A DNA stretch of 64,000 nt, from the NCBI GenBank assembly GCA_905233625.1, contig CAJOFJ010000004.1, positions 1 to 64,000 of the forward strand, read 5' to 3'. The stretch is from an uncultured Bacteroidales bacterium. GTDB lineage: Bacteria > Bacteroidota > Bacteroidia > Bacteroidales > WCHB1-69. The translations under genes were made by a program, and so were the position numbers. Below the pieces are notes generated by a model. That model did not search any database, had not been told where the DNA came from, and saw nothing but the letters and a program-made list of their open reading frames with translations. Below are positions 1 through 64,000 of the stretch, in pieces (the stretch's first letter is position 1; each line of letters begins with the position of its first letter).

Positions 1-98
1 ACTCAGATTAGGAATGAATCCTGTCCAATACCGGATAAATTTTATCAGTGAACACAATATAAACAAAATTTAGTGTCCAACTTTTGGGGTGCAATACA
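1..98 (+). mobile_element. Right end of an IS3-family (IS150-like) element; terminal IR about 73-98
   Basis: The reverse complement of 73-98 is TGTATTGCACCCCAAAAGTTGGACAC, resembling IS150-group ends (TGTACTGCACCCA...GTTGGAC). Confidence 0.65.
2..73 (+). CDS. C-terminal fragment of IS3-family transposase (OrfB)
   Basis: Frame 2 reads LRLGMNPVQYRINFISEHNINKI*, typical of IS3 OrfB C-termini (LGMSPVxYR); the stop overlaps the putative terminal inverted repeat. Confidence 0.7.
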   Translation, partial: LRLGMNPVQYRINFISEHNINKI

Positions 99-322
99 AT
101 AGTGTAATCTGGGGGGATGCGGAACCTATGTCTCTCCTCCGCAGTGCGCTATACTCCTACGCTGAAGCACTAAATCAGCTCACCGCGGAAAGGACTCGTT
201 TTAGCCAATGCGAAAAATTTCATGCAATAGCCGTGACTTTTTTATCAAGAAAAAAGTGACTAAAAGAAATTTTCCGTAATTTTGCCAATCATTAAACAAG
301 CAAAAGAATCTATTAGCACCCC

Positions 323-1684
323 ATGAACTACTACATCAAAAACGGTACCCTTGTCAATGAAGGCGAATGCTTTGAAGCCAACGTATATATCGCTGACGGA
401 AAAATCGCCAAGATTGTGCGCAAAGGGGAGGTTTTTGATGCGGGTAATGCCATTGTCATTGACGCTACAGGCAAATATTTGATTCCCGGCATTATTGACG
501 AACATGTGCATTTCCGGGAACCCGGACTGACGCAGAAAGCAGACATGTACAGTGAAAGCCGGGCTGCTGTGGCGGGAGGCGTGACTTCCTTCATGGACAT
601 GCCCAACACCGTGCCGCAAACGGTGACCCAAGAAGCACTTCAGCAAAAATTTGACTTGGCCGCTGAGAAATCTCTGGCCAACTATTCCTTCTATATCGGT
701 GCCACCAACGACAACCTCGCTGAAATCGTCAAAATTAATCCCAAAGAGGTTTGTGGTGTCAAATTATTTATGGGCTCCAGCACCGGCAATATGTTGGTGG
801 ACCAGGAGGCAAGCTTGGAGCGCTTGTTCAAAGAAGCCCCCTGCCTCATTGCCGCCCACTGCGAGGAAGAGAGCATCATCAAACGAAATACATCGCACTA
901 CAAGGAAATGGCAGAAAGAGGTGAAATCAAAGCTGATGCCACCATCCATCCTCTGGTGCGCTCAGCGGAAGCCTGCTACCAGTCGTCAGCAAAAGCTGTG
1001 GAACTGGCCGAAAAGGCTGGCGCGCGACTGCATATCATGCACATCTCTACAGCCAAAGAGCTTTCCCTTTTCCGCAATGATGTTCCACTCCATGACAAGA
1101 AGATAACAGCCGAGACCTGTCCTCATTACCTGTTTTTCAACGACCAAAACTATGTGGACAAAGGCTTTGCCATCAAGTGTAATCCCGCCATCAAAACAGC
1201 AGCCGACCAGCAGGCATTGCAGGAAGCCTTGACAACAGGCTTGATCGACACCATTGGCACCGACCATGCACCGCATCTGCGGGAAGAGAAATTCACGGGC
1301 GATTATTTCAGCTCCAAATCAGGCTTCCCCTCTATCCAGAACAGTCTGAATATTCTGCTTCTGCTGTATCGAAAAAACAATATCTCTCTGCCGCAAATTG
1401 TGAAGCTGATGTGCCACCACCCTGCCCTGCTCTACCAAATTGACCGCAGAGGCTTTATTCGCGAAGGCTACCATGCCGATTTGGCCATCTTGGACCTTGA
1501 TACCACCCAGACCATTTGCAACGAAGAAATGCGCTATAAATGCGGCTGGACTCCCTATCACGGCACCGAAGTGCACTCACACGTGACCCACACCTTTGTC
1601 AATGGCCATCTGGTCTATGAAAATGGAGTGTTCCACGAAGAAAACAAGGGGAAAAAGTTGGAATTTCTTCGCTCCAGCATGTAA
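323..1684 (+). CDS. pyrC: Dihydroorotase
   Basis: IIDEHVHFREPGLTQKADMYSESRAAVAGGVTSFMDMPNTVP and GTDHAPH motifs. Confidence 0.93.
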   Translation: MNYYIKNGTLVNEGECFEANVYIADGKIAKIVRKGEVFDAGNAIVIDATGKYLIPGIIDEHVHFREPGLTQKADMYSESRAAVAGGVTSFMDMPNTVPQTVTQEALQQKFDLAAEKSLANYSFYIGATNDNLAEIVKINPKEVCGVKLFMGSSTGNMLVDQEASLERLFKEAPCLIAAHCEEESIIKRNTSHYKEMAERGEIKADATIHPLVRSAEACYQSSAKAVELAEKAGARLHIMHISTAKELSLFRNDVPLHDKKITAETCPHYLFFNDQNYVDKGFAIKCNPAIKTAADQQALQEALTTGLIDTIGTDHAPHLREEKFTGDYFSSKSGFPSIQNSLNILLLLYRKNNISLPQIVKLMCHHPALLYQIDRRGFIREGYHADLAILDLDTTQTICNEEMRYKCGWTPYHGTEVHSHVTHTFVNGHLVYENGVFHEENKGKKLEFLRSSM

Positions 1685-1779
1685 GATATCTGAAAAATAG
1701 TTGTCTAAAGAACTGTCGTATTTCGGCAGACTCATTTCGTATATAAAATCACGAAATGTTAAAAAAAGTTAATAATAAA

Positions 1780-1819
1780 TACCTTGCGATACAAGGTACT
1801 AAAATTTTATCTACTTTTG
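1780..1819 (+). promoter_or_regulatory. Palindromic operator (TACCTTG-CGATA-CAAGGTA, 1780-1798) with -7 box TACTTTTG (1812-1819)
   Basis: Perfect 7-bp inverted repeat just upstream of the PadR gene, followed by a Bacteroidota TAnnTTTG -7 element. Confidence 0.6.
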
Positions 1820-1843
1820 CAGCGGATTTAAAAATGAAAAGTT

Positions 1844-2182
1844 ATGGCAATCAACGCTGAAAATGTGAAATCACAGATGAGAAAAGGATATCTCGAATAC
1901 TGTATCCTGCTCATCATCGCCAAAAAGCCCATGTATGTCTCCGACATCATCACCGAGCTGAAAGAAGCGCAACTCATCGTGGTGGAAGGTACCCTCTACC
2001 CTTTGCTGTCACGATTGAAAAGCAGTGGTATCCTTGCATACCAATGGCAGGAATCACTACAAGGACCGCCACGAAAATATTATGAACTGACCGACGACGG
2101 CCGACAATTCCTGGCCGAACTGGAAGAAGGTTGGGAAGAAATCAAAAATGTAGTTGAATTAATCAAAAATAAAAACATATAA
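1844..2182 (+). CDS. PadR family transcriptional regulator
   Basis: 112 aa; ILLIIAKKPMYVSDIITELKEAQLIVVEGTLYPLLSRLKSSGIL...GPPRKYYELTDDGRQFL. Confidence 0.92.
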   Translation: MAINAENVKSQMRKGYLEYCILLIIAKKPMYVSDIITELKEAQLIVVEGTLYPLLSRLKSSGILAYQWQESLQGPPRKYYELTDDGRQFLAELEEGWEEIKNVVELIKNKNI

Positions 2183-2184
2183 TC

Positions 2185-3426
2185 ATGAAAAGGACAAGCA
2201 CAATCAGTTTAGGAGGCATGAACTTCAATATTGATGATGATGCCTATGAAATGTTAAACCAATATTTCATCGAAATATCCAAACGTTTCCCCGAAGACGA
2301 AAAAGAGGAGATTCTCCGCGACATTGAAAGCCGTATGGCGGAACTGTTCACTTTCAAAATGAAAGACCGCAACGTCATCAACGCTGACGATGTCAACGAA
2401 GTGATTGATGTCATCGGACATCCCGACCAGTTTGACGATGAAAGCGACAACTCTTCAGAGGATAATTCTTCAAAAGAAAAAAACACTGAAGAAAAAAGAA
2501 ACTTCAGCAGTCGCTCAAGAAAAGAATACCGCAAACTTTACCGCAACAGCACTGACAAAATCATCGGTGGTGTGGCTTCCGGTTTGGCTGCCTATTTCGA
2601 CCTCGACCCGGTGGTGCTGCGTATTCTCTTTGTAGTGCTGGCTTTCGCAAGTCTTGGCTGGGGCATCCTCATTTACTTGATTTTCCTCATTGCCATGCCC
2701 GAAGCAATCACCAAAGCCGAGTTGCTTGAAATGCAAGGAATAGAGCCGAGTTTGGAAAACATTGACAACTTCAGCCAGACACCAGTAAACCCTAAAAGAA
2801 GCAGCACTTTTTGGAATATCATCAAAGCCATCCTGATATTCATCGGTATCGCCATCGCCATAACTTTGGCTGTCTGTGTGCTTGGCATTGCCATCGCCAT
2901 TTTTGTAGGCCTGCTCACCCATACACCTGGAGAATTCGGCAGTTTCATCGATATTGCCCTTTTGGTCAGTTTCGGGGTGTTCTGTCTTTGCCCTCTCATA
3001 GGTATTATCGTTCTCTGCGTTCGCGCCTTCAGAAACGGCGAGCGCAAACACAAATGGGTGGGCTGGACCTTGCTTGCCATTTGGATGCTCAGCTTGTTTG
3101 GCATCATCGGTTTCGGAATAGAAGAAGGCAAACAAGGTGATTTAGGAGATCGTCTTGAAAAGACCGCCAGGAATTTTGATGGCAAATGGGGTACAAATAC
3201 TTATTCCTACGAATATTACTCCAATTATCCTGAGGAATACAGTTCAGAACAAATTGACAGCATTGTTCAACCAATACTTAATGATTTGAGCGATGATAAA
3301 GACTACGATGTATTCATCCAATCGGATCCCGGCTCCGGTACAACTGTTCGTATCTCCAGTAAAAGCAACAAGAAACACTCCTCCGAACAACATGTCCCTG
3401 TTGATACAATAAGCGTCCAGGAATAA
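2185..3426 (+). CDS. PspC domain-containing membrane protein
   Basis: KLYRNSTDKIIGGVASGLAAYFDLDPVVLRILFVVLAF PspC domain; directly downstream of padR. Confidence 0.85.
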   Translation: MKRTSTISLGGMNFNIDDDAYEMLNQYFIEISKRFPEDEKEEILRDIESRMAELFTFKMKDRNVINADDVNEVIDVIGHPDQFDDESDNSSEDNSSKEKNTEEKRNFSSRSRKEYRKLYRNSTDKIIGGVASGLAAYFDLDPVVLRILFVVLAFASLGWGILIYLIFLIAMPEAITKAELLEMQGIEPSLENIDNFSQTPVNPKRSSTFWNIIKAILIFIGIAIAITLAVCVLGIAIAIFVGLLTHTPGEFGSFIDIALLVSFGVFCLCPLIGIIVLCVRAFRNGERKHKWVGWTLLAIWMLSLFGIIGFGIEEGKQGDLGDRLEKTARNFDGKWGTNTYSYEYYSNYPEEYSSEQIDSIVQPILNDLSDDKDYDVFIQSDPGSGTTVRISSKSNKKHSSEQHVPVDTISVQE

Positions 3427-3456
3427 CGTTAAAAATATCAGAATAATCAAACTGTT

Positions 3457-4162
3457 ATGCTGATCGAATTACAAGGCATTCACAAAACCTACGACAACGG
3501 ACAGCCGCTGCATGTGCTGAAAGGCATCGACCTCAGCATCGACAAAGGCGAGTTTGTCTCCATCATGGGCGCTTCCGGCTCGGGGAAATCCACCCTGCTG
3601 AATATTCTCGGCATCCTGGACAATTACGACGAGGGAGAATACCATATTGACGGTAAACTGATCAAAAACCTGAGCGAGAAAGAGGCTGCGCATTACCGCA
3701 ACCAGATGATAGGCTTTGTGTTCCAATCGTTCAACCTCATCAATTTTAAAACAGCCATCGAGAATGTGGAATTGCCGCTGTTTTACCAAGGGGTAAGCCG
3801 CAAAGAACGTCACGACTTGGCCATGCACTATCTTGAGCGTTTCGGTTTGGCTGATTGGGCATCGCATTATCCCAACGAGATGTCGGGCGGACAGAAGCAG
3901 CGTGTAGCCATTGCCCCCTAGTATTTTGCTGGCCGACGAGCCTACCGGTGCCCTCGACTCCAAAACCTCTGTGGAAGTGATGGAGCTGCTGACCCAACTC
4001 AACCGTGAGGAGAAAGTCACCATCATTGTGGTGACCCACGAAAGCGGAGTGGCCAACTGCACCGACAAAATCATCCATATCAAGGACGGCATCATTGGCG
4101 AAACCACCATCAATACTGAACACCACGCTTCCGTTTTCGGCAGCGACACTATTATGAAATAA
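3457..4162 (+). pseudogene. MacB/LolD-type ABC transporter ATP-binding protein, frameshifted
   Basis: Walker A GASGSGKST and signature [12 protein letters not shown] in frame 1; PSILLADEPTGALDSKTS (Walker B) in frame 2; frame change at about 3915. Confidence 0.85.
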
Positions 4163-4192
4163 AGCACTTTAATACCATAAGATACACTACGC

Positions 4193-5461
4193 ATGAAAGA
4201 CCTGTTTATCGAAATATGGGAATCACTGAAACGCAACAAACTGCGGACAGCCCTCACCGGTTTCGCAGTGGCGTGGGGTATCTTCATGCTGATTGTACTT
4301 TTGGGTGCCGGCAACGGCCTGATGAACGCTTTCATGCACAACGGGCGCGATTTCGCCTCCAACACCATGATGATTTTTGGCGGCTATACCACCCAACCTT
4401 ACGATGGACTAGAACAAGGCCGGGATATCAGGTTGAACGACAAGGATATTCAGTTAACTGAAAGTCCGCTGTTTGCCAATCATATTGACGAAGTGACCGC
4501 CAATCTTATACAAGGGCCTTATCCACTGGTATGGAAAAATAAAAGTGTCTCCATCAGCCTCTCGGGCAGTTATCCCAAAATCGCCGAAATGGATAAAATC
4601 ACAATTCAAGAGGGCCGATTTATCAACGATATAGACATGCAGCTACGGAGAAAAACAGCGGTCATTGCCAGCACTCACGCCAAGCAACTGCTGAACGGCG
4701 GCACAGACTATGCTTATTTTATCGGCAAACAGCTGAAAATAGGAAACTCAATGTATCAGATTGTGGGCATCTACAAAGCGCAGGAAAACATGCGCAACAA
4801 CGATGTCTATGTTCCGTTCACCACCATGCAGATGCTCACCAACAACTACAATTACGAAGACCACATCGTCTTTACCTTCCATGGCTTGAATACCGAGCAG
4901 GAAAACGAGGAGTTTGAGCAGCAATACAGAGCGGTGCTCAACCAGTCGCACCGTGCCGCCCCTGACGACGACGGTGCAATATGGATATGGAACCGCTTCA
5001 CCCAGAACTTGCAAATGGACAAAGGCACGAGCATTCTGCGCAAAGCCCTATGGATTATCGGCATTTTAACACTATTAGGCGGTATTGTAGGGGTATCAAA
5101 TATCATGCTGATAACAGTGAAAGAAAGAACACACGAGTTCGGCATCCGCAAAGCCATTGGTGCTACACCGACATCTATCATGAAACTCATTGTAGCCGAA
5201 AGTGTTACCATCACAGCCTTGTTTGGTTACATTGGCATGATTCTCGGCTTGGTGGCCTGTGAAATCATGGACGTCACGGTAGGAAAATCCTCGTTAGAGA
5301 TGTTCGGAGAGAAAGTCAGCGTGTTTGTTGACCCGACGGTAGGCTTGGATGTGGCTTTCGGAGTAACACTTGTACTGATTATCGCCGGCACCATCGCCGG
5401 ACTCTCCCCCGCCATGAAAGCGGCTCGCATACGACCGATAGAAGCACTTAGAAATGAATGA
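4193..5461 (+). CDS. ABC transporter permease (MacB/FtsX-like)
   Basis: LKRNKLRTALTGFAVAWGIFMLIVLLGAGNGL ... GVSNIMLITVKERTHEFGIRKAIGATP. Confidence 0.9.
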   Translation: MKDLFIEIWESLKRNKLRTALTGFAVAWGIFMLIVLLGAGNGLMNAFMHNGRDFASNTMMIFGGYTTQPYDGLEQGRDIRLNDKDIQLTESPLFANHIDEVTANLIQGPYPLVWKNKSVSISLSGSYPKIAEMDKITIQEGRFINDIDMQLRRKTAVIASTHAKQLLNGGTDYAYFIGKQLKIGNSMYQIVGIYKAQENMRNNDVYVPFTTMQMLTNNYNYEDHIVFTFHGLNTEQENEEFEQQYRAVLNQSHRAAPDDDGAIWIWNRFTQNLQMDKGTSILRKALWIIGILTLLGGIVGVSNIMLITVKERTHEFGIRKAIGATPTSIMKLIVAESVTITALFGYIGMILGLVACEIMDVTVGKSSLEMFGEKVSVFVDPTVGLDVAFGVTLVLIIAGTIAGLSPAMKAARIRPIEALRNE

Positions 5462-5544
5462 GAAGCTGTGTGCGATGAGCGATGAGCTCACACCCCATAG
5501 CTCACAGCCCACAGCAAAATAAACAACTCAACAATTCAACAGTA

Positions 5545-6777
5545 ATGAAATTCGACTTGGACAGCTACAAAGAAATCTCTGACTCGCTGATGCGGAACAA
5601 ACGGCGGAGTTTCCTCACCGGCTTCGGCATTTTCTGGGGCTTGTTCATGCTGTTGTTCCTCATCGGAGGCGGAAACGGACTGAAGCAGTTGCTTTCCAAA
5701 AATTTCTCGGGCTTCGCCACCAACACCATCATTATGGGGGCGGGCCAGACAGGCAAGCCGTACAAGGGTTTTGAGGAAGGACGTTACTGGCAATTGGAGT
5801 TCAATGACGTAGAACGGTTGAAACATCTATTTCCCGAATTAGCCATCATCACCCCGCAACTGTCGCAATGGGGTGTGGTCGCTGTCAACGAAGGCTATAC
5901 GGTCAACAGCAACATGCTGGGAGCGGAGGCCGACTATCAGTATGTAGAAACCCCGATACTGAAATATGGACGTTACCTCAACAATGTGGATATACAACAG
6001 CACCGGAAGGTATGTGTCATCGGCAAACAGATTTACCAGTCGCTGTTTCCGGAAGGCGGTGACCCCTGCGGACAGTTCATCAGTGTGAACTCTGTTTATT
6101 ATCAAGTAATTGGAGTGAATTACAGCAGCTCCAACATCAACATCAATGGCCGAAGCGAAGAAAGTGTTACCGTGCCCATTACAGTTTTACGTGACATTCT
6201 TAACACGGGAGATGCGGTCGGAATGATTTGCATGGTGGGACGAGACGGTGTGAAGATGAGCGACATGGAACCCCGCATCCGCCAAGCTGTCTACCGCAAG
6301 CATACCATTGCACCTGACGATGACGAGGCGCTTTTTATGCTCAACATGGAACCAATTTTCAAGATAATTGATAACCTTTTCAAAGGAGTGAATTTCCTGA
6401 TTTGGTTAGTTGGTATCGGCACCTTGCTGGCCGGCGCCATTGGGGTGAGCAACATCATGATGGTGGTGGTGAAAGAGCGCACCATCGAAATCGGCATCCG
6501 CAGGGCCATTGGAGCCACACCTTTCGACATTCTGTTCCAGATTGTCATGGAAGGCATCGTACTCACTTTGATAGCGGGCCTGTCGGCCATCGTGTTCTCG
6601 GTATTCATGCTGAATGCGCTTGAAGTAATCGCTCACCATGAAACCGCCTTCCAGATTAATTTTGGCACGGCGATATCAGCCTTTTTCCTGCTTACCATAC
6701 TCGGCATATTAGCGGGCATTGCCCCGGCCTACCGAGCCATGCATATAAAACCTGTGGATGCGATGAGAGATGAATAG
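5545..6777 (+). CDS. ABC transporter permease (MacB/FtsX-like)
   Basis: MKFDLDSYKEISDSLMRNKRRSFLTGFGIFWGLFML...; GVSNIMMVVVKERTIEIGIRRAIGATP; start moved from 5482 to the ATG at 5545. Confidence 0.9.
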   Translation: MKFDLDSYKEISDSLMRNKRRSFLTGFGIFWGLFMLLFLIGGGNGLKQLLSKNFSGFATNTIIMGAGQTGKPYKGFEEGRYWQLEFNDVERLKHLFPELAIITPQLSQWGVVAVNEGYTVNSNMLGAEADYQYVETPILKYGRYLNNVDIQQHRKVCVIGKQIYQSLFPEGGDPCGQFISVNSVYYQVIGVNYSSSNININGRSEESVTVPITVLRDILNTGDAVGMICMVGRDGVKMSDMEPRIRQAVYRKHTIAPDDDEALFMLNMEPIFKIIDNLFKGVNFLIWLVGIGTLLAGAIGVSNIMMVVVKERTIEIGIRRAIGATPFDILFQIVMEGIVLTLIAGLSAIVFSVFMLNALEVIAHHETAFQINFGTAISAFFLLTILGILAGIAPAYRAMHIKPVDAMRDE

Positions 6778-6859
6778 ATGTAGAGACGTTAAGACGTGGA
6801 GGCGGGGAGACATGCACTGCGTGCATTCGGGGAGACGGGAAGACATGAAGAAACAAATT

Positions 6860-6900
6860 CCCCTTCTATTAGAAGGGGTGGCCGAAGGCCGGGGTAGTGA
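6860..6900. repeat. REP-like double hairpin (CCCCTTCT ATT AGAAGGGG-T-GGCC GAA GGCC-GGGGTAGTGA)
   Basis: Reverse-orientation copy of the 45592 element with compensatory stem changes. Confidence 0.75.
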
Positions 6901-6932
6901 CGTAAATGTAAAATACAAATAATAAAAACACA

Positions 6933-8012
6933 ATGAAAAAAGGACTCAAAATTATCATTTTCACGCTGATTGGCCTGATTTTTATCGGCACTTTCGTTTT
7001 TCTGTTTCAGAAATCCAGAAAAAAAGAAATTCAGTATAACGCGAAGATGGATATTCAGCGGGAGGCTTTGATTACTGGCAAAATCAGTCCCCGCAATGAG
7101 GTGGCCATCAAGCCGCAAATCAACGGCATCATTGCCGAACTATACAAGGAAGCGGGACAGGAAGTGAAAGAAAACGAGGTGATTGCCAAACTGAAGGTGA
7201 TTCCCGACATGAACTCGCTGAGTGCAGCCCAAAGCCGTGTGCGACTGGCGGAAATCAACTACGAACAGGCTTTGAGCAATTACAAGCGGGAAAAGGCCCT
7301 TTACGACCAGAAGCTGATCAGCCAGGAATCCTTTGAGCAAACCACACAACTGCTGAACCAAGCTCGCGAGGAGAAATCGGCAGCCCAAGACGCTTTGGAG
7401 ATTATCCGCGATGGTGTGTCCTCCTCCAACGCCACTTCCAGCTCCACCCTGGTGCGCTCCACCATTTCGGGATTGATTCTGGATATTCCTGTCAAGGTGG
7501 GTAACTCTGTCATCCAGGCCAATACCCTTAACGATGGTACCACCGTGGCCACCATCGCCAACATGAACGACCTGATTTTCACGGGCAGTGTAGACGAAAC
7601 CGAAGTGGGCACACTCCAGGAGGGCATGCCGCTGATTATCACCATCGGGGCCTTGCAAAACCTGAGTTTTGAAGCCACTTTGGAATACATCGCACCCAAA
7701 GCGACCGAGAGCAACGGCACCAACAAATTTGAGATCAAAGCCGCCGTATTGCCGCAGAAAGAGCACAAAATACGTTCCGGTTACAGTGCCAACGCCAAAA
7801 TCATTCTTGAACAGGCCCCCGATGTATTAGCCATCCCCGAAAGTGCCCTCGAATTTGAAGGCGATTCAACCTTTGTCTATGTCAAAAAGGACGGCAACTT
7901 TACCCGACAGGCTGTCACCACGGGTTTGAGCGATGGCATCAACATTCAGATTACCAATGGGTTGAAAGAAGGCGATAAGGTCAGAGGTTCACAAATCATC
8001 TTCGATAAATAA
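6933..8012 (+). CDS. Efflux periplasmic adaptor (HlyD/MacA-like, MFP)
   Basis: N-terminal TM, lipoyl/coiled-coil pattern, GLILDIPVKVGNSVIQANTLNDGTTVATIAN. Confidence 0.88.
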   Translation: MKKGLKIIIFTLIGLIFIGTFVFLFQKSRKKEIQYNAKMDIQREALITGKISPRNEVAIKPQINGIIAELYKEAGQEVKENEVIAKLKVIPDMNSLSAAQSRVRLAEINYEQALSNYKREKALYDQKLISQESFEQTTQLLNQAREEKSAAQDALEIIRDGVSSSNATSSSTLVRSTISGLILDIPVKVGNSVIQANTLNDGTTVATIANMNDLIFTGSVDETEVGTLQEGMPLIITIGALQNLSFEATLEYIAPKATESNGTNKFEIKAAVLPQKEHKIRSGYSANAKIILEQAPDVLAIPESALEFEGDSTFVYVKKDGNFTRQAVTTGLSDGINIQITNGLKEGDKVRGSQIIFDK

Positions 8013-8018
8013 TAAGCC

Positions 8019-9344
8019 ATGAAAAAAATACTGTTCTGTTTTCTGATGAGTTGTGGTCTGCTTTTTGTACATGGGCAGGACAACACCACAAACAAAGGTC
8101 CTTGGACGCTGGACGATTGCATCCAATATGCCTTGGAGCATAACATCAGCATCAAACAAAGCCAAAACACCTGCCAACAGCGTTCCATCGAGCTGAACAC
8201 TGCCCGTAACAGCGTATGGCCAGAATTGCAAGCCAGTGGAAACCAAGGATTTAACTTTGGTCGTGGTCTTTCGGAGGACAACACCTACACCATGAACAGC
8301 ACTGCCAACACCTCTTTCAGCATTGGGGGCAGTTTGGACTTGTTCACAGGCTTGAGAGTGAAGAACAACATCACGATGGGCAAACTCAACCTGCAAGCCG
8401 CCACCGCCGACTACGAAAAAGCCAAAGACAACATCCGCATCTCGGTGATGCAAGCCTTTACGCAAATCCTGTACGACATGGAAATCAGCAAGGTGGCAGC
8501 GGAGCAAATCAGCATCGACTCCATGCAATTGAACCGACTCCAAGCCATGGAAAAGGCAGGGAAAGCGGGGTCTGCGGAGGTCGCCGCCCAAAAGTCCACA
8601 CTGGCCCAAAGCCAGCTCACCTACACGCAAGCTGCCAATCAGCTGAAGCTGGACTTGCTGGAACTTTCGCAGCTGTTGGAATTGAGCAGTCCCGACGGCT
8701 TTTCCATCGCTCCTTTGGACATCTCGCACTTTTCGGTCAAAGAATTGCCCAGCCCCGAGCAAGTATATGCCCAAGCAGTCGGAGTCAGACCAGAAGTCAA
8801 GGCTGAGGAGATCCGCTATGACTACGCCAAAACCAACATTGCCTTGGCCAAAAGCGGCTATATTCCCACTTTGTCGATGAATGGTGGTATCGGCACCAAC
8901 TATTATGCGTTGCTGGGCCACCAAAACAAATCATTCGGGCAGCAACTCAAGGATAACTTCAGTCCTTACCTGGGTTTCTCGCTATACATCCCCATCTTCG
9001 ACAAATTGGTGACCCGCAACAATGTTCGTAGCGCCAAACTGCAACTCAGCAACCAGCAATTGAAGCTGGACAATGTGAAAAAAACGCTGTATAAAGAGAT
9101 TCAGCAGGCCTATTACGGAGCTGTGAGCGCACGCGACAAATATAAAAGCAGCAAGACAGCTGCGGAAAGTTCCGAAGAAGCCTTCCTTTTGGAAAAAGCC
9201 CGCTATGAGAACGGCAAAGTCACATTAACAGAATTCAACGAAGCCAAGAACAATTACCTGAAAGCATCTTCAGACTTAGTGCAAGCACAATACGACTATA
9301 TCTATAAAGTGCAGTTGTTGGAGTTCTACCGGAGCGGAGAGTAA
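8019..9344 (+). CDS. TolC family outer membrane efflux protein
   Basis: Signal peptide; WTLDDCIQYALEHNISIKQSQ; coiled-coil repeats; follows MFP gene. Confidence 0.9.
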   Translation: MKKILFCFLMSCGLLFVHGQDNTTNKGPWTLDDCIQYALEHNISIKQSQNTCQQRSIELNTARNSVWPELQASGNQGFNFGRGLSEDNTYTMNSTANTSFSIGGSLDLFTGLRVKNNITMGKLNLQAATADYEKAKDNIRISVMQAFTQILYDMEISKVAAEQISIDSMQLNRLQAMEKAGKAGSAEVAAQKSTLAQSQLTYTQAANQLKLDLLELSQLLELSSPDGFSIAPLDISHFSVKELPSPEQVYAQAVGVRPEVKAEEIRYDYAKTNIALAKSGYIPTLSMNGGIGTNYYALLGHQNKSFGQQLKDNFSPYLGFSLYIPIFDKLVTRNNVRSAKLQLSNQQLKLDNVKKTLYKEIQQAYYGAVSARDKYKSSKTAAESSEEAFLLEKARYENGKVTLTEFNEAKNNYLKASSDLVQAQYDYIYKVQLLEFYRSGE

Positions 9345-9358
9345 TTGCAATTAACTAA

Positions 9359-9390
9359 TTTGCTAATTTGCCAATAAATTTGTATTTTTG
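9359..9390 (+). promoter_or_regulatory. Bacteroidota-type promoter (-33 TTTG 9359-9362, -7 TATTTTTG 9383-9390)
   Basis: TTTG-N20-TAnnTTTG upstream of the gldA-like gene. Confidence 0.5.
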
Positions 9391-9434
9391 CTTTTTAATT
9401 CTTCAAAGAAAAATAATAGCAATACATTCAGGTC

Positions 9435-10160
9435 ATGTCCATCGCAGTTCATCATGTTTCAAAGGTTTTCGGCACCCAGTATGCCTTAGACGATGTGAGT
9501 TTTGAAATCAAAAAAGGAGAGATTGTGGGCTTCTTAGGTCCCAACGGAGCCGGCAAATCCACCATGATGAAAATCATCACCTCTTTCATTCCCCCTACCA
9601 AAGGCGATGTGGAGGTTTGCGGACTGGACATCTGGAACGACTCGTTGGAACTGCGCAAAAAAGTGGGCTACCTGTCCGAAGCCAACCCCTTGTATTACGA
9701 CATGTATGTGCGTGAATTTCTGGAGTTTATCGCAGGAATCCACCAGCTGAAAGACAAAAAGGCAAAAGTGGAGCACATCATCCAGCTGACAGGCCTCGCT
9801 CCGGAAATGCACAAGAAAATCGGAGCTCTGTCGCGTGGTTACAAACAGCGTGTAGGCATTGCCCAAGCTCTCATCCATGACCCGGAAGTGTTGATTTTGG
9901 ATGAGCCCACCACCGGTCTTGATCCCAACCAATTGTTAGAAATCCGTGAACTCATCAGAAAATGCGGCAAAACCAAAACTGTGCTGCTGTCCACCCACAT
10001 CATGCAGGAAGTGGACATCATCATCAACAAAGGCAAAATCGTTGCCGACGCCATGATTGATGACATCAGAAAGATGACAGAGAAGATGGGATTCAAGCGT
10101 CAGGAAGAACGTGCCACCAATTTGGAAATGGAGGAACTCTTCCGCCAACTGACCCGATAG
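9435..10160 (+). CDS. GldA-like ABC transporter ATP-binding protein, apparently shortened
   Basis: GLGPNGAGKST-like Walker A (GFLGPNGAGKSTMMKII), LSRGYKQRVGIAQALIHDPEVLILDEPTTGLDPNQ; C-terminus short. Confidence 0.82.
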   Translation: MSIAVHHVSKVFGTQYALDDVSFEIKKGEIVGFLGPNGAGKSTMMKIITSFIPPTKGDVEVCGLDIWNDSLELRKKVGYLSEANPLYYDMYVREFLEFIAGIHQLKDKKAKVEHIIQLTGLAPEMHKKIGALSRGYKQRVGIAQALIHDPEVLILDEPTTGLDPNQLLEIRELIRKCGKTKTVLLSTHIMQEVDIIINKGKIVADAMIDDIRKMTEKMGFKRQEERATNLEMEELFRQLTR

Positions 10161-10215
10161 TCTTTTTTATATTCTTTTGGCTAAATGCCAATACAATAAC
10201 TTATTAATCAAGCTA

Positions 10216-11964
10216 TTAGCTATTCATTGACACGAGGAACTCCTCGTTGCTACGGGTATGTTCCATTCTTTCTTTCAAGAACGTCATGGCCTCCAAAGTG
10301 GTCATATCGGCCAGATGATTTCTCAGAATCCAAACCTTTTGTAAAACCTCCTGCGGTTGCAGCAAGTCGTCGCGACGGGTACTCGAAGCCACGATATCCA
10401 CAGCCGGGTAAATTCGTTTGTTGGACAATTTTCTATCCAGCTGCAACTCCATATTACCCGTACCCTTGAATTCCTCAAAGATTACCTCATCCATACGGGA
10501 ACCTGTTTCAATCAAAGCGGTGGAGATAATCGTCAGTGAACCACCATTTTCGATGTTACGGGCGGCACCAAAGAAGCGTTTGGGTTTCTGCAAGGCATTG
10601 GCCTCCACACCACCCGAAAGCACCTTGCCTGACGCTGGCGCCATGGTGTTAAACGCTCTGGCCAAACGAGTGATAGAGTCCAATAAAATACACACATCGT
10701 GACCGCATTCCACCATGCGTTTCGCTTTTTCAAGCACCATATTGGCAATACGCACATGGCGTTCTGCCGGTTCGTCAAAGGTAGAGGAAATCACCTCGGC
10801 ATTTACACTGCGCTGCATGTCAGTTACCTCTTCCGGACGCTCATCAATCAGGAGGATAATCAAATATATTTCAGGATGGTTGGCGGCAATAGCATTAGCT
10901 ATCTCCTTCAGTAACACTGTTTTACCAGTTTTCGGCTGGGCCACAATCAGACCACGCTGACCCTTACCGATGGGGGCAAACAAATCGATGACACGTGTGC
11001 TCAACGTCTCTCCCTGATGACCTGTCAAACGGATCTTTTTATCCGGGAACATCGGAGTGAGATAATCAAACGGCACACGGTCACGAATTTCTTCAGGATT
11101 ACGGCCATTGATTTTTTCAATTTTTGTCAAAGGAAAGAATTTCTCTCCATCTTTCGGCGGACGAATAGCCCCTTTGATGGTATCCCCATTTTTCAGACCA
11201 AATAATTTAATCTGAGAAGGAGACACATAAATATCGTCAGGAGAAGATAAATAATTGTAATCTGAAGAGCGCAGAAAACCGCAGGAATTGTCAGCATTGA
11301 TTTCCAGCACTCCTTCCGCCGTTACGGAGCCGTCATAACTGGCATTTTCCACCATACCCCATTGCTCATCGTACACCGTTGTTTTTTCGGCTGTTGCCGG
11401 AGCATGTTTTTCCTCTTCCTTTTCTGTTGTCTCTTCTTCAGCCGATTCATTTTCTTTTGTCAACACCAAATCCACTAATTCTGCCGATTCAAGATTCTTA
11501 TCCTCAAACGAATCATCGTCCAGCATAATATCATTCAACGCCTTGATATTCGTCTTGTCAATATTCTTGGATTTTTTTCTCTTCCGGGAGTTTTCTTGAG
11601 ATAATGATTCCACCACTGACATTTCAACATTATCATCAAGTGTCAAATCCAGCTGTTTCGAACTTTTCTTTCTTCCCTTTTTAGGTTTCTTCACCTCTTT
11701 TTTGTTTCCACTTTCCGACTGAATCAGCTGTTCCGCACTCAAGTTGGTTTGATCATCAATTTCCGGCACACCGACTGACACTTCTTGCATCTGGGGTTCC
11801 TCAACAATGACTTCGGCCAATGGTTGATTATCCGTGTCCGAATTTTTTTTATCATTTACAACAACCATTCCGGATGTTATTTTCTTTACATTTGAAGTAG
11901 CGACAGGACCTTTGCCAGGGACAGAAATCCGTTTCCTTTTTGATTTATTTTCAGTAGATTCCAT
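10216..11964 (-). CDS. rho: Transcription termination factor Rho with long charged N-terminal extension
   Basis: [50 protein letters not shown]. Confidence 0.95.
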
Positions 11965-12136
11965 ACAAGTAGAAAAGTAACTGCTATTTTCGATTGATTA
12001 AAAAAATGCTTGGGGATAGTTTTGCCATTGCTTGACGCAATCACGGGTGGACAATCGCCACCTTCAAAACCGCGGCAAAAATACAAAAAATTTTTAATAT
12101 TTCGGTCCAAGCCTCCAAAAATCAAAAAAAAAGTGA

Positions 12137-12144
12137 TAAATTTG
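12137..12144 (+). promoter_or_regulatory. -7 element TAAATTTG
   Basis: TAnnTTTG about 40 nt upstream of the ATG at 12181. Confidence 0.4.
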
Positions 12145-12180
12145 CACCCTCAAAATGAAACAACAACAATTGTAATTTTT

Positions 12181-14175
12181 ATGCTTATGAAAAAGTTACT
12201 ATCTATCGCTCTGTTAATCTTGTGTTTAACATTATTCCAAAGTGTATCTGCACAAATAAACAGCGGAATTCTACCACAGAGTGTAGTGGCACAATTATCT
12301 GAAAACAACGTACCACAATACGATGTGGCCACTCCTGACCTGAAGGCGTTTCAAGCCAAAAACGATGCTTCTTTCAATAATGGAACACTCTTTAAAGTTG
12401 CCATTGTTGTTCCTTTGCAACTTAGCACCGAAAATTCGGGTATTTGGGAACACACCGACGACGGATATGACATTTGGCGTCTCAAATTACACAATGAAAA
12501 CGCATTGGGATGCTGCGTATTATTCGACCATTTCATGTTACCGGAAGGTTCGCAATTTTTCGCATACAATAGCGATAAATCCTTAATATATGGTCCTTAT
12601 ACCCATGAGGATAATCCCTCTGGCGAGGAATACAGCAGTAATTTGTTCGTCAATGGCGATGTGATTTTGGAATATATTTCACCCCGACACCAGCTCAATT
12701 CATCAGATGCTCCCAACATTTCCATTGCCGGCTATAACTACTTTTTCCGTTCCGAAGGTCTTCCTGATCACAGGGTTCAAGGCAGCAAAGACGGTGATAC
12801 GGGTTATGGTGCTTCCCAAAGCTGTATGATCAACATCAACTGTTCGGAAGGTGACAACTGGAGAGTTCAGCAAAGAGGTGTTGCTCGCATGTTATGTTAT
12901 GGCATGGAAGATGGTTCTATTGTTAGCGGCTGGTGTTCAGGTACCCTGATTAACAACACTATGGGCGATGGAATCCCCTACTTTTTAACTGCTAACCACT
13001 GTGCTGATGGTTGCCCAACCTCACCTACCAACTACTGGAACTATTTCCAATTCTTTTTCAACTATGAATGCCCCTATTGCACATGCAATTCTGAGCCTGG
13101 CAAAATAACCTATAACGGATGTACAAAAATTGCCAACAGTCCTATCACAGGAGGTTCGGACTTTCTGCTGTTAAAAATTAATGGCAAGACATGGACCAAT
13201 CTTAAACAAGATGGTTTAGTGATGAATGGTTGGAACAAAACTTCTTATTCCTCCAACAATGCCCCCACTTCCGGTGTATCTATCCATCATCCCGCAGGTG
13301 ATGTGAAGAAAATTTCCACGTATAACACTCGATTGACCTCCGATCAATTCTCTGGTGGTGCAACCAATGCATACTGGAATGTGGCATGGGCACAAACCGC
13401 ACACGGAAGAAGTGTAACTGAGGGTGGTTCATCCGGTTCTCCCTTGTTCAATACCGAAGGTTTGGTAATTGGCACTCTTACTGGAGGAAGTTCTTCTTGT
13501 ACTAACTATTATGGCCGTGAACTGTATGGTAAAGTGTCATACCATTGGTCTTCAGCAGGTTCTACCAATGACAAAAAATTACAACCTTGGTTAGATCCTA
13601 TTCCTCTCTCTCAAAGTACTTGCAACTATCTTGATTTTACCAGTGGTTTATACACTATACCAGCTGCCCACATCTTCAATGCCAATACCACCAGTGGTTT
13701 CAATTTCTTGGTTTATAGTAACGGACCATGGACATTGTCTTATTTGAATGATCACAGCTGGTTTACAACCAGTACAGAATCCGGTACAGGTAATAGTGTT
13801 ATTACTGTCTCCTGCCAAGCTAACACAAATACTATTTCCCGCCGTGGTACCATGCTGATTACTAAATCCGACGGCTCCACTTTCCAAATTACTGTGAAAC
13901 AAGAAGGAGCAGCCTCCGGTATTTCAGTTATTGCCGAGAATGAGTTCACTATTTACCCGAACCCTGCTCACGACCAAATCAATATCGAATCTGTGGATCA
14001 TTTTATCACCAAAGTGGAAATCATCGATATGTTAGGCAAGGTGGTCTATAGCTATAATACCAATGGTGCCAACTCCTTGACACTGCCTGTCAGCCAATTG
14101 GAAAACGCCATGTATCTGATACGTATGACCACAGTGGACAACGAAGTGGTGTATAAGAAATTCTCGAAAAATTAA
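12181..14175 (+). CDS. Secreted trypsin-like (lysyl endopeptidase-like) protease with T9SS type A sorting domain
   Basis: Signal peptide MLMKKLLSIALLILCLTLFQSVSAQ; WCSGTLINN...PYFLTANHC and GGSSGSPLFN serine-protease motifs; C-terminal FTIYPNPAHDQINIE. Confidence 0.85.
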   Translation: MLMKKLLSIALLILCLTLFQSVSAQINSGILPQSVVAQLSENNVPQYDVATPDLKAFQAKNDASFNNGTLFKVAIVVPLQLSTENSGIWEHTDDGYDIWRLKLHNENALGCCVLFDHFMLPEGSQFFAYNSDKSLIYGPYTHEDNPSGEEYSSNLFVNGDVILEYISPRHQLNSSDAPNISIAGYNYFFRSEGLPDHRVQGSKDGDTGYGASQSCMININCSEGDNWRVQQRGVARMLCYGMEDGSIVSGWCSGTLINNTMGDGIPYFLTANHCADGCPTSPTNYWNYFQFFFNYECPYCTCNSEPGKITYNGCTKIANSPITGGSDFLLLKINGKTWTNLKQDGLVMNGWNKTSYSSNNAPTSGVSIHHPAGDVKKISTYNTRLTSDQFSGGATNAYWNVAWAQTAHGRSVTEGGSSGSPLFNTEGLVIGTLTGGSSSCTNYYGRELYGKVSYHWSSAGSTNDKKLQPWLDPIPLSQSTCNYLDFTSGLYTIPAAHIFNANTTSGFNFLVYSNGPWTLSYLNDHSWFTTSTESGTGNSVITVSCQANTNTISRRGTMLITKSDGSTFQITVKQEGAASGISVIAENEFTIYPNPAHDQINIESVDHFITKVEIIDMLGKVVYSYNTNGANSLTLPVSQLENAMYLIRMTTVDNEVVYKKFSKN

Positions 14176-14186
14176 TATCAAAAAAA

Positions 14187-14214
14187 GTAGAGACGTTTCA
14201 TGAAAAGTCTCTAC
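14187..14214. repeat. Near-perfect palindrome GTAGAGACgTTTCATGAAAaGTCTCTAC
   Basis: 8-bp outer arms GTAGAGAC/GTCTCTAC with an inner TTTCATGAAA palindrome. Confidence 0.7.
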
Positions 14215-14256
14215 ATATAATTCAGAATTCAAAATTCAAGAATAAATTATCCCCTA

Positions 14257-14294
14257 ATATAGAGATGCAAAAAAATTGCATCTCTATATTTTTT
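14257..14294 (+). terminator. Intrinsic terminator (ATATAGAGATGCAA-AAAAA-TTGCATCTCTATAT + T run)
   Basis: Perfect 14-bp stem, 5-nt loop, T-rich tail overlapping the convergent sufS stop codon. Confidence 0.8.
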
Positions 14295-15495
14295 ACAACA
14301 ACATGTTTTTTGCCCTATAGACGGCCTCGTAGAGGTCGTCTATTTCTTTTTTGTCGTTGTATATAGCAAAGGATGCCCTGACGGTTCCGGGAATTCCGAA
14401 ATGATCCATAATGGGCTGAGTGCAGTGATGTCCTGTACGAACAGCCACCCCCAATTTATCAATAATAGCCCCGATATCAGAAGGATGGATTTTATCGATA
14501 TTGAAAGAAACGATAGCCGCTTTCCGCGCTGCCTGACCATAAATACGAAGACCTTCAATACTTGACAAACGCTCTTCCGCATAGTCCAGCAATTCCTTCT
14601 CGTAGGCGGCAATATTCTCCATACCAATAGTCTCCATATATTCTATCGCTGCCTTCAATCCCATGGCATCGCCCACACTGGGAGTGCCCGCCTCAAACTT
14701 GAACGGCAAATCATTATAAGTGGTTTTGGCAAAGGTCACCTGCTTGATCATCTCTCCCCCACCCTGGTAGGGTTTCATCTTATTTAGCCATTCCTCCTTG
14801 CCATACATCACTCCGATACCCATAGGCGCATACATTTTATGTCCCGAAAAACAGTAAAAATCGCAATCCAAGGCCTGGACATCCACTTTGCAATGGGAAA
14901 CTGCCTGAGCTCCGTCCAGCAGCACAGGAACACCCTTTTTGTGAGCTATTTCAACAATTTCCTTTACCGGGTTGACCGTTCCCAGAGAATTAGACACGTG
15001 TGTCACCGCCAGCATCTTGGTTTTGGGCGTAATCAGCTGGTCAAGCTGCTCTATACATAACTCGCCTTTTTCGTTGAAAGGAAGCACTTTCAGCACACAG
15101 CCACGGTCCTCGCATAAAAACTGCCAAGGCACAATATTGGCATGGTGCTCCATCTCACTTACAACAATCTCATCACCTTCGTGCAGAAAAGTTCGCCCAA
15201 AGGAAGCCGCCACCAGATTCATGGAATCCGTGGCTCCACGAGTGAAAATAATCTCATAGGCATGGCGGGCGTTGATAAAGCGGCGCACTGCCTCGCGGGC
15301 AGCCTCAAACTCATCGGTAGCCCGCTGGCTCAGATAATGCACTCCACGGTGAATATTGCTGTTGATGGTCTCATAATACGCCTTCAACGTGTCGATCACC
15401 ACCTGCGGTTTCTGCGTGGTGGCGGCATTGTCAAGATAAACCAACTGGCGACCGTAAATTTTCTGGTCTAAAATCTTAAAATCCTCTCTATTCAT
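14293..15495 (-). CDS. sufS: Cysteine desulfurase, SufS type
   Basis: YLDNAATTQKPQVVIDTLKAYYETINSNIHRGVHYLS; DFYCFSGHKMYAPMGIGVMYG; start moved to MNREDF. Confidence 0.92.
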   Translation of the reverse strand: MNREDFKILDQKIYGRQLVYLDNAATTQKPQVVIDTLKAYYETINSNIHRGVHYLSQRATDEFEAAREAVRRFINARHAYEIIFTRGATDSMNLVAASFGRTFLHEGDEIVVSEMEHHANIVPWQFLCEDRGCVLKVLPFNEKGELCIEQLDQLITPKTKMLAVTHVSNSLGTVNPVKEIVEIAHKKGVPVLLDGAQAVSHCKVDVQALDCDFYCFSGHKMYAPMGIGVMYGKEEWLNKMKPYQGGGEMIKQVTFAKTTYNDLPFKFEAGTPSVGDAMGLKAAIEYMETIGMENIAAYEKELLDYAEERLSSIEGLRIYGQAARKAAIVSFNIDKIHPSDIGAIIDKLGVAVRTGHHCTQPIMDHFGIPGTVRASFAIYNDKKEIDDLYEAVYRAKNMLL

Positions 15496-15997
15496 CTTCG
15501 TCATCTTCGTCATTAAGCTCCTCATAATCAGAGAACTTATTACTATTTTGCTGAAGCATCAAAGCCTCTCGCATCAGCAACCAATAACAAGCGATAACCA
15601 GTATCGTGGTAAAAATACTCATCCAATTCATGGTCAAAGCCCCTTTTATCACCAGATTGCTCATCACAAACAGCCAGATTTGGGCGATAACATACAAATG
15701 AAAACCGACTTTATTGATTTTCAGCATCAAAGCGGCACCCACCACGGCCAAAGCGTAACCTAAAGACAGTAAAAGATACTGCCATGAAGGCACTTCCGCC
15801 ATTTTTTGCATGGCCTCAATCATTTCATTCGGCATTCCCATGTTCTCATACATCTCAATTACCGACGGCAACATTCCTGAAGTAAAGGAAAGCATGAAAT
15901 AACCCAGGAAGGAGAAACCTGAGAAAATGAAAGTCAGTACTGCCAGTACTACCAACCATGGTGAGCGAGTGCGCTTGTTTTCGTTAAAAGGATCCAT
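15488..15997 (-). CDS. Hypothetical integral membrane protein
   Basis: 169 aa, several hydrophobic segments, overlaps tilS and sufS ends (operon-like). Confidence 0.7.
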   Translation of the reverse strand: MDPFNENKRTRSPWLVVLAVLTFIFSGFSFLGYFMLSFTSGMLPSVIEMYENMGMPNEMIEAMQKMAEVPSWQYLLLSLGYALAVVGAALMLKINKVGFHLYVIAQIWLFVMSNLVIKGALTMNWMSIFTTILVIACYWLLMREALMLQQNSNKFSDYEELNDEDDEDE

Positions 15998-17303
15998 AAT
16001 ATTGAATTTTATAATAATTATCGGTTTGATGATCTATCTTGAATCTGTTATCACCGCGGAGCCCTACCAGCCAAACGATTTTATCGGCAGAACACAAGAC
16101 AGGTACATGCTGTTTTTCTAATAAATTGACTTTTTGATCGATAAAAAAATCGCTCAATTTCTTGCTACCCTGCATACCAAAGGGACAGAAACGGTCTCCC
16201 TCGTGCCAGTGGCGCAAAGTCAGCGGAAAGACCAGCTTTTTCGCATCCACATACAAAACATCAGAATCGGAGGTAAAAGCGGGAGCAACGCTGATCGGAA
16301 ACTTCTCCACCGTGAAGCCCAGAGCTTTCAAATCCTCTATCGTTTCAATCTTTTTCTCTCCCTGTTGAGCAATCGACAAAGGACTGACAAGAAGAGATTT
16401 TCTATCTTTTACTACCTGATAATGAGACGAATAGAAACGTTTTCCGGCAGATTTTTCCAACGAATCCAGAATTTGCATCACCTCAGGAGCGTTAAAGCCA
16501 TAATCCTTCAAAACTTCGAATAAAACCAGCGCCGGATCTTCACACTTAGACAGTTCGTCTATCGAAATGCGCACCACCTCACCCTCTTCAGCAAGCATTG
16601 TGGATTTAAGCTCATCCATCCGCTGCTGGTAAAAACGATATTGGCGTTTCAACAAATCTATATTGCGTGAAAAGGTGGAAATCAGTTCCGGATTCAACTC
16701 CTCCAATTTAGGCAGCACAGAATGCCTGATTTTATTGCGCTGGAAGGCCTCGGAATCGTTGGAGGCGTCATTTCTATATGCTATACCCTTTTCGGCGGCA
16801 AAACGCCTGATTTGAGCCGAAGAGAAATGCAATAACGGGCGAAGTAGTGTGGTGGTTTTTTCCGGAATAGCCGTCAATCCCTTCAGACCCGTTCCCCGGG
16901 TCATATTCAGGAGAAAAGTCTCGGCATTGTCATTGGCATTATGGGCGGTCACCACGTAATCGAAATCGCCAGAAATTTTCGCGAACCACTGATATCGCAG
17001 CTCACGGGCAGCCATCTCAAGCGACAAGCCATGCTGTTTCTGGTAGTCCAGCGTGTCGAATTCCTGCTCAAAATACCGCACTCCATAATTCTCAGCCATG
17101 TCGCGAACCAGCAGCATATCTTTGTCCGACTGTTCGCCCCGCAAGTGAAAATTGCAATGCGCAATGGCAAAGTCAAATCCGCAATGACGGAAAAGCCATG
17201 CCATCACCGAGGAATCTGCGCCGCCACTTACCGCCAGCAAATATTTTTTCTCCTGTGCAAGGGGTACTAATTGTTCAATATGTTGTCGAAACTGTTCTAC
17301 CAT
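15984..17303 (-). CDS. tilS: tRNA(Ile)-lysidine synthase
   Basis: LLAVSGGADSSVMAWLF PP-loop motif, HCNFHLRG, TAHNANDNAETFLLN. Confidence 0.93.
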   Translation of the reverse strand: MVEQFRQHIEQLVPLAQEKKYLLAVSGGADSSVMAWLFRHCGFDFAIAHCNFHLRGEQSDKDMLLVRDMAENYGVRYFEQEFDTLDYQKQHGLSLEMAARELRYQWFAKISGDFDYVVTAHNANDNAETFLLNMTRGTGLKGLTAIPEKTTTLLRPLLHFSSAQIRRFAAEKGIAYRNDASNDSEAFQRNKIRHSVLPKLEELNPELISTFSRNIDLLKRQYRFYQQRMDELKSTMLAEEGEVVRISIDELSKCEDPALVLFEVLKDYGFNAPEVMQILDSLEKSAGKRFYSSHYQVVKDRKSLLVSPLSIAQQGEKKIETIEDLKALGFTVEKFPISVAPAFTSDSDVLYVDAKKLVFPLTLRHWHEGDRFCPFGMQGSKKLSDFFIDQKVNLLEKQHVPVLCSADKIVWLVGLRGDNRFKIDHQTDNYYKIQYYGSF

Positions 17304-17407
17304 AATTCGGCTACAAAATTACAAAATATTCGCCGACTTTCATACAAAAAAGGGCAGTTCGTTACCGACCACCCTTTTTCAATTTATTAACCCCATTAAA
17401 AAAATGA

Positions 17408-20146
17408 TTACGAACCACATTTGGAGTAGCCACAGTTGGAGCAGCACAGACAGCCCTCCTTGTACTCCATGGTATTTTCCTGACCGCATTTCGGGCAGAC
17501 AGCGCCTTTGGCTTTCGTGCCATCGCGGAGGAATTTCTTCAGGGCGCGAATCACACCATTCTTCCATGAGTTGATGGACTCCTCGCGGAAATTCAGACCG
17601 GAAATAATGTTGATGATGCTTTCCATCGGGATTTCGTGTCTCAGCAAAGCGGAAATCATCTTGGCATAATTCCAGAATTCAGGATTAAAGGTACGGGACA
17701 AGCCTTTCATCAGCACTTCATAACCGTCTTTGTCGTAGTATTGGAAATCGTATGTTTTCGTACCATCCTCATGACGGTTTTTGATGATGAAACCTGATTC
17801 CACCCATTTCGGAATAACAAAGCGGTCGCTCTCGGTCTTACCCGTGAAAATCTCATACGGGCGACCATCGCGCAGACCCACGAAAGCTATCCAGTCCTCG
17901 CAATTATTTTTGAATCTCACCACTTCGGCAGGCAAAGAGGTGGGTCGTTTGTAATTCTTCGGCTGTTCGGCAGGCTTCTCCTCTTCTTTCTTGGTGATGG
18001 TGTTCAGCACACCATCGCGAGAACCCTCACGATAAACGGTCATGCCCTTGCAACCCACTTCCCAAGCTTTAACATACAGGCCTGCCACCGTTTCCTCGGT
18101 AGTGTCGGCAGGCAAATTCACGGTAACGGAAATGGAGTGATCTACCCATTTCTGCACCATACCCTGCAATTCCACTTTTTTCAAATAATCAGTGTCGGCA
18201 GCGGTGGACTTGTAATAAGGAGACTTTTCCACCAAAGCCAGGATAGCATCTCTATCCATCGCTTCCAGTTCCTCCTTGCTGATACCCTGAACCGCGGCCC
18301 AGTCAATGAATTTCGGATGGAAGACCATGTATTCCTCGAAAAGATCGCCCACGGTATCACGCACGGTTTTTCTGCGGTTCATATCGTTAGGATTCACCTT
18401 TCTTCTTCGCATATACACCACATTGAAGACCGGTTCGATACCGGAAGTGGTTTGAGTACAAATACTCACGCTTCCAGTAGGCGCGATGGTCAGCAACGCG
18501 ATATTTCTACGGCCGTAACGGATCATGTCTTCATATAACTTTTCGTCGGCGGCTTTCAGACGCAGCACGAACGGATTGCGGCTTTCCTTGATGCAGCTAT
18601 ACACCGGGAAAGCACCTCTTTCGCGGGCCATGGTAACAGAAGAACGATAAGCGGCCAATGCCAATTGTTTGTGGACCTCTGTTGAGAAAGCGTTGCCATG
18701 ATCGGAACCATACTGGATGTTCAGAGCTGCCAGCATATCGCCTTCGGCAGTGATACCCAGACCGGTACGGCGACCCTTCAGGGACTGCTTTTTGATTTTG
18801 TTCCACAACTCCAGTTCCACACGTTTGATATCGTCGGTTTCGGGGTCACTCTTGATTTTGGCAATGATCTTTTCGATTTTTTCCAATTCCAAGTCGATGA
18901 TATCATCCATCAGACGCTGAGCGTACTGTACATGCTGGCGAAACAGCGGCATGTTGAAGCTGGCCTGTTCGGTGAATGGATTATCCACATAGCTGTACAG
19001 GTTCATAGCAATCAGACGGCAGCTGTCGTAAGGACACAACGGAATTTCGCCGCAGGGATTGGTGGAGACGGTCAGGAAGCCTTCATCAGCATAGCAGTCG
19101 GGAATAGCTTCTTTGTGGATGGTATCCCAGAACAGCACTCCTGGTTCTGCGGATTTCCATGCGTTATGGGTAATTTTCTGCCACAACTTGGCCGCATCGA
19201 TTTCCTGTTTGAATTTCGGATTGGGGGAATCGATAGGATACTGTTGCACGTAAGGTTTGCCTGTTCTCACGCATTCCATGAACTCATCGTCGATACGCAC
19301 AGACACGTTTGCGCCGGTAATTCTACCCTCTGTCATTTTGGCATCTATGAAGCGCTCGGCATCGGGATGTTTGATAGAGATGGACAACATCAAGGCACCA
19401 CGGCGTCCATCCTGGGCCACCTCGCGGGTGGAGTTGGAGTATCTCTCCATGAAAGGTACCACACCGGTAGAGGAGATAGCGCAGTTCTGCACCTTGCTAC
19501 CTGTGGGACGAATATGGGACAAATCGTGACCCACGCCGCCACGACGTTTCATCAACTGCACTTGTTCCTCATCCATTTTCATAATACCACCATACGAGTC
19601 GGAACGGGCGTCGTTACCGATAACAAAGCAATTGGATAAAGACGAAATCTGGAAATTGTTACCGATACCGGCCATTGGGCTACCCTGAGGAATGACGTAT
19701 TTGAAATGATCAAAAAGCGAGAAAATCAGTTCTTCACTCATCGGGTTGGCATATTTTCTCTCGATACGGGCAAACTCACGTGCCATACGACGGTGCATAT
19801 CTTCAGGACTTTTCTCCATCAGCTTGCCCTCATCGTTTTTAAGGGCGTATTTGTCAATCCATACACCAGCAGCCAATTCATCCCCGTTGAAATATTTCAC
19901 CACATCCTGGAATATCTCATCTTTCTCATAAACCCGCATCGGCTTCTTCTCCATCTGCTCCACTGTTTTCTCCTCTTCTTGCAGGCTGCCCATGACCAGC
20001 TCTTCCAGATCATCGAACTGCATTTTCTCCAAGCCGCTCTCACGGCTCTCAATCAGGGCCTGCTGATTGTCTTTTTTCTGAACGTCCACCTTCTCTAAGG
20101 TTTCCGAAATTTTCAGCTCATCAAATAGTGATAAATCTTTATCCAT
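17408..20146 (-). CDS. nrdJ: Adenosylcobalamin-dependent (class II) ribonucleoside-diphosphate reductase
   Basis: QGSPMAGIGNNFQISSLSNCFVIGN, STNPCGEIPL, LLTIAPTGSVSICTQTTSGIEPVF, C-terminal CPKCGQENTMEYKEGCLCCSNCGYSKCGS. Confidence 0.9.
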   Translation of the reverse strand: MDKDLSLFDELKISETLEKVDVQKKDNQQALIESRESGLEKMQFDDLEELVMGSLQEEEKTVEQMEKKPMRVYEKDEIFQDVVKYFNGDELAAGVWIDKYALKNDEGKLMEKSPEDMHRRMAREFARIERKYANPMSEELIFSLFDHFKYVIPQGSPMAGIGNNFQISSLSNCFVIGNDARSDSYGGIMKMDEEQVQLMKRRGGVGHDLSHIRPTGSKVQNCAISSTGVVPFMERYSNSTREVAQDGRRGALMLSISIKHPDAERFIDAKMTEGRITGANVSVRIDDEFMECVRTGKPYVQQYPIDSPNPKFKQEIDAAKLWQKITHNAWKSAEPGVLFWDTIHKEAIPDCYADEGFLTVSTNPCGEIPLCPYDSCRLIAMNLYSYVDNPFTEQASFNMPLFRQHVQYAQRLMDDIIDLELEKIEKIIAKIKSDPETDDIKRVELELWNKIKKQSLKGRRTGLGITAEGDMLAALNIQYGSDHGNAFSTEVHKQLALAAYRSSVTMARERGAFPVYSCIKESRNPFVLRLKAADEKLYEDMIRYGRRNIALLTIAPTGSVSICTQTTSGIEPVFNVVYMRRRKVNPNDMNRRKTVRDTVGDLFEEYMVFHPKFIDWAAVQGISKEELEAMDRDAILALVEKSPYYKSTAADTDYLKKVELQGMVQKWVDHSISVTVNLPADTTEETVAGLYVKAWEVGCKGMTVYREGSRDGVLNTITKKEEEKPAEQPKNYKRPTSLPAEVVRFKNNCEDWIAFVGLRDGRPYEIFTGKTESDRFVIPKWVESGFIIKNRHEDGTKTYDFQYYDKDGYEVLMKGLSRTFNPEFWNYAKMISALLRHEIPMESIINIISGLNFREESINSWKNGVIRALKKFLRDGTKAKGAVCPKCGQENTMEYKEGCLCCSNCGYSKCGS

Positions 20147-20448
20147 AGAAATACTTGTATTTTTTCCAATAATGTATGTCGTCTTCACCTCTTTTTCATA
20201 AAACTGCACAACGCCCATCAATGAAAATTCAATAACTCATTGAAAGAATGAAAATTAGCTTTACAAAAAATCTCTCTAAAACTCTTTGCTAAAATAAAAA
20301 AGTTGCAGGGATTAGAATGTTAAAATTCATATTTATTATGAACAAAATGACGTTAATATTTTTATCCTTTGATTATTAGAGAATTAAGAAATTTGTGAAA
20401 ATAATCGTCATTTTTATGCATAAAAATGTCTGAAAATTCAAAAAAATT

Positions 20449-21372
20449 TCAGTGCATATTTCGCTCTTTGAAGACTCCATTCTCATACCCCTGGATACGT
20501 TGGTTCTCCCCTGCCAAAAGCAATCGTTTTTCAGCCCAGAGACAATACTCCTCATTCATTTCGATGCCAAGGTATTTACGACCTAACTTCTTGGCCACCA
20601 CCGAGGTAGTTCCCGAACCCAAAAACGGATCGAAGACCAGACCGTCGGGAGGGCAAGAAGCCAGAATCAACTTGGCGATGAGTTTTTCGGGTTTCTGTGT
20701 GGGATGGTCAGTATTTTCCGGCATCGACCAATAGGGGACTGTGATATCATCCCAGAAATTCGACGGGCAAGTGAGGCGGAATTTACCATCTTCCCCTTGT
20801 TCCCAATCTTTCGGTACTCCCCCCTCGCGATAAGGGGCCAGCACTTTTTTTTTCTGTTTAACCGACTCTAAATCAAAATAATAATCATTTTTATCCTGAA
20901 CTCCGAACCAGATATCTTCCATGCCGTTCTTCCAATTCTTGGAAGCCCCCCTGCCCTTCTCGCGCTGCCAGGTGATGCGGTTCATCACCGTCAGATTCTC
21001 TTCCATCACCTGCTGCAAGGCCGAAGTGGATTTCCAATCACCGCATAAATACAATGAACCGGTGGGTTTCAGCAACTTGCACAACTGAGGAAACCACGAA
21101 CGCAAGTATTCCAGATACTGGCTTCCCGTGCTTGCTTTAAACTGGAATCCATTGAAATTTTTAGACAAATTATAGGGCGGATCCACAATAATCAAGTCAG
21201 CCATTTGTGACGGCAGCTGCGACAACAGCAACAGAGTATCCCCCTGTATCGTTCTGTTAATCAAATCAGTATCATTCTTGACCTGATGGGCGGACAATAG
21301 ACGTGACCGGAGAGAAATTCTCTCCTGCTCTGTCAGGGTTAAAGTTTGGTTGCGGGGAGCCCTTTCTTTCAT
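20449..21372 (-). CDS. Site-specific DNA-adenine methyltransferase (beta-type order)
   Basis: LIIVDPPYNLSKNFNG ... VFDPFLGSGTTSVVAKKLGRKYLGIEMNEEYCLWAEKRL. Confidence 0.88.
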   Translation of the reverse strand: MKERAPRNQTLTLTEQERISLRSRLLSAHQVKNDTDLINRTIQGDTLLLLSQLPSQMADLIIVDPPYNLSKNFNGFQFKASTGSQYLEYLRSWFPQLCKLLKPTGSLYLCGDWKSTSALQQVMEENLTVMNRITWQREKGRGASKNWKNGMEDIWFGVQDKNDYYFDLESVKQKKKVLAPYREGGVPKDWEQGEDGKFRLTCPSNFWDDITVPYWSMPENTDHPTQKPEKLIAKLILASCPPDGLVFDPFLGSGTTSVVAKKLGRKYLGIEMNEEYCLWAEKRLLLAGENQRIQGYENGVFKERNMH

Positions 21373-21389
21373 AAGCAACGTAAGAAAAG

Positions 21390-22247
21390 CTATTCGGAAG
21401 TGGCAAATTTGTCCACAATCTGTTCGGAGTAGGTTTTAGACACCGGCAGCGGTTCCACCTCCTCGTTGTCGAAATTGATAAACAGGCCGTCTTTCTCCTT
21501 GCTAATCATTTTAATCTTCTGCATATTAACAATATACGAACGATGACTACGACAGAAGCCCTTGTTTTTCAACTGTTCTTCCAAATCCTTCAGATTACCA
21601 CGAAGCATATAATGGAAGAGATGTCCATTATCCATATAATATATATTAACATAATTATCTGCTGACGCCAGGTAATACACATTCGCCAGCAAGATGGACA
21701 ACTTCAATCTTCCCTTTTCATCGCAGAAATTGAAGACCTCATCCACATGAGTATAAGGTTTATTATCCCAAAACTCCTTTTTATCGAGCAAACTGTTCAA
21801 TTTATTATTCTTTTCTTTCAGAGAATAATATAAATAAGACACTAAATACGGAATAAAAAGGATAGAAGGCACGAAAACAAGCGCTCTTTTGAAAATATCC
21901 TCAAAAGGACGCGTATCCTGGAGTGCGAATTTATTGAAAACTGAATAAACGAAGACAATAAATATGATTTCCGACGCAATCCACAACACATATTGCAAGA
22001 TAGAGATACGATCGCGACGGCATACTGCCCACAAGATCAAACGACTCAGCACCAAAATGGACACACAGCCCAGAACGGTGATGGAAGCATAGACCATTTT
22101 CATCACATCATCATTGGACTGGTACCAACTGGTAAGGCCGAAGGGGGTATAAATGGAAACAAACGCAATGGAAAATACCAAAACGAAAAGCAGCATCTGG
22201 ATGTTGATGCGGAATTTTGCCAAGTATTCCGGTATTTTCTGGTTCAT
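21390..22247 (-). CDS. LytTR-family DNA-binding transcriptional regulator with N-terminal TM region
   Basis: ILLANVYYLASADNYVNIYY...GNLKDLEEQLKNKGFCRSHRSYIVNMQKI...VEPLPVSKTYSEQI. Confidence 0.88.
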   Translation of the reverse strand: MNQKIPEYLAKFRINIQMLLFVLVFSIAFVSIYTPFGLTSWYQSNDDVMKMVYASITVLGCVSILVLSRLILWAVCRRDRISILQYVLWIASEIIFIVFVYSVFNKFALQDTRPFEDIFKRALVFVPSILFIPYLVSYLYYSLKEKNNKLNSLLDKKEFWDNKPYTHVDEVFNFCDEKGRLKLSILLANVYYLASADNYVNIYYMDNGHLFHYMLRGNLKDLEEQLKNKGFCRSHRSYIVNMQKIKMISKEKDGLFINFDNEEVEPLPVSKTYSEQIVDKFATSE

Positions 22248-22289
22248 TATACAATATATTTTAAAGGGTTGCAAAGATACAAAAAAATT

Positions 22290-22380
22290 ATTTCACCCCG
22301 TATTTTTAAATTTCGCCCCACAGTATGGAAATTTCACCCCTCATTTGGAAATTTCACCCCTCATTTGGAAATTTCGCCAC
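22290..22380. promoter_or_regulatory. Array of five direct 10-bp repeats ATTTCRCCMC with 20-21 bp period
   Basis: Copies start at 22290, 22310, 22331, 22351, 22371 between the LytTR gene and the divergent acyl-CoA synthetase gene. Confidence 0.75.
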
Positions 22381-22489
22381 ATTTAACCCGCAAACATACC
22401 ATAAATCCGGGGTCTATCATTTTTTTTCTTTCTTTTGCATTTTTTATTGGCGGCATTTGACTATAAAATTATCAACATAAACAATAAAC

Positions 22490-24259
22490 ATGAAAGAAAT
22501 CAGCAGACTTTTCGATATTTTGAATCGTTATGAGGAAAAATATCCCAAACAGACCGTAGCTTTAGGCTGTAAAAGAGATCAGAAATGGGTGACTTTTTCA
22601 CCTGCAAAATACAAAGAAATGACCGACAATATCAGCTATGCGCTGATGAAGCTGGGAGTGGAACCCGGTGACAAAGTCGGCATTATCGCCAACAACCGCC
22701 CTGAATGGAACATGCTGGACATGGGAATCATGCAGATTGGAGCCATCACTGTTCCGGTATACCCGACCATCAGCGAAGCCGACTACAAATATATTGTCGG
22801 CCACTCCGACATGAAGGTGGTTTTTGTGGAAGGCGTGGAAGTGATGAACAAGATCAGCAACATCATGGGCGACACTCCGAAACTGGAGAAAGTTTATACT
22901 TTCATCAACCGCGACCGTTTCCCTTATCTGGACCAGCTCATTGAGATGGGTCGTGAGAACGCCAACCCCGAAGAGTTGAAGCGACGCAGCGACGCCGTGA
23001 AAGAGGAGGACTGCTCCACCATCATGTACACCTCCGGCACCACGGGACATCCCAAGGGTGTGATGCTGTCGCACAGGAATATTGTCCACCAGCTGTTGAA
23101 TCTGAGACAAACCCCGGCCAAATGGTCCAACAAAGCCTTCAGTTTCCTACCCATCTGCCATGCTTACGAGCGAATGCTGGTGTTTTTATACCAATATTTA
23201 GGCATGTCGGTGTACTATGCACAGAATTTAGGCACCATTGCCGAGAACATCAAGGAGGTGAATCCCACCATGATGTCGGCGGTACCGCGTGTATTGGAAA
23301 AATTCTACGACAAAATCTGGAATTCCAAATTCAACATGAAACCGATGGCCCAGAAAATCTTCGTATGGGCTGTTGAGTTAGCCAAGCAATACAAGATTCA
23401 AGACTACGAACGTTCCGCCTGGTATAACTTCAAGCTTAAAATTGCCGACAAACTGGTTTACAAGAAGATACGTGAAAAAATCGGTGGCAATTTCGACATT
23501 GTGGTATCAGGTGCCGCCAGCATCCAGCCACATTTAGCCTCCTTCTTTTCCGCCATCGGCATGCCCGTTTTTGAAGGTTACGGAAGCACAGAGACTTCTC
23601 CTGTAATTGCCGTGAGCTGCCGTGACCGTGACGGACGTGAAGTGGGCACTGTGGGCTTCCCGCTGCCTGGCGTGGAAATCAAGTTCGCCGACAATGGCGA
23701 GTTGCTGTGCCGCGGTCACAACGTGATGATGGGCTACTACAAGAACCCTGAACTCACTGACGAGGTCATCGACAAAGACGGCTGGTACCACACCGGCGAC
23801 ATGGGCCGTCGCAACGAAAAAGGCCAGATTTTCATCACTGGACGAATCAAGAGTTTGTTCAAGACTTCTTTCGGCAAATACATCAATCCCGAAGCCTTGG
23901 AGGAAAAATTCTGTGAATCACCGTTCATCGCCAATATGATGGTGGTTGGTGAGAACCAAAAATTCGCCGCAGCGGTCATTGCCCCGGATTTTGAGTTCCT
24001 GAAAGGCTGGTGTAGCCGCCACGAGATGAAGTTCACCACCCCCGACGACATGGTGCACAATCCCGAAATCCTCAAACGTTACAATCGTGAAGTGCAAAGT
24101 TACAACAAAAATTTCGGCGATTTCGAACAAATCAAGAAATTTATCCTGGTACCCGACGAGTGGACTATCAAAAACGAGATTCTCACCCCGACGTTGAAGG
24201 TGAAGAGACGTTTTGTACAGGAAAGATATGCTAACAGAATTGAAGAGATGTTCAAATAG
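22490..24259 (+). CDS. Long-chain fatty acid--CoA ligase (AMP-dependent synthetase)
   Basis: TIMYTSGTTGHPKGVMLSHRNI, VFEGYGSTETSPVIAV, GWYHTGDMG. Confidence 0.92.
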   Translation: MKEISRLFDILNRYEEKYPKQTVALGCKRDQKWVTFSPAKYKEMTDNISYALMKLGVEPGDKVGIIANNRPEWNMLDMGIMQIGAITVPVYPTISEADYKYIVGHSDMKVVFVEGVEVMNKISNIMGDTPKLEKVYTFINRDRFPYLDQLIEMGRENANPEELKRRSDAVKEEDCSTIMYTSGTTGHPKGVMLSHRNIVHQLLNLRQTPAKWSNKAFSFLPICHAYERMLVFLYQYLGMSVYYAQNLGTIAENIKEVNPTMMSAVPRVLEKFYDKIWNSKFNMKPMAQKIFVWAVELAKQYKIQDYERSAWYNFKLKIADKLVYKKIREKIGGNFDIVVSGAASIQPHLASFFSAIGMPVFEGYGSTETSPVIAVSCRDRDGREVGTVGFPLPGVEIKFADNGELLCRGHNVMMGYYKNPELTDEVIDKDGWYHTGDMGRRNEKGQIFITGRIKSLFKTSFGKYINPEALEEKFCESPFIANMMVVGENQKFAAAVIAPDFEFLKGWCSRHEMKFTTPDDMVHNPEILKRYNREVQSYNKNFGDFEQIKKFILVPDEWTIKNEILTPTLKVKRRFVQERYANRIEEMFK

Positions 24260-24302
24260 ACATTTTCTTAATACCAAATACCCATTAACCCAGCATTCAA
24301 TT

Positions 24303-24331
24303 AACCGGTCAAATTATTGGCCGGTTTTTTT
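24303..24331 (+). terminator. Intrinsic terminator AACCGGTC-AAATTATT-GGCCGGTT-TTTTT
   Basis: 8-bp GC-rich stem followed by a T run. Confidence 0.85.
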
Positions 24332-24390
24332 GCTTTGATTTTTATTAGTAAAAAATTTGGGAGAAAGATAAGAAATAGATAAAAAAAGAC

Positions 24391-24398
24391 TATCTTTG
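24391..24398 (+). promoter_or_regulatory. -7 element TATCTTTG of the type I RM operon
   Basis: TAnnTTTG 26 nt upstream of the ATG at 24424. Confidence 0.5.
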
Positions 24399-24423
24399 CA
24401 AATGAATGTTTCAACATCTAGTT

Positions 24424-27414
24424 ATGGCGCTTGAAAAACAAATAGAAGACCAGTTTATCCGTTATTTAAGCGAGAATCTGAAATATGTCTATCGTGAGGA
24501 CATTCACGATAGGGACTCACTTGAGCGGAATTTTCGTGAGAAGTTCCAAGCCTTGAATCGTTGTCATTTGACCGATAACGAGTTCGCCCGTTTGTTGGAG
24601 GAAATCACGGATTCGGATGTGTTCAATGCTTCGAAGCGGCTGCGTGAGCGCAATACTTTCATGCGTGAGGATGGGACGCCGTTGCAATATATGCTAGTGA
24701 ACATCAAGGACTGGTGCAAGAATGATTATGAGGTGATTCATCAGTTGCGCATGAACACACGAAACAGTTTCCAACGCTATGATGTGATACTGCTTATCAA
24801 CGGTTTGCCTGTGGTGCAGATTGAATTGAAGACTTTGGATGTTAGTCCGCGCCGCGCCATGCAGCAAATTGTGGACTACAAAAACGATGTCGGCAATGGT
24901 TATACTAATTCGCTGCTATGCTTCATGCAGATGTTTATTGTCAGCAACCAGCACAACACATATTATTTCGCCAACAATAACAAGGAGCATTTCAACTTCA
25001 ATGCTGAGGAAAAATATCTGCCTGTATATCAATGGGCTGATGAGAAAAACCAAAAGATAACAGGTTTGGAGGCTTTTTCGGATGCTTTCTTGCAAAAGTG
25101 CCGTTTGGGTGAAATGATTAGCCGCTATATGGTTTTGGTGGCTTGTGAACGGAAGGTGCTGATGATGCGCCCCTATCAGATTTATGCGGTGAAGGCGATT
25201 GTCAGTTGCATCAACGAGAACCGAGGAAACGGCTACATTTGGCATACCACGGGTAGCGGTAAGACACTTACTTCATTCAAAGCTTCAACGTTATTGAAGG
25301 ACAATCCTGAAATTGAGAAATGCCTCTTTGTGGTGGACCGCAAAGACCTCGACAAGCAAACTCGCGAGGAATTCAACAAGTTCCAAGAGGGTTGTGTGGA
25401 GGAAAACACCAACACAGATGCGCTTGTTCGCCGTATGCTTTCTGAAGACTATGCCGACAAGATAATTGTGACCACCATTCAAAAATTGGGTATTGCCCTC
25501 GATCCGCAAAATCGCCGCAACTATCAGGAAAGGCTTATGCCGTTGAGAGACAAACGGGTGGTGTTTATCTTTGATGAGTGCCACCGTTCACAATTCGGCG
25601 ACAACCACAAAGTCATCAAGGAGTTTTTCCCGAAAGCGCAGTTGTTTGGTTTTACGGGAACACCCATCTTTGAGGCAAATGCCACCTATACCCAAATCAC
25701 AGGCGAGGAGGCCCAATACAAGACCACGAAAGATGTCTTCCAAAAGGAACTGCACGCCTACACCATTACCAATGCTATTGAGGACAGGAATGTGCTGCGT
25801 TTCCATGTGGATTACTTCAAACCTGAAAAGTCGGATATGGCGGGCGAGACAGTGAAGAAATCAGCTGTTGTGCGTACCATTTTGGGCAAGCATCGTGCAG
25901 CCACCGCCGACGGGCGTTTCAATGCCATCCTTGCTACGGGTTCCATCAATGAGGCTATCGAGTATTATCATCTGTTCAAGGAGATGCAAGCACAAAAGTT
26001 GGAAATGGATAATACATACGAGCCTTTGAACATTGCTTGCGTGTTTTCTCCGCCCGCTGAGGGTAATCGTGATATCCAGCAGATTCAAGAGGACTTGCCA
26101 CAGGAACAAAAAGACAACGAGCTGGAACCCGACAAGAAAAAGGCTGCATTGACGACCATCATTGACGATTACAACAAGCAGTTCGGCACCAACCATTCTG
26201 TGACAGAGTTTGATGCCTACTATCAGGATGTGCAGCAGCGCATCAAGAACCAGCAATACAGTAATAAGGACTATGCTCACAAGAACAAAATCGATATTAC
26301 GATTGTGGTGGATATGCTGCTGACGGGTTTCGATTCCAAGTATCTGAATACGCTGTATGTCGATAAAAACTTGAAATACCACGGTTTGGTGCAGGCCTTT
26401 TCGCGCACCAACCGTATCTTAAACGACAGCAAGCCTTACGGAAACATATTGGACTTTCGTGGTCAACAAGAGGCCGTGGATACCGCCATTGCCTTGTTCT
26501 CGGGCGAGAAGAAGGAAGAAGCTCGACAGATCTGGTTGGTGGAACCTGCTTCGGTTATCAGGAAGAAATACCTTGATGCGGTGAATGGTTTGCGCAATTT
26601 CATGGCACTTCATCATCTTGATTTTAAGGCGGAGGATGTGTTCAATCTGAAAGGTGACGATGCCAAGGCTGGTTTCATCGTTTGCTTCAAAGAAGTGCAG
26701 CGACTCAAGACACAACTCGACCAATATACTGACCTTGTGGAAGTTGAAGAGGAAAACGCTCCGAGTTTTGTGGCAGAGCCGCAAGCATCGTATGGTTTCA
26801 CTGATGATGACTTGCGGGCCTTCCGTGGAGCCTATCTCGACATTGCTCGTGAACTGAAAACCCGAAGGGAAAAGTCGGGAGCGGCTATTCCGAACGAAGT
26901 GGAGGAACTTGATTTTGAGTTTGTCCTGTTTGCCTCGGCCATGATTGACTACGACTATATCATGGAATTGATTTCCAAGTGCATGGGTCAGCCGGCCAAG
27001 TGGAAGATGACCAAAGAGGAATTGGTCAACCTGATTCGTTCAAGTGCCAACCTGCTTGATGATCGCGAGGACATTATTGCCTACATTGACAGCCTTGATG
27101 GCGTGAATGGTCGCACAGAACAGGAAATCAAGGAAAGTTATGAAGTTTTCAAGACGGAGAAATATGCCAAGGAACTGATGGTCATTGCCGAAAAACATGG
27201 TTTGAGTGTGGCCTCGTTGCAGGCTTTTGTGAACGACATTGTGGAACGCAAGATTTTCGACGGCGAGAAGTTGAACGGCTTACTTGAGCCCCTTGATTTG
27301 GGTTGGCGCGACCGTACCCGCAAGGAGACCGAATTGATGAACGACCTTGTGCCGTTGCTGAAACGTTTGGTGCCGGGACAGGAGATTTCGGGATTGAAGG
27401 CGTATGAGGAATAG
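24424..27414 (+). CDS. hsdR: Type I restriction endonuclease subunit R
   Basis: GLPVVQIELKTLD nuclease motif, IWHTTGSGKTLTSFK Walker A, FIFDECHRSQFG, FGFTGTPIF; alternative start at 24406. Confidence 0.93.
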   Translation: MALEKQIEDQFIRYLSENLKYVYREDIHDRDSLERNFREKFQALNRCHLTDNEFARLLEEITDSDVFNASKRLRERNTFMREDGTPLQYMLVNIKDWCKNDYEVIHQLRMNTRNSFQRYDVILLINGLPVVQIELKTLDVSPRRAMQQIVDYKNDVGNGYTNSLLCFMQMFIVSNQHNTYYFANNNKEHFNFNAEEKYLPVYQWADEKNQKITGLEAFSDAFLQKCRLGEMISRYMVLVACERKVLMMRPYQIYAVKAIVSCINENRGNGYIWHTTGSGKTLTSFKASTLLKDNPEIEKCLFVVDRKDLDKQTREEFNKFQEGCVEENTNTDALVRRMLSEDYADKIIVTTIQKLGIALDPQNRRNYQERLMPLRDKRVVFIFDECHRSQFGDNHKVIKEFFPKAQLFGFTGTPIFEANATYTQITGEEAQYKTTKDVFQKELHAYTITNAIEDRNVLRFHVDYFKPEKSDMAGETVKKSAVVRTILGKHRAATADGRFNAILATGSINEAIEYYHLFKEMQAQKLEMDNTYEPLNIACVFSPPAEGNRDIQQIQEDLPQEQKDNELEPDKKKAALTTIIDDYNKQFGTNHSVTEFDAYYQDVQQRIKNQQYSNKDYAHKNKIDITIVVDMLLTGFDSKYLNTLYVDKNLKYHGLVQAFSRTNRILNDSKPYGNILDFRGQQEAVDTAIALFSGEKKEEARQIWLVEPASVIRKKYLDAVNGLRNFMALHHLDFKAEDVFNLKGDDAKAGFIVCFKEVQRLKTQLDQYTDLVEVEEENAPSFVAEPQASYGFTDDDLRAFRGAYLDIARELKTRREKSGAAIPNEVEELDFEFVLFASAMIDYDYIMELISKCMGQPAKWKMTKEELVNLIRSSANLLDDREDIIAYIDSLDGVNGRTEQEIKESYEVFKTEKYAKELMVIAEKHGLSVASLQAFVNDIVERKIFDGEKLNGLLEPLDLGWRDRTRKETELMNDLVPLLKRLVPGQEISGLKAYEE

Positions 27415-27436
27415 AAAAAGATAAAAACATAATAGA

Positions 27437-29317
27437 ATGAGAGTAAACACAAAACAAGCGGTAAAATTGTTCTTCCAAAACCCTTCTTTAGAACAGGTGT
27501 TTAAGGAAGCCATTGCCAATTCTCTTGATGCAAATGCTACAGAGATTAAAGTCAATGTTTTCATTGATTCTTTTGAAAAACAAGAAACGTTGCAAATAGA
27601 GATTGTTGATAATGGAGAAGGTTTTACGGATGCGCGTTACGATAAGTTTTGTGAGTTGTTGAAAGTTGAAGAAGATACTCACAAAGGTGTTGGCCGATTG
27701 GTGTATCTAAGTTATTTCGACAAAATCGAAGTCTCGAGCTATTTTGGCGGGAAGCATCGTACTTTTACTTTTAACGATGAATTTGATAAGGAAAAAACTG
27801 ACATGAAGTTGTCAGTTGACGAGACGAGGAAACAAGAAACGACGCTGGCCTTTAAGAATTGTTCATTGCAAAGGTTAAGTAGTAATTCTGTCATAACCCC
27901 AGAGTATTTAAAACGGCAGATTCTGCTGGAGTTTTACCCTAGGTTGTATTTGCTGAAAAAAGCTGGAAAAGAAATCAAGATTACTTTCAAAATAGATATA
28001 CCTCATAAGAGCAAGAAACACTTTGTTGGTTCTTATGAGAAAGAGATTTCGAGCAATGATATTCCAGACATGCAAACAACACCTATTAATGCTGATGTTG
28101 TGAAAATGTATGAGAATACCCAATTGGATTATTCAGTAAAGAAATCGGATCCGTATTCGGAAACGTTTTTAATGACCGCACTGTGTGTTGATAACAGGAC
28201 TCAAGTGTTGGAGGACATTATAGCGCCTGAGAATTTGCCTAAGTTGGGATATTCGATAGTCTTTATTTTACGTTCGTCGTTTTTTGATGGCAAAGTTGAT
28301 GCGGCAAGACAAACGCTTACATTGAAAGAGGCGGATCTAAAGACAATTAAAGCTTTGTTTAGGGAAAAAGTTGCAGAGATTATTGAAAGGGAGATTCCTT
28401 CAATTAAAGAACAAAACCAGAAAACAAGAGAATCATTGAATAAGACTTATCCTCATCTTTTAGGCTATTTTAAGAAAGAAGAAGTGGGTATTATAGAACG
28501 TTCTCAATCTATTGAGGAAGCTCAGAAACGTTTTATGCGAGACCAAAAGGACATTTTGGAAGCACAATCATTAGAAGGTGATAGGTATGATAAAGCTCTG
28601 GATGTGTCTTCAAGAACTTTAGCCCAATACATTTTATATAGGGAAAAGATAATCCAAAAAGTTGAAGCTATAACAAAAGACAATCCTGAAGCAGACATCC
28701 ATAACATTATTCTTCCTCAAAAAAACGTGTTCAAAGAAGGTGATTTAGATTGTATTTATAACAATAATCTTTGGCTACTTGACAACAAGTATATGACATA
28801 CACAACGGCGATGTCAGATAAGACGATGAAGCAGGTGATTGAAGAAATAACACAAACGCCAGCGGAAACTGACAATGATCGCCCTGATATAGTCGTGATG
28901 TTTTCAAATGATCCTCAGAACTCTCAAGACAAGTCTGTTGATGTCGTTGTTATTGAACTCAAGAAAAGAGGGATTAAACTTGCAAAAACAGAAGAAGCCA
29001 TCAGCCAACTGAAGCAACGTGCTATTAAGTTGTTGAAATACTATCCAAATAAGATCCAACGGATGTGGTTTTATGCCATCGTTGAATTCAATGATGAGTT
29101 CAAGTTGTCGCTAATCAATGATGAATACACGCCTTTGTTTTCCAAAGACAGTTTGTATTATAAAGAGAATAAGCTACAACTATCACTTGATGACCCGACC
29201 AAATATCCAATCGGTACGTATGTGCTTTCCATCGATGCATTTATTAAGGACGCAAAAGCAAACAATGAGGTGTTTTTGAATATACTTAAAGATGGCTTTA
29301 AGCAAAAACAACAGTGA
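27437..29317 (+). CDS. GHKL (Hsp90/MutL-type) ATPase with putative C-terminal PD-(D/E)XK nuclease domain
   Basis: FKEAIANSLDANAT, EIVDNGEGF, HKGVGRLVY (GHKL boxes); C-terminal RPDIVVMF...VDVVVIELKKRG. Confidence 0.75.
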   Translation: MRVNTKQAVKLFFQNPSLEQVFKEAIANSLDANATEIKVNVFIDSFEKQETLQIEIVDNGEGFTDARYDKFCELLKVEEDTHKGVGRLVYLSYFDKIEVSSYFGGKHRTFTFNDEFDKEKTDMKLSVDETRKQETTLAFKNCSLQRLSSNSVITPEYLKRQILLEFYPRLYLLKKAGKEIKITFKIDIPHKSKKHFVGSYEKEISSNDIPDMQTTPINADVVKMYENTQLDYSVKKSDPYSETFLMTALCVDNRTQVLEDIIAPENLPKLGYSIVFILRSSFFDGKVDAARQTLTLKEADLKTIKALFREKVAEIIEREIPSIKEQNQKTRESLNKTYPHLLGYFKKEEVGIIERSQSIEEAQKRFMRDQKDILEAQSLEGDRYDKALDVSSRTLAQYILYREKIIQKVEAITKDNPEADIHNIILPQKNVFKEGDLDCIYNNNLWLLDNKYMTYTTAMSDKTMKQVIEEITQTPAETDNDRPDIVVMFSNDPQNSQDKSVDVVVIELKKRGIKLAKTEEAISQLKQRAIKLLKYYPNKIQRMWFYAIVEFNDEFKLSLINDEYTPLFSKDSLYYKENKLQLSLDDPTKYPIGTYVLSIDAFIKDAKANNEVFLNILKDGFKQKQQ

Positions 29318-29318
29318 T

Positions 29319-30492
29319 ATGGAAACTGGAGAAAAGAAAAACATACCTATCCTCCGCTTCCCCGATTTTGTAAATGATGGGGAATGGGAAGAAGCAAAAG
29401 TTGGTGATGTTATCAATACACTAACACCACCAAAGAAATTAACTTCAAGTGAATATGAAAAAACAGGGAAATATCCAATAATAGACCAATCACAAAATTT
29501 CATTTGTGGTTATTCAGATGACGAGGATGCTTTGATGAATCATAATAATGAAGATTTGATTGTTTTTGGGGATCACACCTGTGTTTTGAAATTTGTTAGT
29601 TTCCCGTTTATTCAGGGTGCGGATGGAATAAAGATTATCAAGTCTAAAGATTCGAATAAACTTGTTGAGTCTTTCCTTTTTCAGTCTTTACTAAATAATC
29701 CTGTAGTTTCGAGGGAATATAAAAGACATTTTTCTGAATTAAAAGAAAAGGAGCTCTGTTTTTCGCATAATATTGCTGAACAACAAAAAATTTCATCATG
29801 TCTTTTTTCGATGGATGCATATATTTCAGCAACAAAGGAAAAACTAGAACTTTTGAAAACATACAAGAAAGGCCTGATGCAGAATCTTTTCCCCGCCAAA
29901 GGCAAAAAACTACCTGAACTACGCTTCAAGGAATTTGAGAAGGAAGGGCAATGGGTAGAAAAAAGATTGGGAGAGGTTACAAAAGATGTAAATCGTAGAA
30001 ACAAAAGCAATCGGAACCTTCCCATTTATTCAATTAGCAATAAAGACGGTATTATTCTTCAATCCGAGCAGTTTGATGGTCTTGACAGTATTAGCAGAGG
30101 ATACGATACTTCGTTATACAAAATAGTTACAAGCAATACTTTTGCATATAATCCAGCCAGAATAAATGTAGGTTCTATAGGATATAGTGTCATTGTATGT
30201 GTGCTTTAAAACAACTGAAGATGTTGATGATTCGTTTTTAATGTATTTCTTCGACACTTCATCTTTTAACCAAAGTGTGGAAAACAATGTGGAAGGAGGA
30301 ATTAGGAGTTATTTGTTTTATGAGAATTTCTCGAAAATTAAAATATTGTTTCCGTCTATTTCGGAGCAAAAGAGAATAGTATCTTTCTTGAAAGCTATAG
30401 ATGAAATAATCGATGCGCTTTCCAATAAGATTTCTGAATTGGAAAGATACAAAATAGGAATGATGCAAAAAATGTTTCCAATAATTAAATGA
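29319..30492 (+). pseudogene. hsdS: Type I restriction specificity subunit S, split by frameshift at about 30180
   Basis: Frame 3 ORF to 30209 (TRD1, central LKTYKKGLMQNLFPAKGKKLPELRF, part of TRD2) continues in frame 1 (30187-30492: YVCFKTTEDVDDSF...LERYKIGMMQKMFP). Confidence 0.85.
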
Positions 30493-31694
30493 CAAACAAA
30501 ATGAAAAACAAACCAAAGATATACGAGTATAAAACTTTGAATAATGTTGTAACAAGATTACGCGATGATTTGTCCAAAGAGTCAGGATCAAAAGTCGTGT
30601 TGTTGTATGCATTCAACAGGACAGGAAAAACACGTTTGTCGATGGCTTTTAAAGACAAAGGGAAGAAAAAGAATAAAGGCAAAGCGGATACATTGTATTA
30701 TAATGCTTTCACAGAAGACCTGTTTGTATGGAACAATGATTTGGAACACGATCAAATCAGATATTTGAAAATCAATGAGCAGTCTAACTTTTTCAGTGGT
30801 TTTAAAGGTTTGGCTTTGGAAGAAAGAATACACGGTCATCTTGAAAGATTTGCTGAGTTTAATTTTAAGATAGATTATGATGCTTGGAAAGTGTCTTTTA
30901 GTCGAGAGATTCCCAATCCCAAATACAATCCGCATAATGATGAACCTGAAAGAATAATTCAAGAAAATATTAAAATATCGAGAGGAGAAGAGAATATTTT
31001 TGTCTTTTCTGTTTTCATGTCAATATGCGATTTAGTCATTGAAGGTAAAGAGGAATATAGTTGGGTGAAATACATTTACATTGACGACCCTATTTCATCA
31101 TTGGACGAAAACAATGCTATCACACTGGCATCCGACTTGTCAAATATGATTAAAGATGATTTCGAGAAGCACAATGATACTGGAGGTCACAGGAAATACG
31201 TGATTTCTTCTCATCATTCTCTGTTTTTCAACATTGTCTATAACGAGTTGAAAAAATCATCGTCCAACTCATATTTCCTGTATAAGACCAAGAAAGAAAC
31301 ATACAAGTTGCAATCGACAGACGATTCGCCTTTCTTTCATCATATTGAGCAGCTTTGTGAATTGAACCAAGTTGTCAAACAATACGAAGAGATTGAGAAA
31401 GGGGATTCAAAATTGGAACAATCATCCATTCTTAAGACATATCATTTCAATATGCTTCGTGCCATTTTCGAAAAAACATCTATCTTCTTCGGGCATGAGG
31501 ATTTTTCATATTGTTTAAAAGATTTCCCAGACAAAGAATTGTTTGTACGTGCTGTACAAATAATGAGTCATGGGAAATACTCGATATTTGCCCCCAAAGG
31601 AATGTTAAAAGAAAATGCGGATTTGTTCGTTCGTATTTTTAAGACATTTGTCGAACAATATAAATTTGAATTACCGGAAATTTTTTTTGAATAA
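30489..31694 (+). CDS. PrrC-like anticodon nuclease (ABC-type ATPase + ACNase domain)
   Basis: LLYAFNRTGKTRLS (P-loop), TLYYNAFTEDLFVWNNDL (PrrC-box-like), KISRGEENIFVFSVF signature, YIDDPISSLD, R324xxxE328...H361 matching the PrrC R/E/H triad spacing. Confidence 0.8.
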   Translation: MTNKMKNKPKIYEYKTLNNVVTRLRDDLSKESGSKVVLLYAFNRTGKTRLSMAFKDKGKKKNKGKADTLYYNAFTEDLFVWNNDLEHDQIRYLKINEQSNFFSGFKGLALEERIHGHLERFAEFNFKIDYDAWKVSFSREIPNPKYNPHNDEPERIIQENIKISRGEENIFVFSVFMSICDLVIEGKEEYSWVKYIYIDDPISSLDENNAITLASDLSNMIKDDFEKHNDTGGHRKYVISSHHSLFFNIVYNELKKSSSNSYFLYKTKKETYKLQSTDDSPFFHHIEQLCELNQVVKQYEEIEKGDSKLEQSSILKTYHFNMLRAIFEKTSIFFGHEDFSYCLKDFPDKELFVRAVQIMSHGKYSIFAPKGMLKENADLFVRIFKTFVEQYKFELPEIFFE

Positions 31695-31696
31695 AT

Positions 31697-33280
31697 ATGA
31701 CACAAAACATACAACAAGAACTCGGCAAGACCCTTTGGGGTATAGCGAACAACCTGCGCGGTGCAATGATGGCGGATGATTTTCGCGATTATATGCTGTC
31801 GTTCCTTTTTTGGAAGTACCTATCAGACAACTATATAACATCAGCACAAAAAGAATTGGGCTCGGATTATACAGCCTTGCAAGTATGGTATAAAGGACAT
31901 CCCAACGATACGCTGTTGTTTGAGCGACAAATGCGGCGCAAAATCCATTATGTAATAGAGCCTCAATATCTTTGGGACAACATTGTGGAACTTGCCCGCA
32001 CGCAAAGCGATGATTTGCTTACCACTTTGCAAGAAGGCTTTAAATACATTGAAAACGAGTCGTTTGAAAGTTCGTTTAAGGGTTTGTTCTCCGAAATCAA
32101 CCTGAATTCGGAGAAATTGGGTAAGAACTATACCGAACGCAACGCACTTTTGTGCAAGGTCATCAAGACCATCGCCGACGGCCTTGCTGAAATTCCTTCG
32201 GATTCTGATGCCTTGGGCGATGCCTACGAGTACTTGATAGGTCAGTTTGCGGCAGGTTCGGGGCAAAAAGCAGGTGAGTTCTACACACCGCAAATGATTT
32301 CAACTATCCTTTCTCGTATCGTCACCCTCGACTGTCAAGACCCCACAACGGGCAAAAAGAAACGCATTGATAAAGTGCTCGACTTTGCTTGCGGTTCGGG
32401 CTCGTTGCTGCTGAATGTGCGCCGAGAAATGAAAGACCATGCTATCGGCAAGATTTACGGTCAAGAGAAAAACATCACTACCTACAACCTTGCCCGAATG
32501 AACATGCTGCTGCATGGTGTGAAGGACACAGAATTTGAAATCCACCACGGTGATTCGCTTGCCAATGATTGGGACATTCTCAACGAGCAGAATCCCGCCA
32601 AGAAGATGCAGTTTGACGCAGTGGTTGCCAATCCGCCTTTCAGTCTGCGCTGGGATCCGACGGAAGAAACCGCCAAAGATTTCCGTTTCAATCGCTATGG
32701 TGTGGCACCCAAGTCCGCCGCCGATTTTGCTTTCTTGTTGCATGGTTTCCACTTCTTGAGCGACAACGGCACGATGGCCATCATTTTGCCTCACGGCGTG
32801 TTGTTCCGTGGCGGCAAGGAAGAAGTCATCCGCAAGAAACTGCTTGAAGACGACAACATTGACGCTGTCATCGGTCTGCCCGCCAACTTGTTCTATTCCA
32901 CCGGCATTCCGGTATGCATCCTTGTGCTGAAGAAGTGTCGCAAGAACGACAAGATTCTGTTCATCAATGCTAGCGGAGAGGAGCATTACGAGAAAGGCAA
33001 ACGCCAGAACTACCTTCGAGTCAAGAATGTGGATAAGATTGTGGAAACTTATCAATTCCGCAAAGAGGAACCGCGTTTCTCTCGCTTGGTTTCATTGGCG
33101 GAAATCAAGGAAAACGACTACAACCTCAATATCACACGCTATGTCAACCTGTCGAAGGAAGAAGAACAGATTGACCTTGAAGTCGTTACCAAGCAACTGC
33201 ATGAAACGGATGCAAAAATTGAGGAGTCACGCGGTAAGCTCAATCTATTTTTGAAAGAGTTGGGTTTGAAGGAAATATAA
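31697..33280 (+). CDS. hsdM: Type I restriction-modification DNA methyltransferase subunit M
   Basis: GEFYTPQMISTIL, VLDFACGSGSLLLNV, FDAVVANPPFSLRW. Confidence 0.94.
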   Translation: MTQNIQQELGKTLWGIANNLRGAMMADDFRDYMLSFLFWKYLSDNYITSAQKELGSDYTALQVWYKGHPNDTLLFERQMRRKIHYVIEPQYLWDNIVELARTQSDDLLTTLQEGFKYIENESFESSFKGLFSEINLNSEKLGKNYTERNALLCKVIKTIADGLAEIPSDSDALGDAYEYLIGQFAAGSGQKAGEFYTPQMISTILSRIVTLDCQDPTTGKKKRIDKVLDFACGSGSLLLNVRREMKDHAIGKIYGQEKNITTYNLARMNMLLHGVKDTEFEIHHGDSLANDWDILNEQNPAKKMQFDAVVANPPFSLRWDPTEETAKDFRFNRYGVAPKSAADFAFLLHGFHFLSDNGTMAIILPHGVLFRGGKEEVIRKKLLEDDNIDAVIGLPANLFYSTGIPVCILVLKKCRKNDKILFINASGEEHYEKGKRQNYLRVKNVDKIVETYQFRKEEPRFSRLVSLAEIKENDYNLNITRYVNLSKEEEQIDLEVVTKQLHETDAKIEESRGKLNLFLKELGLKEI

Positions 33281-33309
33281 AAATTCTATGCTTGTATCAA
33301 AAAAATTGT

Positions 33310-33317
33310 TACTTTTG
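33310..33317 (+). promoter_or_regulatory. -7 element TACTTTTG upstream of mutB
   Basis: TAnnTTTG about 33 nt upstream of the ATG. Confidence 0.45.
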
Positions 33318-33349
33318 CAGTTTCAAACTTATAGTTAAAAAAACTGATT

Positions 33350-35494
33350 ATGCGTCCTGATTTCAGTAATGTAAACTTCAAACAAAAGAAGCAAAACGAG
33401 CAGAGTTTTGCCGAATGGGCCAAAGAAAACAACATCGACACCAGCTGGCTGACCACGGAACAGATTCCCGTCAAGCCAGTATATGGGAAAGAGGATTTGG
33501 AAGGCATGGAGCACCTCAACTATGCCGCCGGCATCGCCCCCTACCTCCGTGGACCTTACTCCACCATGTATGTAATGCGTCCATGGACGATCCGTCAATA
33601 CGCCGGATTCTCCACCGCTGAAGAAAGTAACGCTTTCTATCGCCGTAACATCGCCGCTGGCCAGAAAGGTCTGTCTGTGGCCTTCGACTTGGCCACCCAC
33701 CGTGGCTACGACGCCGACCACGAGCGTGTTATGGGCGACGTGGGTAAGGCTGGTGTGAGCATCTGCTCTGTCGAAGACATGAAAGTTCTGTTCGACCAGA
33801 TTCCTTTGAACAAAATGTCTGTTTCCATGACCATGAACGGTGCTGTTTTGCCAGTTTTGGCTTTCTACATCGTCGCCGCTTTGGAGCAAGGTGCCAAATA
33901 CGAAGAATTGCAAGGTACCATCCAGAACGACATTTTGAAAGAATTCATGGTTCGTAACACCTATATTTATCCGCCTGAACATTCGATGCGCATTATCGCC
34001 GATATTTTTGAGTTCACCTCACAAAATATGCCGAAATTCAACAGCATCTCAATTTCAGGCTATCACATGCAGGAAGCAGGTGCCACTTCCGACATTGAAA
34101 TGGCATACACCTTAGCCGACGGCTGGGATTACCTGCGTACCGGTGTCAAAGCCGGCTTGGACGTTGACGCTTTCGCACCGCGTCTGTCATTTTTCTGGTG
34201 CTCAGGCATGAACCACTTCATGGAAATTGCCAAGATGCGTGCCGCCCGTATGCTGTGGGCTAAGATCGTCAAGACCTTCAACCCGAAGAATGCCAAATCA
34301 TTGGCTTTGCGTACGCACACACAGACTTCAGGATGGAGCCTCACCGAGCAGGATCCGTTCAACAACGTGGCCCGTACTTGCATTGAAGCCATGGGCGCCG
34401 CATTAGGACACACCCAGTCACTACACACCAACGCTTTGGATGAAGCTATCGCATTGCCTACCGACTTCTCCGCACGTATTGCCCGTAACACCCAGATTTA
34501 TATCCAGGAAGAGACCAACGTTTGCCGTGTGGTTGACCCGTGGGCTGGTTCCTATTATGTGGAAACCCTCACCCACGCACTGGCACACCGTGCCTGGGGT
34601 CATATCCAGGAAGTGGAAGCCCTGGGTGGCATGGCCAAAGCCATTGAAACCGGTATTCCGAAGATGAGAATCGAGGAAGCCGCTGCCAGAAAGCAGGCCA
34701 AAATCGACTCAGGCATCGAATCTATCGTGGGTGTCAACAAATACCGTTTGGACAAGGAAGACCCGATTGAGACTTTGGAAGTGGACAACACCGCTGTGCG
34801 TGAAGCCCAGATCAAGCGTCTGGCCAAGCTGAGAGCCGAACGTAACAACGACGAGGTTCAGGCATGCTTGGAAGCCATTACCCGCTGCGCCGAGACCGGC
34901 GAGGGAAATCTGCTGGAATTATCAGTGGATGCCGCCAAAAAGCGCGCTTCTTTGGGTGAGATTTCCTACGCCATGGAAAAAGTTTTCGGAAGATATAAAG
35001 CAAAAATCAATTTAATTACAGGCGTGTACAGTTCAGAACAAAAAGAAAACAACAGCTTCAAGAAAGCTTGCGAGATGGCCGACGAATTTGCCAAGAAGGA
35101 AGGCCGTCGCCCGCGTATCATGGTTGCCAAAATGGGCCAGGACGGTCACGACCGTGGCGCCAAAGTGGTTTCCACCGGTTATGCCGATATCGGCTTCGAC
35201 GTGGACATGGGACCCTTGTTCCAGACTCCGGAAGAAGCTGCCAAACAGGCTGTTGAGAACGACGTTCACGTATTGGGCGTTTCCTCATTGGCTGCGGGTC
35301 ACAAGACCTTGGTTCCCCAAGTGATTGAAGAACTGAAAAAACTGGGCCGCGAGGACATCATCGTGGTCGTGGGTGGCGTTATCCCGCCACAGGACTACGA
35401 CTTCCTGTACAAAGCCGGTGCCGCCGCCATTTTCGGCCCGGGCTCTGTCATCAGCGATTGTGCCATCAAAATCCTGGAAATTCTGATGAATTAA
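33350..35494 (+). CDS. mutB: Methylmalonyl-CoA mutase large subunit
   Basis: [28 protein letters not shown]-terminal B12-binding [26 protein letters not shown]. Confidence 0.93.
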
Positions 35495-35498
35495 GCAG

Positions 35499-36431
35499 AT
35501 GATACGCTTTTTGGAGCATTCGGAAATCGACAAAGATAAGTGGAATAAGACTGCCACTGAGGCATTGAATCCCACTATTTTTGTCGATTTTGATTTTCTT
35601 TCCATCGGCTGCCCCAACTGGTGCGCCCTGGTGGAGGATGATTATCAAAGCATAATGCCTTTGCCGGTGCGCTCGAAACTGTCCATCAAGTACATCTTCA
35701 CCCCCTTCTTTTACAACCGGATGGGAATTTTCTCAAGAAAAGAAATCAGTCCCGGACTCGTCAAAGAATTCATCAATGCCATTCCGCGCAAATACAAGCA
35801 GATTGACCTTTTTCTCAACGAAAACAATCCCTGCGAACTTGTTGACACAAAGACTGTTACAATGATTTCACATCGCATGGGACTGAACCGCCCCTATGAA
35901 ACCATTTCACATCAATACTCGCAGAACACCATCCGTAATATCAAATCCGCACAGAAACAGGGACTTCAATACATTGAAAACGCCTCCATCAAGGAGATTA
36001 TCCGGCTTTTTCAGCAAAACAGGGGCAAACGTAAAGCGGTGCATTACAAAAAAAGAGACTATTATACCCTGATGAAAATGGCTCACCATGCCAATAATCA
36101 GGGTATTTTGGACACAGTTGGCGTGATAAGCGAAGGAAAAATGATTGCCGGTGCGCTGTTCCTGAAAGACTTTGACAAAAGCTGGTTCTGGTTTTCAGGA
36201 CGGGACAATGCACAGGCCGACAAGAAAGCCATGTTTTTCCTGATGAACGAATACGTCCGCCGTCATGCGGAACAGCAACACATTTTGGACTTCAACGGCT
36301 CGATGAACGAGAATGTGGCCAGGCTGTACAAAGGCTTCGGTGGAATTCCTTACACTTTCAACATGCTGCACTTCACCCGGGATTTTTACTTGGGAGGGCT
36401 GATCAGATTGTATAAGGCGATAAAAAGTTGA
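35499..36431 (+). CDS. FemAB/GNAT-like acyltransferase family protein
   Basis: 310 aa; RNIKSAQKQGLQYIENASIKEIIRLFQQNRGKRKAV...DFNGSMNENVARLYKGFGGIP. Confidence 0.6.
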   Translation: MIRFLEHSEIDKDKWNKTATEALNPTIFVDFDFLSIGCPNWCALVEDDYQSIMPLPVRSKLSIKYIFTPFFYNRMGIFSRKEISPGLVKEFINAIPRKYKQIDLFLNENNPCELVDTKTVTMISHRMGLNRPYETISHQYSQNTIRNIKSAQKQGLQYIENASIKEIIRLFQQNRGKRKAVHYKKRDYYTLMKMAHHANNQGILDTVGVISEGKMIAGALFLKDFDKSWFWFSGRDNAQADKKAMFFLMNEYVRRHAEQQHILDFNGSMNENVARLYKGFGGIPYTFNMLHFTRDFYLGGLIRLYKAIKS

Positions 36432-36790
36432 AAACTGAAAATTGAAAACTGAAAGTTAGAAGTTAAGGATTAAAAGCTGTGGGCGATGCGATGGGCAATG
36501 AGCGATGAGCGATGAGCGATGAGCAATGAGCGATGGGCGATGGGCTGTGAGCTAAGAATTAAGAATTAAGAATTAAGAACTAAGAATTGAGAACTAAGGA
36601 TTGCGTGTTGAGAACATTTAAACTCCCCTCGAGCGTAGCGAGACTCCCCTTGAGCACGAAACACAAGACTCCCAATAACCATTAAACACTAAACTCTAAA
36701 CAATTCAACTCTATACTCTAAGCTCATACCCCACAGCTCACAGCTCATAGCTCAAAAACATTAAACCATAAACTCTAAACAATTCAACAT
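36429..36790. repeat. 7-bp-periodic low-complexity array in two opposing halves
   Basis: Heptads TGAAAAC/TGAGCGA/TAAGAAT from about 36429 to 36615; reverse-complement-type heptads (CTCATAG, CTCACAG, ACTAAAC) from about 36690 to 36790. Confidence 0.8.
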
Positions 36791-36791
36791 T

Positions 36792-37454
36792 ATGAAACCC
36801 CTCAGAAACTTAGGATTAGAAAATTCCATTTTCAACCATTTCATTGCGGAAATTAGAAGCGAGAACGCTCAACAGGACAGTATGCGATTCAGAAGAAATC
36901 TGGAACGTTTAGGCGAGATTTTCGCTTACGAAATCAGCAAGCAGATGGACTACGAAAAGCGTGAAGTCCCTACTCCGCTTGGCATAGCCAATATGAATTT
37001 GCTCAAGGAGAAACCCGTTTTAGCCACGATTTTGCGGGCTGGACTCCCCTTCCATCAAGGATTACTCAACTACTTTGACGACTCTGAAAACGCCTTTATC
37101 TCGGCTTTCCGGAAACATTACCGCGACGGCTCCTTCGAAATCCAAGTAGATTACATGTCGGCTCCCAATTTGGAGGACCGTACATTGATTATCGCCGACT
37201 CGATGTTGGCGACAGGGCAATCCATGATTTTAGCCTATGAAGAACTCCTCAATAACGGCAACCCCAGGCACACGCACATTGTATGCGCCATCGCTTCCGC
37301 CCAGGGCATTGAGTATTTGCAGAAAAATCTCTCACCCCGTAAATGCACCATTTGGGTGGGGGCCGTGGATGACGAACTGACTGCCAATTCTTTTATCGTA
37401 CCTGGTTTGGGTGATGCCGGAGATTTGGCTTACGGCAAAAAATTGAACGATTAA
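36792..37454 (+). CDS. upp: Uracil phosphoribosyltransferase
   Basis: KPVLATILRAGLPFHQGLLNYFDDSENAF, LIIADSMLATGQSM. Confidence 0.9.
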   Translation: MKPLRNLGLENSIFNHFIAEIRSENAQQDSMRFRRNLERLGEIFAYEISKQMDYEKREVPTPLGIANMNLLKEKPVLATILRAGLPFHQGLLNYFDDSENAFISAFRKHYRDGSFEIQVDYMSAPNLEDRTLIIADSMLATGQSMILAYEELLNNGNPRHTHIVCAIASAQGIEYLQKNLSPRKCTIWVGAVDDELTANSFIVPGLGDAGDLAYGKKLND

Positions 37455-37629
37455 CTTCCATTTTGACTCACATTTAGACGAATAAAAGAGAGAAAATCGC
37501 CTTGTCTTGATTCAATCAATAAAATTTAAATTACTGAATATCAGTTATTTATATTGATTTCGAAAAATTTTTCTGAAAATTATAGTATAGATTGATTTTT
37601 TTTGTATTTTTGCAACTCCAAAAACAGCT

Positions 37630-37702
<73 letters not shown>

Positions 37703-37710
37703 CATTTTTT

Positions 37711-37746
37711 AACGTGTCAAATACCTGTTTGACACGTTTTTTTTTG
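37711..37746 (+). terminator. Intrinsic terminator AACGTGTCAAA-TACCTG-TTTGACACGTT + T run
   Basis: Perfect 11-bp stem and long T tract just downstream of tRNA-Phe. Confidence 0.9.
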
Positions 37747-37794
37747 CCCCATGTGAAGGTCCCTATATAGTTTTTTTCCAAAAGCGGCAGAGCA

Positions 37795-37836
37795 CATTGA
37801 CATCCAGAGACGGGTCCATTGATATTTAGAGACGGT
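37795..37836. repeat. Two direct repeats CATTGAYATYYAGAGACGGK with 22-bp period
   Basis: 37795-37814 cattgacatccagagacggg; 37817-37836 cattgatatttagagacggt. Confidence 0.65.
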
Positions 37837-37872
37837 GCATGACCTGTCTTGCAAAAAAAGTTATATATATAC

Positions 37873-37902
37873 TTTGTATGTCAAGATTTTTGTGTAAATT
37901 TG
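37873..37902 (+). promoter_or_regulatory. Promoter (-33 TTTG 37873-37876, -7 TAAATTTG 37895-37902)
   Basis: TTTG-N18-TAnnTTTG upstream of the 38025 gene. Confidence 0.5.
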
Positions 37903-38024
37903 CCGTTTGTAAAAAAAAATTACATATAAGTGTAACGTTTTGACGTTTTAAAGCGTCATTGATAATGAAAGGAAAACAAAAACAAAACATATAAATTTGA
38001 TAACATATTAAAAATTAGACAGAT

Positions 38025-38477
38025 ATGAAAAAACTGATTTTATTTGCAATGGCTTTATTTCTTCTATTTGGAGCCTATTCACAGCAAACAAAGAAAGAAA
38101 TCAAAGTTGATCCGCGTCTCACAGAGATATTGGGTGCTGACAAAGTCAACGATTTAAAGGCCAATAATCCGAAGCAATTACTGATTGAGCACATTAATTT
38201 GAACTACTATTGCTTTATTGCCTTGAAAATGTCAGAGGTAGAAGGCACTTTCATTATGAAAGATGATTTGAAAAACCATGTAAAAGATGGTAAAAGCTGT
38301 AATTACCAAGAAATTATCAACAGCGGAGCCATCAACAGATATGATTTCGACTTGGAGCAACATGCGATTTTGAACACCATCTACCCCTTGGGCAATACCG
38401 GGGCCTACATCATCGTGACCTCCAAACAACGGTTTGAAGAACAGAAACGAGCTTTGTTGTCTGAATACGGATTTTAA
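38025..38477 (+). CDS. Hypothetical secreted protein
   Basis: 150 aa with signal peptide MKKLILFAMALFLLFGAYSQ. Confidence 0.7.
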   Translation: MKKLILFAMALFLLFGAYSQQTKKEIKVDPRLTEILGADKVNDLKANNPKQLLIEHINLNYYCFIALKMSEVEGTFIMKDDLKNHVKDGKSCNYQEIINSGAINRYDFDLEQHAILNTIYPLGNTGAYIIVTSKQRFEEQKRALLSEYGF

Positions 38478-38507
38478 TCAAGGAAATAACAATAAAAACA
38501 TAGAACA

Positions 38508-41381
38508 ATGAAAAGAATTATCACCCTATTAGCCCTTATCGTATGTGGGCTTATCGGTACAATTTCTGCACAGACCGTGGTTACCATGGGCGGCACCACC
38601 ACCGATGTCACAGGTTGCGATTTCGTTATTTACGACCATGGTGGTCTCCAAGGAGATTATGGTCCCAACCGTAATGACTTGTTGACTATCCACTCCAATA
38701 ATCCCAACGCAGCTTGCGTACAGATATTTGTCATCACCTTGGATTTTGACATCCATCCCAGTGATACCCTGTACATCTACGATGGTCTTACCCCTGATGA
38801 CTCTCTGTTGATTGGGGCCATAAACAACGATGTCATGTATGGTGTTACCGCCACCAATGTCGCCTTTACCGCCACGGTAAACAATCCGTCAGGTGCCATT
38901 ACCCTGAGATTTGTTTCAGATGCGGATTCTGTTGGTTCTGGTTATGTTATCCACACAGGTTGTGTGGCGCCCTGCCAACGTGTTAGCTTAGAGATCGACT
39001 CCGTGCTGTCCTCCCATTATCCGCACTTGGCTGAAGACGGCTTCTATTATGTGGATTTATGTGAAAAAGACACCCTGCACATGGTGGTTCACGGAGTTTA
39101 TCAGGACAATGACTTCAGCTATCATCAGAGCGACGACAACACAACATTCTCTTGGGATTTGGGAATTGAAACCTTGGAAGGTGTAGGTATGACGACACTG
39201 GATTACTATTTTGAGACTGGCCGCGGCTATGATATTGCCATTTCCAATGAGGACAGTGCTGGATGTATCAACTATATGCCTACTATTTTCAGAATCAGGA
39301 CCTCGCAAAATCCTATTCGTAAAGTGTCACAACTGCCAGCGATGTGTACGGGAGACGAAATCACGATTTCCTCAACCTATTCTAATCTTTCCGTCATCCA
39401 GGTGGACTCTGTATTCAGTGAACAGCTGACCACCCTGAAAGTAACAGACACCATCTTCCTTCCCGACGGATTGGATTGCGGTAATGGTTGTGCTTATACA
39501 TCTTCTGTCACTTTCACAGCATTTGCCCCATCAGCTACCATACAGAGTGCCGATGACATTCTGTATGTGCGTGTGAAACTGGAACATTCATACATTGGCG
39601 ATATTTACATTGCACTGACCTGTCCTAATGGACAAAGTGTAAAGATCATGAATAAATACGGAACCAGCGGTTCCGCCAACTGCGCCAACCAGATTCCCAC
39701 ACCCTGGGGATGGCAAGTTTCCTCAGGCGTGTCTACCGGTGCCTATTTCGGAGATGCACATGATGGGGAACAAAGCGATGATGACTGTAATCCCAATGCA
39801 TCAGGCAATGTAATGGGAACCCCATGGAATTATTGTTGGTCTAACAACACCAACCCCCAATATGGTTACCAATATGCCAGTGGACAAGGCTACGTATATG
39901 AATCCGTCAATATCCATAATAACAAAGTTGATTCCACCAACACTATCAATATGACCCAAGTATATCATCCAGACCAATCTTTCTCCCAACTTATCGGCTG
40001 TCCGATGAACGGCACATGGTCCATCAAGGTTATTGACGGATGGAATGTCGATAACGGATGGCTCACTGAATGGGAAATGGCACTGGATCCCTCTTTGCTG
40101 CCGCAAGACTGGTCTTACTCCGTTCACCCCGACACCATGTGGGTAACTGGTCCTGGTGCAAACGGAGCCTACATTATCCCCGACAGCAGTGGATTTATCA
40201 ACTACACTGCCCATGTAATGGATGAATTCGGCTGTGTTTATGATACTTTATTAAATATTGAAGTAGTTGAAAGACCCCATCCCGACCTTGGTCCTGACAT
40301 TGCTATCTGCCACGGTACCCTCTATGAGTTGGATTCCCACTATGACGATCCCCAGAGCACAGTTTATTGGAACACTGGTGAACATACTCCCTCTATCTTC
40401 TTAACCTCCGCTGGTGATTACTCAGTTCGTGTATCCTATACTAATGCGGATGGACTTACTTGCGTGGGTAGCGACACGGTCAATATTTATGTTTCACCTA
40501 AACCCAAACCCGCTTTCACAGCTTCCGACACTTCTGGTTGTGCACCCTTATCCATCCATTTTAACAATACCAGCATTGCCAATGATACTATGGGCATGAA
40601 TTTCCGATGGATCATTTATGATGAATATAACAATATCGTACAAACTTCGGACAAAGCATATCCCGATTTACAGTTTGACAATCCGGGAGTTTATACGGTC
40701 AAATTAATTGTAACCACCGTAGAAGGTTGTACTGATTCCCTCACCAAAGACAATTACCTCACTATCAACTACCAGCCCACAGCAGAATTCGACGCTTTGC
40801 CAGAAGTTTCCTTGTGGTCTGAAACCGATGGTTCTATCTTCTTCAGCGTACAAGGCGACACCCTGAGTTTCGGAGAAGACATGAGCTTTATGTGGGACTT
40901 CGGTGATGGCAGTGTTGACTCCTCCAGTTATGCTCTTGAACATACCTATTCCAGCTGGGGAGACTATGACGTAACACTTTCCATGTTTACGCCTGAGGGC
41001 TGTAACAGCAGTATCACCCATACGGTAACCCTCGAAGCCGACCTCGTATTCCCCAATGTCATCACCCCCAATGGTGACGGAGTAAATGATGTGTTCGCCA
41101 TCGGCAACCTCAACACCTCCATGGATGAATATGACCCCGACAAGTACAGAAGTAACGAACTGACCATCTATGACCGCTGGGGTAAACAAGTGTATCATGC
41201 CCTCAATTACGACACTTTCATAGATATGACTGGTGAAAGAGGTAATGATATTATTGTCGGAGACCAAGTGTTTGATGCCACCAAAGTCACTGATGGAACC
41301 TATTTCTATACTTTCTATTACAAAGGAAAATTCAAAACTGTAAACTACCATGGCACCCTGCAAATTATCAGAGACCGGTAG
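38508..41381 (+). CDS. Large secreted protein: CUB-like, P-domain-like and PKD domains, T9SS type B (gliding-motility CTD) sorting
   Basis: Signal peptide; DFDIHPSDTLYIYDG; TIQSADDILYVRVKLEHSYIGDIYIALTCPNG; FMWDFGDGSVDSSS; VFPNVITPNGDGVNDVF. Confidence 0.8.
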   Translation: MKRIITLLALIVCGLIGTISAQTVVTMGGTTTDVTGCDFVIYDHGGLQGDYGPNRNDLLTIHSNNPNAACVQIFVITLDFDIHPSDTLYIYDGLTPDDSLLIGAINNDVMYGVTATNVAFTATVNNPSGAITLRFVSDADSVGSGYVIHTGCVAPCQRVSLEIDSVLSSHYPHLAEDGFYYVDLCEKDTLHMVVHGVYQDNDFSYHQSDDNTTFSWDLGIETLEGVGMTTLDYYFETGRGYDIAISNEDSAGCINYMPTIFRIRTSQNPIRKVSQLPAMCTGDEITISSTYSNLSVIQVDSVFSEQLTTLKVTDTIFLPDGLDCGNGCAYTSSVTFTAFAPSATIQSADDILYVRVKLEHSYIGDIYIALTCPNGQSVKIMNKYGTSGSANCANQIPTPWGWQVSSGVSTGAYFGDAHDGEQSDDDCNPNASGNVMGTPWNYCWSNNTNPQYGYQYASGQGYVYESVNIHNNKVDSTNTINMTQVYHPDQSFSQLIGCPMNGTWSIKVIDGWNVDNGWLTEWEMALDPSLLPQDWSYSVHPDTMWVTGPGANGAYIIPDSSGFINYTAHVMDEFGCVYDTLLNIEVVERPHPDLGPDIAICHGTLYELDSHYDDPQSTVYWNTGEHTPSIFLTSAGDYSVRVSYTNADGLTCVGSDTVNIYVSPKPKPAFTASDTSGCAPLSIHFNNTSIANDTMGMNFRWIIYDEYNNIVQTSDKAYPDLQFDNPGVYTVKLIVTTVEGCTDSLTKDNYLTINYQPTAEFDALPEVSLWSETDGSIFFSVQGDTLSFGEDMSFMWDFGDGSVDSSSYALEHTYSSWGDYDVTLSMFTPEGCNSSITHTVTLEADLVFPNVITPNGDGVNDVFAIGNLNTSMDEYDPDKYRSNELTIYDRWGKQVYHALNYDTFIDMTGERGNDIIVGDQVFDATKVTDGTYFYTFYYKGKFKTVNYHGTLQIIRDR

Positions 41382-41404
41382 TAACATAATGAAGAAAATA
41401 AAAA

Positions 41405-41434
41405 GGGGGTGTTTATCAAAACACCCTTTTTTTT
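41405..41434 (+). terminator. Intrinsic terminator GGGTGTTT-ATCA-AAACACCC + T8
   Basis: 8-bp stem plus T run downstream of 41381. Confidence 0.85.
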
Positions 41435-41496
41435 AAAGTAATAAAGACCCAACATGTTTTTGGGGGAGAGGAATTCAAGCCATTACAAATATTTTG

Positions 41497-41504
41497 TATC
41501 TTTG
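41497..41504 (+). promoter_or_regulatory. -7 element TATCTTTG
   Basis: TAnnTTTG about 40 nt upstream of the 41543 ATG. Confidence 0.45.
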
Positions 41505-41542
41505 CATGATGGATATTTCAAACAAAAAAAGACTATGATAAG

Positions 41543-44380
41543 ATGAAAAAAGTACTCTTTATTTTTACCATCTTCATTTCCATATTGACCTATGCATCTG
41601 CGCAAGGGACTATCAATATTGGGAGCAGTCCTGTCATATCCAACTGTGACCTTCTCATATATGACAATGGCGGAATCAACGGAGATTACTCTTCAAATCT
41701 CGACCAGACTCTGACCATCACATCCAACGACCCCAATAACGGCTGTGTCATGGTTGAAGTCCAAAACATGGACATACATGAAAGCGACACCCTCTACTTT
41801 TACGATGGCATTGACACTAACGGAATATTACTGCACAAGCTCAACAACGGCAATTACAATCCGACTGTTACATATCGTTACGCCGCCAGCATACAGAACG
41901 CCACAGGAGCTGTTACCATCAGGTTCAAAACTGATACATCCCTTGTGGGGGAAGGCTTTGTGCTACACACCAGTTGCATTGCCCCGTGCCAACGTGTAAA
42001 CCTACATTTGGATTCGTTACAATCCACTCATATTCCCCATTTGGACCCCGAAGACAGCTATTATTATTTGGATGTATGTCCATACGACACCGTCCATCTG
42101 GTGGTTCACTGCGATTATCCCGACAATGATTTCAGCTACCACCAGTCGGATGCCACCACTCGCTTCAACTGGGATTTTGACTTAGAGCAATTTGAAATTA
42201 CGGGCGGCAATACCATTGACTACTATTTTACTCCGGGACGTGGGTATGACGTAGCCATCAGTGCCGTGGACGTGAGTCATTGCCCGTCTTTGGTACCTAT
42301 CACCTTCCGTGTACGCACCTCAAAAAACCCCATCAAAGGAATCACGTCCCAGCCGCCAGCATGTACAGGAGACGAATTGCAACTGTCGGTGGGTTATGAC
42401 AATTTGTCTTCTCTCCAATTAACTCCCGTGGGGAGTGAGCAAATCACCTCATTAGCAGTGGTGGATACGGTTTTTCTTCCCGATGGTATAAGTTGTCCAC
42501 CATACGGCTACTACTACCGCTCATACGTCAATTTTACGGCTTTTGCGCCCAATGCGACCATCACCAGTGCCAACGACATTTTATATGTGCGTTTGAAGAT
42601 TGAACATTCAGCCATTGAAGACATCCGTATCTCTTTGGTTTGTCCCAATGGCAGTCGTTGCAAAATAGTTCCCGACTACCAGTATGACGGTTGGGGCGGT
42701 GTTACCCACTATTTCAGAACCAACCTTGGAGTAGCCAATCGACTACAGGAAGTGGTAAGTTGCAACGCTTCCCAAAACCCCATGGGCATTGCATGGAACT
42801 ACGTATGGTCGAACAACAGCACTCTGGGTTATCAATATGCCAATACCCCTAACAGCTATTGCTACGAACCTGGAAATGTTCATTCTTCCTATAATCCCTA
42901 TTGGGATGACGGCACCACCTCCTACAAAATCGACTCTACCGATGTGGCCAATATGACACAAGTATATCATCCCTTGCAAAGCTTTGCCGGCATGGTGGGT
43001 TGTCCGCTTAACGGAAGTTGGTACATTGAAATTGAGGATGTATGGACTAACGACAACGGCTATCTGCACGAATGGGAGATGGCTTTGGACCCCTCTTTAT
43101 TGCCACAAAACTGGTCATACGATGTAGAAGTTGACACCATTTTCATCAGTGGCCCTGGAGCTAATGGAATCTATATCGTTCCCAACCAAAGCGGCAATGT
43201 TCCTTATACTGTAAATGTCATTGACGAATTTGGCTGTCTTTATGACACGGTGATGAATATCGACATCACCCAGAGTCCGCAACCCGATTTAGGAGAAGAC
43301 CGATACATCTGCTTTGGCGACCTATACTTATTGAGTTCGAACTGGCAGGACAGTAGTTCCACTTTTTTATGGAATACTGGCGAGCACACTTCCGACATTT
43401 ATCTCACCTCCGCAGGCGAGTATTCCCTTAACGTTTTCAATACTTCTGAAGAGGGGCTCGTATGCAGTGGCACAGATACCGTACTGATTATGGTTGCCCC
43501 AAAACCGACAGCCGGCTTTTCAGCTAACGATACCAGCGGCTGCGCACCTTTGTTTGTCTCTTTTACCAACAATAGCACAGTAATGGAAGAGAGCATGCAA
43601 TATTATTGGACATGCTGGGATGAATACGGACAAGTCGTCTTTACCTCAACGCAACAAAATCCTAATTTCACCTTCGAACAAGGAGGTGTTTTCAGCGTAC
43701 AACTCACGCTTACCACTCCCGAGGGTTGCCAAGACTCGCTGCTGAAAACCGATTTTATCCACGTCAACTACCAACCCGTCGCCGAATTTGAGATTATTCC
43801 AGAAGTTTCATTATGGTCTGAGACCGATGGCGTCATCATGTTCCGCGTTATGGGTGATACGCTTTCTTTTGACAACAATATGCATATCATTTGGGAATTT
43901 GGAGATGGCAACAGCGACTCTTCCGGCTACAGCATAGAGCATAATTATAGTAGCTGGGGTGACTATGTTGTTTCCCTGACCATGTCTTCTTCTGACGGAT
44001 GTAGCAGCAGCATTGCTCACACGGTGACGCTTGAAGCCGATCTTGTCTTCCCAAATATCATTACTCCCAATGGTGACGGAGTGAACGATGTGTTCGCTAT
44101 TGGTAATCTCAACACCTACATGAATCCATTTGACCCTGACAAATACCGGAATAATGAACTAACCATCTATGACCGCTGGGGCAAGCAAATTTATCATGCC
44201 TTGAACTATGACACTTTCATGGATATGAGCGGTGAGCGGGGCAATGACATCATTACGGGTGAACAAGTTTTTGACGCCGCCAAGCTCAATGATGGAACCT
44301 ATTTCTTCACCTTTTATTATAAAGGGAAATTAAAAACAGTGAATTATCACGGCACGATACAGGTGATACGAGACCGGTAA
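41543..44380 (+). CDS. Paralog of the 38508 protein (CUB-like/P-domain/PKD, T9SS type B)
   Basis: Same architecture; near-identical C-terminus ADLVFPNIITPNGDGVNDVFAIGNLNTYM. Confidence 0.8.
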   Translation: MKKVLFIFTIFISILTYASAQGTINIGSSPVISNCDLLIYDNGGINGDYSSNLDQTLTITSNDPNNGCVMVEVQNMDIHESDTLYFYDGIDTNGILLHKLNNGNYNPTVTYRYAASIQNATGAVTIRFKTDTSLVGEGFVLHTSCIAPCQRVNLHLDSLQSTHIPHLDPEDSYYYLDVCPYDTVHLVVHCDYPDNDFSYHQSDATTRFNWDFDLEQFEITGGNTIDYYFTPGRGYDVAISAVDVSHCPSLVPITFRVRTSKNPIKGITSQPPACTGDELQLSVGYDNLSSLQLTPVGSEQITSLAVVDTVFLPDGISCPPYGYYYRSYVNFTAFAPNATITSANDILYVRLKIEHSAIEDIRISLVCPNGSRCKIVPDYQYDGWGGVTHYFRTNLGVANRLQEVVSCNASQNPMGIAWNYVWSNNSTLGYQYANTPNSYCYEPGNVHSSYNPYWDDGTTSYKIDSTDVANMTQVYHPLQSFAGMVGCPLNGSWYIEIEDVWTNDNGYLHEWEMALDPSLLPQNWSYDVEVDTIFISGPGANGIYIVPNQSGNVPYTVNVIDEFGCLYDTVMNIDITQSPQPDLGEDRYICFGDLYLLSSNWQDSSSTFLWNTGEHTSDIYLTSAGEYSLNVFNTSEEGLVCSGTDTVLIMVAPKPTAGFSANDTSGCAPLFVSFTNNSTVMEESMQYYWTCWDEYGQVVFTSTQQNPNFTFEQGGVFSVQLTLTTPEGCQDSLLKTDFIHVNYQPVAEFEIIPEVSLWSETDGVIMFRVMGDTLSFDNNMHIIWEFGDGNSDSSGYSIEHNYSSWGDYVVSLTMSSSDGCSSSIAHTVTLEADLVFPNIITPNGDGVNDVFAIGNLNTYMNPFDPDKYRNNELTIYDRWGKQIYHALNYDTFMDMSGERGNDIITGEQVFDAAKLNDGTYFFTFYYKGKLKTVNYHGTIQVIRDR

Positions 44381-44390
44381 CAGTTATATA

Positions 44391-44425
44391 CCTGCCCTTG
44401 GGACACTCCTTCTGAAAGAAGGGAA
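44391..44425. repeat. Degenerate copy of REP-like double-hairpin element
   Basis: cctgcccttgggacactccttctgaaagaaggg aligns to the 45592 element. Confidence 0.5.
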
Positions 44426-44466
44426 ATTCAAAGTTCAGAATTCAAAACTAATTACTACTATAGATT

Positions 44467-44631
44467 ATGAAAAAGATATTGTTTTTTATTTGTGCAGCGG
44501 CAATGACATGTTGCGCTTGCAGCAAATCATGCACCTGCGCTATCTCCAGCAACAATCAGGCACAGGAACTTGAAATTGCATATAACGACGACTGTTCTAA
44601 CTACACCACCGACAGCCAGACCTGCAGGTAA
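44467..44631 (+). CDS. Small Cys-rich putative lipoprotein (54 aa)
   Basis: MKKILFFICAAAMTCCACSKSCTCAISSNNQAQELEIAYNDDCSNYTTDSQTCR*; lipobox-like Cys; absent from the ORF track because of length. Confidence 0.55.
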   Translation: MKKILFFICAAAMTCCACSKSCTCAISSNNQAQELEIAYNDDCSNYTTDSQTCR

Positions 44632-44644
44632 GAAGTTATTGTTT

Positions 44645-45562
44645 TTATTTACTCAGAAATTCAACCAATTCTTGCTCATTCAAGCCACGATAGTCAAGAC
44701 CCTTCTCAACTTGTCCATCATGGGTAAAAATGAAAGTAGGGAATTTTCCATAAACCACATCTATGGCCGCTATTGGACTAATATGATGCCATAAGAATTT
44801 TTCGCAATTGGTTTCTTTCCTAAATTGCTGGATATTAGCAGTATCTCCCCATATCAACATCTGAAATCTAGTTGAATCAATAGCATTTTGTTCCATCATA
44901 AGAGACATCCTCTTTGCACTCATCTTACAGTATTTACAGCCAGAAGCATAAACTGCCACCACGTAATTACCGTCATGAATATCAAAAGCGGTCATCGTAC
45001 TATCTGATGTGACCTTCTCAAACGCAGAGACATTAATCTCATCGACTGGCGAGACAAATTTGTTATAAACAGCATCCATTGGGAACACACAGAAGGGCAC
45101 CACAAATGATACCAGACAAGCGGCCGCAATCGCCCATTTCTTTCCTTTAAACTGATAATCCTCCTCTTTCCGGATGAAAAGCATCAAAATCATGGTTACC
45201 ACATTTTTGATGATGGAATGTGCGGGATTCAACTGAACGATATCACCAAAACAATGACAATTGGTATCATTTCTGAAAATAGCCACATAAATCAGGAAAA
45301 GTGTGAATCCCACCAGCATTAGCATAGTGAGCCGCCATGCATACTTATACAACAGTTTGGCCATCAAGCAAATACCTAACAACATCTCGGCCATAATTAC
45401 CAGACGGGCCACCACTGTTGAGAACAGGAAACTGAAAATATTGAAGCTGTATATATAAGCTTCAAACTCATCTATCGTAATCAGTTTCATAATGGCTGTT
45501 GTAATGAACAAACCGCCTATCAACAATCTTAAAATCAATAAAATAACATCTTTTGCCTTCAT
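44645..45562 (-). CDS. DoxX/MauE-like membrane protein with C-terminal thioredoxin-like region
   Basis: ILRLLIGGLFITTAIMKLITIDEFEAYIYSF; VVAVYASGCKYCKMSAKRMSLM. Confidence 0.65.
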   Translation of the reverse strand: MKAKDVILLILRLLIGGLFITTAIMKLITIDEFEAYIYSFNIFSFLFSTVVARLVIMAEMLLGICLMAKLLYKYAWRLTMLMLVGFTLFLIYVAIFRNDTNCHCFGDIVQLNPAHSIIKNVVTMILMLFIRKEEDYQFKGKKWAIAAACLVSFVVPFCVFPMDAVYNKFVSPVDEINVSAFEKVTSDSTMTAFDIHDGNYVVAVYASGCKYCKMSAKRMSLMMEQNAIDSTRFQMLIWGDTANIQQFRKETNCEKFLWHHISPIAAIDVVYGKFPTFIFTHDGQVEKGLDYRGLNEQELVEFLSK

Positions 45563-45591
45563 AATTTACATGTATTTTTCTTTAATTTACA

Positions 45592-45632
45592 TCACTACCC
45601 CGCCCTTCGGGCACCCCTTCTCCAAGAAGGGG
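45592..45632. repeat. REP-like double hairpin (TCACTACCCC-GCCC TTC GGGC-A-CCCCTTCT CCA AGAAGGGG)
   Basis: Two adjacent stem-loops with 3-nt loops; inverse-orientation copy at 6860-6900. Confidence 0.75.
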
Positions 45633-45678
45633 GATCAGTTTTCTCACTCATTCGTCAACCCTCCGATAAGGGGAATTA

Positions 45679-47394
45679 TTAGTTGATTCCTTTTGGGATA
45701 GCCCCGATTAATTTTTTAGTATATTCTGTCTGCGGATGGGAATACACCTCGTCCGCGTCATTAAGTTCCACGATACTGCCATTCTGCATCACCGCCATTC
45801 TGTCGGACATGAACTTCACCACCGACAGGTCGTGGGAAATGAAGATATAGGTCAGATGATATTCCTGTTTCAATTCATTGAGCAAGTTCAGCACCTGGGC
45901 CTGCACCGACACATCCAATGCGGAAACCGACTCATCGCAGATGATGAAGCGTGGATTCACCGCCAAAGCACGGGCTATGCTAATACGCTGCCGCTGGCCA
46001 CCGGAGAATTCATGCGGATAGCGATAAAAATGCGATTCGTCGAGACCCACTCTCTCCAGCAACTCTATTGCACGTTTTTTCCGTTCTTTGTCATTGTCAT
46101 ATAAACGATGCACCTGCATTGGCTCCAAAATAGCCGAACCAATAGTAATTCTTTGATTCAAAGATGAATATGGATCTTGGAGAATAATCTGAAGGTCTTT
46201 GCGGCGTTTCATCATTTCCCGACCCGACAAATTTAGCAGGTTCTCTCCCCTATAGGTTACAATTCCAGAAGTGGGTTCAATCAGCCGGATCATAGATCTG
46301 CCCAAGGTGGTTTTGCCGCAACCCGACTCTCCCACCAAGCCCAAGGTCTCTCCTTCATATACTTCCAAATTAATGTCTTGCGCCGCATGAACATACTCCT
46401 GCTTCTCAAATAGTTTCCGTTTACGGATAGGATAGGTCTTGAACAAATGTTCAATGCTGATTAACGGTTTCTCAGCATATAACTGCTGATGAAAAGCTTG
46501 TCTTTCCTCCGGAGAGACAAGCTCCTTCGACACCGCCTTATGCTCTTCCGCACAGTGCATATAATCATCCACAGTGGATAATTTTTTCAAGCGCACATCC
46601 AAAGGCGGACGGCAAGCCAAAAGACCTTGCGTATAAGGATGTTGAGGATATCTGAAAATCTCCTGTATCGGTCCGGCCTCCACAATCTGACCCTTGTACA
46701 GCACCACCACCTTTTCGGCGATTTCGGCCACCACGCCCAGATCATGCGTGATAAAAATCACGCTCATGCCATGCTTTTGCTGCAAACCACGTATCAGCTC
46801 CAGAATATTTTTCTGAACTGTCACATCCAAAGCGGTAGTTGGCTCATCCGCAATCAGAATATCGGGATGGCAACTCATGGCCATGGCGATCATCACACGT
46901 TGTTTCTGACCACCCGACAATTCATGAGGATAGGAGTCGAAGATTTTCTCCGGACGAGGCAACATCACCTCTTTGAACAAAGAAATCACCTGCTCATGCG
47001 CTTCTTTTTCACTGACAGCATTATGCAGCATTATCGCCTCCGTCACCTGGTCACCGCACTTGATAACCGGATTGAGGGAGGTCATCGGTTCTTGGAAAAT
47101 CATGGCAATGCGTGCACCACGAATACTCCGCATCTGCGATTCAGAAGCTTCCAGAATATTGATTTCCTTTTCTTTATCATGAAAAACAATGCTTCCTGAC
47201 GTGAATTTGGACAACTTGCGATTCAGCAGTTGCATCACCGACAAAGCGGTTACCGACTTACCCGAGCCCGACTCACCCACGATCCCCACAGTCTCCCCTT
47301 TCCCCAACGAAAAAGTCACATGATGCAGAATCTGTTTCCATTCCTCATCGCGTTTCAATTCCAAAGAAAAATCATTAACCGTCAGAATATCCAT
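45679..47394 (-). CDS. Oligopeptide/dipeptide ABC transporter, fused two-domain ATP-binding protein
   Basis: Two ABC cassettes: [12 protein letters not shown]...[32 protein letters not shown] and [12 protein letters not shown]...[32 protein letters not shown]. Confidence 0.92.
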
Positions 47395-47414
47395 GATAAT
47401 AACAAAATGAGAGG

Positions 47415-47442
47415 CAAAAATACAAAAATTTTTGTAGCTTTG
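47415..47442. promoter_or_regulatory. Divergent -7 elements (minus-strand TATTTTTG at 47415-47422; plus-strand TAGCTTTG at 47435-47442)
   Basis: TAnnTTTG motifs on both strands between divergent genes. Confidence 0.45.
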
Positions 47443-47460
47443 CACGCTTAAACTGATGCG

Positions 47461-50400
47461 ATGAAAAAACTTGGGCAAATCATGGTTTTATCCCTGCTGC
47501 TGATAGCGGTTGTACCTTTGTATGCCCAGTTCTACAATGGTTCGCAGCTCAGTTTTGGAAAGAACCGAGTACAGCATCAGAAATTCAATTGGGAATACTT
47601 CCGTGACACACAATTCGACGTTTATTTTTACCCCACTGGCAAAAATCTGGCTGAATATACGTTGTTCAAAGCCCCGCAAGTAATCAGTGAGATTGAAAAA
47701 ATGCTCAATTTCACTTCGGAAAAGAAAATCCAGTTCATCGTTTACAACACACAGGCGGATTTTCGGGAATCAAATTTCGCATACGATGACGAGGATTTTT
47801 ACAATCAAGGCGGTATCACCAACATATACGGCACAAAAGTATATCTATACTTTGATGGCAGCCATGCCCATTTCGACCAAATGATACGGGCAGGTGTCAT
47901 GAATATTTACGCTCACCTGCTGGTGGAGGGCAGCACCACCGCCTCCAATATGAAATCAAGCTACACTGGCTCCATGCCCAGCTGGTACTACAACGGTCTG
48001 TCGTCCTATATTGGTCGAAACTGGGACAGCAACATTGACGCCCATGTCAAAGACGGCATTCTGACCCAGCGTTATGCTGATTTCGACGAGCTTCCACCTA
48101 TGGATGCCACCTATGCCGGACATTCCTTTTGGAAATTCATCGTGGACGAATATGGGGAGAAGGCAATCCCCAACATTTTGCATGTCACCCGTTCTTCAAG
48201 AAGCTATGAGCGAGGTTTTTACCTTGTCACTGGTCTGGAATACCGACAACTGCTGGCCAACTGGTTTCGCTATTATTATATTCTTTATGCCAAAGACCGG
48301 GAAAGAACAATGCCCGATGGAAACGGTATTCTAAAGCGCCCACATAAACTGCGGGATTACAACCAGCTTTGTTTCTCGCCAGACGGGGAAAGTTACGCCT
48401 ATGCCACCAATGAGGCGGGACAGGTGAAAATCTGGATAAAGACCCCTGAAAAGAAAAAAGCTATCGTCATTTATCGGAAATATAAAAAGACTGAAGACAA
48501 TCCTGACTTGAGCTACCCTTCTCTCTGCTGGCACCCGAACGGCGAGATTCTCGCCTTCACCATGGAGGACAAAGGTCGCTGCTATTATTATCCATACGAT
48601 ATTGAAAAACATAAATTAGGAAAAAGGATTATGGTGGATGTAGAGAAAATCACCGATTTCTCGTTTGACCCGGATGGCAAATTTTTACTCTTTTCCGGAT
48701 TCAAAAATGGACAATCCGACGTATTCATTTTCAGTCTGTTAGCTAAATCCTATCAGAATATCACCAATGATTTTTATGATGATTGTTTTCCTGTTTTTTT
48801 AGACAAAAAGCAAATTGTTTTCTCTTCCAATCGACCAACGGACTCTATCAAAATCAAAGACCCGTTTTATCTGGCCAAACCTGTTGACGGATACAATCTG
48901 TTTCTGTACCGCTATGGACAAAAAGATGAAAAGCTACTGCAAATCACCCATTCGAACCATGTAAACAACATTCAGGCGCAAGCGGTAAGTCCACGGGAAA
49001 TACTGTATTTGAGTGATGAAAACGGTATTTACAATCAGCAATTGGCACGATTGGACAGCAGTATCAGCAAGATTGACACCATTATCCATTATGGCTACTT
49101 TGCCCGCCTGTCGTACCTGAGCGATAACTATTACAGCATTTTCGAACAAAATTATAATCCCGTATCCGGACAAAGCGGAAGTATTATATTATACGATAAG
49201 GCCAAACGCATATACATCACCCCATTGGCATCACCCTTGCACCAGCAAGAGCTCAAAGCCTCTGGCATTCAAGCACAAATGCTGAAAAGTCAGCAAAACA
49301 AGGACAGTTTGGCTAACCTCAAGGTGGAACAAAAGAAAGAAAAAACAGTCAAACACGGGTTTTACCAATTCCGAAAGAGTGATTTGGTGAAAAAAAACAT
49401 GGTGGAGGCAGACAGTGTCAGCAATACTGCACTTAAGAAAGGCGTCCAAGAAGACATCCTGACCCGAGGCTTTGCGTACGTACATCCCGTTTCAAAAAAT
49501 TATTACACACAATACACTGTAAACAAACTGGTTACACAAGCAGATTACGGTTTTCTGAATACCACTTACCAGCAATTTACCAGCAGTACCAATCCCATTT
49601 ATCTCAATACCGGTCTCAACGCATTGTTCATGGTAGGTATTCATGACTTGTTTGAGAACCATCGTATCACAGGCGGTTTCAGGTTAGGTTTGGACCTGCA
49701 GAGTAATGAATTCATGATCAGCTACGAAAATCTTTCGCGAAGAGTGGATCACCAGATTGTCTTTTACCGCCAATCTATCCGCTCAAACAACAGTTACTAC
49801 GTATATAAACAGCGGAATAACAGCCTGTTTTACATTATCAAACTACCATTCGACAAATTCAACAGCATCCGACTCACCCTCACGGGAAGAGTGGAAACCA
49901 ATATTTTGGCAAGCACCAACGACGTATCGCTCAAATCAGCCAACGAATGGCATGTATGGGCGGGCGCCAAACTGGAATATATCTTTGATTCTTCCAAAGA
50001 ACTCTTCACCAATTTATGGAAAGGCAGTAAGATCAAAATTTTTGCGGAATATCAACAACGGGTGGAAAAAGAAACGAAAAATTTATTTGTCATCGGCTTT
50101 GACATCCGCAAATCTGTGAAAGTATATAAGAACATGACCTGGGCCACGCGACTGGCAGCCAGTACCAATTTCGGGCAATCGCGCCTGGTGTACTACATGG
50201 GAGGTGTGGACAACTGGATTGGCGCCAAATTCAACAGTGACATTTGGGTAGATATCAGTAAGGACTATGCATACCAGACTTTGGCCACCAATATGCATGG
50301 TTTTGAGCAAAACATACGCAATGGCACCTCGTTCATTGTGTTGAATACCGAACTGCGTATTCCCTTTGTGCAACTCATCGCTGGCCACAAAGTAAGACTT

Positions 50401-50691
50401 AACTTATTCAATTCCATGCAGTTACTTTTATTTGGAGACATTGGAACAGCATGGACGGGCCTCACCCCATACTCTGACGACAACTGTCTCTACACCCGCT
50501 ATGTCATCAACGGTCCCATCACCGCCAAAATCAAGCGACAGGTGGAACCCTTTGTAGGAAGTTTTGGTCTAGGGTTGAGGGTTAGCTTTTTCGGCTACTT
50601 CCTACGGTTTGACTATGCATGGGGAGTAGAAGATCACAAAATATACAATCCCAAAGGTATGTTTAACTTCTCCATTGGCTTGGATTTTTAA
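47461..50691 (+). CDS. Large outer-membrane protein: peptidase-MA-like N-terminus, TolB/WD40-like propeller, C-terminal beta-barrel
   Basis: Signal peptide; FDVYFYPTGKNLAEYTL...; repeated CFSPDGESYAYA, SFDPDGKFLLFSG; C-terminal aromatic strand FNFSIGLDF. Confidence 0.65.
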   Translation: MKKLGQIMVLSLLLIAVVPLYAQFYNGSQLSFGKNRVQHQKFNWEYFRDTQFDVYFYPTGKNLAEYTLFKAPQVISEIEKMLNFTSEKKIQFIVYNTQADFRESNFAYDDEDFYNQGGITNIYGTKVYLYFDGSHAHFDQMIRAGVMNIYAHLLVEGSTTASNMKSSYTGSMPSWYYNGLSSYIGRNWDSNIDAHVKDGILTQRYADFDELPPMDATYAGHSFWKFIVDEYGEKAIPNILHVTRSSRSYERGFYLVTGLEYRQLLANWFRYYYILYAKDRERTMPDGNGILKRPHKLRDYNQLCFSPDGESYAYATNEAGQVKIWIKTPEKKKAIVIYRKYKKTEDNPDLSYPSLCWHPNGEILAFTMEDKGRCYYYPYDIEKHKLGKRIMVDVEKITDFSFDPDGKFLLFSGFKNGQSDVFIFSLLAKSYQNITNDFYDDCFPVFLDKKQIVFSSNRPTDSIKIKDPFYLAKPVDGYNLFLYRYGQKDEKLLQITHSNHVNNIQAQAVSPREILYLSDENGIYNQQLARLDSSISKIDTIIHYGYFARLSYLSDNYYSIFEQNYNPVSGQSGSIILYDKAKRIYITPLASPLHQQELKASGIQAQMLKSQQNKDSLANLKVEQKKEKTVKHGFYQFRKSDLVKKNMVEADSVSNTALKKGVQEDILTRGFAYVHPVSKNYYTQYTVNKLVTQADYGFLNTTYQQFTSSTNPIYLNTGLNALFMVGIHDLFENHRITGGFRLGLDLQSNEFMISYENLSRRVDHQIVFYRQSIRSNNSYYVYKQRNNSLFYIIKLPFDKFNSIRLTLTGRVETNILASTNDVSLKSANEWHVWAGAKLEYIFDSSKELFTNLWKGSKIKIFAEYQQRVEKETKNLFVIGFDIRKSVKVYKNMTWATRLAASTNFGQSRLVYYMGGVDNWIGAKFNSDIWVDISKDYAYQTLATNMHGFEQNIRNGTSFIVLNTELRIPFVQLIAGHKVRLNLFNSMQLLLFGDIGTAWTGLTPYSDDNCLYTRYVINGPITAKIKRQVEPFVGSFGLGLRVSFFGYFLRFDYAWGVEDHKIYNPKGMFNFSIGLDF

Positions 50692-50781
50692 AGGTGAATC
50701 CCCGAATCCGACACCATCTTCCCGCCATATAAAAACACGGACACCGCCTACAAAAAGATGACGTTCGACATTAAAGCAATA

Positions 50782-50812
50782 TTTGTTTTTTCAGAAAAAA
50801 CCAGTATTTTTG
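50782..50812 (+). promoter_or_regulatory. Promoter (-33 TTTG 50782-50785, -7 TATTTTTG 50805-50812)
   Basis: TTTG-N19-TAnnTTTG; supports translation start at 50857. Confidence 0.5.
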
Positions 50813-50856
50813 CGGAAAATTTGAATCAGATACAAATGCTGGCAAACAATTCAACA

Positions 50857-53493
50857 ATGAAAAAAATATTATGCCTTTTGGCTGTGGTTATGATTACAAT
50901 CAGCACAATGGCGCAAAAGGTGACTGTGAACGAGCATTCTTTGACCAATACCCTCAAAGAATTGAACTTGGAACTGAAGACTTTGTGTGATCAAATACCG
51001 GAGACACAACTACTTTTCGACAAAGATTGCGAGCAGGAGCAGCAGCGGTTAATCGATGTCATCACACAGACGAACAAACTCTCTATATTGCTCTATTCGC
51101 AGGAACAAAAGAGGACGTTTGACATGGCATACGCCTTGAAGAAAGTGACGAACATCTATAATGATTTCAATCAAGGAATGCGACCGTATGACCAAATCAT
51201 CAACGAATCGGATTTCAAAATAGAGCGTTATGCACGTCTTATCGAGGCTCTCCGCCGTCTTCCGCCAGAGATAAACGAAATAGAGGTTGATATCGTGCCC
51301 GACAGTCTACTATACCATAATGACACATTAGATTTACATCTGTCGAATAACGAAACCTCCTTGGAAAGGGAAATTATACAGATAGCCATTAAGGATAGCA
51401 CTACAGCTCCTTTTGTGTTAGACGAGGCAGGGAAACAGTATCGCAATTCTTGTATTCAATATGCCTGTGAATTGCTGAAATTGTATGCTGGGAATCGTGA
51501 TGCAATCATGGCAGACAGCACACACTATATGGAAGCGCTCTTACGCATAAAAGAGGTATATGATTACGCTGAAACCCAATATACCGAATTGGACCAATAC
51601 GTTTTTTTCGATGGACAAACGCCTTATTGGGAGATTTTCTCCAATTTCAAATCCTATTGGCAAAAAATGAAAAAAGAGATGCGCAATGAGTATGATTTTG
51701 TTGCGCTACGTATGGCGAGAGCGGAAGATGAAAAATATTTCAATAATGTATTCGGACGGGCAGAAAAAGCCTTTTCGGTAATTGCCTGTGCCATCCAATT
51801 AGGCACACTTTTCATTTTGTGGCTTTTGACATTTGGAATTCTATGGTTGATAAATCGTTACAGCAAATTCAAAAAAAATATCCTAAAGAAGTCATTGCCG
51901 CTCTTTTCCGTATTAGTGAGTACCTTTTTGTATTTCTTGCTATTCGGCTATTTTTGGGAAGGAAGCGAGTATGTGCATTACGGTGTGAAAAACATCAACA
52001 TCTTCCTTTGGCTGGTTGCGGCTATTTCCGCTTCCTTGCTACTTCGTGTCAAAGCCGACCAAATCCGTCACGGCTTTTGTCTTTATATTCCCACCATTCT
52101 GCTGGCATTATTCATCATCGTCTGCAAGAACACTTTTATTCCTGACATTCTGTTGAACATTGTGTATACGCCTGTTCTATTGGTTGCTGTATTGGGACAA
52201 TTATTCATTTGTCTGATAAAGAGAGGCAAGGCTACGCGAATAGACAGTATTCTCGGTTGGTGCTCATTAGCCGTCTATAGTTTCTCATTGATTATTTCGT
52301 CTTTAGGTTTTATTTTTTACGCCGTGATTGACTTGGTTTGGTGGTGTTTCTTGCTGGTGAGTTTGTCAACCATCTTCTGTATCTCGGATTTGATGGACCG
52401 TTACAAGCAAAAAAAGCTGGAAAAGCGTATAGAGGTCAAGCGAAAACAAAACGCCGATATGTTTGGCGAAGATCGTGACATTTTGCTCTTCAGTGTCACA
52501 TGGTTCCACGACCTCATCAAGCAGGTTGTTATTCCGGTTCTGGTATTGCTTGCCATACCAACTTGCATCCGTATATCTCTGGATATGTTTGATTTCACAG
52601 ATCTCTTCAAAAAGTACTATTATGATCCTTTCTTTCAACTAACTGATGAGGCCACAGGGGTGTCCACGCTATGCGTGTCCGTCAAAAGCATTATCTATCT
52701 GTTAAGCCTATTCTTTATACTCCGTTACATCAATCGCGTCATTCATGTCATTTGGCACGATATCCGATATTCGTCATTCATGCGCAAAAACAAACGCACC
52801 TACGTGCGCACCAACGAAATCAACCTGTCTATCGGGAACAGCATCCTCAGCACGATAATTTGGGCGATTTATGCCATTGCGGTGGTGGATGAACTGAAGA
52901 TACCTACCGGCTCACTGGCATTGGTTGCCGGCGGTTTGTCAGCCGGTATCGGTATTGCCCTCAAGGATATCATCAATAACTTCATTTACGGCATTCAGCT
53001 GATGGGAGGACGTCTACGTGTCGGCGACTGGATCGAGTGCGAAGGGATGCGGGGAAGGGTTACCGGTATCAACTACCAATGCGTGCAGATGGAGACCATT
53101 GATGGCACCGAAATGTCCTTCTTGAATGAATCTCTCTTCGGCAAGAATTTCAACAACCTTACCCGAAACAACTCGTATGAGTTAACCAAGATTGTGGTCG
53201 GTGTGGAATATGGCACCAATGTGGACAAAGTGCGCGAAGTCCTGGTGGAAGCGATGAAGCAAATGGATACCAAAGACAAATATGGACGCAATATTGTGGA
53301 TCCGAAGAAAGGCATCTATGTAATATTGGATAACATGAGCGACAGTTCCGTGGATATCGCCGTGAAACAATACGTGCTGGTTCCCGAGCAGATTGCTTAC
53401 GTAGAACGTTCCAAGGAAATCATTTACAATGCATTAAACAACGCGGGTATCACAATACCGTTCCCGCAATGCGATGTGCACATCAAAGAATAA
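50857..53493 (+). CDS. Mechanosensitive ion channel family protein (MscS-type) with long periplasmic N-terminus
   Basis: LALVAGGLSAGIGIALKDIINNFIYGIQLMGGRLRVGDWIECEGMRGRVTGINYQCVQMETIDGTEMSFLN. Confidence 0.9.
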   Translation: MKKILCLLAVVMITISTMAQKVTVNEHSLTNTLKELNLELKTLCDQIPETQLLFDKDCEQEQQRLIDVITQTNKLSILLYSQEQKRTFDMAYALKKVTNIYNDFNQGMRPYDQIINESDFKIERYARLIEALRRLPPEINEIEVDIVPDSLLYHNDTLDLHLSNNETSLEREIIQIAIKDSTTAPFVLDEAGKQYRNSCIQYACELLKLYAGNRDAIMADSTHYMEALLRIKEVYDYAETQYTELDQYVFFDGQTPYWEIFSNFKSYWQKMKKEMRNEYDFVALRMARAEDEKYFNNVFGRAEKAFSVIACAIQLGTLFILWLLTFGILWLINRYSKFKKNILKKSLPLFSVLVSTFLYFLLFGYFWEGSEYVHYGVKNINIFLWLVAAISASLLLRVKADQIRHGFCLYIPTILLALFIIVCKNTFIPDILLNIVYTPVLLVAVLGQLFICLIKRGKATRIDSILGWCSLAVYSFSLIISSLGFIFYAVIDLVWWCFLLVSLSTIFCISDLMDRYKQKKLEKRIEVKRKQNADMFGEDRDILLFSVTWFHDLIKQVVIPVLVLLAIPTCIRISLDMFDFTDLFKKYYYDPFFQLTDEATGVSTLCVSVKSIIYLLSLFFILRYINRVIHVIWHDIRYSSFMRKNKRTYVRTNEINLSIGNSILSTIIWAIYAIAVVDELKIPTGSLALVAGGLSAGIGIALKDIINNFIYGIQLMGGRLRVGDWIECEGMRGRVTGINYQCVQMETIDGTEMSFLNESLFGKNFNNLTRNNSYELTKIVVGVEYGTNVDKVREVLVEAMKQMDTKDKYGRNIVDPKKGIYVILDNMSDSSVDIAVKQYVLVPEQIAYVERSKEIIYNALNNAGITIPFPQCDVHIKE

Positions 53494-53497
53494 TATT

Positions 53498-54079
53498 ATG
53501 AATTTAAGATTCAAAGGAAAAGCCAAAATTATTGACATAGCCATTGTATATTTGTGCATCATAGTTTCAGTCGGAACGATGATATATGCGATTTTCCATT
53601 TCGGTCTGAAGGAGTCGTGGGACGAGTTGATACTCAACCTGTTCTACATCACCTGCCTGGTGTTGATCGCGATGTACTGCTTTAAGGTAGGTATCACCAC
53701 AAACCAGTTTAACTATTGGTGCACCTTGTGTGTGGGCATCACCATACTGTTGCGCGACATTCTCTTTCCACCCCCAATGGTTAATTACCCTCTCCAGCTG
53801 GCCTGTCTCACACTGTCGGTGTGGCTAGTCCTCATGCTTACCTTCTTCTATGCGCGCAAGGAGTGGAAAACATACTCCAAACGAAATCTATGGATGATTT
53901 TTACCGTAGATTTGGTCATTGCGGCGCTTTACCACTACAATTTCTATCTTGAGACTACCACCGAAATCACCAACTATTTGATAGTCGAAATATGGATTCG
54001 CCCCACCATTACCTATGGACTAGTGGCTTGTTATGTAAGTAATACAGAAGAGGATAAGGAATCAATACAAAAATTATAG
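53498..54079 (+). CDS. Hypothetical integral membrane protein
   Basis: MNLRFKGKAKIIDIAIVYLCIIVSVGTMIYAIFHFG, several TM segments. Confidence 0.65.
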   Translation: MNLRFKGKAKIIDIAIVYLCIIVSVGTMIYAIFHFGLKESWDELILNLFYITCLVLIAMYCFKVGITTNQFNYWCTLCVGITILLRDILFPPPMVNYPLQLACLTLSVWLVLMLTFFYARKEWKTYSKRNLWMIFTVDLVIAALYHYNFYLETTTEITNYLIVEIWIRPTITYGLVACYVSNTEEDKESIQKL

Positions 54080-54122
54080 AAAAGAAATTTGATTTTCTGC
54101 CATAAACTAAAAACAATTTATA

Positions 54123-55775
54123 ATGAAACAAACAATTATTCTTGGCAACATCATTACGATGGATGAAAAGAGGCCCTTTGCCAAGGCCGCATTAGTTAAG
54201 AACGGTGTATTTGCCCATATCGGCAGCGCAGAAGAAGCGAAGAAACTCGCGGATGCGGATGCACAGATACTGGATTATGGTGACAACTTCATCTATCCTG
54301 GCTTCATTGAGTCGCACTGTCACGGCAGCTTTGCCGGAGAACGTGCTATCGGACAGGCAAATTTGATGCAGGCAGGCTTAACCAATTATCCCAAATATCG
54401 TGAGATTATCAAGGAGTTTATTGCGAAGAATCCACAGCGTGACTTCTATGTGGCTGCCGGTTGGGTGGAAAATGAAGAATACGTCGATAAGTCATTTCTT
54501 GACGAAATCTGTTCCGAAAAGCCGCTCTTTATGCAAACTGGCGGCGGACATTCTATGCTTCTCAACACAAAGGCAATGGAATGGGCAGGTGTTGACGCGG
54601 AGTATGCCAAGAAATGGGGTTATGACCTGGTTCACGTGGACAAGAATGGTGAACCTGACGGCTATCTCTGTGAAGGTCCTTTGTTCGAAATCGTACCAAA
54701 GTTGCCCACCACGGTGAGAGACATCAAGGAATATCTGCTCTCATGGCAGGATTATGCGTTCAGTAGAGGATATACAGCCGTTGGTGATGCTGGTGCGGAA
54801 GCTATACATCGCGCTGCTCCCCAGGCATACTATGAGCTTCAGGAAGAAGGCAAGCTGAAGCTGCGCACCTATGCTTGGATGTATGTGACTGATAATGCCG
54901 ACGCAAAGACAGAGATTGCCCGCATTGCTGCCCAGCGTGCTGAGATGAGTGGTGAGTATTTCCATATTGTCGGTGCTAAGGCTTTCCTTGACGGTGTGAC
55001 CGAGGCGCATACGGGTTGGCAGAACCAAGATTACCTTGACACACCTGGCTATCACGGAGCAGAGCGTTACAACGACCACGACAAGATGGTGCAGCTGATT
55101 GCAGAAGCCAACAAGGAGGGAATGTCCGTACACGTTCACTCTGAAGGTGGTGGTGCTACACACTATATGTTGGGATGTATCGAGGATGCCGAAAAGATTA
55201 CTGGCAATAAAGACCAGCGAAACGTTCTGGCTCACCTGCACTTCGTAACCGACGAGGACATCCGTCGCATGGCAGAAACCGGTTCGGTAGCAGCAGTTCC
55301 ACCACTGTGGTCACCAGCCGTTCCGGGCGTTTATGATCAGGAAATAATATTTGTAGGTAAGGAATTGGCAGATCAGGCTTATCCTATCAAGTCATTCTAT
55401 GATGCCGGAGCCAATGTTGTGTTCCACTCCGACTATCCCGTATCTCCAATGTTGGACATCAAGTTGAGCATTTATACGGCAGAGAAGCGTAATGTTCCAG
55501 CAGGATTCATGGGAATTGACGGTCTCAAAGCCCGTAATCTCAAGGAAGCTATCACCCGCGAGCAGTCGCTGCGTGCTATGACCATCAACGTGGCCCGTCA
55601 GTTCCATCAGGAGCATCGTCTGGGTTCTATCGAGGTCGATAAGATTGCCAACATGACAGTATTCGACTGCGACTTCAAAAAGTCGCCCAGGCCAACCTCG
55701 TCGCCACCCTTGTTGATGGCGAAGAAGTTTACAAAGCGTAATTTCCGAAATAAATATCATAAAAAAAACACCTGA
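54123..55775 (+). CDS. YtcJ-like amidohydrolase, C-terminus frameshifted
   Basis: FIYPGFIESHCHGSF, VHVHSEGGGATHYM; expected ...KVAQANLVATLVDGEEVYKA* is present in another frame (about 55677-55741). Confidence 0.85.
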   Translation: MKQTIILGNIITMDEKRPFAKAALVKNGVFAHIGSAEEAKKLADADAQILDYGDNFIYPGFIESHCHGSFAGERAIGQANLMQAGLTNYPKYREIIKEFIAKNPQRDFYVAAGWVENEEYVDKSFLDEICSEKPLFMQTGGGHSMLLNTKAMEWAGVDAEYAKKWGYDLVHVDKNGEPDGYLCEGPLFEIVPKLPTTVRDIKEYLLSWQDYAFSRGYTAVGDAGAEAIHRAAPQAYYELQEEGKLKLRTYAWMYVTDNADAKTEIARIAAQRAEMSGEYFHIVGAKAFLDGVTEAHTGWQNQDYLDTPGYHGAERYNDHDKMVQLIAEANKEGMSVHVHSEGGGATHYMLGCIEDAEKITGNKDQRNVLAHLHFVTDEDIRRMAETGSVAAVPPLWSPAVPGVYDQEIIFVGKELADQAYPIKSFYDAGANVVFHSDYPVSPMLDIKLSIYTAEKRNVPAGFMGIDGLKARNLKEAITREQSLRAMTINVARQFHQEHRLGSIEVDKIANMTVFDCDFKKSPRPTSSPPLLMAKKFTKRNFRNKYHKKNT

Positions 55776-55786
55776 ACATCATAAAA

Positions 55787-57424
55787 ATGAAAGTAGATAA
55801 AATCATTAAAAACGCAAAAATCTTCACATCGGACAAAAACAATCCGATGGCAACTTCACTTGTGGTGAAAGACGGCAAGTTCGTCTATGTGGGCGATTAC
55901 GAGGGCGACATTATCGACCTGGGCGGCAAATTTATTATGCCCGGCATCATCGACAGCCATGTGCATATAACCATTCCCGTAGGTTTTGAGTACGCCCCTA
56001 TGGGAGAGCGGATTGAGCCAAACGGCAAGCAGGATGCTCTGGATGTGATGGCGGACTATATCAAGAAGCATCCCGGCGAGAAGCGTTACAGATTCCTTAT
56101 GGAGAAAAGATTCCTCAAAGGTGAGGATATCGTAAAAGAGGAACTTGACGCCATCTGTCCGGATGCCGAGTTGCAGATTCAGGAAGGGGAAGGACACAGC
56201 ATCTGGGTGAATTCCAAGATTCTTCAAAGGCACGGTATTACAGACGACACACCGGATCCTATACCGGGACTGGCGTTTTACGTGCGTAAGGACGGACATG
56301 TGACCGGAAATATGTATGAGGGCGCAACGGAAGTCCATATCATTCTGGACGGCGGGATGGGACTGACCGATGAACAGATTGACACGGCGCTTCAGCGTTG
56401 GATCGATTTTTCTGTTGAACACGGAGTTACTGCGGTATTCGATGCCGGACTTCCGGGGGATATGCAGTTCCATGAGAAAGTCTATAAGCGTCTGGTTGAA
56501 CTGGATAAGCAGGGAAAGTTGCCCGTTTATATTGACGGCAGCCTTGTGGTCAACGCGGAGCGAGATGCAGAGGAGGGCCTGAAGGAACTGAAGCGCATAC
56601 AGCGTGAGTATAACACGGAGCACCTGAAAGTTCATACCATGAAGATTTTCATGGACGGAACCCAGAAAATCCATACTGCGGCTATGGTCACGCCATACGT
56701 GGATGTCCATACGACGGGATCTACTGCTTTTTCCGCGGAAGGAATCGCAAAGCTTTTGAAAAATCTCAATGACGAGAATCTGGATCTTCATCTTCACACC
56801 GTGGGTGAGCGTGCGTCACGCACGGTATTGGATGGCGTAGAGATGGCCAAAAAGGAGATGGGTGACAACCTCCACGTAAGAGTTACCTGCGCCCATCTTG
56901 AAATTGAGTGCGACGATGATCTGGATCGTTTCGCCAAGCTCGGCGTATTCGCCAACTTTACGCCGCACTGGCACTCCGGAGACCCCGCCATTGCGGCTAC
57001 CTGGCTGGGTATGGACCGTGCCTGTAAGATGTTCCGCTGCAAAACGGTATGGGACAGCGGTGCCAACGTGGCCTGGTCCAGCGACAATATCGTCTTTATG
57101 GATTTCACCACCTGGAACCCCTACTTAGGCATGGAGGTGGGAATGACCCGCTGGATTACCGAAAAGACCAAGGATTACCCATTCACCGTAGCGGCCAAAG
57201 TATTACCGCCTGAGAGTGAGAGGATGAGCATTGAAGAAATGCTCATAGGCTATACCATCAACGGCGCCAAACAGCTTGGCATTGAGGCGAAAAAAGGCTC
57301 CATCGAAGTCGGCAAGGATGCGGACTTCTTGGTGTTCGACAAGGACCTCCTGACAGCAGAGAAGGAAGGTTTCAGCTACAACAAGCCAACTGATGTATAC
57401 ATTGGTGGAAATAAAATGAAATAA
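55787..57424 (+). CDS. YtcJ-like amidohydrolase
   Basis: FIMPGIIDSHVHIT; LDLHLHTVGERASRTVLD; SIEVGKDADFLVFDKD. Confidence 0.88.
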   Translation: MKVDKIIKNAKIFTSDKNNPMATSLVVKDGKFVYVGDYEGDIIDLGGKFIMPGIIDSHVHITIPVGFEYAPMGERIEPNGKQDALDVMADYIKKHPGEKRYRFLMEKRFLKGEDIVKEELDAICPDAELQIQEGEGHSIWVNSKILQRHGITDDTPDPIPGLAFYVRKDGHVTGNMYEGATEVHIILDGGMGLTDEQIDTALQRWIDFSVEHGVTAVFDAGLPGDMQFHEKVYKRLVELDKQGKLPVYIDGSLVVNAERDAEEGLKELKRIQREYNTEHLKVHTMKIFMDGTQKIHTAAMVTPYVDVHTTGSTAFSAEGIAKLLKNLNDENLDLHLHTVGERASRTVLDGVEMAKKEMGDNLHVRVTCAHLEIECDDDLDRFAKLGVFANFTPHWHSGDPAIAATWLGMDRACKMFRCKTVWDSGANVAWSSDNIVFMDFTTWNPYLGMEVGMTRWITEKTKDYPFTVAAKVLPPESERMSIEEMLIGYTINGAKQLGIEAKKGSIEVGKDADFLVFDKDLLTAEKEGFSYNKPTDVYIGGNKMK

Positions 57425-57449
57425 CTTAAAAGATAAGAAGAATAAAACT

Positions 57450-59045
57450 ATGAGTGAACAAAAAGACCTTTTAACCAAAGCAAGAGAATTCATGGAATCT
57501 CAGTACGGCGGCGAGAACAAACAGATTACCGACGGTAATTATGACCAGTCGCTGGCCGTCAAGTGTATCAATGGTACTTTCGTCGGCAGGAAGACGGAGA
57601 ATATCGCTGTATTCAGAGGTATCCCGTATGTCGGCAAACAACCCGTCGGGGATCTGCGCTGGAAAGCCCCAGTGGACGTTACCCCGAACGACGGCGTCTA
57701 TGAGGCCTACTACAATGCGAAAAGTGCTTACGGCAATGCGTCTTTTGAAGTAGGTTCAATGTACTATTGGGATGAAGACTGCCTGTATCTGAATGTATTC
57801 AAGGCTGATGATGCGTCTGCCGCGAAGAAACCGGTTATGGTATGGATTCACGGCGGCGCTTTTGAGGCAGGCGGAACCATCGACCCGATGTTTGACTGCA
57901 TCAATCTCGTGAAAGAAAACCCAGATGTCATTGTTGTTACCATTGCTTACAGACTTGGCGTTATGGGTTTCTTGCATCTGTCCCACCTGTCGGACGGCAA
58001 GGATTACCAAGATTCACAGAACTTGGGTCTCCTGGATCAGGTGAAAGCACTGAAATGGGTTCACGAGAATATCGCAGGCTTCGGCGGCGACCCCGACAAC
58101 GTGACCATCTTCGGTGAATCCGCAGGTGCTGCAAGCTGTACCCTACTGCCGCTGATTCCTGGCTCCCATCAGTATTTCAAGCGGCTTATTGCTGAGAGCG
58201 GTTCCGTCAACCAGACAAGATCCCCGGAAGAAGGTATCGCATGTACCAATAAACTGATGGAAGTGCTCGGCTGCAAGACTGTTGCCGATCTCTTGAAGGT
58301 CGATGGCGAAAAGCTCTTGGAAGCTTCTGCGGTAAACTTTGTACACCAGATACCCGAAAGAGACGGGAAATATCTGCCCACAGATACTTTTGCTGCATAC
58401 GGCAACGGTGCAGCGAAGGACTTGGAAATTCTTGTGGGTTGCAACAAGGATGAAATGGACTTTTTCGTGTCCAGTTTCGGACAGGAAGGTTGGGATAAGT
58501 GGATTGCTGAACGCAAAAAGGAGAAGTTTGACCAATTGCCAGCTGAAGAGAAAGCGCTGGTCGAGAGCTACATGAGAGATGTTAAGGGAGACTACTACGA
58601 GCCCGACAGTCGCGTGTTCAGCCAGAGTTGGTTTAATGTTCCGATCATCAGGATTTCAGAGGAACAGACCAAAGCCGGTGGCAAATGTTTCACCTATTAC
58701 TTTACGCCCGAGTCGCCCGATCCGGTTATGAAATGCGGACATGCCATCGAGCTTTCGGTGGTATTCAATCATCCAGAGATGACTGCTGACACGGGAAGGG
58801 CATTCGACGAAACCTTCTGCAAGACCATGCGCAAGATGTGGGTGCAGTTTGCCAAGACCGGCAATCCATCGCTCTGCGCGAATACTTCTCCTGACGGCAA
58901 AGCCAAGGAGTGGCCGCTCTACGACTTGGAGAACAAGCGAGTGATGGTACTCGACGAATTCGACATCCATCCAGCAATGGAATCGGAAGTAAAGATTGTG
59001 GATTGGGAGAGAACCTATTTCCTGACTAAATATTACATGCTATAA
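57450..59045 (+). CDS. Type B carboxylesterase family protein
   Basis: PVMVWIHGGAFEAGG, VTIFGESAGAASCTLLP. Confidence 0.9.
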   Translation: MSEQKDLLTKAREFMESQYGGENKQITDGNYDQSLAVKCINGTFVGRKTENIAVFRGIPYVGKQPVGDLRWKAPVDVTPNDGVYEAYYNAKSAYGNASFEVGSMYYWDEDCLYLNVFKADDASAAKKPVMVWIHGGAFEAGGTIDPMFDCINLVKENPDVIVVTIAYRLGVMGFLHLSHLSDGKDYQDSQNLGLLDQVKALKWVHENIAGFGGDPDNVTIFGESAGAASCTLLPLIPGSHQYFKRLIAESGSVNQTRSPEEGIACTNKLMEVLGCKTVADLLKVDGEKLLEASAVNFVHQIPERDGKYLPTDTFAAYGNGAAKDLEILVGCNKDEMDFFVSSFGQEGWDKWIAERKKEKFDQLPAEEKALVESYMRDVKGDYYEPDSRVFSQSWFNVPIIRISEEQTKAGGKCFTYYFTPESPDPVMKCGHAIELSVVFNHPEMTADTGRAFDETFCKTMRKMWVQFAKTGNPSLCANTSPDGKAKEWPLYDLENKRVMVLDEFDIHPAMESEVKIVDWERTYFLTKYYML

Positions 59046-59077
59046 CACACTACTCATAACTAAATAGAATAAAAACA

Positions 59078-60634
59078 ATGAATGAAGTAGAACAACTGAC
59101 AGCACAATACGGTAAGAACCAAAAGATAACCGACGGCAATTACGACCATTCACTGGCCGTCAAGTGCGTCAACGGAACCTTCGTTGGCGAGAAGACGGAG
59201 AATATCATTTCCTACAAGGGCATTCCGTTTGTAGGAGAGCAACCTGTGGGCAAGCTGCGCTGGAAGGCGCCAGTGGACTATACGCCTGACAACAGCGTGT
59301 ATGAGGCCTATCATTATGGGAAAGCATCCTGCCAAGATAAAGATCTGATTCCCCATCAGGGTGAAGACTGCCTGTATCTGAACGTATGGAAAGCGGAAGA
59401 TGCCTCTGCCGTGAAAAAACCAGTTATGGTATGGATTCACGGTGGCGCTTTTATATCAGGAGGAGCGAACATAGAACTATTTGATTGCACCAATTTAATA
59501 AAAGAAAATCCAGATATAATCGCCGTTGCCCTCCAGTACAGGCTCGGTGTTATGGGCTTCTTGCATCTGTCCCATCTGAGTGACGGCAAGGACTATCCTG
59601 ACGCACAGAATCTCGGACTGCTGGACCAAAAGATGGCTTTCAAATGGATTCATGAGAATATCGCGGCTTTCGGCGGCGACCCCGACAACGTGACCATCTG
59701 GGGTGAATCTGCCGGTGCCGGAAGCGTGACCATGCAGCCGCTGATCAATGGCTCCCAACAGTATTTCAAGAAAGTCATCGCCCAAAGCGGTGCCCCCTCA
59801 CAGACGAATTCCGTGGAAGAGTCTATCGCTACTACCAACGATTTGATGAAGGCCCTCGGCTGCAAGACCGTTGCCGACCTGATGAAGGTCGATGCCCGGA
59901 CGTTGGTGGATACCGCAGCATCCGCAATCGCATTGCGCGTCTTCCCCGTCAGAGACGGACGTATCTTGCCTTTGGATCCGTGGGAAGCGTACATCAATGG
60001 CGCAGCCAAGGACATCACTTTCCTTCAGGGCTGCAACAAGGATGAAATGAATTGCTTCGTGGCAGACTGGACTGTGGAGGTGTTCAAGGCGTGGGCCGCT
60101 GACCGCAAAACGAAGAAGTATGCCCAGCTGCTGACGGATGAAGAAAGAGCGAAGATAGAGAGCTTCTGCAAGGAAGGCGCGGTAGAGGATTGGGATCCCG
60201 ACAGCCGTCTGTTCGGCCATAGTTGGTTTATCGACGGTGCTATTAAAATGTCGGAGTGCCAGACCATGGGTGGCGGCAAGTCTTACACCTATTTTTATAG
60301 GGTGGAATCTTCTAATCCGATACGGAAAAGTGCACATTTCGAAGAGGTTCCCATCGTATTCGCTCATCCGGAACAGATCGAAGGCAGACCATATGACGAA
60401 ACCTTCTCGAAGACCATGCGCAAGATGTGGGTGCAGTTCGCCAAGACCGGCAATCCGTCCCTCAGCGCTGAAATTTCTCCCGACGGCAAAGCAAAAGAGT
60501 GGCCACTCTACGACCTGAAGGACAAGAAAGTGATGGTCTTTGACGAGTTCGACATCCATACGGCAAAAGAATCCGAGGTAAAGATTGTAGATTGGGACAG
60601 AACCTATTTCCTGACCAAATATTATATGTTGTAA
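59078..60634 (+). CDS. Type B carboxylesterase family protein
   Basis: PVMVWIHGGAFISGG, VTIWGESAGAGSVTMQP; close paralog of 57450. Confidence 0.9.
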   Translation: MNEVEQLTAQYGKNQKITDGNYDHSLAVKCVNGTFVGEKTENIISYKGIPFVGEQPVGKLRWKAPVDYTPDNSVYEAYHYGKASCQDKDLIPHQGEDCLYLNVWKAEDASAVKKPVMVWIHGGAFISGGANIELFDCTNLIKENPDIIAVALQYRLGVMGFLHLSHLSDGKDYPDAQNLGLLDQKMAFKWIHENIAAFGGDPDNVTIWGESAGAGSVTMQPLINGSQQYFKKVIAQSGAPSQTNSVEESIATTNDLMKALGCKTVADLMKVDARTLVDTAASAIALRVFPVRDGRILPLDPWEAYINGAAKDITFLQGCNKDEMNCFVADWTVEVFKAWAADRKTKKYAQLLTDEERAKIESFCKEGAVEDWDPDSRLFGHSWFIDGAIKMSECQTMGGGKSYTYFYRVESSNPIRKSAHFEEVPIVFAHPEQIEGRPYDETFSKTMRKMWVQFAKTGNPSLSAEISPDGKAKEWPLYDLKDKKVMVFDEFDIHTAKESEVKIVDWDRTYFLTKYYML

Positions 60635-60677
60635 AATATATCACAAATTGAAAATAGTAAAGAAGGATAATAAAACA

Positions 60678-62264
60678 ATGAATGAATTGAAAAACGAAAA
60701 CATGCCGATTACTGACGGCAATTACGATAAGTCGCTGGCGGTAAAGTGCGTCAACGGCACTTTCGTCGGTAAGAAGACAGCTGAGCTGATTATCTGGAAG
60801 GGAATCCCCTACGCAACTCAGCCGGTGGGAAAGCTTCGTTGGAAGAAGGCACTTCCTGCCACAGACGATGACGGCGTGTACGAAGCGACAAATCCTGGCC
60901 ATGTTCCTATCGGGCCACTGAACGACTCGATGGGAACGGCGGAGTTCGGCGAGGATTGCCTCGTGCTGAACATATATTGCAATACCCGCTGCACTGACAG
61001 CAAGAAGCCAGTCATGGTGTGGATTCACGGCGGTGGGTTCTGCGCCGAATCCCAAGCGTCGCCCCTCTACGACCTTACCAACATCTCCAAACAGTACCCC
61101 GACATCCTGTTCGTGTCCATCGACTACCGGCTCGGCTTCATGGGATTCATGAACTTCGAGCGGGTTCCGGGCGGAGAGAACTTCAAGGAGGCAGGCAACC
61201 TCGGTCTGCTCGACCAGCTTGAGGCCCTCAGGTGGGTACAGAAAAACATCGCCGGGTTTGGCGGCGATCCGGACAATGTGACGATTTTCGGTGAGTCAGC
61301 AGGCTCGGCAAGCGTCACATTCCTCCCACTCATCAATGGAAGCGAAGGGCTCTTCAAGAGATGCATCGCACAGAGTGCCAATATCGCCTACTGTGACACG
61401 ATGGAGCACGGCATTCACGTCACGCAGAACTTTCTGACCGCAACGGGTTGCCAGACCATGGACGAATTAATGGAACTCACCACCGAGGAGCTTGTAGATG
61501 CCTATATGAAAGCGTATGCCATAGACAAGAACTGCCTTCTCGGAGGTGCCAACTTCCCACTCCTCGACGGCGTCACGTTGCCCGAAGATCGAGCAGTCAT
61601 GTACGGGATGTGGGGAGACGAGAAGAGATCCAAAATCGATTTGATAATTGGGTCTAACCTGGACGAAATCAGGTACTTCGTTCCACTCGAAGGCGGTGAA
61701 GAAGGCTTCGCGAATACGCTGAGATGGATTGCGAAGAGGGATCGCGCACTGCTCAACGACCAGGAAAAGGCCATGTATGACGAGTTCATGGCCACGCTCG
61801 CAAACGAAAGCGAGGGGAGCAGGTTGGAGCAATACTGTAACGACATCAACTTCCGCGCTGGTAACACCAATATGGCCATCAGGCACGCTGCCGCCGGCGG
61901 CAACACCTACATGTATTTCATCAAGAAGCCGGTGACAACCCCCGAGCTTGGTGCGGTACACGCAGCAGAGATTCCGTACCTGTTCGACAATTGCATTCTG
62001 GACCCGATGGGAAGCGGAAAGATCGTTTCGAACGAAGAGTGCGAGTTCCGCCATGTTGTAAAGGAAATGTGGGCCAACTTCGCCCGGACAGGTAACCCCT
62101 CCACCGACAAATACGAGTGGAAGAAGTTCTCGGGAGACGACCGCCAGACGATGGTCTTCGACGATGCCATCGGCATGCAGAAGGATCTGTTCGGAAGGCG
62201 AGAGGACCTGATGATGTCCTGGTCAGAGCGCCTTGGGAACGGGTCGTCCAAAAGGGTATGCTAG
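60678..62264 (+). CDS. Type B carboxylesterase family protein
   Basis: PVMVWIHGGGFCAES, VTIFGESAGSASVTFLP; shared N-terminus ITDGNYDKSLAVKCVNGTFVG. Confidence 0.9.
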   Translation: MNELKNENMPITDGNYDKSLAVKCVNGTFVGKKTAELIIWKGIPYATQPVGKLRWKKALPATDDDGVYEATNPGHVPIGPLNDSMGTAEFGEDCLVLNIYCNTRCTDSKKPVMVWIHGGGFCAESQASPLYDLTNISKQYPDILFVSIDYRLGFMGFMNFERVPGGENFKEAGNLGLLDQLEALRWVQKNIAGFGGDPDNVTIFGESAGSASVTFLPLINGSEGLFKRCIAQSANIAYCDTMEHGIHVTQNFLTATGCQTMDELMELTTEELVDAYMKAYAIDKNCLLGGANFPLLDGVTLPEDRAVMYGMWGDEKRSKIDLIIGSNLDEIRYFVPLEGGEEGFANTLRWIAKRDRALLNDQEKAMYDEFMATLANESEGSRLEQYCNDINFRAGNTNMAIRHAAAGGNTYMYFIKKPVTTPELGAVHAAEIPYLFDNCILDPMGSGKIVSNEECEFRHVVKEMWANFARTGNPSTDKYEWKKFSGDDRQTMVFDDAIGMQKDLFGRREDLMMSWSERLGNGSSKRVC

Positions 62265-62350
62265 TCAAAAAATGATGTAGTTTAGTTTTGAACAGTTACT
62301 TGTCTATTAAAAACAAAAATCTCAAATAAAAAAAATAGGAGAACAAAATA

Positions 62351-62798
62351 ATGAGTGACATGAAAAGGGAATTCAAGGATTTAATGATATACAATCCATA
62401 TGAGTATTTGAACAGCGAAATCACGGGAGATTACGACGAGGCCCATGCCGTGAAGTGTGTGAACGGCACCTTCGTCGGAACCGAGGAGCACGGGCGCCAC
62501 TTCAAGGCACCGGAGTACGTGGACGAACATCCCCGATGAGATCTTCACGGCCACTCAACAGATGTGGACGAATTTCGCACATTGCGGCAACCCGTCGACA
62601 GACAAGGTTGAATGGAAGGCGTACTCGGTCAACGACCAGAACGTCATGGTTATCGGCGGGCCGGGTGACCTACGTATCGAACAGGGCCTGCTGGCTGACC
62701 AGTACAAGGCCGTCCTCCCCTTGTTAGGTTACTACCAGTTCATGGACAAGTTCTTTACTCCTGGCTATCTTTTAGATATCATCGCCGCTCGCAAGTAA
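62351..62798 (+). pseudogene. Remnant of a fourth carboxylesterase with internal deletion
   Basis: N-terminal ITGDYDEAHAVKCVNGTFVG in one frame and C-terminal MWTNFAHCGNPSTDKVEWKAYSVND in another; catalytic core missing. Confidence 0.85.
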
Positions 62799-62831
62799 GA
62801 TCAATCACATAAAACATAAAACGAAAGAACA

Positions 62832-64000
62832 ATGAAAATAATGAAGATATGGACGCTTGTCGCTACCATCATTTTAAGCGCCGCGATCCTCACTGGCTGC
62901 AAGAAGGAAACTTCAAACAACAACAATTCAGGCAACAACCCGTGGGGAGCAGAGACGCTCACCTTCAAGGTGAATAATTCCACTGACTTTATTTTGAAAA
63001 AAGTTGAAGGTAGAAATTATTCGATGGAGTATATGTACGAAAGCCAAGTGACAACCGTCACAGGAACGCTCTCCGACTTTTACATCTGTCCCGTCGAGGT
63101 GACCAACAAGCTGTGGAACGCTGTTATGGGATGGAAACCCGAAGGACAGACAAACAATGGCGACTTATATCCCGTCAGCAATGTGAATTATTACGACATC
63201 GTCAAGGAAGGTGGCTTCATCGACATGCTGAACACGATATGTGCCGGCCAGCTGCCAGCTGGCAAGCGCTTTGCGCTGCCCACTGAAGCCCAGTGGGAGT
63301 ATGCGGCCCGCGGCGGACAACAGTCGATGGGTTACCAATATGCCGGATCCAACACGTTAGACGAAGTGGCCTGGTACGCTGACAACTCGAATGGCACAAC
63401 TCACCCTGTCGGCCTGAAGCAACCCAATGAGCTCGGTCTCTACGACATGACTGGCAATGTCTGGGAATGGACACGCGACAACTTTGTCTACTTCGACAAA
63501 CTCACGCTCAACCAAGGTCTCAACTACGTCTGCACCGCCGCCAACAACTATCGCGTCAACCGCGGCGGCAGCTACGGCACCAGACAGACGGGTCTCGAAA
63601 CCTCCTACCACACCTGGCTGGGAATGCATCAGGCCTATAATAACCGCGGTCTGCGACTTGTCCTCGTGGATGATTTCAACGAAGAACAACTCGAGGAACC
63701 TACCCAGCCAGACAACCTTCTTACCATCGCCGTGAACAACGGTACAGTCGGTTACTACCTTCCGATGGTTGAAGTGAAGGGTGGCAACTACGAGCTGGTA
63801 TACGAGCGCGACGGCGAACAGAAAACCGTCAACGGAACGCTTTCCGATTTCTATATCTGTCAAACCGAAACGATGAACTACATCTGGGAAACCGTCATGG
63901 GCTCGAAACCACAAGGCCAAAGCGAGAACGAAGGTCTCTATCCCGTTACGATGATTAACTATGAGGACATCACCAAGAACGGTGGCTTCCTTGACAAGTT
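62832..64000 (+). CDS. SUMF1/FGE-sulfatase-domain lipoprotein, tandem domains, truncated by window end
   Basis: MKIMKIWTLVATIILSAAILTGCKKE; FALPTEAQWEYAARGG, GLYDMTGNVWEWTRD, VNRGGSYG, NRGLRLVL; second domain starts about 63760; open to window end. Confidence 0.85.
   Translation, partial: MKIMKIWTLVATIILSAAILTGCKKETSNNNNSGNNPWGAETLTFKVNNSTDFILKKVEGRNYSMEYMYESQVTTVTGTLSDFYICPVEVTNKLWNAVMGWKPEGQTNNGDLYPVSNVNYYDIVKEGGFIDMLNTICAGQLPAGKRFALPTEAQWEYAARGGQQSMGYQYAGSNTLDEVAWYADNSNGTTHPVGLKQPNELGLYDMTGNVWEWTRDNFVYFDKLTLNQGLNYVCTAANNYRVNRGGSYGTRQTGLETSYHTWLGMHQAYNNRGLRLVLVDDFNEEQLEEPTQPDNLLTIAVNNGTVGYYLPMVEVKGGNYELVYERDGEQKTVNGTLSDFYICQTETMNYIWETVMGSKPQGQSENEGLYPVTMINYEDITKNGGFLDK

Follow-up and report, generated by a model that had tools for sequence, protein, structure and literature searches.

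What does a GHKL ATPase fused to a nuclease-like domain do in the middle of a type I restriction-modification (R-M) operon? The question is raised by an ORF in the window, i.e. the whole 64,000-nucleotide stretch of Bacteroidales DNA analysed here, in which the genes run in the order hsdR - GHKL - hsdS - prrC-like - hsdM (Table 1). The initial annotation, made from the letters alone, had read the ORF at 27437-29317 as a GHKL ATPase joined to a putative PD-(D/E)XK nuclease inside an hsd locus. Its placement of the ORF proved exact (626 aa, ATG), and so did the hsd context, hsdR being the adjoining upstream gene and hsdS the adjoining downstream one. The gene is present in a single copy in the source genome (2.7 Mb, 56 contigs). 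We propose, with a probability of roughly 0.78, that its product is a single-chain immune effector which cuts DNA, belongs to the paraMORC3 / GHKL-Shedu family (type I-D Shedu) and serves as an accessory in a type I R-M operon that contains a PrrC homologue as well.

Table 1. Coordinates of the GHKL-nuclease gene, its two modules and the surrounding type I operon in the window.
Feature	Coordinates	Strand	Basis
hsdR, type I restriction subunit, 1002 aa	24406..27414	+	TIGR00348 1.8e-118, PADLOC REase_I
GHKL-nuclease (paraMORC3 / GHKL-Shedu), 626 aa, ATG start	27437..29317	+	ORF and homologue alignments
GHKL + S5 (gyrase/MutL-type) ATPase module, ~residues 1-330	27437..28426	+	Pfam and AF2 model
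Predicted C-terminal PD-(D/E)XK nuclease domain, ~residues 378-626; E418, D484, E507, K509, Q524	28568..29314	+	23-homologue conservation and hhalign to Shedu
hsdS, specificity subunit, two overlapping frames (to 30209; from 30187)	29319..30492	+	Methylase_S in both frames
PrrC-like anticodon nuclease, 401 aa, ABC ATPase and HEPN-like R324-E328...H361	30489..31694	+	PADLOC PrrC 1.9e-116
hsdM, type I methyltransferase subunit, 527 aa	31697..33280	+	TIGR00497 3.6e-119

The N-terminal half carries all the GHKL boxes that had been noticed at the outset (E24AIAN28, D58NGEGF and HKGVGR at residue 82), and Pfam recognises HATPase_c_3 (2.5e-9) and HATPase_c (1.2e-6), both passing the curated cut-offs. 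In our alignment of 23 homologues, which includes relatives down to ~20% identity, E24, N28, D58, N59, G60, G62, G84, G86 and R87 are identical in every sequence, i.e. the ExxxN, DxGxG and GxG motifs of paraMORC3 proteins are intact throughout. An S5-type domain, likewise a paraMORC3 feature, follows the GHKL domain; two of its basic residues are kept in 23/23 (R291) and 22/23 (R254) homologues. PDB searches with the single sequence and with a profile returned weak GHKL matches and nothing else. The AF2 model of the N-terminal half resembles GyrB 43-kDa modules and matches the ATPase modules of GyrB, ParE, MLH1 and SMCHD1 in the PDB, with E-values down to 5.5e-10. The PADLOC profile TmtA, which we take to be Tiamat, matched one of 11 relatives weakly (0.0028) and did not match the window protein.

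For the C-terminal half, the motif RPDIVVMF begins at residue 482 and VDVVVIELKKRG at residue 501, so that both elements of the initial reading stood, while the spacing of about 14 residues given there did not: 11 residues separate the two. The helix noted behind the nuclease motif is there too, EEAISQLKQRAIKLLKYYP beginning at residue 519. E418, H422, W446, S460, D484, E507 and K509 are identical in 23/23 homologues, and Q524 is kept in 22. The E-D-ExK motif of paraMORC3 is thus present in all 23, with the RE fold assigned solely through profile comparison. D502, which lies inside the motif first pointed out, varies in distant members, and therefore the PD aspartate is D484. The Pfam scan recognised no domain in this part of the protein, and SduA_C (DUF4263) had zero matches at E<=1 in the window protein and 10 relatives. 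We aligned the 23-sequence C-terminal profile by hhalign with a reference of 13 Shedu proteins, Shedu having been found by PF14082 in 12/242 genomes of the same class, and obtained a probability of 96.2% (P 2e-9, score 72) with D484, ExK and Q524 in register. None of twenty column-shuffled profiles exceeded a score of 17 (0.32%), and the N-terminal half came to 11 (0.05%); with another PD-(D/E)XK family, the HsdR N-terminus, the C-terminal domain reached 23%, and with one YhcG sequence 33%. Since distant members alone gave 95.9% and the close clade alone 65.8%, the Shedu link rests mainly on the whole family.

Indeed, the comparison with Shedu and the conservation of the acidic and lysine residues (E418, D484, E507 and K509, 23/23) were among the checks suggested in the initial annotation, and both bear out its fusion of a GHKL ATPase with a PD-(D/E)XK nuclease. 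The sequence comparisons thus support a predicted C-terminal domain of PD-(D/E)XK type, a Shedu-like nuclease. Structure prediction was of use for the ATPase half only: in the full-length AF2 model (13 sequences), pLDDT is ~27-45 over most of residues 394-518, and the C-terminal domain modelled by itself (14 sequences) remained at low confidence with a pLDDT of 54. A PDB search with this low-confidence model found nothing at E<=0.001; its weak polymerase-beta matches, all above that value, were dismissed as noise.

The gene is under purifying selection. Measured against the nearest relatives, which are close enough for synonymous sites to be unsaturated, dN/dS comes to 0.06-0.07 in residues 1-330 and to about 0.02-0.03 in residues 401-626. 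In the comparison of the window with four of the loci (L002, L003, L004 and L012), synonymous divergence drops from ~1.4-1.5 in residues 1-330 to ~0.6 in residues 401-626, and because of this drop the 3' part of the gene looks as if it had been exchanged by later recombination.

To which family does the protein belong? It is a member of an already known one, paraMORC3 / GHKL-type Shedu. In their 2008 paper, Iyer, Abhiman and Aravind describe paraMORC3 as GHKL and S5 domains followed by a C-terminal RE-fold domain with E-D-ExK, occurring R-M-associated or standalone in proteobacteria and Bacteroidetes, and propose that ATPase and nuclease work in a MutL-like manner (PMC2292703). The window protein shares the architecture, the E-D-ExK motif and the R-M linkage; the text of that paper makes no mention of hsd operons, whereas the window subclade sits inside one (PMC2292703). 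A 2025 study in Nature Microbiology described VcSduA from Vibrio (GHKL and DUF4263; type I-D Shedu), which its authors equate with paraMORC3 (PMC12137116). VcSduA protects against Drexlerviridae and vibriophage X29, loses defence upon E27A (ATPase) or K557A (nuclease), adjoins grwAB and defends alone; protection at every infection level tested, with host growth preserved, marks it as acting by direct restriction rather than suicide (PMC12137116). The two domains come in the same order in both proteins, but the window protein is the shorter of the two, is only distantly similar in sequence and lies in an hsd operon rather than next to grwAB. The family is tied to VcSduA indirectly, through a Salinivibrio relative (L027) whose E27 and K556 align with E24 and K509 of the window protein, so that the GHKL glutamate (E24/E27) and the nuclease lysine (K509/K557) can be equated. 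The mutation experiment proposed in the initial annotation has thus in effect already been done on a relative, VcSduA, and its idea of an ATP-gated nuclease with MutL-analogous logic finds support in these ATPase and nuclease mutants (PMC12137116) and in the 2008 proposal (PMC2292703). The annotation also suggested that the protein might sense phage DNA or failed restriction; the gene of such operons with an established part in the response to failed restriction is the PrrC homologue close by.

Other Shedu and R-M systems resemble the locus in part. EcSduA binds to the ends of DNA and makes nicks at a constant distance, and defence has also been published for it (review PMC12904381); its N-terminal region differs from the GHKL type, and the end preference is a feature of EcSduA. 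EcoprrI likewise has the gene of a PrrC anticodon nuclease inside a type I R-M operon, where PrrC punishes inhibition of the R-M enzyme (PMC3874165, PMC12707154), but no GHKL-nuclease has been described there (PMC3874165), in contrast to the hsdR-GHKL-hsdS-prrC-hsdM order of the window. MORC proper was rejected, as neither the window protein nor the S5 region of any of the 23 homologues contains GhXhhpXXRhl.

The operon in the window is compact. Twenty-two bases separate hsdR from the GHKL gene, hsdS probably starts with the ATG at 29319, immediately past the GHKL stop codon (29315-29317), hsdS and prrC overlap by four bases, and two bases lie between prrC and hsdM. The PrrC assignment is based on the profile match and on R324, E328 and H361, which are kept in four aligned loci. 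The two hsdS frames (305 and 101 aa) overlap within the second recognition domain, and the split at 30180-30215 is probably due to a frameshift, with a small deletion or an error of assembly as alternatives; hsdS is full length in L012 and L014. In L002 (10856-11524) and L004 (7750-8418), hsdS encodes 222 aa with a single recognition domain, which makes it a specificity subunit of half the normal size. The genes flanking the operon look ordinary metabolic, acyl-CoA-synthetase-like and methylmalonyl-CoA-mutase-like ORFs by inspection. An N6_N4_Mtase gene (3.7e-45) lies at 20449-21378 on the minus strand, ~3 kb upstream of hsdR and beside a LytTR regulator.

Is the placement within an hsd operon a recurrent one? 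A genome scan yielded 16 loci with relatives, chiefly from rumen and gut Bacteroidales MAGs; the distribution is patchy (8/393 Bacteroidales genomes carry a relative at E<=1e-40), and the phage collection searched held none. In nine genomes (the window, L002, L003, L004, L005, L006, L008, L012 and L013), hsdR lies directly upstream and hsdS directly downstream, and L014 holds the other half of the L013 gene. Even in the most divergent of the nine, in which hsdR is merely 57-69% identical, the hsdR-GHKL-hsdS order is kept. The slot between hsdS and hsdM is occupied by a PrrC homologue in the window, L002, L004, L008, L012 and L014, by a YhcG/DUF1016 nuclease in L005 and by a different ORF in L006, while the L003 contig ends there. 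In L008, hsdR is broken into two ORFs (5991-8986) next to an intact GHKL gene. Thus, what is unusual about the locus is the repeated placement of the gene inside a type I restriction operon, often together with a PrrC-like anticodon nuclease.

Other relatives keep other company. L009 and L010, which are close relatives, have the gene beside two C5 methyltransferases and a McrB-like AAA protein, in L010 also Vsr; in L011 it is accompanied by an AAA/DUF3226 pair. In L015 (Lentisphaeria, 41% identity) and L027 (Vibrionaceae, ~21% identity), the gene follows hsdS directly in a type I operon; L015 additionally contains RhuM and a reverse transcriptase (RVT_1, 2.3e-10) at 10901-12421, which separates the GHKL gene from hsdR. 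For relatives of ~42-51% identity in other Bacteroidota, comparison of the neighbours with a small reference set found no adjoining hsd or methyltransferase gene, and therefore R-M is not needed for function generally; several plasmid relatives also have no hsd or methyltransferase gene immediately adjoining. The occurrence described for paraMORC3, R-M-linked or standalone in proteobacteria and Bacteroidetes, hence holds for these relatives. Two Alistipes MAGs contain GHKL pieces (L016, 9001-10068, and L017, 9001-9294; 297 and 95 matched residues), which are likely decaying copies, because they are N-terminal pieces alone in an unchanged upstream gene layout.

In a maximum-likelihood tree of 32 proteins, the window protein falls into a 12-row clade with support of 100/100, which comprises every Bacteroidales hsd-linked and C5-linked member as well as L011 and L007 and whose nearest outgroups are standalone. 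The R-M-linked Bacteroidales forms thus group together in a single clade, surrounded by relatives that are mostly standalone. The type I-linked L015 and L027 fall outside this clade, and therefore the linkage to type I R-M was probably gained more than once.

In those hsd loci that most resemble the window, the genes diverge very unequally: hsdR, GHKL and hsdM are 87-100% identical, whereas the window differs from the others in hsdS (27-39% identity) and PrrC (28-40%). Across all five other loci, the window PrrC likewise shows 28-40% identity, next to an hsdM of 78-88%. That a fixed hsdR-GHKL-hsdM frame encloses a variable hsdS-prrC section may be a sign of PrrC being matched to HsdS. L002 and L004 have nearly identical hsdS and likewise PrrC (97%), while L012 and L014 combine a PrrC identity of 97% with an hsdS identity of 64%, so the two are not strictly paired.

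MutL and gyrase B dimerise on ATP binding and clamp DNA. By analogy, the encoded protein is probably an ATP-controlled DNA-cutting defence protein: upon ATP binding, the GHKL and S5 module would dimerise and close as a clamp on DNA, which would position or free the C-terminal PD-(D/E)XK domain to cut the DNA held. The likeliest substrate would be incoming DNA with free ends, i.e. injected linear phage genomes or breaks made by HsdR, and we speculate that the protein acts beside or after type I restriction, while its PrrC neighbour would punish inhibition of the R-M complex. Going further, GHKL-Shedu of this Bacteroidales clade might be an obligate type I R-M accessory, its ATP-clamp end processing coupled to HsdR cleavage. 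The operon would then have three layers, type I restriction, GHKL-Shedu and PrrC, and its hsdS-prrC middle would be swapped between strains; we put this forward tentatively.

The conserved position could also mean that the protein is a dedicated working subunit of the type I enzyme, with a clamp that loops or remodels DNA, a nuclease that processes HsdR products and no activity alone. The very tight operon around the gene, with 22 bases behind hsdR and the hsdS ATG right after the stop, the order fixed in nine genomes despite the hsdR divergence, and the joint conservation of GHKL, hsdR and hsdM while hsdS and prrC turn over would all fit, as would the DNA looping between recognition and cut sites that Iyer et al. 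proposed for paraMORC3 (PMC2292703). However, the same 12-row clade has other partners, C5 methyltransferases in L009 and L010 and AAA/DUF3226 in L011, its closest outgroups are standalone and VcSduA defends alone (PMC12137116), which makes an inert subunit doubtful.

It appears unlikely that the nuclease is an abortive-infection switch, released onto host DNA when inhibition of hsd signals failed restriction. Type I operons do carry such guards, PrrC two genes downstream being one (PMC12707154), but that slot is then already taken, no antitoxin or inhibitor partner was seen at the locus, and the direct restriction by VcSduA preserves host growth at all tested infection levels (PMC12137116). 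A MutL-like repair enzyme that sits at the locus by chance would share with MutL the coupling of a GHKL and S5 ATPase to a C-terminal nuclease and a similar working logic, but the nuclease domain is of another kind, Shedu-like. The weak match to the MutL family TIGR00585 (26.5 bits against a cut-off of 180, 47 residues covered) led us to reject MutL membership, and together with the patchy distribution and the R-M linkage of the closest relatives it renders a repair role highly improbable. We therefore retain the reading as a paraMORC3 / GHKL-Shedu immune effector.

In summary, our analysis adds rumen Bacteroidales to the range of the GHKL-Shedu family, and the parts worth following are the conserved placement in hsd operons and the turnover of hsdS-prrC. 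Comparing the R-M-linked clade with its mostly standalone kin is a natural way to ask whether an immune nuclease that works by itself can come to depend on a restriction enzyme.

Follow-up and report, generated by a model that had tools for sequence, protein, structure and literature searches.

The window, a 64,000-nucleotide stretch of DNA from an uncultured Bacteroidales bacterium, carries a restriction operon in which prrC is flanked by hsdS and hsdM; hsdR and a gene for a GHKL-type ATPase lie upstream (Table 1). The initial annotation had described prrC as an open reading frame of 401 residues, and we recovered this frame with all the motifs quoted for it. HsdR has an EcoR124_C domain, and we therefore regard the restriction system as type IC-like. 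PrrC has been reported to be invariably linked to type IC restriction-modification (PMC2610378); the window gene has this linkage, with hsdS and hsdM as its neighbors and EcoR124_C in HsdR. The end of hsdS and the start of prrC overlap by 4 nt. The same overlap is present in annotated members of the window gene's clade, on plasmids and in E. coli, which suggests translational coupling. The hsdS-prrC-hsdM block recurs in Bacteroidota, Pseudomonadota, Chlorobiota and Cyanobacteriota. Within the GHKL-type ATPase, residues near 'VDVVVIELKKRG' resemble a PD-(D/E)xK motif, as judged by eye only.

Table 1. Genes of the restriction operon around prrC, with the evidence for each assignment
Feature	Position	Strand	Evidence
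hsdR, type IC-like restriction subunit, 1002 aa	24406..27414	+	EcoR124_C E=8e-57, HSDR_N E=3.2e-33, SWI2/SNF2; PADLOC REase_I
Accessory gene between hsdR and hsdS for a GHKL-type ATPase, 626 aa	27437..29317	+	Pfam HATPase_c_3 E=2.5e-9
hsdS, 5' part, with the first target-recognition domain, the central conserved region and some of the second domain	29292..30209	+	Methylase_S
hsdS, 3' remainder in another frame	30187..30492	+	Methylase_S E=3.2e-9; sequence and DNA alignment
prrC, predicted ABC-type ATPase with C-terminal anticodon-nuclease domain	30489..31694	+	PADLOC PrrC, alignment to EcoPrrC-type L040, predicted structure
hsdM, modification subunit, 527 aa	31697..33280	+	N6_Mtase E=1.5e-106, HsdM_N E=1.2e-22, TIGR00497 above cut-off

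In a profile search, residues 4-394 of the prrC product matched PADLOC PrrC (PDLC02360, E=1.9e-116), and the Pfam match was AAA_13, just above the cut-off (E=1.6e-9). We built a maximum-likelihood tree from 36 PrrC proteins and obtained one clade of EcoPrrC-type proteins (100/100), a second whose members in this sample all come from genomes of the window's class (100/100), and a third that includes the window protein (97/99); because branches are long, the relations between the three are uncertain. Window PrrC groups with the protein of G003, a genome of the same genus (72% identity), and with L010, from a Bacteroidaceae genome. Profile, tree and operon context place the protein inside PrrC and so bear out the earlier reading of a PrrC-like anticodon nuclease; judged by its sequence, it is a genuine and ordinary member of the family. 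Compared with the sister-species gene, prrC has a dN of 0.18 and saturated synonymous sites, so that a dN/dS ratio is not computable; the combination of low dN with saturated synonymous sites points to purifying selection. No relatives were found in phage records and viral contigs, the viral scan using exact short patterns that reach close relatives only.

As a reference for EcoPrrC-type proteins we used L040, an E. coli plasmid protein of 396 residues annotated 'anticodon nuclease', which carries K46, D222, D287, R320, E324 and H356. Residues K47, D206, D279, R324, E328 and H361 of window PrrC align with these six and are identical at every position. The published catalytic triad of EcoPrrC is R320, E324 and H356 (PMC2610378), and its counterparts in the window protein, R324-x3-E328 and H361, lie where the initial annotation had put them. 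All three are invariant in 44 of 44 aligned homologs, close and distant, from several phyla. The ABC-ATPase residues K47, S164 of the signature, D199, D200 and D206 are likewise invariant in the 44. The distance from glutamate to histidine does differ by one, as had been claimed, being 33 in window PrrC and 32 in L040; across the aligned homologs it ranges from 32 to 37, except in one outlying group with 55. This group (L034 8542-9714, L035 4373-5545 and L089 7621-8895) has an intact triad and a histidine at the column of D287, and its genes are not directly upstream of hsdM.

Two further features singled out at first sight look less distinctive across the family. The P-loop does read AFNRTGKT, with R44 instead of the usual glycine, yet this is no oddity of the window protein: arginine occupies the position in 6 of the 44 homologs and alanine or serine in 7 more. 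The five other carriers are L010, L032, L099, L101 and L102, and three of the six are plasmid proteins of Pseudomonas, Tistrella and Sediminicoccus; alanine or serine occurs in most members of another clade. We therefore treat the arginine as natural variation and reject it as an inactivating mutation. The proposed fit of R354-x6-H361 to a HEPN pattern was weakened by the alignment, in which H361 is invariant but R354 is present in only 32 of 44 homologs and lost from one whole clade; since R354 is not conserved family-wide, we do not accept this as a defining HEPN motif.

An AlphaFold2 model built with seven sequences (pLDDT 80, pTM 0.77) consists of a P-loop ATPase part, predicted to form a Rad50/SMC-type head, followed by a helical C-terminal domain. 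In the model, helix 318-333 bears R324 and E328, and H361 ends helix 349-361. The best solved matches found by Foldseek, which had low TM-scores, were SMC/Rad50 heads and retron I-A complexes, and sequence searches of solved structures with either the single protein or a profile gave no relevant match.

In a guarded system of the EcoprrI/PrrC type, intact hsdR, hsdM and hsdS can silence PrrC; the window operon has intact hsdR and hsdM genes and a frameshifted hsdS. DNA alignment with the intact hsdS of the sister species G003 (L032 9941-11185) revealed a 26-bp deletion in the second recognition domain of the window gene (29292-30492), together with the frameshift; the first part ends at 30209, about 280 nt ahead of the prrC start. 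One copy of this sequence was found in the genome, and no second copy that might serve as a phase-variation partner. The deletion could have lowered PrrC output through lost coupling, could have removed a silencing partner, or could be a strain-level or assembly artifact. Because hsdS is frameshifted in this genome, both silencing and translational coupling of PrrC may be impaired, and this copy of prrC may be without its guard, of which HsdS is presumed to be part, or poorly expressed. The defect matters for how PrrC is regulated in this strain; it does not affect the membership of the protein in PrrC.

The strongest competing explanation, which we consider unlikely but a serious contender, is that a true prrC by descent has fallen silent here because the frameshift in hsdS broke coupling and possibly complex assembly, with little PrrC being made from a decaying locus. 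The deletion with its early stop ahead of prrC, and the coupling suggested by the overlap in relatives, are what such silence would predict. Against it, the reading frames of prrC and hsdM are fully open and under constraint, hsdR is intact, and the hsdS deletion itself might be confined to the strain, reversible or due to faulty assembly.

D287 of EcoPrrC, which we take to be the tRNA-recognition aspartate, is kept in window PrrC as D279. Its column varies across the family. In PrrC-like proteins of the second clade (L036 8238-9356; L026-L031, L037 and L092), asparagine or lysine replaces the aspartate, and the tRNA target of these proteins may differ. That window PrrC is a family nuclease cleaving a tRNA other than tRNA-Lys seems to us improbable: its identity to the EcoPrrC-type protein is only about 32% and the column is variable, but the window protein retains the aspartate, and PrrC170 of Klebsiella quasipneumoniae, whose operon has the same order, acts on tRNA-Lys (PMC11555353). 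Assignment to RloC, or to another ABC-ATPase defense protein, is very improbable and we reject it on size and architecture: RloC shares the ABC motifs and the R-x3-E...H nuclease site (PMC2610378) and the generic Pfam match is AAA_13, but 401 residues fall within the PrrC range of 341-416 and far below the 658-897 of RloC, which is about twice as long, has a zinc-hook coiled coil and is rarely linked to restriction-modification (PMC2610378), whereas the window protein is too short for such an insert, has none in sequence or model, is named PrrC by PADLOC and is linked to a restriction-modification operon.

Of the characterized systems, PrrC170 has been shown to halt growth, to target tRNA-Lys and to block T1 and T7 (PMC11555353). 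Its operon, hsdR-hsdS-prrC-hsdM, matches the window's order of hsdR-(x)-hsdS-prrC-hsdM, both proteins have an ABC-ATPase domain (PMC11555353), and the two lie at a similar distance from EcoPrrC (35% reported for PrrC170, 31.7% between window PrrC and L040). The order hsdR-hsdS-prrC-hsdM characterizes the clade of window PrrC, and from gene order and reported identity PrrC170 probably belongs to this clade; a K. quasipneumoniae plasmid homolog, L097, which is not necessarily PrrC170, is 43% identical to the window protein. The window locus differs in the GHKL gene between hsdR and hsdS, the frameshifted hsdS and the P-loop arginine. With E. coli PrrC and its type IC system EcoprrI it shares protein size, ABC motifs, catalytic triad, the D287 equivalent, a prrC directly after hsdS and a type IC HsdR; in contrast, the EcoPrrC-type order is hsdM-hsdS-prrC-hsdR (L040) and its proteins form a separate, fully supported clade.

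By analogy with EcoPrrI/PrrC and PrrC170, window PrrC is most likely an anticodon nuclease for tRNA-Lys that the restriction complex keeps latent. PrrC would be made alongside HsdS and HsdM and kept inactive by the restriction-modification complex, and inhibition of that complex by a phage would release it. The ABC-type ATPase domain would power activation, and the R324/E328/H361 site would cut tRNA-Lys in the anticodon loop, upon which translation would stop and the infection would be aborted. Family, clade, operon and the intact catalytic and tRNA-recognition residues are evident from the sequence; silencing, trigger, substrate and cleavage we infer from EcoPrrC and PrrC170. The window gene very probably encodes a PrrC-family anticodon nuclease that acts as suicide back-up of its type I restriction operon.

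Comparison with related loci revealed that PrrC varies independently of the genes around it. In the sister species G003, the neighboring genes match the window's on both sides, and HsdR and HsdM are 95% and 94% identical to the window's, but PrrC is only 70-72% identical. At the DNA level, identity is 96% in the second HsdS recognition domain, about 67-74% in prrC and 83-97% in hsdM; the first HsdS recognition domain differs, and an Abi_2 gene takes the place of the GHKL gene. By the same method, dS against the sister gene is about 0.46 for hsdM and about 0.89 for hsdR and is saturated for prrC, so replacement of prrC fits better than fast protein evolution. In G033, a genome of another genus in the same family, PrrC belongs to a different clade, although HsdR matches that of the window at 97.0% identity and HsdM at 97.5%. 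DNA similarity to G033 covers 24423-27412 (hsdR, 91%) and 31693-33279 (hsdM, 95%), and between the two genes is confined to 136 bp of central hsdS. Because the end of hsdR and the prrC stop codon mark the limits of the similarity, PrrC behaves as exchangeable cargo. G063, from another genus, has the GHKL gene in the same slot as the window (85-98%, with the C-terminal half 98% identical), but its PrrC is only 39-46% identical. PrrC was not detected in L087, L088, L090 and L091, loci of the same HsdM subfamily.

Other accessory genes were seen in and around the hsdR-hsdS slot, varying by locus: Abi_2 in L032 (8745-9698), DUF6978 with DUF1828/1829 in L036 (5515-6833), a TrlF-type ATPase with an RNA-binding protein in L019 and L097, KilA-N in L037, a PDDEXK nuclease in L018, L091 (YhcG type) and L104, and an AAA_14/DUF4143 ATPase in L034, L089 and L090. 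In L090, a DUF4062/HATPase_c_4 gene (4551-6215) fills the hsdS-hsdM slot, the place of prrC in the window.

The principle of such cargo slots is already known, having been described for C. jejuni hsd loci, with rlo between hsdR and hsdS and mlo between hsdS and hsdM (PMC5183652), and for V. cholerae, with embedded defense genes (PMC11411939). The GHKL gene and prrC of the window, in a different host, fill the same two slots as rlo and mlo, a likeness of slot positions alone (PMC5183652). We found no published account of swapping between PrrC clades in the literature searched. Our tentative reading, quite possible but short of probable, is that PrrC is a plug-in effector of a widespread hsdR/hsdM chassis, with non-orthologous clades, which differ in the residue at the tRNA-recognition position, swapped in and out. 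Because the swaps would occur between near-identical hsdR/hsdM pairs, the silencing contacts would have to be on HsdS or on a surface shared by all the clades, and the target may shift with each swap.

The locus adds to the family a Bacteroidales PrrC with the full set of catalytic and substrate-recognition residues. Beyond the initial annotation, it brings to light a type I operon, a broken hsdS, a recurrent P-loop arginine and exchange of PrrC between relatives. The frameshifted hsdS prompts a separate question, namely how a cell tolerates a nuclease gene that is apparently intact when the guard for it is damaged. The comparison with G033 and G003, in which near-identical HsdR and HsdM accompany PrrC proteins of different clades, is a natural experiment, and makes it possible to test directly which of the restriction subunits is responsible for silencing PrrC and whether exchange alters target specificity.
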